DNA from: Gemmobacter aquaticus
Lineage (GTDB): Bacteria > Pseudomonadota > Alphaproteobacteria > Rhodobacterales > Rhodobacteraceae
NCBI RefSeq assembly: GCF_007859075.1
Contig: NZ_VOAK01000011.1
Span: 930,001-994,000 of the forward strand
DNA length: 64,000 nucleotides
Direction: 5' to 3'
A program made the position numbers and the translations under genes. The notes below the pieces were generated by a model. The model saw only the letters and a program-made list of their open reading frames with translations. It was not told the origin of the DNA and did not search any database. Numbering within the stretch: position 1 is the first letter of the stretch; each line of letters opens with the position of its first letter. Positions 1 to 64,000 of the stretch are shown one piece after another.

Positions 1-1414
1 CGCCCGAGAAGCATGCGTCGCAGAAGCGGGGCGCCTTGGGATCGCGGCCCGCGGCCTCGCCCGCTGCACGGTAGAGACCGTCGAGCGAGATGAACTTCAG
101 GCTGTCGACGCCGATCCACTCGCGCATTTCTTCTTCAGACATGGTCGCGGCCAGCAACTTCGAACGCTCTGGCGTGTCGACACCGTAGAAGCAGGGCCAG
201 GCGGTCGGCGGAGAGGCGATGCGGAAGTGTACTTCGGCAGCACCTGCGTCGAGGATCATGTCCTTGATCTTGCGCGACGTTGTGCCCCGCACGACCGAGT
301 CATCCACAAGGATCACCCGCTTGCCTTGAATAAGCGCACGGTTCACGTTCAGCTTCAGCCGGACGCCCATGTTGCGGATCTGTTCGGTCGGTTCGATGAA
401 GGTCCGGCCCATGTACTGGTTGCGGATGATCCCCATCGCATAGGGGATGCCGGACTGCTGCGAATAGCCGATGGCGGCGGGGGTGCCACTGTCGGGCACC
501 GGGCAGACAAGGTCGGCCTCGACCGGGGCTTCCTTGGCCAGCTCCACCCCGATCTGGCGGCGGGTTTCATAGACCGAGCGACCGCCGAGGATCGAGTCGG
601 GGCGCGAGAAATAGACCTGCTCAAAGATGCAGAACCGCGAGGGCGCGGGCTGGAAGGGGCGGGTCGAGGTGACCTTGTTCCCCTCGATCACCACCATCTC
701 GCCGGGCTCGATCTCGCGCACGAACTCGGCGCCGATGATGTCGAGCCCGCAGGTCTCAGAGCTCAGCGCCCAGCCATGGTCCGAGATACGGCCCAGAACC
801 AGCGGTCGCACGCCATGCGCATCGCGCACCCCGATCAGCTTGGTACGGGTCATCGCAACGACCGAAAACGCACCCTCAACGCGGCGCAGCGCATCCTTGA
901 TCCGTTCGGAAATGTTGGTCTGGATCGACCGTGCCATCAAGTGAATGATGCACTCGCTGTCCGACGAGGATTGGAAGATCGATCCGCGCTCGATCAACTC
1001 CTTACGCAGGGCGGCGGCGTTGGTCAGGTTGCCGTTGTGGGCAATCGCAGCGCCGCCCATCGAGAACTCGCCAAAGAACGGCTGCACGTCGCGGATCGCG
1101 GTGGAGCCTTTTGACCCGGCGGTCGAATAGCGCACATGACCGATGGCCAGCTCGCCGGGAAGGGTAGCCATAACGTCGGCGCGGGTAAAGTTGTCACGGA
1201 CATAGCCGAAGCGCCGGGCCGAGTTGAAGCCGTGCTCGGGATCGTAGCTGACGATGCCGCCCGCCTCTTGCCCGCGGTGCTGCAGGGCGTGCAGGCCAAG
1301 CGCCACGAAGTTTGCCGCATCAGCCACGCCGATCACGCCGAAGATGCCGCATTCCTCCTTCAGCTTGTCGCCATCCTCAAGGGGGTCGAACGGTGTGCCG
1401 GGGATGGCGCGCAT
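1..1414 (-). CDS. purF: Amidophosphoribosyltransferase (PurF), 3' end outside window
   Basis: Catalyses the first committed step of purine synthesis, converting PRPP and glutamine to phosphoribosylamine in the cytosol. The reverse-strand frame is open from an ATG at 1414 to the window edge, about 471 codons. A class II glutamine amidotransferase domain comes first: the motif ECGIFGV places the catalytic Cys at residue 22, so a propeptide of about 21 residues is expected to be removed. A phosphoribosyltransferase domain follows, with the PRPP loop VILVDDSVVRGTT. The family is usually near 480-500 residues, so only a short C-terminal piece is missing. It lies downstream of cvpA, the same linkage as the E. 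coli cvpA-purF operon. Confidence 0.97.
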   Translation of the reverse strand, partial: MRAIPGTPFDPLEDGDKLKEECGIFGVIGVADAANFVALGLHALQHRGQEAGGIVSYDPEHGFNSARRFGYVRDNFTRADVMATLPGELAIGHVRYSTAGSKGSTAIRDVQPFFGEFSMGGAAIAHNGNLTNAAALRKELIERGSIFQSSSDSECIIHLMARSIQTNISERIKDALRRVEGAFSVVAMTRTKLIGVRDAHGVRPLVLGRISDHGWALSSETCGLDIIGAEFVREIEPGEMVVIEGNKVTSTRPFQPAPSRFCIFEQVYFSRPDSILGGRSVYETRRQIGVELAKEAPVEADLVCPVPDSGTPAAIGYSQQSGIPYAMGIIRNQYMGRTFIEPTEQIRNMGVRLKLNVNRALIQGKRVILVDDSVVRGTTSRKIKDMILDAGAAEVHFRIASPPTAWPCFYGVDTPERSKLLAATMSEEEMREWIGVDSLKFISLDGLYRAAGEAAGRDPKAPRFCDACFSG

Positions 1415-1433
1415 GTGTGGCTCTCCGAATCCG

Positions 1434-1457
1434 AAGGGGGGCGTTCGGCCCCCCTTT
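1434..1457. terminator. Hairpin between cvpA and purF
   Basis: GGGGGGC (1436-1442) and GCCCCCC (1448-1454) can pair around a 5-base loop, flanked by AA on one side and TTT on the other. It lies in the 110-base gap between cvpA and purF. It could attenuate purF transcription or protect the cvpA message. The flanking T-run is short, so full termination is uncertain. Confidence 0.45.
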
Positions 1458-1524
1458 AACCCCTTGTCGTCAGAGTGTCACGCCCAGATGCGGCACATTG
1501 TCCGTGCGCCACGGCACAGCGGCG

Positions 1525-2133
1525 TCAACCATTCGTGACAGGTGCTGCCGGGGCGGTTGCCGGATCGACCGGCGTGGCGGGCGCTGCGCAGACAGACACC
1601 AGTTGTTCATACTTCTGCACGATCCAGCCGGGCGCATCCGAGGGGATCTGGTCATCAAGATTGCCCTGAAAGGCCGCGAAAACCTTGGCGGAACGCGAAT
1701 TGTCAACCATCGGGATCGCCTCGGCCGCGACGGCGCGATCATAGACTATGAAGGCCACCGCAACCAGCAGAACGCCCCGCGCGACGCCAAAGAGGAAGCC
1801 AAGCGCCTGATCCAGCCCGCCCAGCACCGTCTGGTTGACCCAGCTTGACAGAAGGGGGGTAAACAGGGCTGCAACCACAAGGCCAAGAGCAAAGACCGCC
1901 GCAAAGGCCGCGATCACCGAAAGCTCGCAGCTGTCGCCGATGAAATCGCCCACGACGGGCAGTTCCTTGATCAGGGGCTGTGCCTGTGCGGCGAACATGA
2001 AGGCCACGACCGCGGCGCCGATCCAGCCGGCGATGGCCATCACTTCGCGGATCAGACCACGCGAATAGGCAAGGATCGCCGATAGGATGATGATCCCGGC
2101 CACCACGCCGTCGATGATGGTGAAACCCTGCAT
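1525..2133 (-). CDS. cvpA: CvpA family inner-membrane protein
   Basis: A 202-residue membrane protein of the CvpA (colicin V production) family. It starts with a hydrophobic helix after MQGFTIIDG and has about four membrane segments in the first 140 residues, then a charged and Ala/Pro-rich tail. The start at 2133 is preferred over an upstream ATG at 2175 because CCAAGGAG lies just upstream of 2133 and the longer version would run into radA. The exact role of the family is unsettled; envelope homeostasis is the usual suggestion. It sits between radA (19-base gap) and purF on the same strand. Confidence 0.93.
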   Translation of the reverse strand: MQGFTIIDGVVAGIIILSAILAYSRGLIREVMAIAGWIGAAVVAFMFAAQAQPLIKELPVVGDFIGDSCELSVIAAFAAVFALGLVVAALFTPLLSSWVNQTVLGGLDQALGFLFGVARGVLLVAVAFIVYDRAVAAEAIPMVDNSRSAKVFAAFQGNLDDQIPSDAPGWIVQKYEQLVSVCAAPATPVDPATAPAAPVTNG

Positions 2134-2152
2134 TCCGTCACTCCTTGGGGGA

Positions 2153-3508
2153 TCAGCCCGCCCCGAACATTTCACCCACGAAAGCCGTCAGATCAGCCGT
2201 TTCGCGCAGGCGCATACCTTCTGCCTGACCGGACTTCGACCGCGCAGGCAATGTGGCCTGTGAGAAACCAAGTTTCGCCGCCTCTTTCAACCTGTTTTCG
2301 GTCTGTCCGACCGGGCGCAAGGCGCCCGATAGCGAGATTTCTCCGAAAAGCACCATGTCGGGCGGAATTGCCACATCCTCGCGCGCACTCAGCAATGCGG
2401 CCGCTACGGCCAGATCGGCGGCGGGTTCATTCACACGCATGCCACCGGCAACGTTCAGAAAAACGTCGAGCCCGGTAAAGGGGATGCCACAGCGCGCCTC
2501 AAGCACCGCAAGGATGGTGGACAGCCGCCCGGAATCAAGACCGACAACCGTGCGGCGGGGCGTGCCAAGGTTCGATGGCGCGACAAGGGCCTGAATCTCG
2601 GTCAGAACCGGACGCGTGCCTTCGATCCCGGCAAAGACCGCCGAACCCGGCGTTGCGGCTTCGCGGTCCGACAGGAACAGGGCAGAGGGGTTCAGAACCT
2701 CGGCCAGGCCGTCGCCGGTCATCTCGAACACGCCGATCTCGTCGGCAGGCCCGAAGCGGTTCTTGACCGCGCGCAGGATACGGAACTGATGCCCGCGCTC
2801 GCCCTCGAAATAGAGAACGGTGTCAACCATATGCTCCAGAACGCGGGGCCCGGCGATGGCGCCCTCTTTCGTCACATGCCCCACGATCACCACCGCAACG
2901 CCGCGGCGCTTGGCGAAACTCACCAGCTCATGCGCCGCCGCGCGCACCTGACTGACTGACCCCGGCGCGCTTTCCACATTGTCGAGCCACATGGTCTGGA
3001 TCGAATCGATGATCGCAAGCTGCGGGCGCTCGGAATCCAGCGTTGTCAGGATGTCGCGCAGGTTGGTTTCCGCCCCAAGCGCGACCGGCGCATTGCGCAG
3101 GCCGAGCCGTTGTGCCCGCATGCGGACCTGCGCGGCGGCCTCTTCGCCGGAAATGTACATGCATTTCAGGCCATTGTGCGCGAAACTTGCAGCGGCTTGC
3201 AGCAGCAGGGTCGATTTTCCGATGCCCGGATCCCCGCCCACGAGGATCGCCGATGCTGGCACAAGACCGCCTCCCAGAACGCGGTCCAGCTCTCCGATCC
3301 CCGAGGACGAGCGGGGCGGCGGCGCCTCTTCCGTCGCCAGATCGGTCAGCGGGATGCTGCGCCCCTTGGCCTGCGGTCTGGGCCCCGAGGACAGCGGCGC
3401 CTCCTCGATGATCGAGTTCCATGCCCCGCAGGCGTCGCATTTGCCCGCCCATTTCTTGTGAACGGCACCGCAGGCGGTGCAGGAAAAGCTGGGGGTTGCC
3501 TTTGCCAT
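2153..3508 (-). CDS. radA: DNA repair protein RadA
   Basis: A RecA-like ATPase that promotes branch migration of recombination intermediates. The 451 residues show an N-terminal C4 zinc finger (Cys10, Cys13, Cys24, Cys27), a Walker A motif GGDPGIGKST at 91-100, the RadA signature KNRFG near residue 255, and a C-terminal Lon-like domain. Length is normal for the family. The stop is 1 base from the end of the preceding flavin monooxygenase gene's neighbour junction, and cvpA starts 19 bases downstream, so a radA-cvpA-purF operon is likely. Confidence 0.97.
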   Translation of the reverse strand: MAKATPSFSCTACGAVHKKWAGKCDACGAWNSIIEEAPLSSGPRPQAKGRSIPLTDLATEEAPPPRSSSGIGELDRVLGGGLVPASAILVGGDPGIGKSTLLLQAAASFAHNGLKCMYISGEEAAAQVRMRAQRLGLRNAPVALGAETNLRDILTTLDSERPQLAIIDSIQTMWLDNVESAPGSVSQVRAAAHELVSFAKRRGVAVVIVGHVTKEGAIAGPRVLEHMVDTVLYFEGERGHQFRILRAVKNRFGPADEIGVFEMTGDGLAEVLNPSALFLSDREAATPGSAVFAGIEGTRPVLTEIQALVAPSNLGTPRRTVVGLDSGRLSTILAVLEARCGIPFTGLDVFLNVAGGMRVNEPAADLAVAAALLSAREDVAIPPDMVLFGEISLSGALRPVGQTENRLKEAAKLGFSQATLPARSKSGQAEGMRLRETADLTAFVGEMFGAG

Positions 3509-3509
3509 G

Positions 3510-4487
3510 TCAGAACCACGCCTTTGCGGTCAGCGAGAGCGAGCGTTTGCGCGCCTCGAAATCATGGGTGTCGGTCACGACGATCACCTCGTCAGCTTGG
3601 GTTTGCGCCACAATGGCCTCCAACCCTGCACGCACCTGATCGGGTGTGCCGACAGCGTGGCAGCCGAGCATGGCCATGACCTGCGCCTCTTCCCGTGCAT
3701 TCCAGTCGAGGGGGCCGGGCGGCATCTGGTATCGGCGGTTGTTGCGCACAAGACCAAGGAAGCCCTGCTGCATGGTGGTGAACAGATAACGCGCCTCGGC
3801 CTCGGTCTCGGCGCAGACAACATTGGCCGCAACGATCGCATGGGGTTCACGCAGCCGAGCCGATGGTTTGAAGTTGCTGCGATAGAGATAGAGCGCATCC
3901 AGCAGTGCCGCAGGTGCGAAGTGGGAGGCAAAGCCGAAGGGCAGGCCCAACTCCGCCGCCAGAAGCGCGCCGAAATGCGACGAGCCCAGAATGACGAACT
4001 GCACATCTGTCCCGGCCGCGGGAACAGCCGTGATTCCAAGCGCGTTTTCAGGCGCGAACCAGCCCATCAGCTCCACCACATCCTGCGGGAAGCGATCAGC
4101 CCCCTGCGGGTCGCGGCGCAGCGCGCGGATGAGGGTTGCGCCATCGGTGCCCGGCGCGCGGCCAAGGCCAAGGTCGATACGGCCGGGAAAGAGCTGGGCC
4201 AGCGTTCCGTATTGCTCTGCCACCACATAGGGGGCGTGATTGGGCAGCATGACCCCGCCAGACCCGATGCGGATACGGCTGGTCGCGGCCCCGACATGTG
4301 CAACCACCACCGGCGTCGCAGCAGAGGCGACGCCGACCATGTTGTGATGCTCGGCCACCCAGTAGCGGTGAAAGCCAAGTGTCTCGACATGGGCCGCAAT
4401 GGCTGCGGCATTCTTCAGGGCCTGAGCTGGCCCCTGATCCTCGCGGACACGCGTGAGGTCCAGAAGTGAGAGTGGCGGGCGCGTCAT
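3510..4487 (-). CDS. LLM-class flavin-dependent monooxygenase (MsnO8-like)
   Basis: A 325-residue protein of the bacterial luciferase-like flavin monooxygenase superfamily. The family features visible are an opening LSLLDLTRV strand, YWVAEHHN near residue 45, a [12 protein letters not shown] segment, and [16 protein letters not shown] near residue 105, which match the single-domain MsnO8 subgroup. The substrate cannot be told from sequence. Its start overlaps the stop of the PqiA-like gene by 4 bases (ATGA at 4487-4484), indicating translational coupling, and radA begins 1 base after its stop. Confidence 0.88.
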
Positions 4488-4900
4488 TTCGGGCTCTTCA
4501 GGGAAAGCGAGACAAGGATAAGCCCGGTGAAAAGATACATCCCCCAGGCGATTTCGACGGTGGCAAGCCCAACGCCCTTCACGATCACCACATAAAGCGC
4601 AATCAGGAAGACGTCCGCCATGGCCAGCTTGCCAATCACCGCAAGCGCGGGCTCGGTGCGTGGATCGAGCAGGCCGAAATCACGCAGTGCACGGCCGGTC
4701 ACCTTCAGGATCGGCGCAAAGATCGCGCAGAAGGTGACGACAAGCGCCAGAAGCGCATCGCTTTCCCAAAGCGACTGCAGACCCGAGACGACAGAGATTT
4801 CTGACATCCCGAACATGGGCAGCAGTCCCGCGCGCAAGAGCGGTGCAAACCAGGCAATCGGAAACAGGAGAAGTAGCGACAGGTTCAGGTAGCGTGACAT
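4484..4900 (-). CDS. PqiA-like (paraquat-inducible protein A) membrane protein
   Basis: A 138-residue protein with about four hydrophobic helices, matching one PqiA repeat: an N-terminal helix after MSRYLN, the central [20 protein letters not shown] loop and two further helices. PqiA-type proteins work with MCE-domain lipid-transport proteins in the envelope. E. coli PqiA has two such repeats and zinc-binding cysteines, while this protein has a single repeat and no cysteine pairs. The start at 4900 was chosen because the upstream part of the open frame has no membrane-protein character. The mlaFE genes lie upstream on the same strand, across a repeat-filled gap. Confidence 0.8.
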
Positions 4901-4974
4901 GGCGGCGATCCTGCGGGCAATCGTGACCGGGTGCAAGGTGGCATGACCTGCGCCACAGTGCAGGGGAAAGGCAA

Positions 4975-5170
4975 GGGGGACTGTCTGCCCCCATCGGCGC
5001 GTGACGCGCCATTCGGCGCTGAAAACCATTCCCCGGATGGTTTTCCGGGCGCGCCTCATCCCCGAGGATATTTGGGAAAAGAAGAAGGCCGCTGCGTCCG
5101 TTCTCTTTTTCAGAAATATCCTCAGGTGGTGAATTGTCCGAAAGGACAAGAGGGGGCGCGAGCGCCCCCT
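4975..5170. repeat. Composite intergenic repeat, copy 1 (pqiA-mlaF gap)
   Basis: The 283-base gap between the PqiA-like gene and mlaF contains no gene and is almost entirely stem-loop DNA. In plus orientation it holds GGGGG/CCCCC around ctgtctg (4975-4992), GGCGCG/CGCGCC (4996-5010), and the core CCCCGAGGATATTTGGG beginning at 5060 and running to AAGAAGAAGG. An inverted second core follows at 5101-5129, then TTGTCC/GGACAA (5134-5149) and AGGGGGCG/CGCCCCCT (5151-5170). The two cores pair with each other. Related copies occur at five other intergenic sites in this window. Confidence 0.85.
5151..5170 (-). terminator. Probable terminator of mlaF
   Basis: AGGGGGCG and CGCCCCCT form an 8-bp stem with a 4-base loop, 13 bases after the mlaF stop on the minus strand, followed by CTCTTGTCC. 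The same hairpin follows tyrS at 61169-61188. The T-tract is weak, so it may act as an RNA 3'-end stabiliser instead. Confidence 0.55.
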
Positions 5171-5183
5171 TTCTTCTGCGACG

Positions 5184-5930
5184 TTACCGCACAGATTCAA
5201 TCGGGCCTTCGGCGCGGCCGTGAATGAATTGCTGCACATAGGGATCAGGCGTCGAGTCGAGCTCGGACACCGGTCCTGTCCAGCGCACCTTGCCGCCGTG
5301 CAACATGGCGACATTGTCGGCAATCGCGCGCACGCTGGTCATGTCATGGGTGATCGTCATTGCGGTTGCGCCCATTTCGACCACGATCTCGCGGATCAGG
5401 TCATTGATGACGCCCGACATGATCGGATCAAGCCCGGTCGTGGGTTCATCAAAGAAGATCACCTCGGGGTTGGCCGCGATGGCGCGGGCGAGGCCCACGC
5501 GCTTCTGCATGCCACCCGAAAGCTCGGCTGGATAAAGGTCGGCCACTTGTGGGCCAAGGCCCACGCGGCGCAACTTTTCGATGGCGATCTCGCGCGCTTC
5601 GGCCTTTGGCTTCTTCAGTGCACCACGCATCAGGCGGAAGGCGACGTTTTCCCAGATGCGCAGGCTGTCGAACAGCGCACCGCCCTGAAATAGCATGCCG
5701 AAGCGGGCCAGGAATTCGTCTCTGTCGCCGGTGGTCACATCCTGACCATCCAGCGTGATCTGGCCGGCGTCATGGTGAACAAGGCCGAGGATGCACTTCA
5801 AAAGCACCGACTTGCCGGTGCCTGACCCCCCGATGATCACCATCGAGGTGCCGCTTGCGATGGAGAGATCCACGCCGCGCAGGACGTGGTTGCTGCCGAA
5901 CCGTTTCTCGACGCCTTTGAGCTCGATCAT
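5184..5930 (-). CDS. mlaF: MlaF-like ABC transporter ATP-binding protein
   Basis: The cytoplasmic ATPase of a retrograde phospholipid (Mla/Ttg2) ABC transporter. The 248 residues show Walker A GGSGTGKS at 34-41, the signature LSGGMQKRVGLARA near 140 and Walker B IFFDEPTTGLDP. The start at 5930 overlaps the mlaE stop by 4 bases (ATGA), which decides it over an upstream ATG at 6119 that would lie deep inside mlaE. The MCE-domain and periplasmic components (MlaD, MlaC) are not in this window. Confidence 0.94.
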   Translation of the reverse strand: MIELKGVEKRFGSNHVLRGVDLSIASGTSMVIIGGSGTGKSVLLKCILGLVHHDAGQITLDGQDVTTGDRDEFLARFGMLFQGGALFDSLRIWENVAFRLMRGALKKPKAEAREIAIEKLRRVGLGPQVADLYPAELSGGMQKRVGLARAIAANPEVIFFDEPTTGLDPIMSGVINDLIREIVVEMGATAMTITHDMTSVRAIADNVAMLHGGKVRWTGPVSELDSTPDPYVQQFIHGRAEGPIESVR

Positions 5931-6706
5931 GAGAAGAACAGCTCCGTCAGGAGGTAGTTGGCGGCAAAGATCAGCACCGAGGCAGAGACCACGGCGGATT
6001 TCGTGGCCTTGCCCACGCCCTGCGCCCCGCGGCCCGAGTTCATGCCGTGATAGCACCCCATCAGCGCAACGAGGAAGCCAAAGGCCGCGCCTTTCAGAAG
6101 GCCCGATGTGATGTCCCACATTTCGAGAAAATCGACCGTGTTCTTGATATAGGCGGCGGAGTTGAAGCCGAGCCGCTGCACGCCCACGATCCAGCCGCCC
6201 ATGATCCCGATGCTATCGCCCACTGCGACGAGCACCGGCACCGCCAGCGTTGCTGCAAGAACGCGCGGAACCGCAAGGTATTTCAGCGGGTTGGTCGAAA
6301 GCGTCACAAGTGCGTCAATCTGTTCGGTCACCTTCATCGTGCCGATCTCGGCCGCGATGGAGGAGGCGACCCGCGCGGCAACCATCAGCCCGCCAAGAAC
6401 CGGTCCAAGCTCGCGGGCCATGCCGATCGCGACGATCGCGGGCACCACTGCCTCGGCGCTGAACCGTGCACCGCCTGCATAGATCTGAAGCGCCAATGCT
6501 CCGCCGGTAAAGAGGGCCGTCATGCCGACAACGGGCAGTGAGAACCAGCCGATCTGCATGAGCGCCTGCAGAAACTCGCGCGGGTAAAAGGGCGGTCGCA
6601 GGAGGTGGCTGACCACGTCGGCGGCAAAGATCGCCACGCGGCCAAAGCTCGCCAGCATCCCGAGCGTCATACGGCCAAGTGCCGCAACCGGGGAAAGCAA
6701 GCTCAC
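5927..6706 (-). CDS. mlaE: MlaE-like ABC transporter permease
   Basis: The 259-residue inner-membrane permease partner of MlaF. It has the typical MlaE order: an amphipathic N-terminus, then about five to six membrane segments, with the conserved stretch [19 protein letters not shown] and [14 protein letters not shown] in the middle. The start codon is GTG at 6706, overlapping the alr stop by 4 bases (GTGA). Organisation alr-mlaE-mlaF with all junctions overlapping indicates one operon. Confidence 0.93.
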
Positions 6707-7764
6707 ATCTGCCCCCGCGTGGCGGCCGAAACATAGCGGCGGGCATAGCGGTGGCCCAGCGAGGTCAGGACCTCATACCCGATGGTGCCGGCAACATCGG
6801 CCAGATCATCGACGCCCTGCATCGGCCCAAGAATGTCAAGCGCGCGCGGGATCTGCTGCAGATGGCTGATATCGGCGGTGATCAGGTCCATCGACACGCG
6901 CCCGACGATCGGCACGGGGGTTTCTCCGTCCCATAGCGTCGCCGCGTTGGAATAGCGTCGGGTGAGGCCGTCAGCATAGCCTGCCGCGATGGTGGCGATC
7001 AGCCGGGGCTGGTCGGCGATGTATCCGCAGGAATACCCCACGATCTCGCCCGCCTCGACCTCGCGCACCTGAATGATCGGCAGCGAGAGGCCCACGACCG
7101 GATGCGACGCGACAAAAGGACGACCGCCATAGAGGCCGACGCCGGGGCGGGTCAGTTCGAAATGATAGTCCGGGCCCAGAAGAATGCCGCCGGTCGCTGC
7201 AAGGCTGCGCGGCACGCCGATTCCATCGGTCATCGCATGGAACTCTGCAAGCTGCGCGGCATTCATCGGATGATCAGGCTCATCGGCGCAGGCCAGATGG
7301 CTCATGACCAGTTCGGGCCCCTGTTCCAGCACGAGCGGGGCTACGGCTTCCCACTCCGGCGCCTCAAGCCCCAGACGGTTCATGCCGGTATCAAGCTGAA
7401 TGCCGAAGGGATGGCCCGGCAGGCTTTCCAGATGCCGGGTGATCTGATCGACCGAGTTCAGCATCGGCGTCAGGTCCAGGTCCTGAATCATCTCGGTGTC
7501 GCCCGGCATGTGGCCGCCCAGCACGTTGATCTGGGGCCCCGGTCCAAGCGCCTGCCGCACGGCTGCGCCTTCCTCGGCCACCGCCACAAAGAAGCGCCGC
7601 GCGCCAGCCTCGGCCAGGGCGCGGGCCACACGTTTTGAGCCGAGCCCATAGGCGTCGGCCTTCACTACGGCGCCCGTCTGGGTGGACGGATCGCTCAGCC
7701 TGTCCAGCGCGCGCCAGTTGGCGGCGATGGCGTCAAGATCAATGGAGAGTGTCGCGGTTGCCAT
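6703..7764 (-). CDS. alr: Alanine racemase
   Basis: A PLP enzyme that interconverts L- and D-alanine for peptidoglycan. The 353-residue protein has the PLP lysine at residue 35 in [10 protein letters not shown], the [10 protein letters not shown] motif near 124 and, on the C-terminal side, [11 protein letters not shown] and VGRVSMDL. Length is normal. It heads the alr-mlaE-mlaF operon. The 172 bases upstream contain a hairpin from the preceding operon and the presumed alr promoter, in which I see no clear consensus. Confidence 0.96.
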
Positions 7765-7856
7765 GAGGCGGTTTTGACAGCGCAGGCGGGAAGGTCAAGG
7801 GGAAATGCCAGCCGCACGCGAAACCCGGCCTGCCTTGGGGGGCCGATGGCAGAAAT

Positions 7857-7892
7857 GCGCCCCGTTCGGCCTGGGGGGCAGGAACGGGGCGC
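7857..7892 (-). terminator. Probable terminator of the polyol operon
   Basis: GCGCCCCGTTC (7857-7867) and GAACGGGGCGC (7882-7892) form a perfect 11-bp stem with a 14-base loop, 45 bases after the mtlK stop. There is no strong T-run, so Rho-assisted or partial termination is possible. Confidence 0.5.
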
Positions 7893-7936
7893 CAAGGGGG
7901 CAGGGCGACACAGCGCCGCCCGGCCGGCCTGTCCGG

Positions 7937-9370
7937 TCATTCTGCCAGCCAGGCTTTCAGGGTGTTTGCCGTTCCCTGCGCCCAGAGGCTGTTCAGCCAA
8001 TGCGTGAAATCGGCGGCGAAACCCGCATTGTCAGCAACATCGCCATAGATGCTGCGCTGGTTCAGCCAAAGCTGCGGATTGTCCTTGGCCTGTAACGCCA
8101 ACGCCTGAAGCGCATCCCAGTTGGGATCATTGGGGGCAATCTCGGCGCCGCTGTCCGTCGTGCCCGCGCAATAGCGGCACCACATGGCCGAGACGAGCGC
8201 GAGGCCGCGTGCCGACCGTCCCGCCGCCAGCGCATCGCGCACCGACGGAATGATGAACTTGGGTTGCCGGTTCGACCCATCAAGGCAGAGGCGGCGTTCG
8301 GTATCCGCAACCTCGGGGTTGGAGAACCGCGCGCGGATCAGGTCATAATAGGCCGGGATGTCGGTATTCGGCACCGGTGGTACAAAGGGACTGACCTCTT
8401 CCCGTTCGACCTTGTCAAGCAGAGCCGAGATCAGGGGGTTGGCCATGGCCTCGTGGACATATTCGATATCCATCAGCCCGCCCGGATAGGCGATGATCGC
8501 ATGCCCGCCGTTCAGGATGCGGATCTTCATCATCTCGTAGGCGTGAACCTGATCCGAGAAGGTGACGCCAACCCGTTCCAGCGCCGGGCGACCGGCGGGG
8601 AATATGTCCTCAACCACCCACTGCCGGAAGGGCTCGCAGGTGACGGGGACCGGATCGTCGTCCAGGCCAAAGCTGGCGGCCAGGGCGCGCTCGCGCGGGC
8701 CGGTGGCGGGAGTGATGCGGTCCACCATGGCGTTGGGGAAGGCGACATTGGCGTCAATCCAGTCGGCCATTTCAGGGTCCGACAGCCGCGCGAGGCCCGA
8801 GACAGCCGCGTGGGTGACATGCCCATTGCCCGGCAGGTTGTCACAGCACATGACGGTAAAGGGCTGCACGCCCGCTGCACGGCGCATCTTCAGCGCCTTG
8901 ATGATCGCACCAAAGGCTGTCGCGGGCGCATCCGGGCTGGCCGAATCCGCAACAATCTCGGGTGCGGTCGGATCGAACTGACCGGTGGCTGCGTTGATGA
9001 AGTAGCCTCCCTCGGTCACCGTCAGGCTGACGATGCGGATATCGGGCCGGCTCATTGCGGAGATGAGGCTCGCGTTGTCAGGTTCCACCGGCAGAAAGTC
9101 GATCATGCTGCCCACGCGACGGCAACTCTTGCCTGCTGGGTCCAGCTCGATCACGGTCGAAAGGCAGTCCTGCGCCTTGAGCGCATCGCGCATGCGGGCG
9201 TCGCCCGCCCGGACGCCTGCGCCAAGGATTGCCCAATCGTGATCCAGCCCGAGGTTGAACAGGTCATCCAGATACACCGCCATATGCGCGCGGTGAAAGT
9301 TGCCAAGCCCGATATGGACGATGCCGGGTTTCAGGTTGGCGCGGTCGTAGCGAGGGGATTGAACGCTCAT
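7937..9370 (-). CDS. mtlK: Mannitol 2-dehydrogenase (polyol dehydrogenase, long-chain)
   Basis: Oxidises D-mannitol (also D-arabinitol in some members) to the ketose with NAD in the cytosol. The 477-residue protein begins with the nucleotide-binding segment IVHIGLGNFHRAHMAVY typical of the mannitol dehydrogenase family and carries the catalytic-region motif KIRILNGGHAIIAYPG near residue 290. The start at 9370 is 1 base from the smoS stop; the upstream ATG at 9403 lies inside smoS. It is the last gene of the transporter operon, as in the R. sphaeroides smo/mtl region. Confidence 0.93.
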   Translation of the reverse strand: MSVQSPRYDRANLKPGIVHIGLGNFHRAHMAVYLDDLFNLGLDHDWAILGAGVRAGDARMRDALKAQDCLSTVIELDPAGKSCRRVGSMIDFLPVEPDNASLISAMSRPDIRIVSLTVTEGGYFINAATGQFDPTAPEIVADSASPDAPATAFGAIIKALKMRRAAGVQPFTVMCCDNLPGNGHVTHAAVSGLARLSDPEMADWIDANVAFPNAMVDRITPATGPRERALAASFGLDDDPVPVTCEPFRQWVVEDIFPAGRPALERVGVTFSDQVHAYEMMKIRILNGGHAIIAYPGGLMDIEYVHEAMANPLISALLDKVEREEVSPFVPPVPNTDIPAYYDLIRARFSNPEVADTERRLCLDGSNRQPKFIIPSVRDALAAGRSARGLALVSAMWCRYCAGTTDSGAEIAPNDPNWDALQALALQAKDNPQLWLNQRSIYGDVADNAGFAADFTHWLNSLWAQGTANTLKAWLAE

Positions 9371-9371
9371 G

Positions 9372-10142
9372 TCATGCCATCCAGTTGCCGCCGTCGACCC
9401 CAAAGGTCTGGGCGCAGATGTAATCGGCCTCAGGCGTGGCGAGGAAAATCGCCATGCCGGTCAGGTCTTGTGCGGTGCCCATTCGGCCATAGGGGACTGC
9501 GCTACCCACGATCTTTTTCTTCTCACCCGGCGCGCGGCCTTCGTACTTGGCGAAGAGGCTGTCGACATGGTCCCAGTGTTCGCCGTCGACCACACCTGGG
9601 GCGATGGCGTTTACGTTGATGCGGTGCGGGATCAGGTTCAGCCCGGCGCTTTGTGTCAGGCTGATGACGGCGGCCTTCGAGGCGCAATAGATCGCAACGA
9701 GGCTTTCGCCTCGACGTCCGGCCTGGCTTGCCATGTTGATGATCTTGCCGCCCTCGCCGCGCGCGATCATGTGCCGCGCCGCCGCCTGCATGCAGAAGAG
9801 CGTTCCCGCCACGTTGACCGAGAAGATGCGGTCATAATCGGCGCGGCTGATCTCGGCGATCGGCTGCGCCGTGAACAGGGCCGCGTTGTTGATCAGGATG
9901 TCGAGCTTGCCCATCTTGGCCACGGCATCGGCAAATCCTGCCTCGATACTGGCCTGATCGGTCACATCCATCTGCACGGCCACGGCCTGGGGGCCGAGGC
10001 TGGTGGCAGCTGCCTGAACGGCTGCTGCGTTGATGTCGGCCAGCGCGACGGTCGCGCCTTCGGCGATATATGCGCGGGCGAACTCCAGCCCGATGCCGCG
10101 CGCGGCCCCCGTGATCAGGGCTGTCTTGCCTTGCAACCGCAT
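9372..10142 (-). CDS. smoS: Sorbitol dehydrogenase, SDR family (SmoS-like)
   Basis: A short-chain dehydrogenase expected to oxidise sorbitol to fructose (and galactitol in characterised relatives). The 256 residues show the NAD-binding TGAARGIG at 11-18, NNAA at 85-88 and the catalytic set Ser139, Tyr152 and Lys156 (YCASK). The sequence resembles the R. sphaeroides polyol dehydrogenase SmoS. Its start shares one base with the smoK stop (TGATG). Together with mtlK it converts imported hexitols to fructose. Confidence 0.92.
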   Translation of the reverse strand: MRLQGKTALITGAARGIGLEFARAYIAEGATVALADINAAAVQAAATSLGPQAVAVQMDVTDQASIEAGFADAVAKMGKLDILINNAALFTAQPIAEISRADYDRIFSVNVAGTLFCMQAAARHMIARGEGGKIINMASQAGRRGESLVAIYCASKAAVISLTQSAGLNLIPHRINVNAIAPGVVDGEHWDHVDSLFAKYEGRAPGEKKKIVGSAVPYGRMGTAQDLTGMAIFLATPEADYICAQTFGVDGGNWMA

Positions 10143-11137
10143 CAGAGCGCCATCCCGTTAGCGTCAAAGCGGTAGAGTTTGCCCGACTGCGGACCAAGCG
10201 TGACCTGATCCCCGTGGTGCAGGTTCATCTCGCCTGAAACGCGCACCGTCAGATCGCCCACGCCCGGCACATTCACCTTGAGGAAGGTGTCCGAGCCCAG
10301 ATGCTCGGCCAGACCAACCACGCCGGTCCATGGACCGTCGGCCTGAACCTCGACATGTTCGGGGCGCACGCCCAACGTATCGCAGTTGTGCTTCTTGGCC
10401 TCGGCCCCGGTGATGAAGTTCATCTTGGGGCTGCCGATAAAGCCCGCGACAAACAGGTTGCGGGGGCTGCGATACAGCTCTAGCGGACTGCCGACCTGCT
10501 CGATGCGGCCCGCGTTCAGCACGACGATCTTGTCGGCCATCGTCATCGCCTCGACCTGGTCATGGGTCACATAGACCATCGTCGTCTTCAGCGTCTGGTG
10601 CAGTTCGCTGATTTCCTGACGCATCGTCACCCGCAGCGCGGCGTCAAGGTTCGAAAGCGGCTCGTCAAACAGGAAGGCTGCAGGCTCTCGGACGATCGCG
10701 CGGCCAATCGCCACCCGCTGCCGCTGGCCCCCCGAAAGCTGGCCGGGGCGCCGGTCGAGGTAGTTCGACAGGTTCAGGATGCGCGCGGCATTTTCAACCT
10801 TGCGATCCTGCTCGGCCTGGCTGAGCTTGGCCATCTTCAGCGGGAAAGCGATGTTCTTGCGAACGCTCATATGGGGGTAGAGCGCGTAGCTTTGAAACAC
10901 CATCGCAAGGCCACGCTCGGCGGGGGCTGCGTCGGTTGCGTCCTTGCCGTCGATCAGGATCTTGCCCGAGGAGATATCCTCAAGCCCGGCGATCAGGCGC
11001 AGCAGGGTGGATTTGCCGCAGCCCGAGGGGCCGACGAAGACCACGAACTCTCCGTCATTGATCTGCAGATCAAGCGGCGGGATCACGTTCACGTCGCCGA
11101 AGGATTTGGTGACGGCGGAAAGGGAAATCTGTCCCAT
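10142..11137 (-). CDS. smoK: Polyol ABC transporter ATP-binding protein (SmoK-like)
   Basis: The 331-residue MalK/UgpC-type ATPase of a carbohydrate importer. Walker A is GPSGCGKST at 36-44, followed by [16 protein letters not shown] and [13 protein letters not shown]. The C-terminal third is the OB-fold regulatory domain of this class, with GVRPEHVEV. It lies 8 bases after smoG and completes the binding protein, two permeases and ATPase set. Confidence 0.94.
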
Positions 11138-11145
11138 GGGTTACC

Positions 11146-11976
11146 TCACTTCACCGCGCCGAATGTCAGGCCGCGGACGAGTTGCTTCTGGCTGAACCAG
11201 CCAAGGATCAGGATCGGCGCAATGGCCATGGTCGAGGCCGCCGAGAGTTTCGCGTAGAACAACCCTTCCGGGCTGGAGTAGCTGGCGATGAACTGCGTGA
11301 GCGGTGCCGCATTGGAGGTCGTCAGCTGCAGCGTCCAGAACGCCTCGTTCCAGGCGAGGATGATGTTCAGAAGCAGCGTCGATGCGATGCCCGGAACTGC
11401 CATCGGGGTCAGGATGTAGAGGATTTCCGAGCGCAGGTTGGCGCCGTCCATCCGCGCGGCCTCAAGGATCTCGCCAGGGATTTCCTTGAAGTAGGTGTAG
11501 AGCATCCAGATCACGATCGGCAGGTTGATCAGGGTCAGCACCACGACCAGCCCGATGCGGGTATCCAAGAGCCCGAAATCGCGGAACAGCAGATACATCG
11601 GCACCAGAACGCCTACGGCGGGCATCATCTTGGTCGACAGCATCCACATCAGCAGGTCCTTGGTGCGCTTGCCCGGCACAAAGGCCATGGCCCAGGCGGC
11701 GGGGATCGCGATGACCAGTGCAAGGATGGTCGAGCCAACCGACAGCACCACCGAGTTCCAGAAGTGCAGCAGGTAATTCGACCGTTCCTGCACCTCGTGA
11801 TAGCTCTCAAACGTCCAGCCCGAGGTCAGCACACCCAAGGGCGTGCGGATCGCGTCGCCCTCGGTCTTGAAGCTAAGGATGAAGATCCACAGGATCGGGA
11901 AGAAGATCAGGAAGCCGACGGTCCATGCGGCAACTGTGACGACGGCTTGCCGTGCGGGGGTTGATTTGCGGGACAT
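11146..11976 (-). CDS. smoG: Polyol ABC transporter permease, second subunit (SmoG-like)
   Basis: A 276-residue inner-membrane permease of the MalG type. About six membrane helices are visible, with the EAA loop ILEAARMDGANLRSEILY contacting the ATPase. The start is 1 base after the smoF stop. It pairs with SmoF to form the channel for sorbitol or mannitol. Confidence 0.93.
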   Translation of the reverse strand: MSRKSTPARQAVVTVAAWTVGFLIFFPILWIFILSFKTEGDAIRTPLGVLTSGWTFESYHEVQERSNYLLHFWNSVVLSVGSTILALVIAIPAAWAMAFVPGKRTKDLLMWMLSTKMMPAVGVLVPMYLLFRDFGLLDTRIGLVVVLTLINLPIVIWMLYTYFKEIPGEILEAARMDGANLRSEILYILTPMAVPGIASTLLLNIILAWNEAFWTLQLTTSNAAPLTQFIASYSSPEGLFYAKLSAASTMAIAPILILGWFSQKQLVRGLTFGAVK

Positions 11977-11977
11977 G

Positions 11978-12850
11978 TCAGCTCTCCAGGTTCTTGCCGA
12001 TCATGCGCATCAGAAAGACCGCGACGATGTTGGCGAGGATGACGGCGATGATGCCGCCCGCCGATCCACCACCCACGTCAAAGTTCAGAAGTGACTGGGC
12101 ATAGACGAGGAAGGGCAGGTTGGTCGACGCCGTGCCGGGGCCGCCATTGGTGGTCACGAGGATTTCGGCAAAGACCGACAGAAGGAAAATGGTCTGGATT
12201 AGGATGACCACGGTGATCGACCGCGTCAGGTGCGGCAGCGTCAGGTAGATGAACCTGTTCAGCCAGTTGGCGCCGTCCATTTCGGCCGCCTCCATCTGCT
12301 CGCGGTCAAGGCTTTGCAGCGCGGTCAGCAGGATCAGGGTGGCAAAGGGCAGCCAGCTCCATGCGACGATCAGGATGATCGAGGCAAGCGGCGCGTGGGA
12401 CAGAAAGTCGAACGGCTGAAAACCGAGGGACTTGGAGATATGCGCGAAAATTCCGTTCACGGGGTTCATGAACATGTTCTTCCACACCAGTGCCGATACA
12501 GTCGGCATGACGAAGAAGGGGGCGATCACCATGACCCGCACGATGCCCTGGCCGCGGAACGGCTGATCCAGCAAAAGCGCCAGCGCGATACCGCCGAAGA
12601 CGGTGATCAGAAGCACACCGGCCACCAGAAGCAGCGTATTGACCAGCGCGGATTTGAAGGCGGGTTGGGTGATGAAGTAGTAATAGTTGTCGAACCCGGC
12701 CCAGCTCTCCATTCCCGGCATCAGCAGGTTGTAGCGGAGAAAGCTGAAGTAGATGGTCATTCCAAGCGGCACGATCATCCACAAGAACAGGAGGATCACC
12801 GCCGGAGAGACCATGAGGCGCGCAGCCGTCCGTGAGTGTTCGGTTGCCAT
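11978..12850 (-). CDS. smoF: Polyol ABC transporter permease, first subunit (SmoF-like)
   Basis: A 290-residue permease of the MalF type with about six membrane helices and the EAA loop QMEAAEMDGANWLNRFIYL near residue 190. It follows the binding-protein gene after a 76-base gap that holds a strong stem-loop, a usual arrangement for lowering permease output relative to binding protein. Confidence 0.93.
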   Translation of the reverse strand: MATEHSRTAARLMVSPAVILLFLWMIVPLGMTIYFSFLRYNLLMPGMESWAGFDNYYYFITQPAFKSALVNTLLLVAGVLLITVFGGIALALLLDQPFRGQGIVRVMVIAPFFVMPTVSALVWKNMFMNPVNGIFAHISKSLGFQPFDFLSHAPLASIILIVAWSWLPFATLILLTALQSLDREQMEAAEMDGANWLNRFIYLTLPHLTRSITVVILIQTIFLLSVFAEILVTTNGGPGTASTNLPFLVYAQSLLNFDVGGGSAGGIIAVILANIVAVFLMRMIGKNLES

Positions 12851-12885
12851 GGCGTTTCCTGAATGTCGGGGAGTGGAAAGGGGGT

Positions 12886-12914
12886 GGCGGGGCCAGAGAG
12901 AGGCCGGCCCCGCC
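12886..12914 (-). promoter_or_regulatory. Intercistronic stem-loop after smoE
   Basis: GGCGGGGCC (12886-12894) and GGCCCCGCC (12906-12914) form a perfect 9-bp stem, 12 bases after the smoE stop and upstream of smoF. There is no T-run. By analogy with malE-malF, it probably stabilises the upstream binding-protein message or causes partial termination, giving more SmoE than SmoF/G/K. Confidence 0.7.
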
Positions 12915-12926
12915 GGGGAGGAGCAG

Positions 12927-14237
12927 TTACTTGATGTATCCTGCCCGGGTCATTTCCTGGGTCACAGCGGCCTGCGCCTGTGCCAGGGCCTCGTCAGCGG
13001 TGCTGGAACCGGCAAGCGCTGCCGAGAAGAGCTGGCCCACCATCGTGCCAATGCCCTGGAATTCCGGGATCGCCACGAACTGCACGCCAACGTAGGGCAC
13101 CGGATCAACGGTCGGCTTCGTCGGGTCAGCCGAGTTGATGCTGTCGATCGTCATCTTGGCGAACGGGATCTTGGCGTATTCCGGGTTCTCGTAGAGCGAG
13201 GTACGGGTGCCCGGAGGCACGTTGGCCCAGCCTTCTTTCTCGGCTACCAGCGCCAGGTACTCTTTCGAAGTGGCCCAGGCGACAAAAGCCTTGGCGGCCT
13301 CTTCCTTCTGGGTGCCTGCGGGGATCGCGAGGTTCCAGGCCCAGAGCCAGTTGCCGCGCTTGCCGAGGCCCTTGTCGGGTGCGAGCGCGAAGCCCACCTT
13401 GTCAGCCACGGTCGAGTCCTTGCCGGTCACGAAGGATGCAGCAACGGTTGCATCGATCCACATGCCGCATTTGCCCTGCTGGAACAGCGCGAGGTTCTCG
13501 TTGAACCCGTTGCTCGAGGCGCCGGGCGGGCCGTAGTTGTTCATCAGGTCGAGGTAGAAGTTCAGCGTGTCCTTCCAGGGCTGCTGATCGAACTGGGGTT
13601 TCCAGTCCATGTCGAACCACTTGGCGCCGAACGAGTTGGACATGGCCGACAGGAATGCCATGTTCTCGCCCCAGCCAGCCTTGCCACGCAGGCAGATGCC
13701 GTAGACCTCGTTCGACTTGTCGGTCATTGCGGCGGCAGCTTCCTTGATGAAGTCCCAGGTGGGCGCTTCGGGCATGGTCAGGCCCGCTTTCTCCATCAGG
13801 TCGGTGCGATACATCACCATCGAGCTTTCGCCGTAGAAGGGCGCCGCCACCAGGTTGCCGTCGACGGTCAGGCCGCCGCGGATCGCGGGCAGCAGGTCGT
13901 CCACGTCATATTCGGCGGGCAGGTCGTTCAGGCTGACAAGCCAGCCCTGCTTGCCCCAGATCGGCGCCTCGTAGGTGCCGATCGTCATCACGTCAAACTG
14001 GCCGCCCTTGGTGGCGATATCGGTCGTCACCTTCTGGCGCAGCACGTTTTCTTCCAGCGTCACCCACTCGACCTTGATGTCGGGGTGCTTGGCGTTGAAC
14101 GCGTCCATCAGACCCTGCATGCGGATCATGTCGCCGTTGTTCACGGTCGCCACGGTGATGGTGGTTTCGGCCAGCGCAGCGCCCGCCAGGGTGAGCGCAA
14201 CGGTCGCGCCAAGAATGGCGCGGTAAGTCATGGTCAT
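12927..14237 (-). CDS. smoE: Polyol-binding periplasmic protein (SmoE-like)
   Basis: A 436-residue extracellular solute-binding protein (family 1), exported by an N-terminal signal peptide of about 23 residues ending in ALA before ETTITVAT. It captures the polyol and hands it to SmoFGK. The start at 14237 is set by GGGAGGA about 6 bases upstream and by the signal peptide; the open frame extends back to 14270 without such features. A promoter/operator gap of about 100 bases lies upstream. Confidence 0.93.
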   Translation of the reverse strand: MTMTYRAILGATVALTLAGAALAETTITVATVNNGDMIRMQGLMDAFNAKHPDIKVEWVTLEENVLRQKVTTDIATKGGQFDVMTIGTYEAPIWGKQGWLVSLNDLPAEYDVDDLLPAIRGGLTVDGNLVAAPFYGESSMVMYRTDLMEKAGLTMPEAPTWDFIKEAAAAMTDKSNEVYGICLRGKAGWGENMAFLSAMSNSFGAKWFDMDWKPQFDQQPWKDTLNFYLDLMNNYGPPGASSNGFNENLALFQQGKCGMWIDATVAASFVTGKDSTVADKVGFALAPDKGLGKRGNWLWAWNLAIPAGTQKEEAAKAFVAWATSKEYLALVAEKEGWANVPPGTRTSLYENPEYAKIPFAKMTIDSINSADPTKPTVDPVPYVGVQFVAIPEFQGIGTMVGQLFSAALAGSSTADEALAQAQAAVTQEMTRAGYIK

Positions 14238-14257
14238 CAGTGATCCTCCCTCAATGC

Positions 14258-14292
14258 GTGAGCAAATCATCGCATAGCGGGTAAATGCTCAC
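14258..14292. promoter_or_regulatory. Candidate operator upstream of smoE
   Basis: GTGAGCA (14258-14264) and TGCTCAC (14286-14292) are perfect 7-base inverted half-sites with centres about 28 bases apart. ATGCG (14254-14258) and CGCAT (14271-14275) form a second small dyad overlapping the first half-site. The site sits 21 bases upstream of the smoE start and next to the SorC-family regulator gene, the expected target of that protein. Binding is inferred, not shown. Confidence 0.5.
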
Positions 14293-14340
14293 ATAAGGGG
14301 GTGAGTCGTCAAGTCCTTGGATTCGCCGCACCTGCAAAGG

Positions 14341-15312
14341 TCAACGGGCGGAAAGAAGGGCCTCGGCGGTGGGCATGTCGGTCACCAAGCCATTGAGGAT
14401 GCGCGATTTCATGGCGCCACAAATCGCCGGAACCTTGGTCGCACCAGCAGCGATTCCGATAGAGGGGCGATCGAGCCCCGGCTCGACCCGCACCCCGCCG
14501 GTCCGGGTGTTGATGCCGAAATCGAGGTACTGGCCGTCCGAATCAAAGACCCAGCCGGCCACCTCGCCGGCAGCACCGGCCGCCCGCATCTGGTGCAACT
14601 CGCCCGCCGTGACGAACCCGTCCTTCAAAAGCGGGGCGTCTTCGGACATCTGACCCACACCCACAAAGATCACATCGCAGGCCCGTGCCAGTTCCAGCAC
14701 GCGCTGCACGGGGGCGAGGGCATGGAAGGCCGCGCGCTCTTCGGTAGTGGTGGAAACCACTGGCACCAGCATCGGGTAGTGCGGCGCGCGGATCTTGTCC
14801 GAAATCCGCATGACCACATCGAAGAACGAGGCCGAACCATCCGGTGCGATATTGCCGATCAGCGAGACAAGCCGGTGCTGTGGCGCCTCCAGCGGATCGA
14901 TTGCCTCGACCAGACCGCGCAGGGCACGGCCAGTCCCGAGGCCGATGACCAGCGGGTCGGGCATCCGGAGAAAGCGCTCAAGCTCTCCTGCCGCCGCAGC
15001 GGCAATGCCCAGCACAGGGTCCACACCCTCACCAAGCCCCGGCACCACACGGCAGCGTGTCAGGCCATAGCGGTCGCGCAGCGCGCGCTCCATGTCCATG
15101 CAGGCGCCAATCCGGTGATTGAGGCGCACCTGAATCAGCCCATCCGCCATCGCCCGGCTGACCAGACGCTGGGCACGCTGGCGACTGACGCCCATCTCGG
15201 CGGCGATCTGGTCCTGCGTCATGCCACCGACGTAGTAGAGCCACCCCGCACGGGCGGCCTCATCCTGGACGGTGGGTTCGGGGTCGGGCTTGGAGGCGGG
15301 GGGGCGGCTCAT
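14341..15312 (-). CDS. SorC-family sugar-binding transcriptional regulator
   Basis: A 323-residue regulator with an N-terminal helix-turn-helix (MTQDQIAAEMGVSRQRAQRL, residues about 31-50) and a C-terminal SorC/DeoR-type sugar-phosphate effector domain with GLGTGRAL near 148 and VGVGQM near 217. It probably controls the polyol operon through the dyad just downstream of its own stop. The R. sphaeroides operon has a regulator in this position, but I do not assign its name. Its start overlaps the HAD gene stop by 4 bases. Confidence 0.88.
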   Translation of the reverse strand: MSRPPASKPDPEPTVQDEAARAGWLYYVGGMTQDQIAAEMGVSRQRAQRLVSRAMADGLIQVRLNHRIGACMDMERALRDRYGLTRCRVVPGLGEGVDPVLGIAAAAAGELERFLRMPDPLVIGLGTGRALRGLVEAIDPLEAPQHRLVSLIGNIAPDGSASFFDVVMRISDKIRAPHYPMLVPVVSTTTEERAAFHALAPVQRVLELARACDVIFVGVGQMSEDAPLLKDGFVTAGELHQMRAAGAAGEVAGWVFDSDGQYLDFGINTRTGGVRVEPGLDRPSIGIAAGATKVPAICGAMKSRILNGLVTDMPTAEALLSAR

Positions 15313-15998
15313 TTCGGGCCTCGGAAATCGGGGTGAAGATCAAGAAAACAGGTAAAGTCGTCGAACACCAGATGTGGCGTAGCATCCGGCGGTTGGGTCA
15401 GTTGCCGTCCGGCCATGTGGCTGCCGCCAGTAAAGCGCCAGACCGTCATTCCCGCCGCAAGGCCTGCGCGAATTCCGGTCAGGCTGTCCTCGATCACCAG
15501 ACAGCGCGCGGGGTCCGCCCCACATTCGCGCGCGGCGTGCAGGAACAGGTCGGGCGCGGGCTTTCCATTCGCGACCATTGAGGCGGTAAACAACCTTGGG
15601 CCCACCAGATCGCCCAGACCTGTCAGGCGCAGCGACATTTCAGCCCGCGGCGGGCTTGACGAGGTGGCGACGCAATGCGGCAGGGCGAGCCCGTCGATGA
15701 CCCCCCGGATGCCCGGCATTACCTTCAGATCGGTCTCAAAGGCCGAGAGCAGGCGGGCGCGGTAGTGGTCTTCGAATTCGGGCGGCAGATCCAGCCCGAA
15801 TTGGTCGCGGATCGTTTGCATCACGGTCGGATAGCTGCGCCCGAGAAAGTTGCGCGAGACATAGTCCAGATCCACATCCACGCCGCGCTCGGCCAGTTCG
15901 GCAATAAGCATCGAGAGCGAAATGATCTCGCTGTCGATCAGAACACCGTCGCAATCAAAGATCACGAGGTCGAAGGCAAGGGGGGCCTGAGTATCCAT
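15309..15998 (-). CDS. HAD-superfamily phosphatase (subfamily IA)
   Basis: A 229-residue haloacid dehalogenase-like hydrolase. Motif I is FDCDGVLIDSE near the N-terminus with the nucleophile and acid Asp residues, motif II is TSSSP, and motif III/IV lies around KPAPDLFLHAA and VIEDSLTGI. Most close relatives are sugar-phosphate phosphatases; linkage to the polyol regulator (ATGA overlap at 15312-15309) suggests a hexose- or hexitol-phosphate substrate, which is inference. Start at 15998 is chosen because it begins just before the conserved motif; a longer frame from 16034 has no support. Confidence 0.85.
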   Translation of the reverse strand: MDTQAPLAFDLVIFDCDGVLIDSEIISLSMLIAELAERGVDVDLDYVSRNFLGRSYPTVMQTIRDQFGLDLPPEFEDHYRARLLSAFETDLKVMPGIRGVIDGLALPHCVATSSSPPRAEMSLRLTGLGDLVGPRLFTASMVANGKPAPDLFLHAARECGADPARCLVIEDSLTGIRAGLAAGMTVWRFTGGSHMAGRQLTQPPDATPHLVFDDFTCFLDLHPDFRGPK

Positions 15999-16124
15999 CG
16001 CCTTGGTGTAGCGGCAAGAGCGGGCGGAAAACAACAGTGTTGCGGGGCACGACCTGCGGGATTAGGGGGAGGTGACAGGTGCCACCGGTTGTCGGCGCGC
16101 GACCTTTGATGCGAGGTATGGCAG

Positions 16125-16421
16125 ATGGCCGATCAGGATGACGACTACGTCTATGACGAGGCAACGGGCGAATGGCGCCCTGCGTCCGAAGTTGCGGCCG
16201 CCAACCGGCGCGTCGTTCGCGACAGTGCCGGGAACGAGCTTGCCGACGGCGACGCGGTGACGCTTGTCAAAGACCTGAAGGTCAAGGGCACCAGTCAGAC
16301 GCTGAAACAGGGCACGGTGATCCGTTCGATCCGCCTGACCGACAATGAAGAAGAGATCGATTGCCGCCATGACACGATCAAGGGGCTGGTCCTGCGGACG
16401 GAATTCGTGCGCAAACGCTGA
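16125..16421 (+). CDS. PhnA/YjdM-domain protein lacking the zinc ribbon
   Basis: A 98-residue cytosolic protein. Its last 70 residues match the PhnA (YjdM) domain: RDSAGNELADGDAVTLVKDL, KVKGTSQTLKQGT and IDCRHD followed by LRTEFVRKR. E. coli YjdM has an N-terminal zinc ribbon with two Cys pairs, but here that region is an acidic stretch with no cysteine. Despite the historical name, the family is not shown to act in phosphonate breakdown. It is transcribed divergently from the HAD gene and converges on dnaB with an 8-base gap. Confidence 0.88.
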   Translation: MADQDDDYVYDEATGEWRPASEVAAANRRVVRDSAGNELADGDAVTLVKDLKVKGTSQTLKQGTVIRSIRLTDNEEEIDCRHDTIKGLVLRTEFVRKR

Positions 16422-16429
16422 GGGGTTCG

Positions 16430-17929
16430 TCAGAACCCCTCGTTTCCGCCGCCGTCCTGCCAGGGGCGGACAAGGTTGCCAAAGCGGGTGAATCGGCCCT
16501 CGAACGACAGTTCCACATGGCCGATCGGCCCGTGACGCTGCTTGCCGATGATGACCTCGGCCTTGCCATGGACCTGTTCCATGATCGCCTGCCAGGCGGC
16601 CATCTTCTCAAGCTCATGGTCACCGGGCTTTTCGCGTTCCTTGTAGTATTCGTCGCGATAGACGAACAGCACCACGTCGGCGTCCTGTTCGATCGAGCCG
16701 GATTCGCGCAGGTCTGACAGCTGCGGGCGCTTGTCCTCGCGGCTCTCCACGGTCCGTGAAAGCTGCGACAGTGCGATCACCGGGATGTTCAGCTCCTTGG
16801 CGATGGCCTTCAAGCCCTGGGTGATCTCGGACACTTCCTGTACCCGGTTCGTCTCACCCCGGCCGGTGCCCTTCAGAAGCTGCAGGTAGTCAACCATCAG
16901 AACATCAAGCCCGTGGGTACGCTTGAGGCGACGCGCACGCGCGGCCACCTGGCTGATCGGCAGGGCGGGCGTATCGTCAATGTAGAGCGGGCAGCTTTCC
17001 AGCGACTTCGCCGCCTCGACAAAGCGGCGGAACTCGGTCTCGGTCATGTCACCACGGCGGATCTGTTCCGAGGGCACTTCCGACGCTTCAGAGAGGATCC
17101 GCGCGGCCAGCTGTTCAGCGCTCATCTCGAGGCTGAAGAAGCCCACACAGCCCCCTTCGACCGCGCCCTCATGCCCGTCGGGCAGGCGCCCACGGCGATA
17201 GGCCTTGGCGATGTTGAAGGCAATGTTGGTCGCAAGCGAGGTCTTGCCCATCGAGGGGCGCCCCGCAAGGATGATCAGGTCAGATGGGTGCAGACCCCCC
17301 ATCTTCTTGTCGAGGTCGATCAGCCCGGTCGAGATGCCGGCAAGACCGCCGCCGCGCTGATAGGCGGCATTGGCGCTGTTCACGGCCTCGGTCACCGCCT
17401 TCAGGAACGACTGGAAGCCGCGCTCGGCCACGCCCTGTTCGCCCAGCTTGTACAGGCGCTGCTCGGCCTCGGTGATCTGCTCGCGCGGCTCGGAGGCCAC
17501 GTCGATCTTGGCAGCCTTGGCCGAGATGTCGCGCCCGAGCCCGATCAACTCGCGCCGCACTGCAAGATCATAGATCATCTGCGCATAGTCGCGTGCGGCA
17601 AAGGCGCTGATGGCCGCGCCTGCAAGACGCACCAGATAGGCGGCGCCGCCCAGTTCTTTCAGGCCCGCATCATCCTCGAGAAACGCCTTGAGCGTGACAG
17701 GCGAGGCCAGCGCATTTTTCTGGATACGCGCGGCCGCAATTTCGAAAATGCGGGCATGGACCGGATCGAAGAAGTGCTCGGCCTTCACCAGTGCCGCGAT
17801 GCGGTCATAGGTGTCGTTGTTGGTCAGGATCGCGCCCAGAAGCTGCTGCTCGGCCTCGATATTGTGCGGCAGCGCATCCGTCTCGGGCGCCGCCGGCAGA
17901 TCGGTGCGGATCTTTGCGACTTCGTTCAT
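16430..17929 (-). CDS. dnaB: Replicative DNA helicase DnaB
   Basis: The hexameric helicase that unwinds DNA at the replication fork. The 499 residues comprise the N-terminal DnaB domain (PHNIEAEQQLLGAIL from residue 21) and the RecA-like C-terminal domain with Walker A GRPSMGKT at 223-230, VDYLQLL and the ESREDKRPQLSDLRESG segment. The ATG at 17929 is the family start; the open frame runs to 18199 without homology. A set of DnaA-box-like sequences lies 110-260 bases upstream. Confidence 0.97.
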   Translation of the reverse strand: MNEVAKIRTDLPAAPETDALPHNIEAEQQLLGAILTNNDTYDRIAALVKAEHFFDPVHARIFEIAAARIQKNALASPVTLKAFLEDDAGLKELGGAAYLVRLAGAAISAFAARDYAQMIYDLAVRRELIGLGRDISAKAAKIDVASEPREQITEAEQRLYKLGEQGVAERGFQSFLKAVTEAVNSANAAYQRGGGLAGISTGLIDLDKKMGGLHPSDLIILAGRPSMGKTSLATNIAFNIAKAYRRGRLPDGHEGAVEGGCVGFFSLEMSAEQLAARILSEASEVPSEQIRRGDMTETEFRRFVEAAKSLESCPLYIDDTPALPISQVAARARRLKRTHGLDVLMVDYLQLLKGTGRGETNRVQEVSEITQGLKAIAKELNIPVIALSQLSRTVESREDKRPQLSDLRESGSIEQDADVVLFVYRDEYYKEREKPGDHELEKMAAWQAIMEQVHGKAEVIIGKQRHGPIGHVELSFEGRFTRFGNLVRPWQDGGGNEGF

Positions 17930-18042
17930 GGCCTGTCTTGTCCCCCGCCGGTTCTCGCCGCCCCTGCGGCCCCCGGTTCTGGTCGTTGTCTTTATCCTGA
18001 TGATGCCCGTGTGGGCAATCGTGGCAAGTCTGTGATCAACCC

Positions 18043-18184
18043 TGTGGACAACTCTTTGGCCGGTCCCGACTGTGGGGCGGTTTCGGAAGATACCACAAGA
18101 TATGGCGGTTCCGGCCGATATTGATACCACGATCCGCGATTCGGCGCAGGTGTTATCCACGGCCCATCCACAGGGCAATCCACA
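18043..18184. promoter_or_regulatory. Cluster of DnaA-box-like sequences upstream of dnaB
   Basis: The 293-base gap between dnaB and pyrE holds four 9-mers near the DnaA box TTATCCACA: TGTGGACAA at 18043-18051 (reverse strand, 8 of 9), TTATCCACG at 18153-18161 (8 of 9), CCATCCACA at 18164-18172 (7 of 9) and CAATCCACA at 18176-18184 (7 of 9). The last three are in tandem. GATACCAC also occurs twice between them. DnaA control of dnaB is a reasonable inference; the region could also titrate DnaA. Confidence 0.55.
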
Positions 18185-18222
18185 TTGCCGCAGGGGCACG
18201 CGCGGAAATCCGCGCGCGCGGT

Positions 18223-18903
18223 TCAGGCCTTGGTGCGGGCAGCTTGCCAGGCACGCGGATCGTTCAGGAACTCTTCAACTCCGGCCAGCGTTTCGGCATC
18301 GAAAGAGCCTTGCGCGCGGGCCTCGGCCAGCATGTCCCACCAGGTGCACAGATGGAGGAGCTTGACCCCATGCTCGGCAAGCCGCGCCTCGGTTTCCTTG
18401 AAGATGCCGTAGTAGAAGATCACAGCCGTATGACCGCAGGTCGCGCCGGTTTCGCGGATCGCATCGACGAAGCTGAGCTTCGATCCGCCATCGGTGGTGA
18501 GATCCTCGACCAGCAAGACGCGCTGTCCCTCGGTCATGGCACCTTCAATCCGGGCATTGCGGCCATAGCCTTTGGGCTTCTTGCGCACATAGGTCATCGG
18601 CAGGCCCAGCCGTTCTGCCACCAGCGCGGCAAAGGGGATGCCCGCCGTCTCACCGCCTGCGATGTTGTCGAAAGCTTCGAACCCGGCCTCGCGCATGATC
18701 GTCACCGCAAGAAAATCCATCAGCGTCGAGCGGATGCGCGGGTAAGAGATCAGCTTGCGGCAGTCGATATAGGTGGGCGAGGGCAGGCCTGATGCCAGCG
18801 TGAAGGGTTCGCGCGCGTTGAAATGCACAGCACCGATCTCCAGAAAGGCGCGGGCTGTCAGGCGGGCGATTTCCTCTTTGGTCGGGAACGAGGTCGGGAT
18901 CAT
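18223..18903 (-). CDS. pyrE: Orotate phosphoribosyltransferase
   Basis: Joins orotate to PRPP to form OMP in pyrimidine synthesis. The 226-residue protein has the PRPP-binding motif [14 protein letters not shown] near residue 130 and an N-terminal substrate region with [11 protein letters not shown]. Length fits the longer alphaproteobacterial form. It lies downstream of pyrC on the same strand, separated by a 108-base gap containing a long hairpin. Confidence 0.96.
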
Positions 18904-18928
18904 CGGGTCTGTCCTTCCGTGTTGCGGC

Positions 18929-19010
18929 TTCCTCTTGGTCCAAATACCCCCGCCGGAGGCAGCAACGGCCGATGCTGGCCGCTCCGCGGGGGTATTTTTG
19001 CCAAGAGGAA
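18929..19010. repeat. Long inverted repeat, repeat-family copy 2 (pyrC-pyrE gap)
   Basis: The arm at 18929-18957 (starting TTCCTCTTGGTCCAAATACC) pairs with the arm at 18983-19010 (ending GCCAAGAGGAA) over about 27 bases with few mismatches. An inner CGGCC/GGCCG stem closes the loop. It begins 1 base after the pyrC stop. Its core GGGGGTATTT..CCAAGAGGAA is the second subtype of the dispersed intergenic repeat seen elsewhere in this window, and it probably ends or protects the pyrC message. Confidence 0.85.
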
Positions 19011-19011
19011 T

Positions 19012-20055
19012 TCAGCTTTCCACTGCCCAGTGCAGCGGGAAGCCGGGGTTGAAGACGGTGACCGGGCCGGCCCCGGTCAGGATTTTCTCGGGGTAGGCGA
19101 CCGGCGCGGCCTGTTTGACCAGACGGATCGTGCCTTCATTCGGCGGCAGGCGATAGAAGGCAGGTCCGTTCAGCGAGGTGAACCCCTCAAGCCGGTCGAG
19201 CGCGCCTTCCTCTTCGAACACATGGGCAAGGCAGGACATGGTATTGGTGGCGGTGAAGCACCCGGCACAGCCGCAGGCGTGTTCCTTCAGCGCATCGACA
19301 TGCGGCGCGCTATCGGTGCCAAGGAAGTAGCAGGCCGCGCCGCTGGTTGCCGCCGCGCGCAGGGCGAGGCGGTGCTTTTCGCGCTTCGCAACCGGCAGGC
19401 AGTAGTAGTGCGGCTTGATCCCGCCAACCAGAATGTGGTTGCGGTTGATGATCAGGTGATGGGTGGTGATCGTCGCCGCCAGATCTGGCCCACCGTCACT
19501 GGCGTAGGCCACACCCTCTTCGGTGGTGATGTGTTCCATGACGACGCGCAGGCCCGGCGTTGCGCGGCGCAGCGGATCGAGGACGGTGTCGATGAAGACG
19601 GCCTCACGGTCAAAGATGTCAACCTCATGGGTTGTCACTTCGCCATGCACGCAGAGTGGCAGGCCGATCTCGGCCATCGTCTCCAGCACGCCCCGCACGC
19701 GGTCAAAATCGCGCACACCGGAATGGCTGTTGGTCGTGGCGCCTGCGGGATAAAGCTTCACGGCCCGCACCAGCCCGCTTTCCGCCGCCGCGCGCACATC
19801 GGCGGGGTCGGTTGTCTCAGTCAGGTAGAGCGTCATCAGCGGCTGAAACGCCATGCCTTCGGGCAGCGCCGCCAGAATACGGTCGCGATAGGCGGCCGCC
19901 TGATCGCCCGTTACAACCGGGGGAACCAGGTTCGGCATGATGATCGCGCGCCCGAAATGGCGTGCGGTCTCGGGCAATACACCTTGCAGCATCGCGCCGT
20001 CGCGCAGATGCAGGTGCCAGTCGTCGGGGCGGCGAAGCGTAAGGCTTTGGGTCAT
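19012..20055 (-). CDS. pyrC: Dihydroorotase
   Basis: Cyclises carbamoyl aspartate to dihydroorotate. The 347-residue protein is the class II (E. coli-like) type: metal ligands in [10 protein letters not shown] (His14, His16), the carboxylated-lysine region [13 protein letters not shown] near 103, HGE and EHIT histidines, and FLGTDSAPH near 252. Length is typical. It precedes pyrE on the minus strand. Confidence 0.97.
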
Positions 20056-20107
20056 GGCCCCGCGCTAGCGCAACGGGCAGGAATTTTCCAGAGGATTCGC
20101 GGCAGAA

Positions 20108-21058
20108 TCAGGCCACACCTGACGAGGATTGTGCCTCGCGTTCAAGGCGCGCCAGCGCCGCACGCAGGCCGGGTGTCAGCGCAGATGGATCCACCGTGCC
20201 GAACAGCTCGCGTGCCGCGCGCAGGCGGCCCGTCACCTCAAGGTCGGCCACCAGCCCGTCCACATAGGTCGGGCTGTGGCGTCGTGCCCGCCAGCCACGA
20301 TGAAACACCTCGGGCGTGAGCCGCCCGTCGCCAGCGGCAAGCAGAAGATCAGGCATCAGTCCAATCTGGATCAGCGCGGGTTCGACCGCATCGCCCAGAT
20401 AACGGGTGCGCAAAGCCGAAACGTGCGGGCCGCGAAACAGCGCCGCGTGCATGGCATCTTCCGGCAGATAGGGGTCGTGAAGGACGAAGACACGCTCGGC
20501 CGCCTCGATCATATCGGGGGCATAGCCATAGCGATCGTTGAAGTTCAGGCGCCGCGCCACAAGGTCGCGCCGGTCCCATCCGGCAACCGAAGGGTCAAGC
20601 GTCGCACGCGGTGAGACCGCGACCACCGTCGATCCGGGTGCCGCCACGGAGAAGGCGCAGGCCGCGTAGCCGCCCATGCCCGCCCCGTAAAAGACCACGC
20701 GGTCGAAATCGTCAAAGAACGCCTCGTCCACCAGCCGGTCGAAATAGCGATAGAGCGACTGTTCGCGAAACCAGGTCTCGCCCTCGGCAATGATGGCCAG
20801 ATGCGACCATCCGCGCAGTTCGGCCACCGTCAGGGCAAAGGGCATCTGCCGTGGCCTGGCCCGCGTGGCCTGCAGCGTGTCGAACGAGACAATCAGCGTG
20901 GGGGATTCATCTGCAAAGAACGCATGATGCCGGCCCCCGATGGGCTCATAGTACCCTTCTTCGGCGCAAATCTCGTCCAGCCGGTCAAACCAGTCCGCAT
21001 CGTCAGCGGCCTGTGACGCGTCATAGCGTGACGAGGGGGGCGTCGGGTTGGGGGGCAT
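20108..21058 (-). CDS. Uncharacterised alpha/beta-hydrolase-like protein
   Basis: A 316-residue protein of a family common in Rhodobacteraceae whose function is unknown. Relatives are sometimes labelled phosphoadenosine phosphosulfate reductase, but neither the PAPS-reductase signature nor its C-terminal cysteine is present. What is visible is a GAGMGGYAA turn at 125-133 after a predicted strand FDRVVFYG, shaped like a hydrolase nucleophile elbow but with Met in the nucleophile position, followed by AVSPRATLDP. No signal peptide or membrane helix is seen. It lies 52 bases upstream of pyrC on the same strand side. Confidence 0.8.
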   Translation of the reverse strand: MPPNPTPPSSRYDASQAADDADWFDRLDEICAEEGYYEPIGGRHHAFFADESPTLIVSFDTLQATRARPRQMPFALTVAELRGWSHLAIIAEGETWFREQSLYRYFDRLVDEAFFDDFDRVVFYGAGMGGYAACAFSVAAPGSTVVAVSPRATLDPSVAGWDRRDLVARRLNFNDRYGYAPDMIEAAERVFVLHDPYLPEDAMHAALFRGPHVSALRTRYLGDAVEPALIQIGLMPDLLLAAGDGRLTPEVFHRGWRARRHSPTYVDGLVADLEVTGRLRAARELFGTVDPSALTPGLRAALARLEREAQSSSGVA

Positions 21059-21163
21059 CTTACTTTCGGGGCCGCGCGGGCTGCTGCGTAAAGGGCAATG
21101 TGGCGCGCGTGGCGCAGGCAGACAAGGGGACTCTCAGGCGCCGGCGGAAACAATTCCGCGGCA

Positions 21164-22192
21164 TTATTTCTGTGAAGTTACGGCATGTTGCCAGACGAGG
21201 CGGGCATCCTCGGGGGTGAGCACACGCGTCGGTTGACAAAGCAGCAGCCTGCTGAACAAGGCGCGCCAGCGCTCTTCGCGCATGAGCTGTGTGAACCTTT
21301 CATGACGCCACCTGACGGCTTTCTGATGCAACTCTGACAGGATCGGATCGGCCAGAAGCTCGTGTCTAATTGCGCTGCTGTCGAGGGCCGAGATCGAGCG
21401 ATCCTCGACCGCGCAGAAGTTGCGCTCGATCCAGTAGCCCGCGTCAAAATCACCCTCGGCCCGGTTGGCGCGGCCCCGGTCGCATTTGACGATGAACCCC
21501 TCCATCGAGCCGAGCGCGTAGTGGTTCAGCTGCACAAGCGCGCCATTGTCGCGCCCGTAGTCCGAGAATACGCGCGATGTGCGGAAGGCATCCCCCAAGG
21601 GCCGGCCCGATCCGTCGAACCATTGCGCGCCATCCAGCCGGGCGCGGTCAGGCGAGCGTGGGCGGTGGACACCTAGCTTGCGATAGGTGCCATCATTGCG
21701 GAACAGTGTCTTGAACATGACCGCGCGCCACGGCCACCAGAGGACCGCAGGTGCCGCCTGCACGAATGTCTCGGTCACCGGGTGATCCGACATCTGCACG
21801 ACGCCTGCGTTGCCGAACATGCGCCAGGTCAGCGTGATGGCGGTCGCATCCGGCAGGGCGTGCAGCAAGGCGCCGACAGTATGATCGCCCGCGTGGATGT
21901 TGACGAATTCATCAACGTCCAGAAACAGCAGCCAGTCGGCCCCACGTACCAGCGGGTGGCGGTCTGCGGTCTTGAGCGCTGCCCATTGCGGCCCCTCGCG
22001 CCATGGCCCCGGATTGCGCAGATGGGTAACCCAGCCAAGGTCCTGCAAGCGGTCCAGCATCAGATCGGTGCCGTCCTCGCAATCGTTGGAGAAGACCAGA
22101 AAATCGGTGAACCCGGCCTTTCGGTGATGGGCGAGCCATTCCAGCAGGACGGCGCCCTCATTCTTCACCGATGTGATCGCCAGCACCTTCAT
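21164..22192 (-). CDS. Glycosyltransferase, family 2/92-like
   Basis: A 342-residue protein with a GT-A fold start, VLAITSVKNEGAVLLEWLAHH, and a metal-binding DVD at 92-94 in FLDVDEFVNI. This pattern matches the family 2 proteins related to DUF23/GT92 found near surface-polysaccharide genes. The acceptor is unknown. The start at 22192 begins exactly at the conserved strand; a longer frame to 22252 is unsupported. It is divergent from the moxR gene, with a 161-base shared promoter region in which I see no clear consensus. Confidence 0.82.
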   Translation of the reverse strand: MKVLAITSVKNEGAVLLEWLAHHRKAGFTDFLVFSNDCEDGTDLMLDRLQDLGWVTHLRNPGPWREGPQWAALKTADRHPLVRGADWLLFLDVDEFVNIHAGDHTVGALLHALPDATAITLTWRMFGNAGVVQMSDHPVTETFVQAAPAVLWWPWRAVMFKTLFRNDGTYRKLGVHRPRSPDRARLDGAQWFDGSGRPLGDAFRTSRVFSDYGRDNGALVQLNHYALGSMEGFIVKCDRGRANRAEGDFDAGYWIERNFCAVEDRSISALDSSAIRHELLADPILSELHQKAVRWRHERFTQLMREERWRALFSRLLLCQPTRVLTPEDARLVWQHAVTSQK

Positions 22193-22353
22193 GGCGTCCC
22201 GTCCCTTTGCCAGATCCTTGCGTCGGGGTAGCATGCTGCAACAGGCGCGCATAGTCGCGCCGCGACCTGTGCTAAAGTCGCAAATCCCGACGCGCCGCTT
22301 GACCCGTGCCGTATTGCCCGGCCAGATGAGGGGAAACCGGTCAGGGGGGCCAG

Positions 22354-23262
22354 ATGGACCTGCCGCATTCCATAGACGATGTCGAACGCCTGCTGGCGGG
22401 ACAGGGCTATGTCACATCCCGTGCGCTGGCGACGGTTGTGTTCCTGTCGCTTCGCCTTGGCCGCCCCCTGTTTCTGGAAGGCGAGGCCGGGGTGGGCAAG
22501 ACCGAGATCGCCAAGGTCATTGCCGCCGCACTTGGTCGCCGCCTGATCCGGCTGCAATGCTACGAGGGGCTGGATGCAGCCTCGGCTGTTGCCGAATGGA
22601 ACTTTGCGGCGCAGATGGTTGCGATCCGCACGGCCGAGGCCTCGGGTGGTGCTGACCGTGACGCCCTGAAATCCGAGCTTTTCACCGAGGACTATCTGAT
22701 CGAGCGTCCCCTGCTGGCGGCCATGCGCCCGCAGCCCGGCGGGGCACCCGTCCTGCTGATTGACGAGCTTGATCGCACGGATGAACCCTTTGAGGCCTAC
22801 CTGCTTGAGGCGCTTTCGGATTTTCAGGTGACAATCCCCGAACTCGGCACCATCCGCGCGCCAGAGCCTCCCATCGTCATCCTGACCTCGAACCGCACGC
22901 GCGAGGTGCATGACGCGCTGAAGCGGCGATGCCTCTATCACTGGGTTGACTACCCCGATGCCGCGCGCGAGCAGGCGATCCTCGCCGCCCGCTGTCCCGA
23001 GGCGCAAGAGACCCTTTCGCGCGAGGTCGTGGCCTTTGTACAGCGCCTTCGCACCGAGGATCTGTTCAAGAAGCCCGGCGTGGCCGAAACCATCGACTGG
23101 GCGAAATGCCTGCTGGCGCTGGATGTGATCAGCCTGACGCCCGAGGTCATCGCCGACACGCTGGGCGCCATCCTGAAGTATCAGGACGACATCCAGAAGA
23201 TCCAGGGCGCCGAGGCGCGTCGTCTGCTCGATGATGTCCGCAAGGAACTCGCCCCGGCATGA
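22354..23262 (+). CDS. MoxR-family AAA ATPase
   Basis: A 302-residue AAA+ ATPase of the MoxR/CoxD type. Walker A is GEAGVGKT at 43-50, Walker B is VLLIDELDRTD near 135-145, and the sensor region has ILTSNRTRE. MoxR proteins act as chaperones that insert or mature metal centres or complexes, usually together with a VWA-domain partner. That partner is encoded next, 66 bases downstream. No target enzyme gene is in the window. Confidence 0.9.
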   Translation: MDLPHSIDDVERLLAGQGYVTSRALATVVFLSLRLGRPLFLEGEAGVGKTEIAKVIAAALGRRLIRLQCYEGLDAASAVAEWNFAAQMVAIRTAEASGGADRDALKSELFTEDYLIERPLLAAMRPQPGGAPVLLIDELDRTDEPFEAYLLEALSDFQVTIPELGTIRAPEPPIVILTSNRTREVHDALKRRCLYHWVDYPDAAREQAILAARCPEAQETLSREVVAFVQRLRTEDLFKKPGVAETIDWAKCLLALDVISLTPEVIADTLGAILKYQDDIQKIQGAEARRLLDDVRKELAPA

Positions 23263-23328
23263 CCCTTCATTCTGGCCCAATCACCGCAGAGGAGGCGCGG
23301 GGGGCGTAAGGTCCACCGCTGCGCAGCA

Positions 23329-24588
23329 ATGGCGACATATGCCGACCTCTCACTTCCTGATGACGGCAAGCTCTCTCGCAACATCCTGTGGTTCGCGCGG
23401 GCGCTACGTAAAGCCGGCCTGCCCATCGGCCCCGGCCGGGTGATCGAGGCGATCCGCGCAGTTGAGGCCGTTGGGTTCACCGAAAGGCGCGATTTTTACT
23501 GGACCTTGCACGCCTGCTTTGTCAGCCGCCCCGAGCATCGCACCGTGTTCCAGCAGGTGTTCCGCCTCTACTGGCGCGACCCGCGCTATATGGAACACAT
23601 GATGAGCCTGATGCTGCCCGCCATCCGTGGTGTGCAGGAAGAGCGCCCCGCCGAGGCCGCGGAAAAGCGTGCGGCCGAAGCTCTGCTCGATGGCGCGAAC
23701 CGTGATGTGCCCGATAGCGAAGGCCCGGGGTCCGAGGAGATGGTCGAGATTGACGCCTCGGCCACCATGGCGCGCGAAGAACGCCTGCGTTCACTCGATT
23801 TCGAGCAGATGTCGCTCGCCGAGGTGGCCGAGGCCAAGCGGATGCTGGCGCGCCTGAGCTTGCCGGTGGCCCCCTTGCCGTCGCGGCGCATGGTGGGCGC
23901 ATCGCTTGGCCGGTCGATCGATGCCCGCCGAACGTTGCGGGCGGCGATGCGGCAGGGGGGCGAGATCACCCGGCTCGCCTGGCGAGAGCCCGCGACGCGC
24001 TGGCCGAACCTTGTGGTGCTCTGCGATATTTCGGGGTCGATGTCGCAGTACAGCCGCATGGTGCTGCACTTTCTGCACGCGGTGGCGAACCGCAAGGGAC
24101 AGGGCTGGGCGCGGGTGCATGGCTTTACCTTCGGCACACGGCTGACCAACATCACCCGGCACCTGCGACACCGCGACGTGGATGCGGCGCTGAAATCGGC
24201 GGGGGCCGAGGCGCAGGACTGGTCAGGCGGCACACGGATCGGAGCCTGCCTGCACAGCTTCAATCGCGACTGGTCACGCCGGGTGCTGGGGCAGGGCGCT
24301 GTGGTCCTGCTGATCACCGACGGGCTTGACCGGGACGACAGCGGCCAGCTGGCGCGCGAGATGGAGCGACTGCACCTGTCGGCCCGACGGCTCATCTGGC
24401 TCAATCCTCTGCTGCGCTGGCAGGGGTTCGCGCCCAAAGCCACGGGGATCCGCGCCATGCTGCCCCATGTCGATGCGTTTCGCGCAGGCCATTCCGTCGC
24501 CTCGCTCGAGGCGCTTGCGCGCGCGATTTCGGATTCGTCCGATGACGGAGAGCGCGCGCGGATGTTGCGAGAGATGTCGCGCATGTGA
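23329..24588 (+). CDS. VWA-domain protein, CoxE-like
   Basis: A 419-residue partner of the MoxR ATPase. The C-terminal half is a von Willebrand A domain with an intact MIDAS motif DISGSMS at 233-239 and the supporting LLITDGLDRDD. The N-terminal half, with WFARALRKAGLPIGPGRV, matches the CoxE family. No signal peptide, so it is cytosolic. In carboxydotrophs CoxD/CoxE mature CO dehydrogenase, but no such enzyme lies nearby, so the client is unknown. Confidence 0.9.
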   Translation: MATYADLSLPDDGKLSRNILWFARALRKAGLPIGPGRVIEAIRAVEAVGFTERRDFYWTLHACFVSRPEHRTVFQQVFRLYWRDPRYMEHMMSLMLPAIRGVQEERPAEAAEKRAAEALLDGANRDVPDSEGPGSEEMVEIDASATMAREERLRSLDFEQMSLAEVAEAKRMLARLSLPVAPLPSRRMVGASLGRSIDARRTLRAAMRQGGEITRLAWREPATRWPNLVVLCDISGSMSQYSRMVLHFLHAVANRKGQGWARVHGFTFGTRLTNITRHLRHRDVDAALKSAGAEAQDWSGGTRIGACLHSFNRDWSRRVLGQGAVVLLITDGLDRDDSGQLAREMERLHLSARRLIWLNPLLRWQGFAPKATGIRAMLPHVDAFRAGHSVASLEALARAISDSSDDGERARMLREMSRM

Positions 24589-24706
24589 TGTGCGTCAATG
24601 CACTGAGGCTGTTCATTAAAACGGATTGTGTGCGGTTGGGGCGTGACGCAGATTTCGCATGTGCAGCACAAGCTGCGATGATCTGACAAAAATCTGGAGA
24701 TTGCTC

Positions 24707-25282
24707 GTGATCCGCCTTTCAACCCTGTCCCTGCTTGGCGCCCTTGCCGCCGTTCCCGCCTTTGCCGCGCCCGAGGCCTATGTGCTGGATTCGTCGCACA
24801 GCCAGATCGTGTTTGACTACAACCACCTTGGCTTCTCGACCGGCTTTGGCATGTTCTCGGGTTTCGAGGGCAAGATCCAGTTCGATCAAGCCGAACCCGC
24901 AAATTCCTCGGTTGAAGTGTCGTTCCCGGTGAAGACAATGCTGACCGGCTGGCAGGAGCGCTTCGATCACTTCATGTCGAAGGACTTCTTCGATGCGACG
25001 GACGATGAGATGGTGACCTTCAAGTCGACCGCGATCGAGGTGACGGGCGAAAAGACCGCCAAGATCACCGGCGATCTGACGCTGAACGATGTAACCAAGC
25101 CTGTGGTGCTGGATGCCGTACTCAATCAGGCCGGCGAGCACCCGATGGTGAAAAAGCCCTGGGCCGGGTTTTCGGCGACCACGGTTCTGAAGCGTTCGGA
25201 CTTCAACCTTGGCCAGTTCGCGCCCTTCATCTCGGACGAGGTGAACGTCAATATCTCCATCGAGGCGATGAAGGCCGAATAA
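24707..25282 (+). CDS. Periplasmic YceI-family lipid-binding protein
   Basis: A 191-residue secreted protein starting at GTG 24707, supported by GGAGA 6 bases upstream and a clean 20-residue signal peptide ending AFA. The mature part is a YceI lipocalin-like barrel: VLDSSHSQIVFDYNHLGFS, the conserved FDATDDEMVTFKST and FSATTVLKRSDFNL. YceI proteins bind long isoprenoids such as quinones. It converges on the b561-YceI fusion gene, which carries a second YceI domain. Confidence 0.92.
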   Translation: MIRLSTLSLLGALAAVPAFAAPEAYVLDSSHSQIVFDYNHLGFSTGFGMFSGFEGKIQFDQAEPANSSVEVSFPVKTMLTGWQERFDHFMSKDFFDATDDEMVTFKSTAIEVTGEKTAKITGDLTLNDVTKPVVLDAVLNQAGEHPMVKKPWAGFSATTVLKRSDFNLGQFAPFISDEVNVNISIEAMKAE

Positions 25283-25310
25283 CGCCGGCGCATTTGCCTG
25301 AATGACAGAA

Positions 25311-25371
25311 GGCCGGGGACAATCCCCGGCCTTCTTGTTTGCAGGGGCCGGGGTCTGATGGCCCCGGCCTT
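25311..25371. terminator. Two tandem bidirectional terminators between convergent genes
   Basis: GGCCGGGG/CCCCGGCC pairs at 25311-25331 followed by TTCTTGTTT, and the same stem recurs at 25346-25369 (extended to GGGGCCGGGG) followed by TTGCTTG. The first is well placed for the plus-strand yceI gene and the second for the minus-strand b561-YceI gene. Confidence 0.8.
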
Positions 25372-25378
25372 GCTTGTG

Positions 25379-26578
25379 TCACTGGGCACGCTTTGCGGTT
25401 AGTTCAACCGTGACGCCGACGTTGAAGCCGACAGTTGCCTCGTCGCCATAGCTTGCCCCGATGCCAAAGGCGCGACGATCAAGGGTGGTGCTGCCGGTCA
25501 TTGTCGCGATATCGCCGTCAATCGCCAGCGTGAAGGGCAGGCTTACGGGCTGGGTCTGGCCGCGCAGGGCAAGTGTTCCCCTTGCCTCATACCCCGAGGC
25601 GGCGGGCAGGATATCGGCCTCGAAGATCGCGGTGGCGTGGTTGGCCGTATCGAAGAAATCGGCGCCCTTCGCCTGTTCGGTCACGGATCCCAGCGACAGG
25701 CTGGTGGTGTCGATGGTGACCTTTACTTTGCCGTGGCTGCCGTTGGTGGGCTGTTCGTCGAACTGGATATCCGCCTGCCAGTTGGCAAAGCTGCCACCGA
25801 CATCCGCCCCCATCTGGAGCACGCTAAAGCCAAGCGTGCCAGTCTGAACCTGCCAGTTTCCGGCGGAAGACGCAGAAGGTGCGGCGGTTCGCGCGGGCAC
25901 GGTGGCGTTCTCGGGCGAAACGGGCGCAAGGGTCAGCGCAACAGACGCACCGGCCGCATAGATGGCCACGGCGATCAGCGCGGGGGCTACCGGGTGAGGG
26001 CCTGGGCGTCCTACCGACCGGCCCGACACCATCCGGGCCAACGTGCCGTCGCGGTCAATGATTGCGTGCTTCAGCGCGCCCAGCACATGCAGCAGGATAG
26101 AGCCGATCAGCAGCTTCGACGACAGCAGATGAATAAGGCTCGCTGCCTGGGCTACCGTTTCTGATTTGGGAACAAATGGCAGATCCTGCCCAAAGGGCCA
26201 CAGGATCGGGGCAAAGCCCTCGACTGCGGCGTGATGAACCCAACCAGACAGCGGCATCACCAGCATGGCGATATAGAGCGACCAGTGGATCAGCTCGGCC
26301 AGCAGTGTTTCGGCCTTGCGTTCGGGGTGGATGGGGGCAGGCTTGGGTTGGGTCAGCGCCCAGACGATGCGGACAAGCGCCACAAGGAATGCGGCCATCC
26401 CGATGGTCTTGTGGATGGAAAACACCTCGGCCTTTGCAGCGAGTGCTTCAGAACTGTCATGCGGCAAGCCCTCGGCATAGAGGCCGAGGCCGATGGCCGA
26501 AAGGATCAGCAGCGCGGTCAGCCAGTGCAGGCTGCGCGCCACCTGGCCAAAGCTGGTTGCCGTATTGGTCGCGGACAT
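25379..26578 (-). CDS. Cytochrome b561 - YceI fusion protein
   Basis: A 399-residue two-domain protein. Residues 1-200 form a di-haem cytochrome b561 membrane domain with about four helices and His-containing segments SLHWLTALLI, FSIHKTIGM, LIHWSLYIAM and LLHVLGALKHAI. After a linker with one more helix comes a periplasmic YceI domain of about 180 residues (VQTGTLGFSVLQMG, ADFFDTANHATAIFEAD, DRRAFGIG). The pairing suggests quinone or isoprenoid delivery coupled to electron transfer, which is inference. The start at 26578 is taken because the b561 domain begins there. Confidence 0.92.
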   Translation of the reverse strand: MSATNTATSFGQVARSLHWLTALLILSAIGLGLYAEGLPHDSSEALAAKAEVFSIHKTIGMAAFLVALVRIVWALTQPKPAPIHPERKAETLLAELIHWSLYIAMLVMPLSGWVHHAAVEGFAPILWPFGQDLPFVPKSETVAQAASLIHLLSSKLLIGSILLHVLGALKHAIIDRDGTLARMVSGRSVGRPGPHPVAPALIAVAIYAAGASVALTLAPVSPENATVPARTAAPSASSAGNWQVQTGTLGFSVLQMGADVGGSFANWQADIQFDEQPTNGSHGKVKVTIDTTSLSLGSVTEQAKGADFFDTANHATAIFEADILPAASGYEARGTLALRGQTQPVSLPFTLAIDGDIATMTGSTTLDRRAFGIGASYGDEATVGFNVGVTVELTAKRAQ

Positions 26579-26680
26579 AAGGTGGACTCCATTCTCGAAC
26601 TGGGCACAGCCTATCAACCCTGTGCGAGTTTGGGCAGGCAAGCCCCTGCACAGCCGCTGTGCGGTAGCGCTGGTTCTACG

Positions 26681-26710
26681 AAAAAACCGGCCCGCCAAAG
26701 CGAGCCGGTT
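26681..26710 (-). terminator. Intrinsic terminator of the large RTX gene
   Basis: On the minus strand AACCGGC (from 26710) pairs with GCCGGTT ending at 26685, with a 12-base loop, followed by a run of six Ts (26686-26681). It lies 22 bases after the RTX stop. Confidence 0.85.
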
Positions 26711-26731
26711 CATATGCTTCGCGGTTCTATA

Positions 26732-28717
26732 TCAGATCAGATAGAGGTTCCAGGCGAAGGTCCCGCCTTCAAACGTCGCGATGGCGACGCCTGCGCCGCT
26801 GCCATTGCCATCCGCGTCGAAATAGAGGGTGCGCGAGGCCTGATCATAGACCCAGTGATCGCTGGCATCCTTGGCCGTGTTCATCGCACAATCCGCCATG
26901 GAAATCTTGCCCGTAGCCGAGCCGTAGCCAAAGGCCGAGCCTTCGAACTCTAACCGGTCTACCGTGGCGCTGAAGCCGCTGATCGTATCACCGCCATGCG
27001 CGCGTGCGACGAAGCGGAAGGTGTCGGCGCCACCACCACCTGCGAGGAAGTCTGCCCCGCCGCCGCCGATCAGGGTATCGGCGCCAGTGCCACCGATGAG
27101 GGTGTCCGCCGCAGCGGCACCGTCCAGCAGATCGTTTCCTGACGCGCCTTCCAGCCGGTCTATACCATTTCCGCCACGCAGGGTGTCGTGGTTGTATCCG
27201 CCCAGAAGGGTGTCGTTACCTGCGCCACCAACAAGCTGATCATCGCCATTTCCGCCGAGCACACGGTCGTTGCCGGCATCCCCTCGCAAAATGTCATTGT
27301 CGGCGAGGCCCGAAAGGGTGTCGTCGCCGGTGCCACCGAGGACGCTGTCCGCGCCGGCATCGCCATTCAGCACGTCGTTTCCGTCGCCACCGAGGATGCT
27401 ATCGTTGCCCGCGCCACCCGAAAGCGTGTCGTCGCCAGCGTCGCCAGAGAGCGTATCATCCCCGAGATTGCCGGAAAGCCGGTTAGCTTCGGCATCGCCG
27501 GTCAGGCTGTCATTGCCACTGCCGCCGATCAGAGCCTCGATCCCATCCATCGTGATGGAACCGGTTCCGATCGTCTGCGCGCCGGATTCGGCCAGTGACA
27601 GAATGAGATCAATGTCCCCTGAAAAGATAAAGGTATCAACGCCGCTGCCACCAAAGATGACATCGTTGCCGCCGCTCGCAACCAAGGTGTCGTTGCCCGC
27701 GCCACCCGAAAGCTCATCGTCGCCAAGGCCACCATCTAGCATGTTGTCGTTGGCATCGCCGGTCAGGGTGTCATTTCCGGCAGCGCCCACCAGAGCTTCG
27801 ATATCCGTCAGGGTGACATAGCCGTCGCTGACAGCCTGTGCGCCGCTAACGGCCAGCGACAAAACCAGCGCGTCATTGCCGCTGAATACCGCCTTGTCGA
27901 AGCCCGTACCGCCGTTCAGCACGTCATTTCCGCCGCCGCCCATCAGGGTGTCATTCCCGCGGCCGGCGAGAATGGTGTCATCGCCCAGTCCGCCGTTGAC
28001 GGAATCATGGTTGGTCACGGTCTCTGAGGTGTCAGAGAACAGGTCGTTCCCTTCGCCCAGATCAACGCTGCCGTTCAGCGTACCGGAGTTGATGAAGGAG
28101 TCGTCATTGTAGCCAAGGTTCACCGCACCATTGATGGTGCCACTGTTGGTGACCACATCCTTGCTGCCCCCGCCGCCGATGCCGGTTTCGCCGGTAATCG
28201 TGCCGGAATTCTCAATCTCGACCGTGCCGAAGCCGTAGGCGACCTCAAGCCCATATACGAGGCCGGTAATGCTGCCGCTGTTGGTGATAGAGGTGGTCCC
28301 GGTCTCGAAATTGACCATGGGGGCGCTGATATAGATCCCGGCGTTGGAGCCCCAAAGGGTGCCGGCATTGTCCACCGTGGAGTTCAGGCCGTCGATGATG
28401 ACGGCGTTGCTCAGCGGGTTCACTGGATTTGCCGTACTTGGCCCCGCGGTTACGACCCCCGTCGCGCTGATGATGACATGGGAAGTGCCTTGCACCCCAA
28501 GCAGTTTGACGCCGTCATCGTCTGCGATGACGGTACCGTGGACCGTGATCGTATGCGCGCCCTCAGGCTCATAAGAGTCAATCGCGTTCGATGTTTGAGA
28601 GCGAACGGTGACACCTTCTGGAACGATCAGATCGTAGTTGATGCCTTCGTACTGGGAGGGGTTGAGGTTATATGCCTCACCAACGACATCTCTATTTTCG
28701 GCAACAATAGTGGGCAT
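26732..28717 (-). CDS. Large RTX calcium-binding secreted protein
   Basis: A 661-residue protein without a signal peptide, expected to leave by a type I secretion system. Residues about 1-235 are a beta-solenoid-like region with repeated N-S-G-T-I/L-x-G units. Residues about 238-590 carry some 29 nonapeptide RTX units (GGxGxDxLx) in three blocks separated by spacers with LSLAxSGAQ. The C-terminal 90 residues match the M10 serralysin C-terminal domain (DTFRF, GDTISGF, LYFDADG). No protease HExxH motif is present, so it is probably an adhesin or surface-layer protein. Promoter and terminator are both visible; no secretion genes lie nearby. Confidence 0.9.
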   Translation of the reverse strand: MPTIVAENRDVVGEAYNLNPSQYEGINYDLIVPEGVTVRSQTSNAIDSYEPEGAHTITVHGTVIADDDGVKLLGVQGTSHVIISATGVVTAGPSTANPVNPLSNAVIIDGLNSTVDNAGTLWGSNAGIYISAPMVNFETGTTSITNSGSITGLVYGLEVAYGFGTVEIENSGTITGETGIGGGGSKDVVTNSGTINGAVNLGYNDDSFINSGTLNGSVDLGEGNDLFSDTSETVTNHDSVNGGLGDDTILAGRGNDTLMGGGGNDVLNGGTGFDKAVFSGNDALVLSLAVSGAQAVSDGYVTLTDIEALVGAAGNDTLTGDANDNMLDGGLGDDELSGGAGNDTLVASGGNDVIFGGSGVDTFIFSGDIDLILSLAESGAQTIGTGSITMDGIEALIGGSGNDSLTGDAEANRLSGNLGDDTLSGDAGDDTLSGGAGNDSILGGDGNDVLNGDAGADSVLGGTGDDTLSGLADNDILRGDAGNDRVLGGNGDDQLVGGAGNDTLLGGYNHDTLRGGNGIDRLEGASGNDLLDGAAAADTLIGGTGADTLIGGGGADFLAGGGGADTFRFVARAHGGDTISGFSATVDRLEFEGSAFGYGSATGKISMADCAMNTAKDASDHWVYDQASRTLYFDADGNGSGAGVAIATFEGGTFAWNLYLI

Positions 28718-28735
28718 TACTCAACTTCTCCGCAG

Positions 28736-28791
28736 ATTGTTTACAGATAATAAACAATTGAATTATATCGAAAAAGGATTCCGGGCGTCAC
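28736..28791 (-). promoter_or_regulatory. Promoter and overlapping dyad of the large RTX gene
   Basis: On the minus strand a perfect TATAAT lies at 28767-28762 with GTGACG 18 bases upstream (28791-28786). Just downstream of the -10, at 28736-28758, is a perfect 8-bp inverted repeat ATTGTTTA/TAAACAAT with a 7-base spacer. It covers the expected start site, so a repressor site or a 5' stem-loop is likely. The rest of the 294-base gap to fabD holds no gene; a weak plus-strand TTGCGC-N16-CTAATC at 28959-28986 could serve fabD. Confidence 0.6.
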
Positions 28792-29011
28792 CCCCCACGT
28801 TCTGCAATTCTGGCAGGATTTGGGCGCAAAGGTGGCAATTTCTTCATGTGCAGAGAGGCTTACCAGCACATGAACTTTTTGCGCGCGATTGATGCTTTCA
28901 CGTCAGGGTTGCGCGCAGGCTTGGCGCGGCGCGCCTGGCGTGAGAATCACCCCGACGATTGCGCGACCGGGCACTTCCGGCTAATCGGATGGAAACGACG
29001 TTGGAGGAAGC

Positions 29012-29941
29012 ATGACCCGCGCATTCGTATTTCCCGGCCAGGGCGCCCAGACCATCGGCATGGGCAAGGCGCTCGCCGAGGCCTATCCGGCAGCCCGGGC
29101 GGTGTTCGAGGAAGTGGATGAGGCGCTTGGCGAAAAGCTTTCGGCGCTGATCTGGGACGGCGATATCGCCGAGTTGACGCTGACACAGAACGCGCAGCCC
29201 GCGCTGATGGCAACCTCGATCGCCGCGCTGCGGGCACTCGAGACCGAGGGGCTGGGAATTGAGAACGCCTCTTTTGTTGCAGGCCACAGCCTTGGCGAAT
29301 ATTCTGCGCTCTGTGCGGCAGGCGCGCTGAAGCTGGACGATACGGCGCGGCTGCTGCGCATTCGCGGGCAGGCCATGCAAGAGGCTGTGCCGGTTGGGGT
29401 CGGTGCGATGGCAGCCCTGCTTGGGCTCGATTTCCAGGCGGCGACCGAGGTTGCCGCCGAGGCGGCGCAGGGCGAGGTCTGCCAGGCGGCCAACGACAAT
29501 GACCCGGCGCAAGTCGTCGTCTCTGGCCACAAGGCGGCGGTGGAGCGCGCGCTGGAGATCGCCAAGGCGCGCGGCGCCAAGCGTGCACTCTTGCTGCCGG
29601 TGAGCGCGCCTTTCCATTGCGCGCTGATGCAGCCCGCGGCACATGTGATGGCCGAGGCGCTGGCTGCGGTGAATATCGAAAACCCCGTGGTGCCCGTTGT
29701 CGTGAACGTGCGCGCCGAGGCGGTGATGGAGGCCGACCGGATTCGTGATCTTCTGGTGGCGCAGGTGACGGGGTCCGTGCGCTGGCGCGAATCCGTCTTG
29801 TGGATGGAACAGGCTGGCGTGACCGAGTTCTGGGAGATCGGGGCGGGCAAGGCGCTGTCGGGCATGATCAAGCGCATTGCGAAAGAGGCCTCGACCCGCG
29901 CCATCGGCACGCCAGAGGACATACTGGCTGCGAAGGGTTGA
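29012..29941 (+). CDS. fabD: Malonyl-CoA:ACP transacylase
   Basis: Moves malonyl from CoA to acyl carrier protein for fatty-acid elongation. The 309-residue protein has the FPGQGAQ start motif, the nucleophile Ser93 in GHSLGEYSAL, and the active-site His in VSAPFHCALM near residue 203. Length is normal. GGAGGAAG lies just upstream of the ATG. First gene of the fabD-fabG-acpP-fabF series. Confidence 0.97.
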   Translation: MTRAFVFPGQGAQTIGMGKALAEAYPAARAVFEEVDEALGEKLSALIWDGDIAELTLTQNAQPALMATSIAALRALETEGLGIENASFVAGHSLGEYSALCAAGALKLDDTARLLRIRGQAMQEAVPVGVGAMAALLGLDFQAATEVAAEAAQGEVCQAANDNDPAQVVVSGHKAAVERALEIAKARGAKRALLLPVSAPFHCALMQPAAHVMAEALAAVNIENPVVPVVVNVRAEAVMEADRIRDLLVAQVTGSVRWRESVLWMEQAGVTEFWEIGAGKALSGMIKRIAKEASTRAIGTPEDILAAKG

Positions 29942-29949
29942 AGCGTTGA

Positions 29950-30016
29950 GGGGGGCTGTCTGCCCCCCACGGCCTGCGGCCGTCCCCCCGAGGATATTTT
30001 TGAAAAGAAGAAGGCC
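29950..30016 (+). repeat. Composite intergenic repeat, copy 3 (fabD-fabG gap)
   Basis: Starting 9 bases after the fabD stop: GGGGGGC/GCCCCCC around tgtct (29950-29968), ACGGCC/GGCCGT around tgc (29969-29983), then the core CCCCCCGAGGATATTT from 29984, running through GAAAAGAAGAAGG to 30016. The order hairpin, hairpin, core matches copies 1 and 5. Confidence 0.85.
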
Positions 30017-30044
30017 CTTTGGGCTGTCGAAAGAAGGAAGTGCC

Positions 30045-30782
30045 ATGTTTGATCTTACGGGCAAGAACGCGCTGGTGACTGGCGCCTCTGGCGGGATCGG
30101 GGGCGAGATCGCCCGTGCGCTGCACAAGGCGGGGGCGGTGGTCACTCTGTCGGGAACGCGGATTGCTCCGCTTGAGGCGCTGGCGGCCGAACTGGGCGAG
30201 CGTGCGCATGTGGCGACCTGCGATCTGTCGGATGCGGCAAGCGTCGAGGCGCTGCCGAAACTGGCCGCCGAGAAGATGGGATCGGTGGATGTGCTGGTGA
30301 ATAACGCGGGCATCACGCGCGACAACCTGTTCATGCGCATGTCGGATGATGAATGGCAGTCGGTCATCGATGTGAACCTGACCTCTACCTTCCGTCTGTG
30401 CCGGGGTGTCTTGCGTGGCATGATGAAGGCCCGCTGGGGCCGGATCGTGAACATCAGCTCGGTGGTCGGAGCCACGGGCAATCCGGGACAGGGCAACTAT
30501 GCCGCTTCCAAGGCGGGCATGGTGGGTATGTCGAAATCGCTGGCCGCTGAAGTGGCGAGCCGGGGAATCACCGTGAACTGCGTGGCTCCCGGTTTCATCA
30601 CCACCGCGATGACCGACAAGCTGAACGATGAGCAGAAAGCGCGCATCCTGACGCAGGTGCCGGCGGGCCGGATGGGCGATGCGGGCGAGATCGCTGCAGC
30701 CGTTCTGTACCTTGCGAGCCCCGAGGCAGGCTATGTCACCGGCACCACGCTGCATGTGAATGGCGGCATGGCGATGATCTGA
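30045..30782 (+). CDS. fabG: 3-oxoacyl-ACP reductase
   Basis: The first reductive step of each fatty-acid elongation round, NADPH-dependent. The 245-residue SDR has the cofactor motif TGASGGIGG at 12-20, NNAG at 86-89 and the catalytic Ser138/139, Tyr152 and Lys156. The start at 30045 follows GAAGGAAG; the upstream frame runs through a repeat and is not coding. It sits between fabD and acpP. Confidence 0.97.
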   Translation: MFDLTGKNALVTGASGGIGGEIARALHKAGAVVTLSGTRIAPLEALAAELGERAHVATCDLSDAASVEALPKLAAEKMGSVDVLVNNAGITRDNLFMRMSDDEWQSVIDVNLTSTFRLCRGVLRGMMKARWGRIVNISSVVGATGNPGQGNYAASKAGMVGMSKSLAAEVASRGITVNCVAPGFITTAMTDKLNDEQKARILTQVPAGRMGDAGEIAAAVLYLASPEAGYVTGTTLHVNGGMAMI

Positions 30783-30806
30783 GCCGGCCGCGGCTTTGGA
30801 AAGCGT

Positions 30807-30835
30807 TTGCCAAGGCAAAGTCCGCTTGCTATAGC
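30807..30835 (+). promoter_or_regulatory. acpP promoter
   Basis: TTGCCA (30807-30812), a 17-base spacer and TATAGC (30830-30835) form a good sigma-70-type promoter. It implies a leader of about 120 bases before acpP, rich in GC and able to fold (CCCTGCC and GGCAGGG arms). This gives the abundant carrier protein its own transcription apart from fabDG. Confidence 0.7.
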
Positions 30836-30960
30836 CGCGAACGGAACCACCGAAGTCGAAAGGCTTTGGGCCCTGCCATTGGCGGGTCATAACAGCCGAG
30901 GGGCCAACCCGAGGCAGGGACACCAGACCGGGGGCCACCCCGCAACGATGAGGAAGTGAC

Positions 30961-31194
30961 ATGAGCGACATCGCAGATCGCGTGAAGAAGATCGTCGTCG
31001 AGCATCTCGGCGTCGAAGAGGACAAGGTGACCGAGAGCGCCTCGTTCATCGACGATCTGGGCGCTGACAGCCTTGATACCGTCGAGCTGGTGATGGCTTT
31101 CGAAGAAGAGTTCGGTATCGAGATCCCGGACGACGCTGCCGAAACCATCCAGACCTTCGGTGACGCGGTCAAGTTCATCTCGGGCGCTGTGTGA
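30961..31194 (+). CDS. acpP: Acyl carrier protein
   Basis: A 77-residue acidic carrier of growing acyl chains. The phosphopantetheine attachment Ser37 is in [10 protein letters not shown]. Helices and length are standard. GAGGAAG lies just upstream. It has its own promoter and is followed by an intrinsic terminator, so it is probably made mainly as a short message. Confidence 0.98.
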
Positions 31195-31234
31195 TCCTGT
31201 TGTGATCGCACCCTCCCTTGAGGGAATCGTGAAG

Positions 31235-31259
31235 GGCCTCCGGTTTTCGGGGGCCTTTT
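31235..31259 (+). terminator. acpP intrinsic terminator
   Basis: GGCCTCCG (31235-31242) pairs with CGGGGGCC (31248-31255) with one G-T pair and a 5-base loop, followed by TTTTGCTTTT. It lies 40 bases after the acpP stop. A possible fabF promoter, TTGCCT-N17-TATCTA, follows at 31301-31329. Confidence 0.85.
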
Positions 31260-31378
31260 GCTTTTCAGGCGGTTGGATGCCGGCAAGGTGGCCGGGATTG
31301 TTGCCTAAGCGGCACCCACCGTATATCTAGCTTCGGGATTATCTGGCCCTTGGGGGCGGTTGCAGGAAGGAAGAACGG

Positions 31379-32641
31379 ATGCGTCGCGTAGTTGTCACGG
31401 GTCTGGGCATGGTCACTCCGCTGGCATGTGGGGTGGAGGAAACCTGGAGCCGCCTGATCGCCGGCCAGTCGGGGGCAGGGCCGATCACACGCTTTGACAC
31501 CACCAATGTCGTGACGAAGTACGCCTGCGAGATCCCGTTTGGCGACGGCAGCGACGGTACCTTCAACCCGGATGACTGGATGGAGGCAAAAGAGCGCCGC
31601 AAGGTCGACGACTTCATCCTCTACGGGATGGCCGCAGCGGTGCAGGCCGTGAAGGACGCGGGCTGGGAGCCCGAGGACGAGGAAAGCCGCCTGCGCACCG
31701 GTGTCATGATCGGTTCGGGCATCGGCGGGTTGTCCACGATTGCCGAGACGGCGGTTCTGATCAAGGAAAAGGGCCCCAAGCGGGTTTCGCCCTTCTTCAT
31801 TCCCGGCTCACTCATCAACCTGGTCTCGGGTCAGGTCAGCATCCGCTTTGGCTTCAAGGGGCCGAACCATGCGGTTGTGACGGCCTGTTCGACTGGTGCG
31901 CATGCGATTGGCGATGCGGCGCGGTTGATCATGCTGGGCGATGCGGATGTGATGGTTGCAGGTGGCGCAGAGGCCCCGATCAGCGAGATCGGCATTGCGG
32001 GCTTCAATGCCTGCAAGGCGCTGTCCACCAAGCGCGCGGACGAGCCGCAGAAGGCCAGCCGCCCCTATGACAATGACCGCGATGGTTTCGTGATGGGCGA
32101 GGGCGCCGGGATTGTCGTGCTGGAGGAATACGAACACGCCAAGGCGCGCGGTGCGAAGATCTATGCCGAGGTACTGGGGTATGGCCTGTCGGGCGACGCC
32201 TATCACATTACTGCTCCATCCGAGGATGGCGACGGGGGCTATCGCAGCATGCAGGCCGCTTTGAAGCGCGCAGGTATCACGCCCGATCAGGTGGATTACA
32301 TCAACGCGCATGGCACCTCGACGATGGCGGACACGATCGAGCTTGGCGCGGTCGAGCGTCTGATGGGGGATGCGGCAGCCAAGGCGACCATGTCCTCCAC
32401 CAAGTCGAGCATCGGCCACCTGCTGGGTGCGGCTGGCGCGGTTGAGGCGATCTTCTGCGTTCTGGCAATTCGCGATCAGGTGGCGCCGCCCACGATCAAC
32501 CTTGATAATCCGGCAATCGAGCCGAAGCTCGATCTGGCCCCGAACAAGGCCGTGAAGCGCAAGATCGACGTGGCGCTGTCGAATTCGTTTGGCTTCGGGG
32601 GCACCAACGCAAGCCTTGTTCTTGGCAAGGTGCGCGGCTGA
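31379..32641 (+). CDS. fabF: 3-oxoacyl-ACP synthase II
   Basis: Condensing enzyme of fatty-acid elongation. The 420 residues contain the nucleophile Cys170 in VVTACSTGAHAIGDA and the two active-site histidines in NAHGTSTMADTIE and SSIGHLLGAAGA. Length is normal. GGAAGG precedes the ATG. Its stop shares one base with the mltG start (TGATG). Confidence 0.97.
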   Translation: MRRVVVTGLGMVTPLACGVEETWSRLIAGQSGAGPITRFDTTNVVTKYACEIPFGDGSDGTFNPDDWMEAKERRKVDDFILYGMAAAVQAVKDAGWEPEDEESRLRTGVMIGSGIGGLSTIAETAVLIKEKGPKRVSPFFIPGSLINLVSGQVSIRFGFKGPNHAVVTACSTGAHAIGDAARLIMLGDADVMVAGGAEAPISEIGIAGFNACKALSTKRADEPQKASRPYDNDRDGFVMGEGAGIVVLEEYEHAKARGAKIYAEVLGYGLSGDAYHITAPSEDGDGGYRSMQAALKRAGITPDQVDYINAHGTSTMADTIELGAVERLMGDAAAKATMSSTKSSIGHLLGAAGAVEAIFCVLAIRDQVAPPTINLDNPAIEPKLDLAPNKAVKRKIDVALSNSFGFGGTNASLVLGKVRG

Positions 32642-33819
32642 TGTGGCGCTCGGTCGCCTCGAACGCGTTGACGCTGTTCATCGTGCTGCTGATTGCTGCC
32701 GCCGGGCTGCTGGCATGGGGGCGTCATCAGTACTCGGGCCCCGGACCTTTGTCGGCGGCCGTTTGCGTCAAGGTGGATCGGGGCGCTACGCTCAGTCAGG
32801 TTAGCCAGAACCTTGCCGCGAAGGGCGCGATCTCGGACGCCCGCATATTCCGCATCGGTGCGGATTATTCAGGCAAGGCCAAGGGGCTGAAATATGGGTC
32901 TTACCTTGTGCCTGCAGGCGCATCGATGGCCGAGATCGTCGATCTGCTGACGGCAGGCGGCGCCTCGACCTGCGGACGTGAGGTGAACTATCGCATTGGT
33001 GTTGCCAAGGCAGAGATCGTTTTGCGCGAGACCGATCCGGCGACCAACTCGCTGGTCGAAGTGGTGAAGTTCGATCCGGCCGGAGAGGTGCCTGCTGTCT
33101 ATACCGAGGCGAAAGAGGCTGGCGATCTGCGCTGGCAGATTACCTTGGCCGAGGGCGTGACAAGCTGGCAGGTGGTCAATGCGCTGAAGCAGGCGGACTT
33201 CCTGTCAGGCGAGGTTGCCGAGGTGCCCGCAGAGGGCAGTCTTGCGCCTGACGCCTACGATGTGGATGCCAACGAGGATCGCGGCTCGCTGCTGGCCAAG
33301 ATGCAAGCCAAGCAGAAGGCGATCATCGAAGAGTTGTGGCCGCTGCGCGCTGAAGGTCTGCCCTATGACACGCCGGAAGAGGCGATGGTCATGGCATCCA
33401 TTGTCGAGAAGGAAACCGGCATTGCGGCGGAGCGCCCGATGGTGGCGAGCGTCTTCGTCAACCGGTTGCGCGAGGGGATGAAGCTGCAAACCGACCCGAC
33501 GGTGATCTATGGCATCACCAAGGGCGAGGGTGTGCTGGGACGCGGTCTGCGCGCCAGTGAACTGCGTCGCGCGACGCCCTACAACACCTATCTGATCGAG
33601 GGCCTGCCACCCGGGCCGATTGCGAACCCGGGCCGGCTGTCGATCGAGGCGACATTGCATCCTGCGTCGAGCGATTACCTCTACTTCGTTGCGGATGGCA
33701 CGGGCGGGCACGTCTTTGCCAAGACGCTTGCCGAGCACAACCAGAATGTTGCGAAGTGGCGAGAGATAGAGGCGCAGCAGCGCGAACAGCAAAACGCCCC
33801 TGAAGGCGGCGGGAACTGA
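32641..33819 (+). CDS. mltG: Endolytic murein transglycosylase MltG
   Basis: A 392-residue inner-membrane enzyme that cuts nascent glycan strands and sets peptidoglycan chain length. One N-terminal helix (about residues 8-26) anchors it; the YceG domain shows VMASIVEKETGIAAERPMVA with the catalytic Glu, then FVNRLREGMKLQTDPTVIYG and the closing YLYFVADGTGGHVFAKTLAEHN. The acpP-fabF-mltG order is usual in this group. It ends 230 bases before GTA g1. Confidence 0.96.
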   Translation: MWRSVASNALTLFIVLLIAAAGLLAWGRHQYSGPGPLSAAVCVKVDRGATLSQVSQNLAAKGAISDARIFRIGADYSGKAKGLKYGSYLVPAGASMAEIVDLLTAGGASTCGREVNYRIGVAKAEIVLRETDPATNSLVEVVKFDPAGEVPAVYTEAKEAGDLRWQITLAEGVTSWQVVNALKQADFLSGEVAEVPAEGSLAPDAYDVDANEDRGSLLAKMQAKQKAIIEELWPLRAEGLPYDTPEEAMVMASIVEKETGIAAERPMVASVFVNRLREGMKLQTDPTVIYGITKGEGVLGRGLRASELRRATPYNTYLIEGLPPGPIANPGRLSIEATLHPASSDYLYFVADGTGGHVFAKTLAEHNQNVAKWREIEAQQREQQNAPEGGGN

Positions 33820-33824
33820 GATAC

Positions 33825-33843
33825 GGGGGGCCACTGGCCCCCC
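33825..33843 (+). terminator. Hairpin just after mltG
   Basis: GGGGGGCC (33825-33832) and GGCCCCCC (33836-33843) form a perfect 8-bp stem with a 3-base loop, 5 bases after the mltG stop. No T-run follows. It probably defines the 3' end of the fabF-mltG message. Confidence 0.6.
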
Positions 33844-33889
33844 GATCCGTTTCTGGGTGTTGCGCGGACTGTCTTTGTGCGTTCGTTCT

Positions 33890-33945
33890 GTTAGTATATT
33901 GAAAATAATAAACTATTTGACTTTTGGCATCGCTGCGTGTAGTGG
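33890..33945 (+). promoter_or_regulatory. AT-rich candidate GTA promoter region
   Basis: A conspicuous AT-rich patch in otherwise GC-rich DNA, with TATATT (33895-33900), AATAATAAACTATT and TTGACT (33917-33922). No single -35/-10 pair is convincing: TTGACT would need a poor -10 such as TAGTGG at 33940-33945. RcGTA transcription in R. capsulatus depends on the activator GafA, so a weak core promoter would be expected. This is the only promoter-like stretch between mltG and g1. Confidence 0.4.
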
Positions 33946-33970
33946 TGGGCCATGCTAGAAGAAAATGATG

Positions 33971-34010
33971 AGCGACGGACCCAGGGGGCACCTGGGACCG
34001 TCGCTTTTTT
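33971..34010 (+). terminator. Strong intrinsic terminator or attenuator in the GTA leader
   Basis: AGCGACGGACCCAGG (33971-33985) pairs with CCTGGGACCGTCGCT (33991-34005) over 14 of 15 positions with one A-A mismatch and a 5-base loop, followed by six Ts (34005-34010). It ends 38 bases before the chosen g1 start. A 44-codon open frame (ATG at 33952, stop at 34084) runs through it, and the long in-frame version of g1 (ATG at 33965) would also cover it. Confidence 0.85.
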
Positions 34011-34048
34011 CGTTTCACTCGTGCGGAGGCATGAGAGGCAGCAACGGG

Positions 34049-34378
34049 ATGGGAATGAAACCGCAAGGTGGGGACGACGGGCCTGAGGCTTTGCTGAAGG
34101 CGTCTGAGGAACTTTACAGGGATGTGGCTCTGGAACTGGCCGCGGCAACGGAACGGCTGCGGCAAGGAGACTTGGGAGAGGTCAAGGCCGCTGTGCAGGC
34201 GGCAAAGGACCTTCGTGTCGCATTCCAGTTGGTGATGGATGAAAGGACCAGAGTTGACAAACTCCGCAAACAGGTTGCCGGGGCTGGCGGCGGCGCCGGA
34301 GAGTTGGACTTCGCCGCAGCCCGGGCTGAGATCGGGCGCCGCCTGGCTTGCCTGCGCGCCGCAGGACCAGGTGGATGA
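34049..34378 (+). CDS. g1: GTA small terminase subunit (g1)
   Basis: A 109-residue helical protein (GPEALLKASEELYRDVALELAAATERL, here described by position 13-39, then a Lys/Arg-rich helix near 55-75). In RcGTA g1 encodes the small terminase that hands host DNA to the large terminase without sequence specificity. Start choice is uncertain: 34049 has GAGAGG about 10 bases upstream; 34031 has GGAGG too close; 34055 is also in frame; 33965 would place a terminator hairpin inside the gene. Its end overlaps g2. Confidence 0.75.
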   Translation: MGMKPQGGDDGPEALLKASEELYRDVALELAAATERLRQGDLGEVKAAVQAAKDLRVAFQLVMDERTRVDKLRKQVAGAGGGAGELDFAAARAEIGRRLACLRAAGPGG

Positions 34379-35669
34379 GTTTCTGGCCTCGCTGAGCAAT
34401 GAGGCGCTGCTGGCGCTGCCGTGGCTGTTCGAGTTTTGGGCGCTGCCGCATCAGTTGCCGCCCGATGGCGCTTGGCGGAGCTGGGTCATCATGGGTGGTC
34501 GGGGTGCTGGCAAGACGCGTGCCGGTGCAGAATGGGTGCGGACACAAGTTGAGGGCGCGCGGCCGGGGAATCCCGGTCGCGCCGGGCGGGTGGCGCTGGT
34601 CGGGGAAACCATCGATCAGGTGCGTGAGGTGATGATCTTCGGCGAAAGCGGGATCCTCGCCTGTTCACCCCCTGACCGCCGCCCGGTGTGGGAGGCGACC
34701 CGGAAGCGTCTGGTCTGGCCCAATGGTGCCGTGGCGCAGGTGTTTTCCGCGCACGAACCCGAAAGCCTGCGTGGTCCGCAGTTCGATGCGGCCTGGGTCG
34801 ATGAGTTGGCGAAATGGAAGAAGGCCGAGGAAACCTGGGACCAGTTGCAGTTCGCGCTGCGTCTGGGACCAAACCCGCAGCAGGTTGTGACGACAACGCC
34901 GCGGAATGTCGCGGTGCTGAAGGCTATTCTGAACAACCCCTCGACCGTGGTGACCCATGCCCCGACCGATGCCAACCGGGCGCATCTGGCGGCCTCGTTC
35001 CTTGAAGAGGTGAAGGCGCGCTATGGCGGCACGCGGCTTGGGCTGCAGGAACTGGATGGAGCGCTGCTGGAGGATGCTGAAGGCGCGCTTTGGACCAGCG
35101 CTATGCTTGAGCGCGGGCGGGTCGACGAAGTGCCAACGCTCAGTCGCATCGTGGTGGCGGTTGATCCTCCGGTCACGGGGCATGCCGGGTCGGATGAATG
35201 CGGAATCGTTGTCGTTGGCGCGGTGACGGATGGACCGGTGCAGGATTGGCGGGCCTATGTGCTTGAAGATGCGAGCGTGCAGGGCACCTCGCCTGATGGC
35301 TGGGCCCGCGCCGCAATAGAGGCGATGCAGCGCCATGGCGCCGACCGGCTGGTGGCCGAAGTCAATCAGGGCGGCGATCTGGTGCAGGCGGTGATCCGTC
35401 AGGTCGATCCGCTGGTGAGCTTCAAGGCGGTGCGTGCCAGTCGCGGCAAGTCCGCGCGGGCAGAGCCGGTGGCGGCGCTGTACGAGCAGGGCCGGGTGCA
35501 TCATCTGCGCGGGATGGGACGGCTTGAGGACCAGATGTGCCGGATGACGGCGCTTGGCTATGAAGGGCGTGGCTCGCCCGACCGGGTGGATGCGCTGGTC
35601 TGGGCGCTGACTGCGCTGATGGTGGACCCGGCACAAGCCGTGCAGCGTCCGCAGGTACGGCGGCTGTAG
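34371..35669 (+). CDS. g2: GTA large terminase subunit (g2)
   Basis: The packaging motor and nuclease. With a GTG start at 34371 it has 432 residues: Walker A GGRGAGKTRAG near residue 41, Walker B AAWVDELAKW, a coupling motif TTTPRN, and RNase H-like nuclease acidic residues in VVAVDPPVTG, AEVNQGGD and DRVDALVWAL. The open frame extends back to an ATG at 34239, but that would overlap g1 by 140 bases and adds a low-quality N-terminus; AGGA lies 4 bases before the GTG, and an 8-base overlap with g1 fits coupling. Confidence 0.93.
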   Translation: MDEFLASLSNEALLALPWLFEFWALPHQLPPDGAWRSWVIMGGRGAGKTRAGAEWVRTQVEGARPGNPGRAGRVALVGETIDQVREVMIFGESGILACSPPDRRPVWEATRKRLVWPNGAVAQVFSAHEPESLRGPQFDAAWVDELAKWKKAEETWDQLQFALRLGPNPQQVVTTTPRNVAVLKAILNNPSTVVTHAPTDANRAHLAASFLEEVKARYGGTRLGLQELDGALLEDAEGALWTSAMLERGRVDEVPTLSRIVVAVDPPVTGHAGSDECGIVVVGAVTDGPVQDWRAYVLEDASVQGTSPDGWARAAIEAMQRHGADRLVAEVNQGGDLVQAVIRQVDPLVSFKAVRASRGKSARAEPVAALYEQGRVHHLRGMGRLEDQMCRMTALGYEGRGSPDRVDALVWALTALMVDPAQAVQRPQVRRL

Positions 35670-35671
35670 GG

Positions 35672-35723
35672 TCGGGCCTGCCGGCCCGATGCCTTCGGCG
35701 AGGGTATTTGGGCCAAGAGGAAT
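35672..35723 (+). repeat. Intergenic repeat, copy 4 (inside the GTA cluster, g2-g3 gap)
   Basis: Two bases after the g2 stop: TCGGGCC/GGCCCGA (35672-35689), GCC/GGC (35691-35699), then the core GAGGGTATTTGGGCCAAGAG from 35700, running to GGAAT. The core is the same subtype as the pyrC-pyrE copy. It occupies much of the 128-base g2-g3 gap. Confidence 0.8.
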
Positions 35724-35797
35724 ACAGGAGTTTCCCGGATTTGGGCGGCGCTTCGGGCGCGGCACGGGACAGGTTTGCCTGAGGCAAGGAGAACAGG

Positions 35798-36973
35798 ATG
35801 ATCTTCGAATTTCTGCGGCGCGCCGAAAAGGCGGTGCCTGAACAGAAGGCCTCGGCCACGGGGCGGGTGGTGGCATTTGGCACCTCGGGCCGTGTCGCCT
35901 GGAGCCCGCGCGACGGGGTGAGCCTTGTGAAGAACGGGTTTCAGGGGAATCCGGTTGGCTTTCGGGTGGTCAAACTGATCGCTGAGGCCGCGGCGGCGCT
36001 GCCTCTGGTCCTGCAGGATGCCGGACGGCGCTATGAGGCGCATCCGGTGCTTGATCTGATCCGCAGGCCCAATCCCGCGCAGGGTCGGGCCGATCTGTTC
36101 GAGGCGCTTTATGCGCAGCTTCTGCTGAGCGGGAACGGATATCTGGAGGCTGTGCCCGGGGGAGGTCGTTTGCCTGCGGAGTTGCACGTACTTCGCAGTG
36201 ACCGGATGAGCCTTGTGCCCGGCGCGGATGGCTGGCCGGTGGCCTATGACTATACGGTTGGCGGGCGCAAGCACAGGTTTGACATGACCGGGCCGATGCC
36301 GCCGATCTGCCATATCCGCAGTTTCCACCCGCAGGACGACCATTACGGCTTGTCGCCCATGCAGGCGGCGGCTGTGGCGGTGGATGTCCATACCAGCGCC
36401 TCGGCCTGGTCGAAGGCGCTGCTGGACAATGCAGCACGCCCGTCCGGGGCCATCGTCTATCGTGGTGCCGATGGGGCAGGATCGCTGACGCCCGATCAAT
36501 ACGACCGCCTGGTGGGTGAGCTGGAGGCCAACCATCAGGGCGCCCGCAATGCCGGGCGGCCGATGCTGCTGGAAGGGGGGCTCGACTGGAAGCCGATGGG
36601 TTTTTCCCCCAGCGATATGGAGTTCCACGAGACGAAACTTTCCGCCGCGCGCGAGATTGCGATCGCCTTTGGGGTGCCGCCGATGCTGATCGGTATTCCG
36701 GGCGATGCGACTTATGCCAACTATCAGGAGGCGAACCGTGCGTTCTACCGGCTGACGGTGCTTCCGCTGGTTTCGAAGGTGACGGCAGCTGTGTCGCACT
36801 GGCTGGAGCATTTCACGGATGAGGCGGTCGAGCTGCGTCCGGATCTGGATCAGGTGCCCGCACTGGCGGTTGAGCGCGATCAACAATGGGCGCGCGTCGG
36901 GGCTGCCGATTTTCTGACCCAGGCCGAGAAGCGCGCGCTGCTTGGTCTGCCCCCGCTGGCGGAGGGCGAATGA
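35798..36973 (+). CDS. g3: GTA portal protein (g3)
   Basis: A 391-residue HK97-family portal that forms the DNA entry and exit ring of the head. Typical features are the N-terminal WSPRDGVSLVKNGFQGNPVGFRVV region shortened in the family, the wing with YLEAVPGGGRLPAELHVL, and the C-terminal clip/crown part with FGVPPMLIGIPGDATYANYQEANRAFY near 290-320. AAGGAGAACAGG precedes the ATG. Overlaps g3.5 by 4 bases. Confidence 0.95.
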   Translation: MIFEFLRRAEKAVPEQKASATGRVVAFGTSGRVAWSPRDGVSLVKNGFQGNPVGFRVVKLIAEAAAALPLVLQDAGRRYEAHPVLDLIRRPNPAQGRADLFEALYAQLLLSGNGYLEAVPGGGRLPAELHVLRSDRMSLVPGADGWPVAYDYTVGGRKHRFDMTGPMPPICHIRSFHPQDDHYGLSPMQAAAVAVDVHTSASAWSKALLDNAARPSGAIVYRGADGAGSLTPDQYDRLVGELEANHQGARNAGRPMLLEGGLDWKPMGFSPSDMEFHETKLSAAREIAIAFGVPPMLIGIPGDATYANYQEANRAFYRLTVLPLVSKVTAAVSHWLEHFTDEAVELRPDLDQVPALAVERDQQWARVGAADFLTQAEKRALLGLPPLAEGE

Positions 36974-37212
36974 CCAAGCCGGGCGAAGGTGGATCACGCT
37001 TTCTCTACGACAGCTTTGATGCCGCGCACGCGCGCATCGATGCCAATGAACGCGTGGCCGAAGAGCGCTGGCACGCGCTGGAATACCGGCTGGGCCGGAT
37101 CGATGACGCGCTGGAGCGCTTGGAAAAACGCATCTGGCTGGGGGTTTACGGCGTCGCGGCCTTTCTGCTGGCGCAGGGGGCTGAGGCGCTGCTGAAAGCG
37201 GCGATGAGGTAG
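36970..37212 (+). CDS. g3.5: GTA head-formation protein, g3.5 (rcc01685 family)
   Basis: An 80-residue protein. A predicted coiled coil (residues about 14-55, FDAAHARIDANERVAEERW region and RIDDALERLEKRI) is followed by one hydrophobic C-terminal helix (GVYGVAAFLLAQGAEALL). This matches the small gene between portal and protease in RcGTA, needed for head formation. The start overlaps the g3 stop as ATGA, which decides it over earlier in-frame codons. Confidence 0.88.
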   Translation: MTKPGEGGSRFLYDSFDAAHARIDANERVAEERWHALEYRLGRIDDALERLEKRIWLGVYGVAAFLLAQGAEALLKAAMR

Positions 37213-37215
37213 ACA

Positions 37216-37788
37216 ATGGGCTATATCAGCGGGTTTGGCGCGCCAGAGCGCAAGTTCATGGCCATGACGCCAGAAGCAGAGAACACTTTGACCGTGCATG
37301 ACGGTCGGGTGATCGAGGGCTACGCGAGCCTGTTCGGAAAGCCCGATCAAGGGGGCGATGTGGTGGTGCGCGGCGCCTATGCCGGATCACTTGAGCGGCT
37401 CAGGGCCGCGGGCCGCAGGGTCAAGATGCTGTGGCAGCACGATCCGACGCAGCCCATCGGCATCTGGGACGAGGTGCGCGAGGATGCGACGGGCCTTTGG
37501 GTCAAGGGACGCATCCTGGCCGAGGTCGAAAAGGGGCGCGAGGCGGCGGCGCTTTTGCAGGCTGGTGCCATTGACGGTCTGTCGATCGGCTACCGCACCG
37601 TGAAATCAGAACGCGATGGGCGGGGGCGCAGGCTTCTGACCGAGCTGGAGTTGTGGGAGGTGTCGCTGGTGACCTTTCCCATGCTTCCCGAGGCGCGGGT
37701 GGCGGCGAAGGGGGATGCCCTCGATGACACCTGGCGATCACTGGCGCAGATCTTCGACGACGCGCGCCGCACCTTGGCCGAACGCTGA
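37216..37788 (+). CDS. g4: GTA prohead protease (g4)
   Basis: A 190-residue HK97-family maturation protease that trims the capsid protein during head assembly. The catalytic His75 is in LWQHDPTQPIG and the nucleophile Ser123 in IDGLSIGY. Length is typical for the family. GAGG lies 8 bases before the ATG, 4 bases after g3.5. Confidence 0.95.
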   Translation: MGYISGFGAPERKFMAMTPEAENTLTVHDGRVIEGYASLFGKPDQGGDVVVRGAYAGSLERLRAAGRRVKMLWQHDPTQPIGIWDEVREDATGLWVKGRILAEVEKGREAAALLQAGAIDGLSIGYRTVKSERDGRGRRLLTELELWEVSLVTFPMLPEARVAAKGDALDDTWRSLAQIFDDARRTLAER

Positions 37789-37818
37789 GGCGGCCTTTCA
37801 CTGAAACCGTTTGGGGGA

Positions 37819-39033
37819 ATGACGATGACCGAGACAACGGCTCGGGGCGGTGGCGATATGCCTGATGCCCAGGACCAGAGGCAGAATCCGTGGGCGGAAG
37901 TCAAATCCGCTGTGGCCGGATTCCTGAATGAGTTCAAGCTTTTTCAGGGCGAAGTGAAGTCTGCGTTGCAACAACAGGAAGAGCGACTGACCATGCTGAA
38001 TGCCAAGACGATGACCCATGGCCGCCCGGCGCTGTCGACCCGCGCCGAGGTCGAAGTGCCCCATGTGAAGGCGTTCGACGCCTATATCCGCACCGGCGAT
38101 GACGATGCGCTGCGCGGGCTGTCGCTGGAAGGCAAAGCCATGTCGACGGCCGTGGCGGCAGACGGCGGCTATCTGGTCGACCCCCGCACCTCGGATACGA
38201 TCCGTTCGATGCTGGTCTCGACTGCCAGCCTGCGGGCGCTGGCAAACGTGGTGCAGGTCGACGGGCCGTCGTTTGATGTGCTGATCGACCGCACCGAGGT
38301 TGGCTCGGGTTGGTCGACCGAGACCGCCAGTCAGACCGAGACCTCGACCCCTGCGGTCGAGCGGATCTCGATCAAGTTGCATGAGCTGTCGGCGATGCCA
38401 AAGGCCAGCCAGCGTCTGCTTGATGACAGTGCCTTTGACGTCGAGGGCTGGCTGGCTGGCAAGATCGCAACCCGGTTCATCCGTGCGGAATCGGCGGCTT
38501 TCATCTCAGGCGACGGAATCGATAAACCCAAGGGTATCCTGTTGCCGGCAAAGGTTGCGAATGACGCCTGGACCTGGGGCAGCCTTGGCTATGTGCCGAC
38601 GGGCGCCACGGCAGATTTCGCCACGACCAATTCGGCTGACTGCATCATCTCGCTGGTCTATGCGCTTGGCGCCGAGTACCGGGCGAATGGCGCCTTCATC
38701 ATGAACTCTAAGACCGCGGGCGCGGTGCGCAAGATGAAGGATGCTGACGGCCGCTTCATGTGGTCCGACGGCCTGGCGGCGGGTGAGCCCGCACGGCTTC
38801 TGGGCTATCCGGTGCTGATCTGCGAGGACATGCCCGATATCGCGGCCAATGCCTATCCGATCGCGTTTGGCGACTTTGGCGCTGGCTATACCATCGCCGA
38901 GCGTCCGGACCTGCGCGTGCTGCGCGATCCCTTCTCGGCCAAACCGCATGTGCTGTTCTACGCCAGCAAGCGTGTGGGCGGCGACATCACCGACTATGCA
39001 GCGATCAAGCTTCTGAAGATCGCAGTGTCCTGA
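37819..39033 (+). CDS. g5: GTA major capsid protein (g5)
   Basis: A 404-residue HK97-fold capsid protein. The first 100 or so residues contain a charged, helical scaffolding-like part (KSAVAGFLNEFKLFQGEVKS region) that the g4 protease is expected to remove, and the mature shell protein follows with the E-loop region VAADGGYLVDP and the C-terminal VLFYASKRVGGDITDYAA. A strong 9-bp hairpin follows the gene. An alternative start is two codons later at 37825. Confidence 0.96.
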   Translation: MTMTETTARGGGDMPDAQDQRQNPWAEVKSAVAGFLNEFKLFQGEVKSALQQQEERLTMLNAKTMTHGRPALSTRAEVEVPHVKAFDAYIRTGDDDALRGLSLEGKAMSTAVAADGGYLVDPRTSDTIRSMLVSTASLRALANVVQVDGPSFDVLIDRTEVGSGWSTETASQTETSTPAVERISIKLHELSAMPKASQRLLDDSAFDVEGWLAGKIATRFIRAESAAFISGDGIDKPKGILLPAKVANDAWTWGSLGYVPTGATADFATTNSADCIISLVYALGAEYRANGAFIMNSKTAGAVRKMKDADGRFMWSDGLAAGEPARLLGYPVLICEDMPDIAANAYPIAFGDFGAGYTIAERPDLRVLRDPFSAKPHVLFYASKRVGGDITDYAAIKLLKIAVS

Positions 39034-39047
39034 CGGGCTGAGCGGAT

Positions 39048-39072
39048 GGTCCGGGCGCCACCTGCCCGGACC
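39048..39072 (+). promoter_or_regulatory. Stem-loop immediately after the GTA capsid gene
   Basis: GGTCCGGGC (39048-39056) and GCCCGGACC (39064-39072) form a perfect 9-bp stem with a 7-base loop, 14 bases after the g5 stop. No T-run follows. It occupies the 151-base g5-g6 gap, the longest in the structural cluster, in which I see nothing else. It probably protects the capsid message or causes partial termination. Confidence 0.65.
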
Positions 39073-39184
39073 TGACGGACGCGCGCATGATCTGCGCCTT
39101 CTAGCCTCCCCCTCCGTCCGAGTGGCGCGGGTCGCGCGCGCGTCCGGCCTTGACTGGGGGATACGATCCTTTCGGGAGCCGATA

Positions 39185-39778
39185 ATGATGTTGATCGAGC
39201 AGACAACAGTGCCAACGACCGCCCTGCCGCTGCAGGCCTTTAAGGATCACCTGCGATTGGGCACTGGCTTTGGGTCAGAGACCCTGCAGGATGGCTTGCT
39301 GGAGAGTCACCTGCGCGCCGCGATCGCGACGATCGAGGGGCGGATCGGCAAGGCACTTCTTACCCGCCGCTATAAACTGGTACTGGGTGACTGGCGCGAT
39401 CCCGCAGGGCAGGCGCTGCCGGTCGCGCCGGTATCGGCGATTGTCGGTGTTGCGCTGGTCGACGCGCAGGGCACTGCAACAGCCGTGTCGTCCGCGCGCT
39501 ATCGGCTGCGGGTCGACCGTCACCGGCCGCGCCTGGTGCCAGTGGGCAGCCTTCTGCCCTCGGTCCCATCCGAGGGGCAAGTCGAAGTGGAGTTTGAGGC
39601 TGGTTTCGGCGCGGGCTGGTCGGCCGTTCCGGCGGATCTTGCACAGGCCGTTCTGCTTCTCGCCGCCCAAGCCTATGAGCACCGCCACGACGGGCCGTCG
39701 CAGGCGCTCCCGCCTTCGGTGCAAACACTGATTGAGGGGTGGCGCAATGTGCGGGTTCTGGGTGGGGGTGCGGCATGA
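39185..39778 (+). CDS. g6: GTA head-tail connector/adaptor (g6)
   Basis: A 197-residue phage head-tail connector of the HK97 gp6 / phiE125 gp8 type, which binds under the portal. Conserved parts are ALPLQAFKDHLRLG near the start, the ESHLRAAIATIEGRIGKALL helix and VPADLAQAVLLLAAQAYEHR. The start at 39185 (ATGATG) is chosen because the frame upstream to 39122 has no conserved residues. Overlaps g7 by 4 bases. Confidence 0.92.
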   Translation: MMLIEQTTVPTTALPLQAFKDHLRLGTGFGSETLQDGLLESHLRAAIATIEGRIGKALLTRRYKLVLGDWRDPAGQALPVAPVSAIVGVALVDAQGTATAVSSARYRLRVDRHRPRLVPVGSLLPSVPSEGQVEVEFEAGFGAGWSAVPADLAQAVLLLAAQAYEHRHDGPSQALPPSVQTLIEGWRNVRVLGGGAA

Positions 39779-40113
39779 TCGCGCCAAACCTGTCCCGTGC
39801 GCTGGTGCTTGAGGTCTGCGAGCAGGCACCCGATGGCGCCGGTGGTTTCACGACCCTCTGGCGTTCACTGGGCACACTCTGGGCCGAGGTACGGCCGGGA
39901 TCCGGGCGCGAGGTCGCAGGGGTCGAGGTGACGCTTTCGACCGTTGCGATGCGGATCACGGTACGTGCTGCGCCTCAGGGCACTTCGGCGCGGCCCTGCG
40001 CCGGACAGCGGTTCCGCGAGGGAGATCGGCTGTTTGCCATTCTCGCGGTGGTAGAGGCCGATGCTGCGTGTCGCTACCTGACCTGCCACGTCCGAGAGGA
40101 GATCCCGGCATGA
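39775..40113 (+). CDS. g7: GTA head closure/stopper protein (g7)
   Basis: A 112-residue beta-rich phage head-closure (SPP1 gp16-like) protein that seals the portal channel. It shows the family pattern DGAGGFTTLWRSLGTLWAEV followed by an OB-like core and GDRLFAILAVVEAD. ATGA overlaps on both sides (g6 and g8) fix both ends. Confidence 0.9.
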   Translation: MIAPNLSRALVLEVCEQAPDGAGGFTTLWRSLGTLWAEVRPGSGREVAGVEVTLSTVAMRITVRAAPQGTSARPCAGQRFREGDRLFAILAVVEADAACRYLTCHVREEIPA

Positions 40114-40502
40114 GCTACGGTTCCGCAGCCGCATTGCAGCAGGCCGTCTATCAGCGACTGGTTGACCATTTGCGCGATGTGCCGGTGCATGACGCCCTGC
40201 CACCGGGCGCGGGTGGCGGCAGTTTCGTCCTGCTGGGGCCCGAGGAAGCGACGAACGCGGGCGATGCGACAGGCGCAGGTGCGACGCACCGCTTTGTCGT
40301 CAGCGTGATTTCCGACGCCTCAGGCTTTCTGCAGGCAAAAGAGATTGCCGTCGCCGTTTCAGACGCGCTGGTCGATGCCCCGTTGATCTTGAGCCGCGGC
40401 CGACTTGTGGCCCTGCGCTTCATCAAGGCGCAGGCCCGGCGCGTCGATCAGGGCGGGGCGCGGCGGATCGATCTGCGCTTTGCCGCGCGGATCGAGGGCT
40501 AA
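40110..40502 (+). CDS. g8: GTA tail terminator (g8), DUF3168
   Basis: A 130-residue protein of the DUF3168 family, the tail-terminator ring between stopper and tail tube. Visible motifs are SAAALQQAVYQRLVDHLRDVPVHD at the N-terminus, FVLLGPEEAT and the closing RRIDLRFAARIEG strand. The start shares ATGA with the g7 stop. A 74-base gap follows before g9. Confidence 0.9.
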   Translation: MSYGSAAALQQAVYQRLVDHLRDVPVHDALPPGAGGGSFVLLGPEEATNAGDATGAGATHRFVVSVISDASGFLQAKEIAVAVSDALVDAPLILSRGRLVALRFIKAQARRVDQGGARRIDLRFAARIEG

Positions 40503-40576
40503 GCAACAACCCATCGAGAACACTGGCGTCGAAGCCTGACCCTCGGCGCCCCGCATGGAAAAGATCGGAGAAATTC

Positions 40577-40990
40577 ATGGCTGTGCAAAGCGGCAAGGAC
40601 CTGCTGGTCAAGATCGACATCAACGGAAGCCGACAGTTCGAGACGGTGGCGGGGCTGCGCGCCTCACGCATCAGCTTCAACGCGGAAACGGTCGATGTGA
40701 CCAGCCTTGAAAGCGCGGGCGGATGGCGCGAGTTGCTGGCGGGCGCGGGAATGCGCTCGGCCTCAATCTCGGGCTCGGGCGTGTTTCGCGACGCGGACAC
40801 CGATGAGCGGGCGCGGCAGATCTTCTTTGACGGCGAAATGCCCGAGTTTCAGGTGGTGATACCCGACTTCGGGATCGTCGAGGGGCCGTTCCAGATCACC
40901 TCGATCGAATACGCCGGAAGCTACAATGGCGAGGCGACCTATGAGCTGACGCTCGCCTCGGCCGGGGCGCTGACCTTCACGGCGCTGTGA
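40577..40990 (+). CDS. g9: GTA major tail tube protein (g9)
   Basis: A 137-residue tail tube protein. The family pattern is visible: GKDLLVKIDINGSRQFETVAG, the TVDVTSLESAGGWRELL loop that packs rings together and ISGSGVFRDA. It forms the inner tube through which DNA is delivered. Shares its stop with the g10 start (TGATG). Confidence 0.94.
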   Translation: MAVQSGKDLLVKIDINGSRQFETVAGLRASRISFNAETVDVTSLESAGGWRELLAGAGMRSASISGSGVFRDADTDERARQIFFDGEMPEFQVVIPDFGIVEGPFQITSIEYAGSYNGEATYELTLASAGALTFTAL

Positions 40991-41310
40991 TGGTGAACCC
41001 CTGGGCCGGAGAGGTGGCCGTTGTCATTGACGGTCAGCGCCATGTGGCAAAGCTCACACTGGGCGCGCTGGCAGAACTTGAGGCCGCGTTGGATGCAGGT
41101 GGTTTGATCGACCTGATCGAGCGGTTCGAGGGCGGCAGGTTCGGTGCGCGCGATGTGCTGGCGGTACTGGTTGCGGGGCTGCGCGGCGGCGGATGGCAAG
41201 GCGGCGCGGCTGAACTGCGTGCGGCCGAGGTCTCCGGTGGTGCAGTCGGGGCGGCGCGAGTTGCGGCCGAGCTTTTAGCCCGCGCCTTTGCCCCGCCAGA
41301 TGCATCATGA
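40990..41310 (+). CDS. g10: GTA tail assembly protein (g10)
   Basis: A 106-residue protein matching the GTA gp10 / tail tube chaperone family, with a beta N-terminus (GEVAVVIDGQRHVAKLTLGA) followed by helices. By position between tube and tape measure it corresponds to the tail assembly chaperone of siphophages. The ATG at 40990 overlapping the g9 stop is preferred over GTG at 40987. Confidence 0.85.
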   Translation: MVNPWAGEVAVVIDGQRHVAKLTLGALAELEAALDAGGLIDLIERFEGGRFGARDVLAVLVAGLRGGGWQGGAAELRAAEVSGGAVGAARVAAELLARAFAPPDAS

Positions 41311-41534
41311 ACGCGCCCCGCAGGTTCGACTGGGCGGGCCTGATGCGGGCAGGGCTTCATGGCCTGCACCTCGGCCCAGAGGCCTTTTGGCGCCTGACGC
41401 CCATGGAGTTGCGGATCATGCTGGGCGTTGATGCCGCCCAGCCACCGCTGACGCGCGCGCGCCTGAATGAACTGGCGCGCGCCTATCCAGATATGAATAC
41501 CGAGGATGGACATGGCGGAGACGGACACGTTTGA
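41307..41534 (+). CDS. g10.1: GTA tail assembly chaperone-like protein (g10.1, rcc01693 family)
   Basis: A 75-residue helical protein, FDWAGLMRAGLHGLHLGPEA followed by FWRLTPMELRIMLG. The F/W-x-L-T-P-x-E motif is the signature of small tail assembly chaperone G-T partners next to tape measure genes. It overlaps g10 by 4 bases and g11 by 23 bases. Confidence 0.88.
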   Translation: MNAPRRFDWAGLMRAGLHGLHLGPEAFWRLTPMELRIMLGVDAAQPPLTRARLNELARAYPDMNTEDGHGGDGHV

Positions 41535-42165
41535 AGACCAGATCGCAGCGCTTGAGGCGACCTTTACTGGCGCGACGGATGTGGCCGCGACCTTTGAGGG
41601 AGAGTTGTCGCGGCTGCGCGAGAGCATGGTCTATACCGGGCGCGAGGTTGATCAACTCGCCTCGGGCCTCGGGCGCGGGCTGAGGGGTGCCTTTGACGAT
41701 GTGGTGTTCGATGGCGCGCGCCTGTCTGATGCGCTGCGATCTGTCATGCAGTCGGTCATCGGTTCGGTCTATGCGATGGCGATGAGGCCTGCGCAGGATG
41801 CGGTGGGCGGTGTGCTGGCCAAGGGTCTGAACACGGCGATGAGCGCCTTCATGCCCTTTGCACAGGGGGGCCCTTTCTCGGCCGGTCGTGTCGTCCCGTT
41901 CGCGCAGGGTGGGGTTGTCTCTAGCCCGGTCAGCTTTCCGATGCGGGGTGCCACGGGCCTGATGGGTGAGGCGGGCCCCGAAGCGATCATGCCACTTGCG
42001 CGCGGTGCCGACGGCAGGTTGGGGGTGCAGGCCGCAGGTGCCGCCCGTCCGGTCACTGTCGTCATGAATATCTCGACGCCCGATGTGCAGGGGTTCCAAC
42101 GCAGCCAGTCGCAGATCGCGGCGCAGGCCGGCCGCGTCATCGCGCGCGGCCAGCGCAACCGGTAA
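41512..42165 (+). CDS. g11: GTA tail tape measure protein (g11), short form
   Basis: A 217-residue tape measure. The N-terminal half is helical (DQIAALEATFTGATDVAATF, VDQLASGLGRGLRGAFDDVV) and the middle contains the aromatic and Gly-rich FAQGGPFSAGRVVPFAQGGV with MGEAGPEAIMPL, the recurring C-terminal motif of phage tape measures. Its shortness fits the short GTA tail. Start 41512 lies a proper distance from GAGGA; 41506 is two codons earlier. Confidence 0.93.
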   Translation: MAETDTFEDQIAALEATFTGATDVAATFEGELSRLRESMVYTGREVDQLASGLGRGLRGAFDDVVFDGARLSDALRSVMQSVIGSVYAMAMRPAQDAVGGVLAKGLNTAMSAFMPFAQGGPFSAGRVVPFAQGGVVSSPVSFPMRGATGLMGEAGPEAIMPLARGADGRLGVQAAGAARPVTVVMNISTPDVQGFQRSQSQIAAQAGRVIARGQRNR

Positions 42166-42175
42166 GGAGCGAAAG

Positions 42176-42808
42176 ATGGGTTTTCACGAAGTGCGGTTCC
42201 CGGCTGCCCTGAGTTTCGGCTCGGTTGGCGGACCAGAGCGCAAGACCGAGATCGTCGCCCTCGTCAACGGCTATGAAGAGCGCAACACCCCGTGGGAGCA
42301 TTCTCGCAGGCACTATGATGCGGGCCTTGGCCTGCGTTCGCTGGAGGATGTCGAGGCGCTGGTCGCGTTTTTCGAGGCGCGGCGTGGCCAATTGCACGGC
42401 TTTCGCTGGAAAGACTGGTCCGACTGGAAGTCAGCCGGGGCACTGGCCGAAATTACCGCATTTGACCAGACCCTCGGGGCCGGTGATGGCAAGACAACCC
42501 GGTTTCAGTTGACAAAAACCTATCGGTCAGGCGCGCAAAGCTATGTCCGGCCGATCCGCAAACCGGTCGAGGGTACTGTCCGGCTCGCCGTCGACCGCGA
42601 TGTGAAGGTGCCGGGGCAAGAGTTTCAGGTGAACCACAGCACGGGCGAGATCACGTTCGAGAGCGCTCCGCCAAAGGGTGCCGTCATTCATGCCGGGTTC
42701 GAGTTCGACGTGCCGGTGCGCTTCGATACCGACCGCATCCTTGTCTCCATCGCTTCGTTCCAGGCGGGTGAGGTGCCGGACGTGCCCGTCGTCGAGGTGC
42801 GCATCTGA
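42176..42808 (+). CDS. g12: GTA distal tail protein (g12), DUF2460
   Basis: A 210-residue DUF2460 protein, the distal tail ring that starts the baseplate. Conserved parts are MGFHEVRFPAALSFGSVGGP at the start, RRGQLHGFRWKDWSDWKS near 70 and the closing FDTDRILVSIASFQAGEVPD. AAGGAGCG lies just upstream of the ATG at 42176. Shares one base with g13 (TGATG). Confidence 0.93.
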   Translation: MGFHEVRFPAALSFGSVGGPERKTEIVALVNGYEERNTPWEHSRRHYDAGLGLRSLEDVEALVAFFEARRGQLHGFRWKDWSDWKSAGALAEITAFDQTLGAGDGKTTRFQLTKTYRSGAQSYVRPIRKPVEGTVRLAVDRDVKVPGQEFQVNHSTGEITFESAPPKGAVIHAGFEFDVPVRFDTDRILVSIASFQAGEVPDVPVVEVRI

Positions 42809-43695
42809 TGTCGAAATCTGCCTTTCTTAGCCATCTCGCGACAGGGTCAACCACCGTCTGCCATGCCTGGGCGGTCATCCGGCGCGATGGAGTGCGGCTT
42901 GGTTTCACTGACCATGATCGAAGTTTTTCTTTCGATGACATCGAGTTCCGGGCCGACACTGGCATGACGGCGCGTGTCTTGCAGCAATCCACCGGGCTGT
43001 CGGTCGACAACACCGAGGCGATGGGCATGCTGAACGACGCCGCGATTGCCGACGATGACATTCTTGCCGGTCGCTTTGATCGGGCCGCAGTCAAGGTGTG
43101 GCTGGTGAACTGGGCCAACGTGAACCAGCGTATGCTGCGCTTTGCGGGAACGATTGGCGAAATCACCCGCTCGGCGGGAATGTTCAATGCCGAACTGCGT
43201 GGTTTGGCCGAGCCGCTGAACCAGCCGCAGGGGCGGATTTACCAGCGCGCCTGTTCGGCCGTTCTGGGCGATGCTCTGTGTCGGTTCCGGTTGAACGCAG
43301 AAGGGTATTCGGCGGTCCGCGTGATCAGGTCAATTGCCGAGGCGCGCGTTATCCGCTTGGCCGATCTGGGAGATTTTGACGATCGATGGTTTGAACGTGG
43401 CCGACTGATCGTGCAGGACGGCGTTGCGCATGGTCTGACCGGCGTCATCAAGGCCGACCGCAGGCTTGGCGGTGGCGCGCGCGAGATCGAGTTGTGGCAG
43501 GCGTTGTCCGTCGGCCCGAAGGAAGGGGATACCATCCGCATTGAGGCAGGTTGCGACAAGCGCGCCTCAACGTGCCGAGACAAGTTCAACAATTTCATGA
43601 ACTTCAGCGGCTTTCCTCACATCCCCGGCGAAGACTGGATGACATCCTACCCGACCACGGGTACCGGTAATGACGGGGGAAGTTTGCTGAAATGA
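42808..43695 (+). CDS. g13: GTA baseplate hub protein (g13), DUF2163
   Basis: A 295-residue hub protein of the DUF2163 / phage BR0599 family. Two cysteine pairs, Cys149/Cys158 (RACSAVLGDALCRF) and Cys249/Cys256 (CDKRASTCRDKF), are arranged as expected for iron-sulfur ligands, as in the related lambda tail-tip protein gpL. The C-terminal FNNFMNFSGFPHIPGED is typical. Ends in ATGA overlap with g14. Confidence 0.93.
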   Translation: MSKSAFLSHLATGSTTVCHAWAVIRRDGVRLGFTDHDRSFSFDDIEFRADTGMTARVLQQSTGLSVDNTEAMGMLNDAAIADDDILAGRFDRAAVKVWLVNWANVNQRMLRFAGTIGEITRSAGMFNAELRGLAEPLNQPQGRIYQRACSAVLGDALCRFRLNAEGYSAVRVIRSIAEARVIRLADLGDFDDRWFERGRLIVQDGVAHGLTGVIKADRRLGGGAREIELWQALSVGPKEGDTIRIEAGCDKRASTCRDKFNNFMNFSGFPHIPGEDWMTSYPTTGTGNDGGSLLK

Positions 43696-44132
43696 CCCCC
43701 GAAGAACGCATCGTGGCCGAGGCACGATCCTGGGTAGGTACCCCCTATCAGCACCAATGTTCAACCAGAGGCGCCGGGACCGACTGCCTTGGCCTTGTGC
43801 GCGGGGTCTGGCGCGCGGTGATTGGTGCTGAACCTGAAGTCGTGCCGCCCTATACCCCGGACTGGGCCGAGCCTGCGGCGCAAGAGGTGTTGCTGGCAGC
43901 GGCGCTACGGTGTCTCTGCCCAAAGCCTGTGGGTGCATCGGCGCCGGGGGATGTGCTGCTCTTTCGGATGAATGACCGGGCCATTGCCAAGCACCTTGGC
44001 ATCCAGAGCAGCCTGAACCCTGCGCGCTTCATCCATGCCTACACTGGGCATGGCGTCATCGAGAGCTCGCTTTCGCTGCCGTGGGAACGGCGCATCGCGG
44101 CGCGTTTTGCATTTCCGAAGGGAGCCTTTTGA
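43692..44132 (+). CDS. g14: GTA tail cell-wall peptidase (g14), NlpC/P60
   Basis: A 146-residue NlpC/P60 cysteine peptidase that helps the tail cross the recipient's peptidoglycan. The nucleophile is Cys32 in GAGTDCLGLVRGVW and the catalytic His lies in AKHLGIQ near residue 102. The first residues EERIVAEARSWVGTPYQH are standard for the phage cell-wall peptidase group. Confidence 0.94.
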   Translation: MTPEERIVAEARSWVGTPYQHQCSTRGAGTDCLGLVRGVWRAVIGAEPEVVPPYTPDWAEPAAQEVLLAAALRCLCPKPVGASAPGDVLLFRMNDRAIAKHLGIQSSLNPARFIHAYTGHGVIESSLSLPWERRIAARFAFPKGAF

Positions 44133-47100
44133 ATGGCAACGCTAGTGCTGTCAGCCGCAGGGGCGGCGATCGGGGCCGGGTTTGGTGGCACGGTGCTTGG
44201 CCTCTCGGGCGCCGTGATCGGGCGGGCGATCGGGGCCACTCTGGGGCGCGCCATCGACCAGCGGATTCTGGGCGGTGGGTCCGAGGCGGTCGAGATCGGG
44301 CGCGTGGAACGCTTTCGCCTGATGGGCGCGTCCGAGGGGGGCGCCGTGGCCGAAGTCTTCGGCCGGATGCGCGTTGCGGGCCAGGTCATCTGGGCCACCC
44401 GATTTCTTGAGAATAGCGCGACCAGCAGCAGCGGTGGCAAGGGTGCACCGGGGCGGCGGGCGACGACCTATTCCTATTCGGTCAGCCTCGCCATTGCGCT
44501 TTGCATTGGCGAGATCAACGGCATCGGGCGTATCTGGGCCGATGGAGCCGAGATTGCACCGGGTGATCTGAACCTGCGCCTTTATACCGGGACTGACAGC
44601 CAGCTGCCGGACCCCAAGATCGAGGCTGTCGAGGGGGTCGATCAGGCGCCCGCCTATCGCGGCATCGCCTATGTGGTGATCGAGGATCTGGATCTGGGGC
44701 GCTTTGGCAACCGCGTCCCGCAGTTCTCATTCGAGGTGGTACGCGAGGCCCAAGGCGCACTTGCAGACAAGGTCACCAATCTTCAGCAAACGATCCGCGG
44801 TGTCGCCCTGATCCCCGGAACGAGTGAATATGCGCTGGCTACAACCAAGGTGCATTATGGCGGCCAATGGACGGAACAGCGCGTCGCGAACACCAGTTCC
44901 GCCCGTGGTGTTACGGACTTTGCCGCCTCGCTTGATCAGTTGAGGGTCGAACTGCCGAATTGCCGCTCGGTCTCGGTGGTGGTTTCGTGGTTCGGGAACG
45001 AATTGCGCGCGGGGCGTTGCCAGATCCGCCCCAAGGTTGAGCAGAGCTATGAGGAAGGTGAAGGGCTCTCTTGGCGCGCGGGCGGTATTTCACGGCCCTA
45101 TGCCCAGACCGTTCCGCAGGTCGACGGTGCGCCGGTTTATGGTGGAACGCCTGCCGATGACGCGGTGATCGAGGGCATCCGGGCGCTGCGTGATGCAGGT
45201 CGGGACGTCATGTTCTATCCCTTCATTCTGATGGAGCAACTGGCCGACAACGGGCTAGCCGATCCGTGGACCGGTGCAGCCGATCAGCCTGTTCTGCCTT
45301 GGCGTGGGCGGATCACGCTGGATCAGGCGCCGGGCCGTGAGGGCAGCAGCGACGGCACCCACGCGGCCGTGGCTGAGGTCGAGGCATTTTTCGGGACTGC
45401 CCAGCCTAGCGATTTCTCTGTTGAGGGGGACGCGATCCGCTACTCGGGGTCTGACGAGTGGGGATATCGACGCTTCATCCTGCACTACGCCCATCTCTGC
45501 GCGCTGGCAGGGGGGGTCGAGGCGTTTTGCATCGGGTCAGAACTGGTCTCGCTGACACAGATCCGGGGCCCCGAGCACAGCTTTCCGGCGGTCAACGCGC
45601 TGCGGGCACTTGCGACCGATGTGCGCGCCATCCTCGGCCCGCAAACGCGGATTTCCTATGCTGCGGACTGGTCAGAATACTTTGGCTACCACAAGGATGG
45701 GAATGTCTACTTCCATCTCGATCCGCTGTGGGCTGATCCAAACATCGACTTCATCGGCATCGACAATTACATGCCCCTGTCCGATTGGCGCGACGGCGAG
45801 CGCCATCAGGATGCCGCGTGGGGATCGATCTACAACCTCGAATATCTGAAGGCCAATGTGGCGGGTGGCGAAGGGTACGACTGGTACTACGACAGCGACG
45901 AAGGTGCGGCCGCACAATACCGCAAGCCCATCACGGACGGCGCCCATGGCGAGCCTTGGGTGTTTCGTTACAAGGACATTCGCGGCTGGTGGTCGAACCT
46001 GCACCACAATCGTATCAATGGAACCCGGCAAGCCGAGCCAACTGACTGGGTGACACGTTCAAAGCCCATCTGGTTTACCGAGTACGGCTGCGCGGCCATC
46101 GACAAGGGGGCGAACCAGCCTAACAAGTTCCTCGATCCTAAGTCCTCGGAATCAACCTTGCCGCGTTTTTCGGATGGCCGCCGAGACGACCTCATGCAAA
46201 TGCAATATCTGATCGCGATGCATGACTACTGGACTGACGCGGCGAACAATCCGGTCTCGCCGGTCTACGAGAAGCCCATGGTCGATTGGGCGCATGCCCA
46301 CGCCTGGGCATGGGACGCGCGTCCGTTTCCTGTATTCCCCGGCCGGGCCGACCTCTGGAGCGATGGTGGCAACTATGCGCGCGGCCACTGGCTGACCGGG
46401 CGTGCAAGCAGCCAGCCTCTTGCCGCCGTGGTGTCCGAACTTTGCGAGCGGGCGGGTGTCACCACGATAGATGTGAGCGGTCTGCATGGCGTGGTGCGCG
46501 GCTATATCGCCGAGCAGATCGGCACCCCGCGCGCTGCCCTGCAAAGCCTGATGCTATCGCATGGGTTCGATGCAATCGACCGCGACGGGGTTTTGCGGTT
46601 TCGCATGCGCAGCGGAACGCGCGATCAGGTGATCGATGGCGAGGCCCTTGCCCGAACGGCGGAACTTGATGCGCCCGTACAGTTTACCCGGCAGTCAGAA
46701 GCTGAGCTGGTCGGGCAGGTGGTTGTCGGCCATTTCGACGCCGAGGCCGATTTCGAGATGCGCCAGTCCGAGGCGCGCTTCCCCGACGACGCCGTGATGG
46801 GCATTTCGCAGACAGACCTGCCGCTGACCTTGACCCCGTCGGAAGGCGCAGCCATCGCCGAGCGTTGGCTGGCAGAGTCGCGGATCAGTCGTGATACCGC
46901 GCGCTTTGCCCTGCCGCGATCGATGGCGCATCTGGGCGCGGGCGATGTGGTGGAGCTTTCCGGGCAACGCTGGCGCATCGACCGGGTTGAACAGGCCGAG
47001 GCACTGCTTGTCGATGCCGTCAGGACCGAGGCCGCAGTCTATGTGCCTGCAGTCTACACCGAGGACCCGCCCGAGGTGCGCAGTGTGCCGCCGCAGTTTC

Positions 47101-48029
47101 CGGTGATGCCGGTGTTCATGGACTTGCCGCTCCTTGCCGAGGACGATGCGCCGCATGCCCCTTATCTTGCGGTGTCCGCCCGACCGTGGCGTGGTCCGGT
47201 TGTGGTCTGGTCGGCGGATTTTGATTTCGGCTATGCGCCGAACGTGACGGCCTATGCCCCCGCGACAGTTGGCATTACCGAGACTGCGCTGGCGGCGGCG
47301 GCTGCGGGTCGCTGGGACAGATCGAGCCGGCTGCGTTTGCGCTTGCGCTCGGGCGTGTTGAGCTCACGTTCGGAGCCGACGGTTCTGAATGGCGCCAATG
47401 CCGTGGCAATCGGCAATCCGGAAACCGGGCAGTGGGAAGTGTTGCAATTCGCAAAGGCCGAGCTTGTGGCGCACCGGACCTATGAGGTTTCGATGTTGCT
47501 GCGCGGCCAATTGGGAACCGATGGGGCAATGCCCGCAATCTGGCCCGAAGGCAGCGTCGTCGTTCTGCTGGACCGATCGCTCTTGCAGGTGCAGATACCA
47601 AGTTCGGCACGCGGGTTGACGCGCAACTATCGGTTGGCGCCTGCCAATGTCAGTATCACCGACGCCGAGTCGCAGCATTTTGAACTGGCCTTCGATGGCA
47701 ATGGCCTGCGCCCCTATGCACCTGTGCATCTGCGTGCAGCACCTTCAGGTGGCGGAGTTCAGATAACCTGGATTCGCCGCACGCGGATCGACGGCGACAG
47801 TTGGGCCTCGACCGAAGTTCCGCTCGGCGAAGAGGTGGAGAACTATCTCGTAAAGGTCCGGCAGGGTCAAAAGGTTCTTCAAAGCGTGACCGTCAGCGAC
47901 CCGCAATGGCACTACAGTGCCGCCGAAATGGAGGACGATGGCGCAAGTGGCGATGTGGTGATCGAGGTTTCGCAGGTTTCCGCCCGCTTTGGTCCCGGCC
48001 CGGCAGCCCGGCTGGAACTGGCCTTGTAA
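44133..48029 (+). CDS. g15: GTA tail-tip megaprotein (g15), TIM-barrel host specificity protein
   Basis: A 1298-residue central fibre/tip protein and the largest gene of the cluster. After a Gly/Ala-rich hydrophobic start (GAAIGAGFGGTVLGLSGAVI) and an N-terminal hub-like part, a GTA-specific TIM-barrel domain spans about residues 430-760, with FHLDPLWADPNIDFIGIDNY and the acidic WFTEYGCAAIDK resembling glycoside-hydrolase active strands. A phage-tail domain and fibronectin-like C-terminus follow (ITWIRRTRIDGDSW). In RcGTA this protein contacts the recipient envelope. GAAGGGAGCC precedes the ATG. No terminator follows before cysE. Confidence 0.95.
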   Translation: MATLVLSAAGAAIGAGFGGTVLGLSGAVIGRAIGATLGRAIDQRILGGGSEAVEIGRVERFRLMGASEGGAVAEVFGRMRVAGQVIWATRFLENSATSSSGGKGAPGRRATTYSYSVSLAIALCIGEINGIGRIWADGAEIAPGDLNLRLYTGTDSQLPDPKIEAVEGVDQAPAYRGIAYVVIEDLDLGRFGNRVPQFSFEVVREAQGALADKVTNLQQTIRGVALIPGTSEYALATTKVHYGGQWTEQRVANTSSARGVTDFAASLDQLRVELPNCRSVSVVVSWFGNELRAGRCQIRPKVEQSYEEGEGLSWRAGGISRPYAQTVPQVDGAPVYGGTPADDAVIEGIRALRDAGRDVMFYPFILMEQLADNGLADPWTGAADQPVLPWRGRITLDQAPGREGSSDGTHAAVAEVEAFFGTAQPSDFSVEGDAIRYSGSDEWGYRRFILHYAHLCALAGGVEAFCIGSELVSLTQIRGPEHSFPAVNALRALATDVRAILGPQTRISYAADWSEYFGYHKDGNVYFHLDPLWADPNIDFIGIDNYMPLSDWRDGERHQDAAWGSIYNLEYLKANVAGGEGYDWYYDSDEGAAAQYRKPITDGAHGEPWVFRYKDIRGWWSNLHHNRINGTRQAEPTDWVTRSKPIWFTEYGCAAIDKGANQPNKFLDPKSSESTLPRFSDGRRDDLMQMQYLIAMHDYWTDAANNPVSPVYEKPMVDWAHAHAWAWDARPFPVFPGRADLWSDGGNYARGHWLTGRASSQPLAAVVSELCERAGVTTIDVSGLHGVVRGYIAEQIGTPRAALQSLMLSHGFDAIDRDGVLRFRMRSGTRDQVIDGEALARTAELDAPVQFTRQSEAELVGQVVVGHFDAEADFEMRQSEARFPDDAVMGISQTDLPLTLTPSEGAAIAERWLAESRISRDTARFALPRSMAHLGAGDVVELSGQRWRIDRVEQAEALLVDAVRTEAAVYVPAVYTEDPPEVRSVPPQFPVMPVFMDLPLLAEDDAPHAPYLAVSARPWRGPVVVWSADFDFGYAPNVTAYAPATVGITETALAAAAAGRWDRSSRLRLRLRSGVLSSRSEPTVLNGANAVAIGNPETGQWEVLQFAKAELVAHRTYEVSMLLRGQLGTDGAMPAIWPEGSVVVLLDRSLLQVQIPSSARGLTRNYRLAPANVSITDAESQHFELAFDGNGLRPYAPVHLRAAPSGGGVQITWIRRTRIDGDSWASTEVPLGEEVENYLVKVRQGQKVLQSVTVSDPQWHYSAAEMEDDGASGDVVIEVSQVSARFGPGPAARLELAL

Positions 48030-48034
48030 GCGGG

Positions 48035-48063
48035 GTGGCTGTTCCAGACATTCGCGCTATAAT
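48035..48063 (+). promoter_or_regulatory. Candidate cysE promoter
   Basis: A perfect TATAAT at 48058-48063 lies 29 bases before the cysE start. The -35 region at 17 bases (GTGGCT) is poor, so an activator may be needed. It would let cysE be made independently of the GTA operon, which has no terminator between g15 and cysE. Confidence 0.45.
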
Positions 48064-48091
48064 ACGAGGTAACGACGCAACGGAGCGAGCC

Positions 48092-48904
48092 ATGGCCGAG
48101 ATCAAACAGAAAGTCGCCGCGATTGACCCTGTCTGGTCGCGCGTCTGCGAAGAGGCAATCGCGGCCATTGCCGCCGAGCCATTGCTTGGCGGCTTGGTAC
48201 ACTCCAGCCTGCTGCATCACCCGACAATGGAGCGTGCGCTGGCCTACCGCTTTTCGCTGAAGCTTGCGAGCGGCGAGATGAGTGAACAAATCCTGCGCGA
48301 GATCGCCGATGAGGCCTATTCCTCTGACCCTTCACTGGGTCAGGCCGCGCGGGCCGATGTCATGGCGGTGTTCGATCGTGACCCTGCATGCCACCGGTTC
48401 CTGCAGCCGATCCTGTTCTTCAAGGGCTATCAGGCGGTGCAGGCCTATCGCGTCGGCCACTGGCTGTGGCGGCAAGGTCGGCAGGACATGGCGTATTTCG
48501 TGCAAATGCGCGTGTCCGAGGTGTTTGGCGTCGATATCCACCCGGCGGCCCGTGTGGGTAAGGGCATCATGATCGACCACGCCCATTCCATCGTGATCGG
48601 TGAAACAGCTGTCGTGGGTGACAACGTCTCGATGCTGCATTCGGTCACGCTTGGCGGCACCGGCAAGGAAGATGGCGACCGCCATCCCAAGATCGGCGAC
48701 GGCGTGTTGATCGGGGCAGGGGCCAAGGTTCTGGGTAACATCCGCATCGGACACTGCTCACGCATCGCGGCAGGATCGGTCGTGCTGCACGACGTGCCGC
48801 CCAAGACCACTGTCGCCGGTGTTCCGGCCAAGGTGGTCGGAGAGGCAGGGTGTTCGCAGCCCTCGATGAGCATGGACCAGATACTGAAGAACTGCGACTG
48901 CTGA
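48092..48904 (+). CDS. cysE: Serine O-acetyltransferase
   Basis: Makes O-acetylserine, the carbon skeleton of cysteine. The 270-residue protein has the helical N-terminal CysE domain (PVWSRVCEEAIAAIAAEPLL) and a left-handed beta-helix of hexapeptide repeats with IDHAHSIVIGETAVVGDNV and the active His, then HPKIGDGVLIGAGAKVLGNI. The start at 48092 follows CGGAGCGAG; the frame upstream overlaps g15 out of phase and is not coding. cysE next to the GTA is conserved in this group. Confidence 0.96.
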   Translation: MAEIKQKVAAIDPVWSRVCEEAIAAIAAEPLLGGLVHSSLLHHPTMERALAYRFSLKLASGEMSEQILREIADEAYSSDPSLGQAARADVMAVFDRDPACHRFLQPILFFKGYQAVQAYRVGHWLWRQGRQDMAYFVQMRVSEVFGVDIHPAARVGKGIMIDHAHSIVIGETAVVGDNVSMLHSVTLGGTGKEDGDRHPKIGDGVLIGAGAKVLGNIRIGHCSRIAAGSVVLHDVPPKTTVAGVPAKVVGEAGCSQPSMSMDQILKNCDC

Positions 48905-49018
48905 ACGGGCGCGCCAGTTTTAGATATCTCGTCTCCAAACTTAGCGCTGATTAGTGGACCATAGTCGATGTAACAGGGGGCGGGACCGACACTGAAAGCC
49001 TTAATACTGCTCCTGAGG

Positions 49019-49147
49019 ATGATCTTGTATGTCCTCGCAGGGTTCGGACTATGGTACCTGTACATTCAAACACAATGGGACCGTTGCCTCGATCAGGGTG
49101 GGCGTTGGATCCACTCGGCTCATGAGTGTGACCGAAGCGACGAATAG
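49019..49147 (+). CDS. Small membrane protein, unannotated-size ORF
   Basis: A 42-residue product with one hydrophobic helix (MILYVLAGFGLWYLYI) followed by a polar tail DRCLDQGGRWIHSAHECDR with two cysteines 14 residues apart. The C-L-D-x-G-G-R-W...C pattern looks like small alphaproteobacterial periplasmic-facing proteins I recall without a name. GAGG touches the ATG, so the real start may be an upstream non-ATG codon; the frame opens at 48973 and continues the hydrophobic run (LKALILLL). It lies 114 bases after cysE and is followed by a terminator. Function unknown. Confidence 0.6.
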   Translation: MILYVLAGFGLWYLYIQTQWDRCLDQGGRWIHSAHECDRSDE

Positions 49148-49162
49148 CCTAACAGACAAACA

Positions 49163-49192
49163 AAAAAGCCCCGGAGTTTCCTCCGGGGCTTT
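49163..49192. terminator. Bidirectional intrinsic terminator between cysE and pdhC
   Basis: GCCCCGGAG (49168-49176) and CTCCGGGGC (49181-49189) pair around a short loop, with AAAAAA on the left and TTCTGTTGTT on the right. On the minus strand it ends the pdh operon (T6 tract); on the plus strand it would end cysE, the small gene and any GTA read-through. Confidence 0.88.
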
Positions 49193-49207
49193 CTGTTGTT
49201 GCGCCGT

Positions 49208-50509
49208 TCAGGCGAGCATGGTCATCGGGTTTTCAAGGTTCTCGATGATCGCCTTCAGGAACTCGGCCCCAAGTGCGCCATCGATCACCCGGTGATCCAC
49301 CGACAGGGTCATCGACATCACGGTGGCCACGACAATCTCGCCTGCCTTGTTGACGACGGGCTTCTTCACACCCGCACCAACGGCGAGGATCGATGCCTGC
49401 GGCGGGTTGATCACCGCGTCGAAGTTGTCGATCCCCATCATCCCGAGGTTCGAAATCGCAAAGCTGCCGCCCTGATATTCATGCGGGGCAAGTTTCTTCG
49501 ACTTTGCACGACCGGCGAGGTCCTTCATCTCGGCCGACAGTGCCGAGAGCGACTTCTTGTCGGCATCGCGCAGCACTGGCGTGAACAGCCCGCCCTCAAT
49601 GGCCACAGCCACAGCCACGTCCGACGGCTTCATCTTCAGCACCCGGTCACCCGCCCAGACGGCATTGCAGTCGGGAACCTTTTGCAGGGCCAGCGCACAG
49701 GCCTTGATGATGAAATCGTTGACCGAGAGCTTCACGCCGCGACCTTCGAGCGATTTGTTCAGCTGCTCGCGGAAGGCCATCAGCGTATCCAGTTGCACCT
49801 CGCGCCGGAGGTAGAAGTGCGGGATGGTCTGCTTGGCCTCGGTCAGACGTGCGGCGATCGTGCGGCGCATGCCATCGAGGGTGATCTCCTGGTACTCGCG
49901 GTCGGCATAAAGCTTCTTGACCGCATCCGCGGACGGCGCCGACGGGGCAGCAGCCGCAGCGGGGGCAGCAGCCGGAGCGGCAGCCGCCGCCGCGGGCGCA
50001 GCCTTGGGCGCGGCAACCGCGCCCTCGACATCCGCCTTCACGATCCGGCCATGGGGGCCAGATCCCTTGACCGCCGTCAGATCGAGGCCCTTTTCGGCGG
50101 CGATCCGGCGGGCGAGCGGCGAGGCGAAGACCCGTGCGCCACCAGCGGCAACCGGGGCCGCCGGGGCTGGGGCTGCCGACGCCGCAGCGGGTGCCGCCAC
50201 CGCAGCCGGGGCTGCCGGGGCAGCGGGCGCGGCAGCAGGGGTCGCCGCCGCCGCCGAGGCATCCTCGCCATCTTCCAGAAGGACCGCGATCGGGGTGTTC
50301 ACTTTCACCCCGGCGGTGCCCTCAGCCACAAGGATCTTGCCGATCACGCCTTCATCGACGGCCTCGAACTCCATCGTGGCCTTGTCGGTTTCGATCTCGG
50401 CGAGGACCTGACCGGATTTCACCTCGTCGCCTTCCTTCACCAGCCATTTGGCCAGCGTGCCTTCCTCCATCGTGGGCGAAAGAGCGGGCATCAGTACTTG
50501 AATTGCCAT
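49208..50509 (-). CDS. pdhC: Dihydrolipoamide acetyltransferase, E2 of pyruvate dehydrogenase
   Basis: The 433-residue E2 core of pyruvate dehydrogenase. An N-terminal lipoyl domain has the modified Lys43 in [11 protein letters not shown]; an Ala/Pro-rich linker (about 85-130), the peripheral-subunit binding domain ([18 protein letters not shown]) and a second linker follow; the catalytic domain ends with [17 protein letters not shown]. Operon order on the minus strand is pdhA-pdhB-pdhC. The E3 subunit is not in the window. Confidence 0.96.
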
Positions 50510-50520
50510 GTCCTGGACCC

Positions 50521-51888
50521 TCAGCGATAGCAGACGGATTTCACGGCATCGACCACTTCGGCGGTCGTCACCAGCGCAAGTTTCTCAAGGTTGGCCGCAT
50601 AGGGCATCGGCACGTCCTTGCCGCACAGGTTGATCACGGGGGCGTCCAGATAGTCGAAGGCGCGTTCCATGATCACTGCCGACAGATGGTTGCCGATGGA
50701 CCCCACCGGGAAGCCCTCTTCCACCGTCACGCAGCGGTTGGTCTTCATCACGCTGGCCAGCACGGTGTCATAGTCGATGGGCCGCAGCGTGCGCAGGTCG
50801 ATGACCTCGGCGCTGATTCCATCGGCAGCCAGTTTGTCGGCAGCCTCCAGTGCATAGGTCATGCCGATGCCGAAGCTGATGATGGTCACATCCGTGCCCT
50901 CGCGCCAGACACGGGCCTTGCCGAAGGGGATGGTGAAATCGGCCAGGTCCGGCACCTCGAACGAGCGTCCATAAAGGATCTCGTTTTCAAGGAAGATCAC
51001 GGGGTTCGGGTCGCGGATTGCCTGTTTCAGCAGGCCTTTGGCGTCGGCTGCCGAATAGGGCATCACCACCTTCAGGCCCGGCAGCGCGGCGTACCATGCG
51101 GCATAGTCCTGGCTGTGCTGTGCGCCCACGCGGGCGGCGGCGCCATTGGGGCCACGGAACACGATCGGGCAACCCAGCTGGCCGCCGGACATGTAATTGG
51201 TCTTGGCGGCCGAGTTCACGATGTGGTCAATCGCCTGCATCGCGAAGTTGAAGGTCATGAACTCCACAATCGGGTTCAGACCACCCCAGGCCGCACCAAC
51301 CGCGATACCGGCAAAGCCGTGCTCGGTGATCGGCGTGTCGATGACGCGCTTGGGGCCGAACTCGTCTAGCAGACCTTGGCTGATCTTGTAGGCGCCTTGA
51401 TATTCGCCAACTTCCTCACCCATGAGGAAGACATTGCCATTGCCGCGCATTTCCTCGGCCATGGCCTCGCGCAGGGCTTCCCGCACGGTCATCGTCTTCA
51501 TCGGCGTGCCTTCGGCCCAATCGGGCGAGGCCTTGGAGACAACAGCGACCGGCGCCGCAGGGGCGGCAGCCGCCGCAACCGGTGCAGGCGCGGCAGCCGC
51601 CGCAGGGGCAGGGGCCGCGGCAGCGGGGGCCGCATCGGCGCTTTCGCCTTCCTCGACCAGAACGGCGATGGGGGTGTTCACCTTCACGCCCGCCGAGCCT
51701 TCGGCGACGAGGATCTTGCCGACGATGCCTTCATCGACGGCCTCGAACTCCATCGTGGCCTTGTCCGTTTCGATCTCGGCGATGATCTGGCCGGATTTGA
51801 CGGTGTCGCCTTCCTTCACCAGCCATTTGGCCAGCGTGCCTTCCTCCATGGTCGGCGAAAGCGCGGGCATAAGTACCTGAGTTGCCAT
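50521..51888 (-). CDS. pdhB: Pyruvate dehydrogenase E1 beta with N-terminal lipoyl domain
   Basis: A 455-residue E1 beta subunit. Unlike most, it starts with a complete lipoyl domain (Lys43 in [10 protein letters not shown]) and an Ala-rich linker to about residue 135 before the transketolase-like beta domain ([34 protein letters not shown]). This fusion is known in alphaproteobacteria. The start at 51888 begins exactly at the lipoyl domain. Its lipoyl DNA is strikingly similar to that of pdhC. Confidence 0.96.
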
Positions 51889-51902
51889 GTCTTTCCCCTC
51901 CC

Positions 51903-52892
51903 TTAGGCGTAAATGTCGGTCCAAAGCTCGCTCAGCGCGGGCTCGGGGCTTTCTTTCGAGAACTCGGCGGCCTCATTCACGATGGCCTTGATCTCGCGGT
52001 CGATGGCCTTCAGATCCTCGTCCGAGGCGAGGCCACCTTGCGTCAGCAGGTCGCGGATATGCTCGATGCAGTCCTTCTCGGTCTTGATCTTCTCGACCTC
52101 TTCGCGCGTCCGGTATTTGGCCGGGTCGGACATCGAGTGACCGCGATAGCGGTAGGTCATCATCTCAAGGATATACGGACCCTTGCCTGCGCGGCAGTGC
52201 GCGATGGCCTTTTCGGCGGCGGCCTTCACGGCCAGAACATCCATGCCGTCAACCTGCTCGCCCGGAATGCCATAGGCGAGGCCACGGCCATAGAGCGTAG
52301 CCGACTTGGTGGCGCGCTTCATGCTGGTGCCCATGGCATACTGGTTGTTCTCGATGACAAAGATCACCGGAAGGCCCCAGAGTTCCGCCATGTTGTAGGT
52401 CTCATAGACCTGACCCTGGTTGGCCGCACCGTCGCCGAAATAGGTGAAGGTGACGTTGTCGTTGCCCTTGTACCAGTCAGAGAAGGCAAGGCCCGCGCCA
52501 AGCGGAACCTGCGCGCCGACGATACCGTGGCCGCCGTAGAAATGCTTCTCGCGGCTGAACATGTGCATCGAGCCGCCTTTGCCCTTGGAATAGCCGCCGA
52601 TGCGCCCGGTCAGTTCCGCCATCACCCCCTTGGGGTCCATGCCGCAGGCCAGCATATGGCCGTGGTCACGGTACGAGGTCAGGCGCTTGTCGCCGTCCTT
52701 CGTCGCGGCCTCAAGCCCCACGACGACCGCTTCCTGCCCGATGTAAAGGTGGCAGAAACCGCCGATCAGACCCATGCCGTAAAGCTGGCCTGCCTTCTCC
52801 TCGAACCGTCGGATCAGCAGCATCTCGCGGTAATACTTGAGAAGTTCCTCTTTCGAGACATTGGGTCTCTCCGGCGCCTTCCTGGTGGCCAT
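51903..52892 (-). CDS. pdhA: Pyruvate dehydrogenase E1 alpha
   Basis: The 329-residue E1 alpha subunit that binds thiamine diphosphate and decarboxylates pyruvate. The ThDP/Mg motif is [16 protein letters not shown] near 165, and the phosphorylation-loop-like [16 protein letters not shown] lies near 265. GGGAGGGAG precedes the ATG. The 165 bases upstream, to ftsB, hold a candidate promoter and a dyad. Confidence 0.97.
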
Positions 52893-52913
52893 GCGGCTCC
52901 CTCCCGTGGTGCA

Positions 52914-52935
52914 GATAGTTCAGCGTTAAACTATC
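52914..52935 (-). promoter_or_regulatory. Dyad upstream of pdhA
   Basis: GATAGTT (52914-52920) and AACTATC (52929-52935) form a 7-bp inverted repeat about 22 bases upstream of pdhA. On the minus strand a TTGCGT-N16-GATAAA promoter-like pair lies just upstream, so the dyad would cover the start site. It is a candidate operator for a central-carbon regulator; identity unknown. Confidence 0.45.
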
Positions 52936-53057
52936 GGCACTTTATCGGAGAAATAAGGGCTGACGCAAGGAAAACTCTCGCCGCAGCGCGGCAAGGTCTA
53001 TGGGGTCGAGTTACAGGAGTTGCCGCCGTGATCCGAGGGCAGGCGTCTCGTGAAGTA

Positions 53058-53354
53058 TCAGCGGATCACAATCTCATCGGCGCGGATATAGCCCAGCACT
53101 TCGCGCACCTGTTCATCCAGCAGATCGAGGTCGAGATAGGCGTCTGACAGCCGATAGGTGCGATTGTTCAGTTCTTCGAGTTCAGCCTTCAGCCGGTCGC
53201 GTTCAGCAACAAGTTGCGCTGCCTCTGCCTTGATTTGCACGCGGCGAAAGACGCCAAAGTCGCCCTGAACGGCAGCAAATGCGAAGTAGAACCCAAGCAC
53301 AAGGGCAAGGGCAAAGATCATCAGACTGGCAATCGAAAAGCGTTGGGTCTTCAT
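53058..53354 (-). CDS. ftsB: Septum formation initiator FtsB/DivIC
   Basis: A 98-residue bitopic division protein: a short cytosolic start, one membrane helix (about residues 7-28) and a periplasmic coiled coil (RVQIKAEAAQLVAERDRLKA region) that pairs with FtsL. The C-terminus LDEQVREVLGYIRADEIVI is typical. The start at 53354 is preferred over the ATG six codons upstream. FtsB next to pdhA is common in alphaproteobacteria. Confidence 0.93.
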   Translation of the reverse strand: MKTQRFSIASLMIFALALVLGFYFAFAAVQGDFGVFRRVQIKAEAAQLVAERDRLKAELEELNNRTYRLSDAYLDLDLLDEQVREVLGYIRADEIVIR

Positions 53355-53479
53355 GCTCGGCTCAAACCTCACCCCTCATCCGCGGGGGCGTTGGAACGGA
53401 CTATGCCATGCAGGAAGATGCTTGGGAATTCGCAATATTTCTAGGCGCCACGATTTTTCGCGCCCTGTTGCGAAAGGTA

Positions 53480-53506
53480 AAGGGGCAGCGCCATGCGCCG
53501 CCCCTT
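53480..53506 (-). terminator. Terminator of the class I aldolase gene
   Basis: AAGGGGC and GCCCCTT (53480-53486 and 53500-53506) pair, with an inner GCGC/GCGC stem, 9 bases after the aldolase stop on the minus strand, followed by TTTACCTTT. Confidence 0.7.
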
Positions 53507-53515
53507 CGATCTGGA

Positions 53516-54445
53516 TCAGGCCTTGCCCTTGTAGATGTCGACCAGCTTGCCAAGCATCGCCAGGGCATCCTCGCGCGAGCGCTGGAAGCTGTTGCGCCCG
53601 ATGATGGAGCCGTTGCCGCCGCCGGCGAGAATCGCCCGCGCATCGTCGTAAACCGCATCTGCGCCTTTGGCTGCGCCGCCCGAGAAGACGATGATCCGGC
53701 GGCCATTGAAGCTGGCCTGGACGCAGTGCTTCACCCGCGCAGCAAGGGTCGAGATGTCGATCTCTTGCTTTTCGTAGACCTTCTTGGCCTCGGGCTGCAT
53801 CAGATGGTCGGTCGACAGTTTGATCTTGATGATATGCGCACCCAGCAGGGCCGCGATATGGGCGGCATAGGCTGCCACGTCGACGGCCGTCTCTCCATCC
53901 TTGGTCACCGCCTCACCGCGCGGATAGGACCAGATCACCGTGGCGATCCCCTTGGAGGCCGCTTCCTTGCGCATCTCCACGATCTCTTCGAACATGTCGA
54001 GCGCGCAGTCCGAGCCCGGATAGATCGTAAAGCCGATGGCCGCGCAGCCAAGGCGCAGCGCGTCATCGACGCTGGCGGTGATGGCCTGATTCTTGCCGGC
54101 GGTCTCGCTCATCAGGCTGTTGGCGCTGTTGACCTTCAGGATCGTGGGGATCTGGCCGGCATAGGTATCGGCGCCAGCCTCCAGCGGGCCAAGCGGTGCA
54201 GCATAGGCGGAAAGACCTGCGTCAATCGCGAGTTGATAGTGATAGTGCGGGTCATAGCCGGCCGGATTCGGCGCAAAGCTGCGCGCGGGGCCATGTTCGA
54301 AACCCTGATCGACCGGCAGGATGATCATCTTGCCAGTGCCGCCCAGCTTGCCCTCCATGAGCATACGGCAGAGGTTGCCCTTCACCCCCGCATTCTCACC
54401 TTCGTAATAGCTCAGGATTTTCTGCACCTGCTTGGTGGCGCGCAT
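53516..54445 (-). CDS. Class I fructose-bisphosphate aldolase (DhnA/FbaB type)
   Basis: A 309-residue aldolase of the DhnA type that splits or forms fructose 1,6-bisphosphate using a Schiff-base lysine; the candidate lysines are in IIKIKLS at 207-209. Other family features are MIILPVDQGFEHGP near 40, PLEAGADTYAG and the phosphate-binding FSGGAAKG and GNGSIIGRNSFQR. The start at 54445 has GGAG 9-12 bases upstream. It is a separate transcript from ftsB and close to pgk. Confidence 0.92.
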   Translation of the reverse strand: MRATKQVQKILSYYEGENAGVKGNLCRMLMEGKLGGTGKMIILPVDQGFEHGPARSFAPNPAGYDPHYHYQLAIDAGLSAYAAPLGPLEAGADTYAGQIPTILKVNSANSLMSETAGKNQAITASVDDALRLGCAAIGFTIYPGSDCALDMFEEIVEMRKEAASKGIATVIWSYPRGEAVTKDGETAVDVAAYAAHIAALLGAHIIKIKLSTDHLMQPEAKKVYEKQEIDISTLAARVKHCVQASFNGRRIIVFSGGAAKGADAVYDDARAILAGGGNGSIIGRNSFQRSREDALAMLGKLVDIYKGKA

Positions 54446-54555
54446 GAGGAATGCTCCTTTGTCAAACTGTCGGTTCGGGTCCGGCCTGTTCGGAGGCCGC
54501 GCCATACTGGCGTGAACCAGTGATGCCCTAGCCAAAGTGCCGGGATCACGCAACT

Positions 54556-54571
54556 TTGATAGCGCTAACGT
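54556..54571 (-). promoter_or_regulatory. LacI-type operator-like palindrome upstream of the aldolase
   Basis: TAGCGCTA at 54560-54567 lies in TTGATAGCGCTAACG, a near-palindrome of LacI-family form. On the minus strand it sits just upstream of a TTGCGT-N17-TAGGGC promoter-like pair and about 115 bases before the aldolase start. The LacI-family regulator CceR controls central carbon genes in Rhodobacter; assignment to it is inference. The rest of the 329-base gap to the RTX gene shows nothing I can name. Confidence 0.4.
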
Positions 54572-54774
54572 GCAGGGTTGGAAACAATCTGTCCCTTACC
54601 GTACGGCAGGCGGCATGGACATTGGATGTTCACTGTCACCGCGCTGCTTCTGCTTGCCGTTTTCCATCGTGTTGAAACGTAATGCGGATTGCGCCGTTAC
54701 AAGCGGGCAGCCATTGTCCTGTCGAATTGTGCGGGGCTGGCGCTGGCCTGCTGTATGTGACCGGGGATTTAAGG

Positions 54775-55722
54775 ATGACCATTTCTGCGACGACCAAGTT
54801 CATTCGTCAGGGGCTTGAACTTGATCGGTATGACGGCGCTCTGGCTGGTGACATCGTCAAGCAGGGCGACAAGGGTTTGCTGATCGACTTTGGGGGCAAC
54901 AAACTGCGTCTTCTGGGCGACTTTGACTATCGCAACGGCGAAGCGACCGGCACGATCGACACGATCCGGCTGGAGGTGATGAACACGATCGACGGTGTGG
55001 CCGTCCGCCGCCCGGTCTTCACGATCCGTGAGCTTGGCTATGACGCGCAGGATCTGCTCGACCTGCTTCAGGAGAGCACCGGTGCCGAACTCTTCGCGAC
55101 GATCTTTTCCGGGGACGACTGGATCGCAGGGTCCAGATGGCGTGACCGGATCGATGGCTTCGACGGAGATGACCGGCTCTTCGGCGGCGCCTTTGCCGAC
55201 AGTCTCTTCGGTGGTCGGGGAAATGACCGTCTGTTCGGCGCGGATGATGGGGATGTCCTGCGGGGCGACGCGGGCCGTGACCTGCTGGAGGGCGACGGCG
55301 ACAACGACGGGTTGCTGGGCGGTACAGGCGCCGATCAGCTGCGCGGCGAGACCGGCGATGACACCCTGCGCGGCGATGCGGGCCACGATCTTCTGGTCGG
55401 GGGCAAGGGTAACGACACCCTGATCGGCGGTGCGGGCAACGACTCGTTGCGCGGGATGGAGGGCGAAGACGTCTTCGTCTTCCGCCCGGGGTTTGGTCAG
55501 GACCGAATCCACCTCTTCACGACCGAGGATTCGCTTGTTCTGGACGACAGCTTTTTCGCAGGCGGTCGGACGGCGGAAGATATTGTCGCCGACTTTGGAC
55601 AAGTGCTTGAGGGCGGCATCCTGATCGACTTTGGCGCCAACGATATTTTCGTGGGCGATATTGCCGATCCAGCCCAGCTTGCGAACCGCATCCGGTCCTA
55701 CAGCGAATTCTTTGGCGCCTGA
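54775..55722 (+). CDS. Smaller RTX calcium-binding protein
   Basis: A 315-residue protein. Residues about 1-125 form a beta-rich domain I do not recognise ([40 protein letters not shown]). Residues about 125-235 contain 12 RTX nonapeptide units (GGxGxDxLx), and a C-terminal part has [12 protein letters not shown], as in type I secretion substrates. No signal peptide. The start at 54775 follows TTAAGGATG spacing and is preferred over 54682, whose added residues are unlike a protein start. Converges on pgk. Confidence 0.82.
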
Positions 55723-55750
55723 TCAGGCGGCCTGCACAGGCAGACAATCG

Positions 55751-55782
55751 GAAACCCGCGCAAGATTGCGCGGGTTTCGTTT
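55751..55782 (+). terminator. Terminator of the smaller RTX gene
   Basis: GAAACCCGCGCAA (55751-55763) and TTGCGCGGGTTTC (55766-55778) form a 13-bp stem with a 2-base loop, followed by GTTTTC. It lies 28 bases after the RTX stop and between convergent genes. Confidence 0.85.
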
Positions 55783-55789
55783 TCTCCTG

Positions 55790-56980
55790 TCACCCCATCA
55801 GGGCTGCAACGCCCGGAAGTTCCTTGCCTTCCATCCACTCGAGGAAAGCGCCGCCGGCGGTAGAGATGAAGCTGAAGCTGTCTGCGGCATTGGCCTTGTT
55901 CAGTGCTGCAACCGTATCACCGCCTCCGGCAACGGAGACCAGCCCGCCAGCCTTGGTCAGCTCTGCCGCACGGCGTGCGGCGGCGTTGGTCGCGGCATCG
56001 AAGGGTTCGATCTCGAACGCGCCCAGCGGGCCGTTCCAGATCAGGGTCTTGGCCTCACCAAAGACCTTTGCGATCTCGGCCACCGTGGCCGGACCCGCAT
56101 CGAGGATCATGGCATCGGCCGGACAGGCATCCGCCGCGACCGTCTCATTGGCGGCCCCTGCCTTGAATTCACGTGCGACCACAACATCGATGGGCAAGTG
56201 AATGCGGCAGCCTGCAGCCTCGGCCTTGGCAAGGATTTCACGCGCGGTATCGGCCATGTCGCGTTCGGCAAGGCTCTTGCCCACCTCGATGCCCTTGGCG
56301 ACGAGGAAGGTGTTGGCCATACCCCCGCCGATCACCAGATGATCGACCTTGCCGACCAGATTGCCCAGAAGGTCGAGCTTCGTGGATACCTTGGCGCCGC
56401 CGACGACCGCCACCACCGGGCGCAGCGGGGTGCCGAGTGCTGCCTCCAGCGCCTTCAGCTCTGCTTCCATCAGCCGGCCTGCCGCTGCGGGCAGCAGATG
56501 CGCGATACCGGCGGTCGAGGCATGGGCGCGGTGCGCGGCCGAGAAGGCGTCATTCACATAGACATCGCCCAGATCTGCCATCTGTTGCGCCAGACCGGCG
56601 TCGTTCTTTTCCTCGCCCGGATGGAAGCGGGTGTTCTCAAGCAATACAACTTCGCCGACGCCGGCCGAGGCGATCGCCGCCCTTGCGACCTCACCCACGC
56701 AATCCGCACCAAACACCACCTTGCGGCCAAGCGCCGTCTCCAGTGCCGGGGCGACGCGTGAAAGGCTCATCTCTGGCACGACCTTGCCCTTTGGCCGGTC
56801 GAAATGCGCCAGAAGCACAGGTTTGCCGCCCTTGGACAGAATGTCATTGACGGTCGGCACGATCTTCTCGATCCGTGTCGCATCGGTAACAACGCCGTTT
56901 TCCATCGGTACGTTGATGTCCACCCGGGTCAGAACGACCTTCCCGTTCAGATCCATGTCGTCAAGCGTCTTCCAGGCCAT
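55790..56980 (-). CDS. pgk: Phosphoglycerate kinase
   Basis: A 396-residue glycolytic kinase that makes ATP from 1,3-bisphosphoglycerate. Visible are the N-terminal [14 protein letters not shown], the substrate-binding HFDRPKGK region, [13 protein letters not shown] and the nucleotide-binding [12 protein letters not shown] close to the C-terminus. Length is normal. The 200-base region upstream, shared with the rluE-like gene, contains a repeat copy and the promoters. Confidence 0.97.
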
Positions 56981-57073
56981 CCGGTCCTCCTCGCATCTGT
57001 TGCCCCTGTTTCGGCCGAAGTTCCTCTGACGTCAACCATATCGAGGCAACGGAAAGTTGGCGCCCAGGCGTCA

Positions 57074-57144
57074 GCCTTCTTCTTTTCCCAAATATCCTCG
57101 GGGGGTGAGGCGCGGCACGCGCCGAGGGGGGCAGACAGCACCCC
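57074..57144 (-). repeat. Composite intergenic repeat, copy 5 (pgk-rluE gap)
   Basis: In minus orientation: GGGG/CCCC around tgctgtctg (57144-57125), GGCGCG/CGCGCC (57123-57109), then the core CCCCCGAGGATATTTGGG continuing AAAAGAAGAAGGC (57105-57074). Same order of modules as in copy 3, upstream of pgk rather than directly behind a gene. Confidence 0.85.
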
Positions 57145-57180
57145 TTTCGGAGCCACAGGTTTCCGGGCTATTCATCGGGG

Positions 57181-57768
57181 ATGGCGCGGCTGATCCTTCT
57201 GAACAAACCTTATGATATGCTTTGTCAGTTCACCGACAAGGGCACGGTCGGGACCGCGCGCCGGACGCTCTCGGACGTGTTGCCGGTCAAGGGTGTCTAT
57301 CCGGCAGGCAGGCTTGACCGTGACAGCGAAGGGCTGGTGCTGCTGACGGACGACGGGCGCCTGCAGGCCCGCATCGCGGACCCTGCGCACAAGATGGCCA
57401 AGACCTACCTGGTGCAGGTCGAAGGCGTGCCTGACGCCGCCGCTTTGGCGCGGCTGCGGGCGGGGGTCACCTTGAACGACGGACCGACTCGCCCGGCCGA
57501 GGTGCGCGCGGTGCCCGCGCCGGATTGGCTCTGGCCGCGCGACCCGCCGATCCGCGTGCGCCAGTCCGTGCCCGACAGCTGGGTCGAACTTACGATCCGC
57601 GAGGGGCGCAACCGTCAGGTCCGCCGCATGACAGCCGCCGTGGGGTATCCCACCTTGCGCCTGATCCGCCTGCGGGTGGGAGAGTGGTCGCTGGATGGCC
57701 TGTCGCCCGGCGCGTGGCGGGATGCGCCCTTGCCTGATGACCCCCTGCCTCGTCGGCCGAAATTGTGA
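57181..57768 (+). CDS. Pseudouridine synthase, RsuA family (RluE-like)
   Basis: A 195-residue rRNA pseudouridine synthase. The catalytic Asp46 is in [16 protein letters not shown]; the start [15 protein letters not shown] and the later [15 protein letters not shown] are standard. It lacks the S4 domain of RsuA and RluB, as RluE does, so 23S rRNA uridine 2457 is the probable target. It starts 36 bases after a repeat and is followed 53 bases later by rarD. Confidence 0.9.
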
Positions 57769-57821
57769 CCGGGACAAGATAGCCGTGGTCTCGGCCGTGG
57801 TGAAAGCTTAGGCAATTGCGC

Positions 57822-58724
57822 ATGAGCCAGATCGCCGCCCCGACAGAGAATACGGACTCGCCCCGCGGACTTGCCTTCGCGCTGACTGCCTATGTGCTGT
57901 GGGGGTTCCTGCCGCTTTACATGAAGGCGCTCTCTGATGTGCCGGTGCTTGAGGTTCTGGCGCATCGCGTGATCTGGTCGGTGCCGGTGGCCGGGCTGAT
58001 CCTGATCTGGCTTGGGCGCACCAACGATTTGCGTGTGGCGATGGGCAATCCGCGCATGCTTGCCATGGGCGCGCTGACGGCCGCGCTGATCGTGTGCAAC
58101 TGGGGCATCTATGTCTGGGCTGTGCAACACGGCTTCGCGCTGGATGCAGCCCTTGGGTATTACATCAATCCGCTCGTCTCGATTGGTGTCGGCGCAATCG
58201 TCCTGCGTGAGCCGCTGAACCGTCTGCAGTTGCTGGCCATTGCGCTTGCTGCGCTCGCCGTCGCCGTCCTGACGTGGGAGGCAGGAACCTTGCCGGTTCT
58301 CGCGCTTGGCATGACACTGTCATGGGCCGCATATGCCTTTGCCAAGAAGCAGCTTCCGATCGGCCCCAATCAGGGCTTCATGCTGGAAGTGCTGATCCTG
58401 TTGCCCGTGGCAATCGGCTATGTGATCTGGGCGCAGTTGACGGGCAATGCCCGTTTCATGGCCGGTCATCCGGTCGACACGGTGCTTCTGGCCTGCGCGG
58501 GCGTAGTGACGGCAATCCCGCTGATCCTTTATGCCAACGGGGCCAAGCTCCTGCGGCTTTCGACGATTGCGATCCTGCAATACGTCTCACCCACACTGAT
58601 CTTTCTCGTCGCGGTCTTTGTCTTTGGCGAACCCTTCGGCACCGCCAAGATGATCGCTTTCCCGCTGATCTGGGCAGCGCTCATCGTCTATAGCGCCGGC
58701 ATGTTTCGTCAGAGACGGGTCTGA
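57822..58724 (+). CDS. rarD: RarD-like EamA-family transporter
   Basis: A 300-residue membrane protein with about ten hydrophobic helices in two EamA halves. The N-terminal GLAFALTAYVLWGFLPLYMK and the C-terminal LRLSTIAILQYVSPTLIFLV are characteristic of RarD. Substrate is not established for the family. The ATG at 57822 is chosen over TTG two codons earlier. Confidence 0.92.
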   Translation: MSQIAAPTENTDSPRGLAFALTAYVLWGFLPLYMKALSDVPVLEVLAHRVIWSVPVAGLILIWLGRTNDLRVAMGNPRMLAMGALTAALIVCNWGIYVWAVQHGFALDAALGYYINPLVSIGVGAIVLREPLNRLQLLAIALAALAVAVLTWEAGTLPVLALGMTLSWAAYAFAKKQLPIGPNQGFMLEVLILLPVAIGYVIWAQLTGNARFMAGHPVDTVLLACAGVVTAIPLILYANGAKLLRLSTIAILQYVSPTLIFLVAVFVFGEPFGTAKMIAFPLIWAALIVYSAGMFRQRRV

Positions 58725-58730
58725 GCGCAG

Positions 58731-59831
58731 TCAAGTGCCGGGGGTAGAGATCCTGCCGCCACCAACCAGCGCCGGAACGCCTGTCGTTGACGGGCCCGAG
58801 GTGGGAAGCCCACGGGCCACACGCACGGCGAGATAGGCAAATGCCTGCGCCTCGATCATGTCACCGTTCAGCCCGGCCGCTTCCACGGCCTCGACCGGGC
58901 AGGGCAGGAGCGCTGCCAGATCGCGCATCAGCGTGGCGTTGTGTCGCCCACCACCGCAGACCAGCACGCGCGAGACCGGGGCAGGGAAATGCTCGAACGC
59001 GCGCGCGACAGATTCGGCTGCGGCGCGGGTAAGGGTCGCTGCCGCATCGGCATCGGAAAGTTCTGCGACCGCCTCCAGAAGTCCTGCAAAGTCGTCACGA
59101 TCAAGCGACTTGGGCGGCATGCGGAAGAAATAGGGATGCTTCAGGAACTCGGCCACAATAGCAGCATCAGCGGTACCTGTTGCGGCCAGCGCGCCGGCGT
59201 CGTCGCGCATTTCACCGCGGCGCGCGCGCATCAGGTCGTTGATCGGGGCGTTCGCGGGGCCCGTGTCGAAGGCAAGGCATGCGCCGTCATCCTCGGCCCG
59301 CGCGCAGCGGGGATCGACCCACGTGACATTGCCGACACCCCCAAGGTTGAGGAACGCAAGCGGTGCCTCGGCCCCGAGGCGGCGAGCGAGGGCGAAGTGA
59401 AAGAACGGCACGAGTGGCGCCCCCTGTCCGCCAAGGGCCACGTCGCTGCTGCGAAAGTCCCAGACCACGGGCACGCCCAGAACCTCGGCCAGAACTGCGC
59501 CGGATCCTGCCTGATGGGTGCGGCCATGGGCGGGGTCATGCGCCAGTGTCTGCCCGTGAAAGCCGACGAGTGCTGCCGACCCGAACTGTGACATCAGTTC
59601 GGCATGGGCCGCCTCGACCACCTCGGCCGCCGCCTCTACCTCTGGTGCGCCCGGCCAATGGCCCAGCGCTGCGCGCAGAATCGCCTGCTCTTCCTCGTCA
59701 TAGGGTCGATAGGCGGATTCGCCGAGGTCGAGGATGCGTTCGCCATCGGTCAGCACCATGGCCGCATCAACCCCGTCAAGCGAGGTGCCTGACATGGCTC
59801 CCAGTGCCCAGATCGGCTCTGCCTTCTGCAT
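58731..59831 (-). CDS. anmK: Anhydro-N-acetylmuramic acid kinase
   Basis: A 366-residue cell-wall recycling kinase that converts anhydro-MurNAc to MurNAc-6-phosphate. It shows the diagnostic [15 protein letters not shown] start, [20 protein letters not shown] near 130 and [15 protein letters not shown] at 59831 is used because the four-residue longer version lacks support. It converges on rarD with a 6-base gap and diverges from tyrS. Confidence 0.95.
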
Positions 59832-59907
59832 GGTTGCCCCCAAAGCACTTTCCCTTGGCCGACCGCATCGTTATACGGCTTTCTGCGTCATAAAACACGA
59901 GAGAGAG

Positions 59908-61158
59908 ATGACCTACCACCCGAAATCCGACTTCATGCGCGTGATGATCGAGCGCGGCTACCTTGCCGACTGCACCGATTATCAAGGGCTGGACGAAGCT
60001 TTGGTCAAAGGGGTGGTGCCAGCTTATATCGGCTATGACGCCACTGCCGCCTCGCTGCATGTGGGTCACCTGCTGAACATCATGATGCTCCGCTGGCTGC
60101 AAAAGACCGGGCACAAGCCGATCACTCTGATGGGCGGCGGCACGACGAAGGTTGGCGATCCCAGCTTCCGCAGCGAGGAACGCCCGCTGCTCACGCCGGA
60201 AAAGATCGATGAGAACATCGCGGGCATGAAGCAGGTCTTCGCGCGTTACCTGTCTTACGGTGACGGGGCCTCGGATGCCGTCATGCTGAACAATGCCGAA
60301 TGGCTGGATAGCCTGAACTACCTCGATTTCCTGCGCGATATCGGGCGGCATTTCAGCGTGAACCGCATGCTGTCGTTCGAGTCCGTGAAATCGCGGCTCG
60401 ATCGCGAGCAGAGCCTATCGTTCCTGGAATTCAACTACATGATCCTGCAGGCCTATGATTTCCTGGAACTGCACCGCCGCTATGGCTGTCAGTTGCAGAT
60501 GGGCGGGTCGGATCAGTGGGGCAACATCATCAACGGGATCGACCTGACCCGCCGGGTGCTCGACAAGGAAATCTACGGTCTGACCTCGCCACTGCTTACC
60601 ACCAGCGACGGGCGCAAGATGGGCAAGTCGGCCAGCGGTGCGGTGTGGCTGCGCGGCGACATGCTGTCGTCCTATGAATTCTGGCAGTTCTGGCGCAACA
60701 CGACCGATGCCGATGTCGGGCGGTTCCTCAAGCTCTATACTGATATTCCGGTGGACGAGTGCAACCGTCTGGGCGCGCTTGCAGGGGCCGAGATCAACGG
60801 GGCGAAGATCATCCTGGCCAATGCGGTCACCACGCTGCTGCATGGTGCCGAGGCCGCCGCTGCCGCTGAAGCGACCGCGCGCGAGGTATTCGAAAAAGGT
60901 GGCGTGGGGGCTGATCTGCCGACGGTCGCGCTTGGTGTCGCCGACGTGGTCGAAGGCATCACTGTCGCGCAGCTCTTCGTGCGGGCGGGCCTTGCACCCT
61001 CGGGGAAAGAGGCCAAGCGCCTGATCGCCGAGGGTGGGGCGCGGGTGAACGACGATCCCGTGCTGGACGCTGGTCACAAGTTCCACGCAGCGGACTTCGT
61101 TGAGCCGATGAAGCTGACGGCAGGCAAGAAGCGGCACGCGCTGGTGACGCTCCACTGA
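59908..61158 (+). CDS. tyrS: Tyrosyl-tRNA synthetase
   Basis: A 416-residue class I synthetase that charges tRNA-Tyr. HIGH corresponds to HVGH at 51-54 and KMSKS to KMGKS at 237-241; the tyrosine pocket [11 protein letters not shown] lies at 197-207. A C-terminal S4 domain is present ([26 protein letters not shown], here by position about 352-380). AGAGAGAG precedes the ATG; the longer frame reaches back into anmK. Confidence 0.97.
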
Positions 61159-61168
61159 CGAACGAAAA

Positions 61169-61301
61169 AGGGGGCGCTCGCGCCCCCTCTTGGCCTCTGG
61201 GCCAATTCACCCCCTGAGGATATTTGGGAAAAGAAGAACGCGTGGGCGTCTTCTCTTTTTAACAAATATCTTGCGGGGGGTCGGGGGCGCAAAGCCCCCG
61301 A
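61169..61301. repeat. Composite intergenic repeat, copy 6 (tyrS-ppiA gap)
   Basis: Fills the 151-base gap after tyrS. In plus order: AGGGGGCG/CGCCCCCT (61169-61188), TTGGCC/GGCCAA (61190-61205), core CCCCCTGAGGATATTTGGG from 61210, inverted core (61249-61281) ending AAATATCTTGCGGGGGG, then TCGGGGGC/GCCCCCGA (61281-61301). It aligns with copy 1 read on the minus strand. It very likely serves as the terminator region for both tyrS and the minus-strand cyclophilin. Confidence 0.87.
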
Positions 61302-61309
61302 GGTCGGCG

Positions 61310-61873
61310 TCATTCCTGAACGGTGACCTTGACCATGCGGTCGGGTGTCTCCACCTCGCCGTTGCCGCCGGCGCCCTTCTTGATCGTGTCGACGATATCC
61401 ATGCCCGAGATCACGCGGCCGACCACGGTGTACTGGTTGTCCAGATGCGGGGCGGGCGCGAACATGATGAAGAACTGGCTGTTGGCCGAGTTGGGGTCCA
61501 TCGAGCGTGCCATGCCGACCACGCCACGATCAAAGCTGACCGAAGAGAACTCGGCGGCGAGGTCGGGAAGCTCCGATCCGCCCATGCCGGCCATCTCGTT
61601 TCCGCCAGCCTTGCCGTATTGTACATCGCCGGTCTGGGCCATGAATCCATCGATCACGCGGTGGAATACCACGTCGTCATAGGCGCCGCTTTTGGCGAGC
61701 GTGACGATCTGTTCGACATGCTTGGGGGCGACATCAGACAGAAGGTCGATGACAATCTCGCCCTTGGCCTCGCCATCCACCTGAATGATCAGGTTCGGGC
61801 CGGGGCCGTCTTCTTGCGCGAAGACAGGGCTTGCGACAAGTGCGAGGGCGGCGAGCAGCAGTTTACGCGACAT
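61310..61873 (-). CDS. Periplasmic cyclophilin-type peptidylprolyl isomerase
   Basis: A 187-residue exported isomerase with a signal peptide of about 19 residues ending VFA before QEDGPG. The cyclophilin core is visible in VVFHRVIDGFMAQTGDV, the GVVGMARSMDPNSANSQFFI strand-loop and YTVVGRVISGMDIVD. It overlaps the upstream cytosolic paralogue by 11 bases and probably arose from it by duplication. Confidence 0.94.
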   Translation of the reverse strand: MSRKLLLAALALVASPVFAQEDGPGPNLIIQVDGEAKGEIVIDLLSDVAPKHVEQIVTLAKSGAYDDVVFHRVIDGFMAQTGDVQYGKAGGNEMAGMGGSELPDLAAEFSSVSFDRGVVGMARSMDPNSANSQFFIMFAPAPHLDNQYTVVGRVISGMDIVDTIKKGAGGNGEVETPDRMVKVTVQE

Positions 61874-62375
61874 CGGCGGCCACCTTGACGCTGATCATGC
61901 GGTCGGGGTTAGCCGGCGGCTCGCCGCGTGCGATCTTGTCCACAGCCTCCATGCCCGAGATCACCCGGCCGTAGACCGTGTATTGCCCGTTCAGGAAGTG
62001 GTTGTCCTTGAAGTTGATGAAGAACTGGCTGTTGGCCGAGTTCGGGTTCATCGAGCGTGCGGCGCCAAGCGTGCCACGGTCATGCGGCAGTTTGGAGAAT
62101 TCCGCAGGCAGGTCTGGCAGGTCTGAACCACCCGTGCCCGAACGGCGCGGATTGTAGTTCGGGCTTTCCATGTTGGCGTGCTCCACATCGCCGGTCTGGG
62201 CCATGAAGCCCTCGATCACGCGGTGGAATGCCACGTTGTCGTACTTGCCGGCGCGGGCCAGTGTCTTCATGCGCTCGGTGTGCTTGGGGGCCACATCGGC
62301 CAGCAGTTCGATCACGACAACGCCGTCCTTCAGCGTCATGATGATCGTGTTTTCGGGGTCCTTGATCTCGGCCAT
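61863..62375 (-). CDS. ppiB: Cytosolic cyclophilin-type peptidylprolyl isomerase
   Basis: A 170-residue cyclophilin without a signal peptide. The catalytic core VAFHRVIEGFMAQTGDVEH, PNSANSQFFINF and YGRVISGMEAVDKI is intact. The ATG at 62375 follows GAGG; the longer frame to 62624 has no homology and would cross the divergent promoter. It is the first gene of a two-cyclophilin operon. Confidence 0.94.
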   Translation of the reverse strand: MAEIKDPENTIIMTLKDGVVVIELLADVAPKHTERMKTLARAGKYDNVAFHRVIEGFMAQTGDVEHANMESPNYNPRRSGTGGSDLPDLPAEFSKLPHDRGTLGAARSMNPNSANSQFFINFKDNHFLNGQYTVYGRVISGMEAVDKIARGEPPANPDRMISVKVAADVA

Positions 62376-62552
62376 CGCCTCGGTCTCCTCGGTTGGGTTG
62401 GGCGCAACGTAATGGGGCTGCGCGGGAAGGAAAAGGGCAAAGCCGCGTGAACGGCGGCAGCTTGCCGGTGCTTGGGGAAAGGCTGCGCGGCAGATAGATC
62501 TTTTCTGATGATGAATCCTGCGCTTAACTTTCGCTCTGCTATGGAGGATGGC

Positions 62553-63326
62553 ATGTCGGCAAGCGAGGCAGGGGCGCCTGCGGTTCCTGAAATTAATGAC
62601 GTTACCTTCGGCGATCTGCGGCATGCACTGCGGGCGGGCTGGGCTGATTTCCTGCGCGCCCCGATCATCGATTTCGCATTCGCGCTGGTCTATGTGCTGG
62701 GCGGCTGGCTGGTCACCTGGGCGCTGACCGCCAAAGGGCAGTTATGGTGGACCTTGCCTGCCTCGGCGGGGTTTCCGATCCTTGGTCCTTTCATCGCCTG
62801 CGGGTATTACGAAATCTCGCGCAGGCTTGAGGCCGGGGAGAGCTTCACCTTTGGACAGATCGCCGGCGTCATCTTCCGCCAAAAGGATCGTCAGATCCCG
62901 TCGATGGCTGCGGTCGTGGTGATCTTCTTTCTATTCTGGAACTTTCTTGCCCACATGATCTTTGCGCTGTTTCTGGGAACAGCGTCGCTGACGAACATCA
63001 CCAGCTCTCTGGCGGTTTTTGGGACGGCCCAGGGGGCGACCATGCTGGTCGTCGGCACGGCGATCGGTGCGGTCTTCGCCGCGCTGCTCTTTTCGCTGAC
63101 GGTGGTCAGTCTGCCGCTGCTGCTGGATCGCGAGGTGGATTTCGTGACCGCGATGCTGACAAGCTTTGCGCTGGTGCGGGACAATCCGGTCGTGATGCTG
63201 TCATGGGGCGCATTGATCGGGGCTGCGCTGTTTCTTGCGATGATCCCGGCATTTCTGGGATTGTTCGTGGTGCTGCCGCTGTTCGGTCATGCGACATGGC
63301 ACCTGTATCGGCGGGCCCTGTCCTGA
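62553..63326 (+). CDS. DUF2189 membrane protein
   Basis: A 257-residue protein with about six hydrophobic helices, starting after an acidic N-terminus (NDVTFGDLRHALRAGWADF). This matches the DUF2189 family, whose role is unknown. The start at 62553 is decided by GGAGGA 5 bases upstream; an ATG at 62472 belongs to the longer open frame. The gene has its own terminator and is divergent from the cyclophilins. Confidence 0.88.
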   Translation: MSASEAGAPAVPEINDVTFGDLRHALRAGWADFLRAPIIDFAFALVYVLGGWLVTWALTAKGQLWWTLPASAGFPILGPFIACGYYEISRRLEAGESFTFGQIAGVIFRQKDRQIPSMAAVVVIFFLFWNFLAHMIFALFLGTASLTNITSSLAVFGTAQGATMLVVGTAIGAVFAALLFSLTVVSLPLLLDREVDFVTAMLTSFALVRDNPVVMLSWGALIGAALFLAMIPAFLGLFVVLPLFGHATWHLYRRALS

Positions 63327-63352
63327 AATCTGGCCTGTCCTGAAACGCAAAA

Positions 63353-63374
63353 GGCGCCCCAAGGGGCGCCTTGT
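63353..63374. terminator. Terminator between the DUF2189 gene and bactofilin
   Basis: GGCGCCCC (63353-63360) and GGGGCGCC (63363-63370) form a perfect 8-bp stem with a 2-base loop, with AAAA on the left and TTGTT on the right. It serves both converging genes. Confidence 0.75.
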
Positions 63375-63392
63375 TGACCAACGCTGAGAGTG

Positions 63393-63872
63393 TCAGTCTG
63401 CCTTGGGGCCAGCGATTGCCTTCACGCCGTTCAGCGGGTCGTCCTGACGCTGGACCGAGCCCTCGAAATGGGCGCCCGATTCAATGGCGATGGTCTTGTG
63501 AATGATGTCGCCTTCGACGCGCGCGGTCGATGTCAGGCGAACTTTCAGGCCGCGCACACGACCGATCACACGGCCATTCACGACGATATCGTCGGCCACG
63601 ATCTCACCGCGGATGGTGGCGGTTTCGCCGACGGTCAGCAGATGGGCGCGGATGTCGCCTTCGACCGTGCCTTCGACCTGAATGTCGCCGGTCGTCTTCA
63701 GATTGCCGACCACCGTCAGATCAGAGGAGAGAACCGAAGCATTGGGCTTGGCCTTCACGGGCGCGCCGCCAAAATCCATGGCGGGCTTGGTTGCGGGAAG
63801 CTCGGGCGCTTTTGCCTTGTCCCCTTCAACCTGCTTGGGACCGGGTTCATTGATTCGGCTTTTAGAAAACAT
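63393..63872 (-). CDS. Bactofilin
   Basis: A 159-residue cytoskeletal protein that polymerises into filaments without nucleotide. The central beta-helix is visible from SSDLTVVGNLKTTGDIQVEG through EGDIRAHLLTVGETATIRGE to EGDIIHKTIAIESGAHFEG, with disordered ends rich in Pro and Lys. The start overlaps the end of the M23 peptidase gene by 11 bases, the usual bactofilin-peptidase coupling. Confidence 0.93.
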   Translation of the reverse strand: MFSKSRINEPGPKQVEGDKAKAPELPATKPAMDFGGAPVKAKPNASVLSSDLTVVGNLKTTGDIQVEGTVEGDIRAHLLTVGETATIRGEIVADDIVVNGRVIGRVRGLKVRLTSTARVEGDIIHKTIAIESGAHFEGSVQRQDDPLNGVKAIAGPKAD

Positions 63873-64000
63873 TGCTGGCTGCCTTGATGAAGGTCATCGG
63901 ATTGACGGGGCGTCCGCCGACGTGAACCTCATAGTGAAGATGGGTGCCGGTGGACCGACCTGAATTGCCCATATCACCGATGAGGTCGCCGCGCGATACC
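63862..64000 (-). CDS. M23-family peptidoglycan peptidase, C-terminal end only
   Basis: The last 46 residues of a LytM/M23 metallopeptidase, open to the window edge. GDMGNSGRSTGTHLHYEVHV contains the HxH zinc motif (His-Leu-His) and RPVNPMTFI is the usual domain end. The stop at 63862 lies inside the bactofilin start. M23 peptidases encoded with bactofilins remodel the cell wall at sites set by the filament. Confidence 0.9.
   Translation of the reverse strand, partial: VSRGDLIGDMGNSGRSTGTHLHYEVHVGGRPVNPMTFIKAASNVF

Follow-up and report, generated by a model that had tools for sequence, protein, structure and literature searches.

By what mechanism GafA activates the archetypal gene transfer agent (GTA) is not settled, and the leader of a GTA cluster in Gemmobacter aquaticus puts this question in a concrete form. 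In the window (the whole stretch of DNA analysed, 64,000 nucleotides) the gap between mltG and g1 measures 229 bases, and it holds both a promoter and, downstream of it, a hairpin of the terminator type. What does such a hairpin do in this place, and what could carry RNA polymerase past it? A first-pass annotation had suggested that the hairpin may be opened either by ribosomes translating a short leader frame or by an antiterminator.

A terminator-type hairpin between promoter and g1

The leader and its surroundings comprise the following features, with the supporting evidence in brackets.

32641-33819, plus strand: mltG (YceG-like), upstream neighbour of the GTA cluster (Pfam YceG, 269.4 bits)
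33825-33843, plus strand: GC hairpin of 8 bp directly 3' of mltG, without a T run (sequence)
33917-33922, plus strand: TTGACT, -35-like, GTA promoter (in 95/100 hairpin-chosen loci TTGAC precedes the hairpin by 20-90 nt)
33923-33939, plus strand: spacer of 17 nt, TTTGGCATCGCTGCGTG (43-row alignment A2; the position matches the published putative GafZ element of Caulobacter)
33940-33945, plus strand: TAGTGG, -10-like (alignment A2, sequence)
33951-33969, plus strand: conserved initial transcribed sequence (ITS) CATGCTAGAAGA.., with the probable start at A33952 (GCT[AG]G near the hairpin in 88/100 hairpin-chosen loci)
33970-34010, plus strand: intrinsic terminator, hairpin and six T (-29.1 kcal/mol; covariation; model R1, 51.5 bits)
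34018-34035, plus strand: second stem-loop CTCGTGC-GGAG-GCATGAG before g1, weaker support (exact CTCGTGCGG in 49/143 family loci)
34033-34038, plus strand: GAGAGG, likely ribosome-binding site of g1 (sequence; by eye in many relatives)
34049-34378, plus strand: g1, in the small-terminase position (tblastn matches upstream of g2 in relatives)
34239-35669, plus strand: g2, terminase large subunit (Pfam Terminase_6N and 6C)
49151-49197, plus strand: T-tailed hairpin towards the end of the GTA cluster, probably terminating it (-25.3 kcal/mol)

The leader hairpin (33970-34006) is built from the left arm AGCGACGG-A-CCCAGG (33971-33985), the loop GGGCA and the right arm CCTGGG-A-CCGTCGCT (33991-34005); 14 of its 15 pairs are Watson-Crick pairs and one is an A.A mismatch. 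Directly behind this GC-rich stem follows a run of six T (34005-34010), 38 bases upstream of ATG 34049, which is the make-up of an intrinsic terminator; stem, tail and distance as given in the first-pass annotation are read directly in the sequence. Within 33.7-49.4 kb, a scan of the plus strand ranked the hairpin as the most stable T-tailed one, the runner-up being that at 49151-49197. The 166 nt from 33890 to 34055, which include a probably untranscribed part of the promoter, fold at -63.2 kcal/mol (z -5.07; 0/200 shuffles were equally stable).

Upstream, the AT-rich patch described earlier as promoter-like does contain TTGACT at 33917 and, after 17 bp, TAGTGG at 33940, although a simple promoter and terminator scan called no sigma70-like site. 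The same scan did not list the hairpin at 33970 either, and the number of terminators that it called on the two strands of 32.5-36.0 kb was unremarkable (5 versus 2.5 +/- 2.1 in shuffles). The hairpin noticed behind mltG is present, but it has no T run and is thus not a canonical intrinsic terminator. What stands between the promoter and g1 is the strong terminator-type hairpin at 33970, and transcripts from that promoter must pass it, as had been proposed.

The product of g1 gave no hit in a Pfam search. Besides ATG 34049, a further ATG frame (33965-34378) runs across the hairpin in frame with g1. By eye, relatives show a layout of GAGAGGC followed by ATG, which makes ATG 34049 the likelier g1 start. 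The in-frame upstream ATG lets ORF callers place the start before the hairpin, and annotated g1 starts may therefore be wrong.

Conservation across Rhodobacteraceae

The hairpin is conserved in the family. A search for g2 was successful in 11/11 genomes of the same genus and in 135/150 genomes of the family. After removal of a duplicate (L001), a C-terminal fragment (L012) and a row whose contig begins too close to g2 (G066), 143 loci were compared, i.e. the own genome, 9 of the same genus and 133 of the family. Taking the best hairpin in the 240 nt searched, a T-tailed hairpin with an energy of -15 or lower was found at 119/143 loci; the controls gave 34/143 (antisense strand), 14/140 (DNA further upstream) and 110/715 (dinucleotide shuffles). 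When only one narrow box relative to g2 was considered, the figures were 100/143 versus 3/143 (antisense), 2/140 (upstream) and 50/715 (shuffled). The value of 100/143 is a lower limit, with a single best hairpin scored per locus; in R. capsulatus, for instance, the leader hairpin ranked below one located upstream of the promoter.

A covariance model (R1) was built to span the promoter, the ITS, the hairpin and the T run. It reached at least 30 bits in 60/84 and 42/59 loci, hence in 102/143, and 63 of those 102 were outside the model. In the own genome, whose leader is itself part of the model, the leader scored 51.5 bits and the next place 18.6. R1 was further applied to a set of named loci, namely the best 80 of 191 from a scan with the R. 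capsulatus portal protein, a set that is rich in Paracoccus and partly identical to genomes of the family set. Here, 79/80 were matched, on the plus strand and with 64.4-101.8 bits; four of these loci are part of the model, and the single miss among these best 80 of 191 was Gemmobacter serpentinus (L223). The cruder box for the single best hairpin captured 38 of the same best 80 of 191, owing to the greater distance to g2 in Paracoccus and to other hairpins that outscored the leader one. Both R. capsulatus genomes, DSM 1710 and SP108, possess the leader hairpin and the T run, and the two R. capsulatus loci scored 81.2 (L146) and 82.1 bits (L147).

The first-pass annotation had counted absence of the hairpin from close relatives as evidence against its proposal, and such exceptions do exist in part: at 3/10 loci of the same genus (L004, L007, L009) the hairpin is weakened or tail-less, with R1 scores of 21.4 bits in L004 and 13.4 in L007, while L009 still gave 35.2 bits. 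Family-wide, 35/143 loci lacked both an R1 match of at least 30 bits and a boxed hairpin. Of these, 30 also failed the expression for promoter and ITS, and 20 had no TTGAC in the stretch searched, compared with 5 of the other 108 loci. By eye, among 23 of these 35, a promoter-like stretch was still visible in L004, L007, L061, L113 and L126. Four of five loci with internal stops in g2 (L020, L083, L087, L138, L141) were without a 30-bit R1 match, which is suggestive, though the number is small.

As an observation on g2 itself, in eight loci (L090, L091, L093, L094, L141, L142, L144, L145) the match ends at about residue 190 inside frames of 831-878 codons, which look like inteins inserted in the terminase.

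Coupling to the promoter and the initial transcribed sequence

Hairpin, promoter and initial sequence occur together. Of 100 loci selected solely for hairpin and position, 95 had TTGAC at a distance of 20-90 nt before the hairpin, and 5 had it in a control window 130-200 nt upstream. Likewise, 88 of these loci had GCT[AG]G in the stretch reaching from 40 nt upstream of the hairpin to 6 nt inside it, and 5/100 had it in the control window. Motif and hairpin coincided at 88 loci, the motif was alone at 11, the hairpin alone at 12 and neither was present at 32 (Fisher p 4e-13, uncorrected for phylogeny).

This arrangement has to be weighed against the view that the terminator is a passive insulator, which mops up leaky or read-through transcription, while GafA only boosts initiation and strong initiation outruns incomplete termination. 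The recruitment model involving GafA and omega, as published in the main text of PMC9638019, speaks for it, and at 32/98 loci with the promoter motif a further T-tailed hairpin (energy -12 or better) lies within 150 nt before the promoter. An insulator, however, belongs upstream of the promoter, whereas the leader hairpin lies downstream of it at near-fixed spacing, the T run starting 44-54 nt past the start of the ITS in 61/62 leaders. Moreover, GafZ reads through terminators in Caulobacter, according to passages of PMC11150451. Altogether, we consider the insulator unlikely.

In alignment A2 the spacer between -35 and -10 carries a near-invariant CG-NN-CG, which by its position is a candidate site for the GafA C-domain. 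The spacer of the window keeps this element partly; it does not fit the motif pattern, and a search of the own genome with that pattern returned nothing.

Between the -10 element and the hairpin, the window (33951-33969) reads CATGCTAGAAGAAAATGAT. A sigma-dependent pause via a -10-like ITS was considered and dropped, the consensus TGGAAG having, by eye, a G at the key second position. The conservation of the ITS beside the hairpin might also indicate that the terminated leader acts as a small RNA that pairs with targets through its conserved 5' stretch. Equal conservation is, however, expected for promoter-proximal DNA or polymerase signals, and no Rfam family matched at cut-off in 33500-34500, where one hit on the opposite strand scored 18.3 bits versus a cut-off of 45. 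A functional small RNA is accordingly a very improbable explanation.

Covariation of the stem

The two arms of the stem covary. Alignment A1 consisted of 72 leaders below 80% identity out of 177, and these 177 of 223 had been picked by the promoter/ITS expression and not by the hairpin, because of which parts of TTGA and C..G.T[AG] appear conserved in A1. The arm test was carried out on the 62 of these 72 diverse leaders that have a run of four or more T; the 10 without such a run were left out. In 47/62 leaders the own arms paired at 8/8 positions, compared with 24.2% for arms combined across species, and the mean of 7.69 pairs in the 62 leaders exceeded all of 300 re-deals (mean 6.74, maximum 7.00). 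The minimum free energy gave z < -2 in 59/62 leaders.

A second alignment, A2, was made from 43 of 61 candidate leaders picked by hand for alignability, so that its pair counts lean to the consensus stem; the arm test is independent of that choice. In its 43 rows, 87.9% of the cells were paired and two-sided changes occurred in 9/11 pairs, which was reached by 0/500 shuffles; sliding the structure by 1 to 3 columns left at most 69.0% paired cells. RNAalifold on the raw 72-row MAFFT alignment yielded only 6 pairs at -0.75 kcal/mol, because stems of differing length were misaligned. Conservation and covariation in relatives, the check proposed together with the original observation, have thus come out in favour of the hairpin (100/143 loci in the box, 102/143 with R1, 47/62 in the arm test).

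The T run also bears on the idea that the hairpin is a 5' stabiliser of the mRNA and no terminator. The second stem-loop, weakly supported and placed after the hairpin, would suit such a function, but a stabiliser needs no T run and a run of four or more T is kept in 62/72 diverse leaders; we regard this role as very improbable. The second stem-loop itself was rejected as an equally conserved element, since its folding support is weak: the 50 nt past the T run had a mean z of -0.85, with z < -2 in 8/62 leaders. By eye, a stem at this position (loop GGAG) is seemingly kept with other letters in some relatives.

A short leader whose open frame is not conserved

In classical attenuation, a leader peptide or an RNA switch would open the hairpin. 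An open frame of 44 codons starting at 33952 indeed crosses the hairpin in the window, and it had been suggested that ribosomes translating it could open the structure. This suggestion did not hold in relatives. The start codon is absent in 32/72 diverse leaders, 22 of which have AAG in its place. Among the 40 frames that could start, 14 meet a stop within 14 codons, and no reading frame is clearly preferred by the T run (28, 18 and 16 of 62 leaders). With only 40/72 leaders start-capable, there is no conserved translated leader frame, and leader-peptide attenuation was rejected. Furthermore, the start and the hairpin would be only about 18 nt apart, a tight fit for an aptamer, a rival stem or a coupled ribosome, so that attenuation in the classical sense is hardly credible. 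Little room and an unconserved frame together point either to a factor carried by the polymerase from the promoter or to no regulation at all.

Distribution outside the family

In 32 GafA-bearing genomes of other families, 25 of which have g2, R1 was not found near g2. Weak matches were obtained in 2/32 of them (24.3 and 22.4 bits); in one genome the match was on a different contig from g2 (G205), and the other was without a g2 hit (G262). Hairpins before g2 were not above controls in these families (5/21 loci, antisense 8/21, shuffles 7/63), the 21 loci being 29 minus 8 fragments or second pieces. Nor was there an excess in one such family, f11 (8/30, antisense 10/30, shuffles 23/150); here 59 genomes were searched, 44 had g2, and the 30 loci with the best scores were used. 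As far as tested, the leader terminator is a feature of Rhodobacteraceae and does not extend to GTAs in general.

Three genomes of f11 (G284, G365, G434) showed a similar layout with unrelated sequence; an independent replication was rejected, as the hairpin is no commoner than controls either in the 21 loci of several families or in the 30 of f11. Sporadically in f11 (L248, L267, L278), a GTA promoter TTGACAT.GT.ACGC..GGTTAGAGA precedes a short leader and then a T-tailed hairpin, which lies about 40 nt upstream of the first gene.

GafA as the possible opener of the leader

The own genome encodes a GafA-like protein of 284 aa with DUF6456 (PF20057, 196 bits), and the domain was detected in 137/150 family genomes and in 1/14 control genomes (Caulobacter vibrioides). 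A regulator of an anti-terminator family is thus present, and in the layout a predicted terminator separates the promoter from the bulk of the operon, both of which are expected of an anti-termination operon.

In R. capsulatus, counted relative to ATGGACATG, TTGAC is at -129, the -10 element at -106, the probable start at -94 and the hairpin from -76, with the T run ending at -45. According to passages of Fogg 2019 (PMC6363796), GafA binds one of five probes in EMSAs. The bound probe covers 76-125 upstream of g1 and includes the predicted -10 element and an RNA-seq-supported start. This probe (-125 to -76) ends about where the terminator begins (-76); the overlap amounts to six if the start codon of the paper is the ATG six bases on. 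Passages of Sherlock and Fogg 2022 (PMC9638019) place GafA-C at the RcGTA promoter with the N-domain on either side; R. capsulatus GafA is published there as an activator, and an interaction with the omega subunit is favoured. The words terminator and hairpin are absent from the main text of PMC6363796 and PMC9638019, and the region is described as promoter. No earlier description of the leader terminator was found in the titles, abstract openings and main-text passages covered, and an earlier mention elsewhere is possible.

For Caulobacter, passages of Tran and Le 2024 (PMC11150451) present evidence that GafZ works from a putative element located between -10 and -35, travels with polymerase and NusA/E/G, and passes terGTA as well as E. 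coli rrnB T1. The authors also suggest that R. capsulatus GafA might possess an unrecognised anti-termination activity, and anti-termination in the Bartonella GTA has been published, to judge by the title of a paper in a reference list. The antiterminator option of the first-pass annotation fits the CcGTA work so described. GafA shares DUF6456 with a Caulobacter protein, and the homologue GafZ is a published anti-terminator; by analogy, GafA itself may anti-terminate. A terminator in the leader is predicted by this idea, whereas the recruitment model does not need one.

We think that the leader is probably a transcriptional gate of the phage-late type, composed of promoter, conserved initial sequence and terminator, with GafA as the opener. 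RNA polymerase would start at about A33952 and, some 18 nt further on, enter the strong intrinsic terminator, which would stop most polymerases in vivo and release an RNA of about 59 nt (about 50 nt in R. capsulatus). GafA, which binds over the -10/start region in R. capsulatus, would stay with the polymerase or modify it, and the GafA-loaded polymerase would read past the hairpin into g1 and the remainder of the cluster of about 15 kb. More tentatively, and with rather more doubt than belief, the idea may be extended to an RcGTA-type on/off decision made at elongation in many Rhodobacteraceae. In that case the promoter would fire in many or most cells, giving a terminated RNA of 50-60 nt, and GafA, as a fused activator and Q-like anti-terminator, would pass polymerase in the few producer cells.

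The conserved and covarying terminator between the GafA-bound promoter and g1 offers a physical target for the suggestion of Tran and Le. If the gate exists, GTA particles would be switched on by polymerase running through a stop, beyond transcription start alone. RcGTA promoter constructs with and without the leader would then measure different things, and GTA control in Rhodobacteraceae and Caulobacter would be tied to one phage-like principle.

Comparison with known systems

In late control of the lambda type, the layout comprises pR', Q and tR', and the terminator yields a short RNA unless the regulator has been loaded. The GTA leader resembles it in having a promoter, a putative regulator site within that promoter and a terminator downstream. 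No sequence relation is claimed; unlike in lambda, the terminator distance is much shorter in the window, and a sigma-dependent pause element is unsupported by the ITS consensus TGGAAG. Q and its binding element are mentioned in passages of Tran and Le (PMC11150451).

The RcGTA promoter of R. capsulatus has the same leader as the window; the hairpin and T run were seen in DSM 1710 and SP108, which are not the strains of the papers.

CcGTA of Caulobacter crescentus (GafY/GafZ, terGTA), as described in passages of PMC11150451, is likewise a GTA of this kind: its regulator carries DUF6456, a putative element for the regulator is placed between -10 and -35, and a promoter-close terminator has to be passed for cluster expression. 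Its tested terminator, unlike the one studied here, consists of three 150-bp GC-rich repeats after the first gene (start codon +251). In contrast, the window has one short hairpin about 18 nt past the probable start and before g1, a difference in position that counts against the proposed gate. Where Caulobacter employs GafY and GafZ, the regulator of Rhodobacteraceae is a single GafA, a putative anti-terminator whose ends resemble these two proteins.
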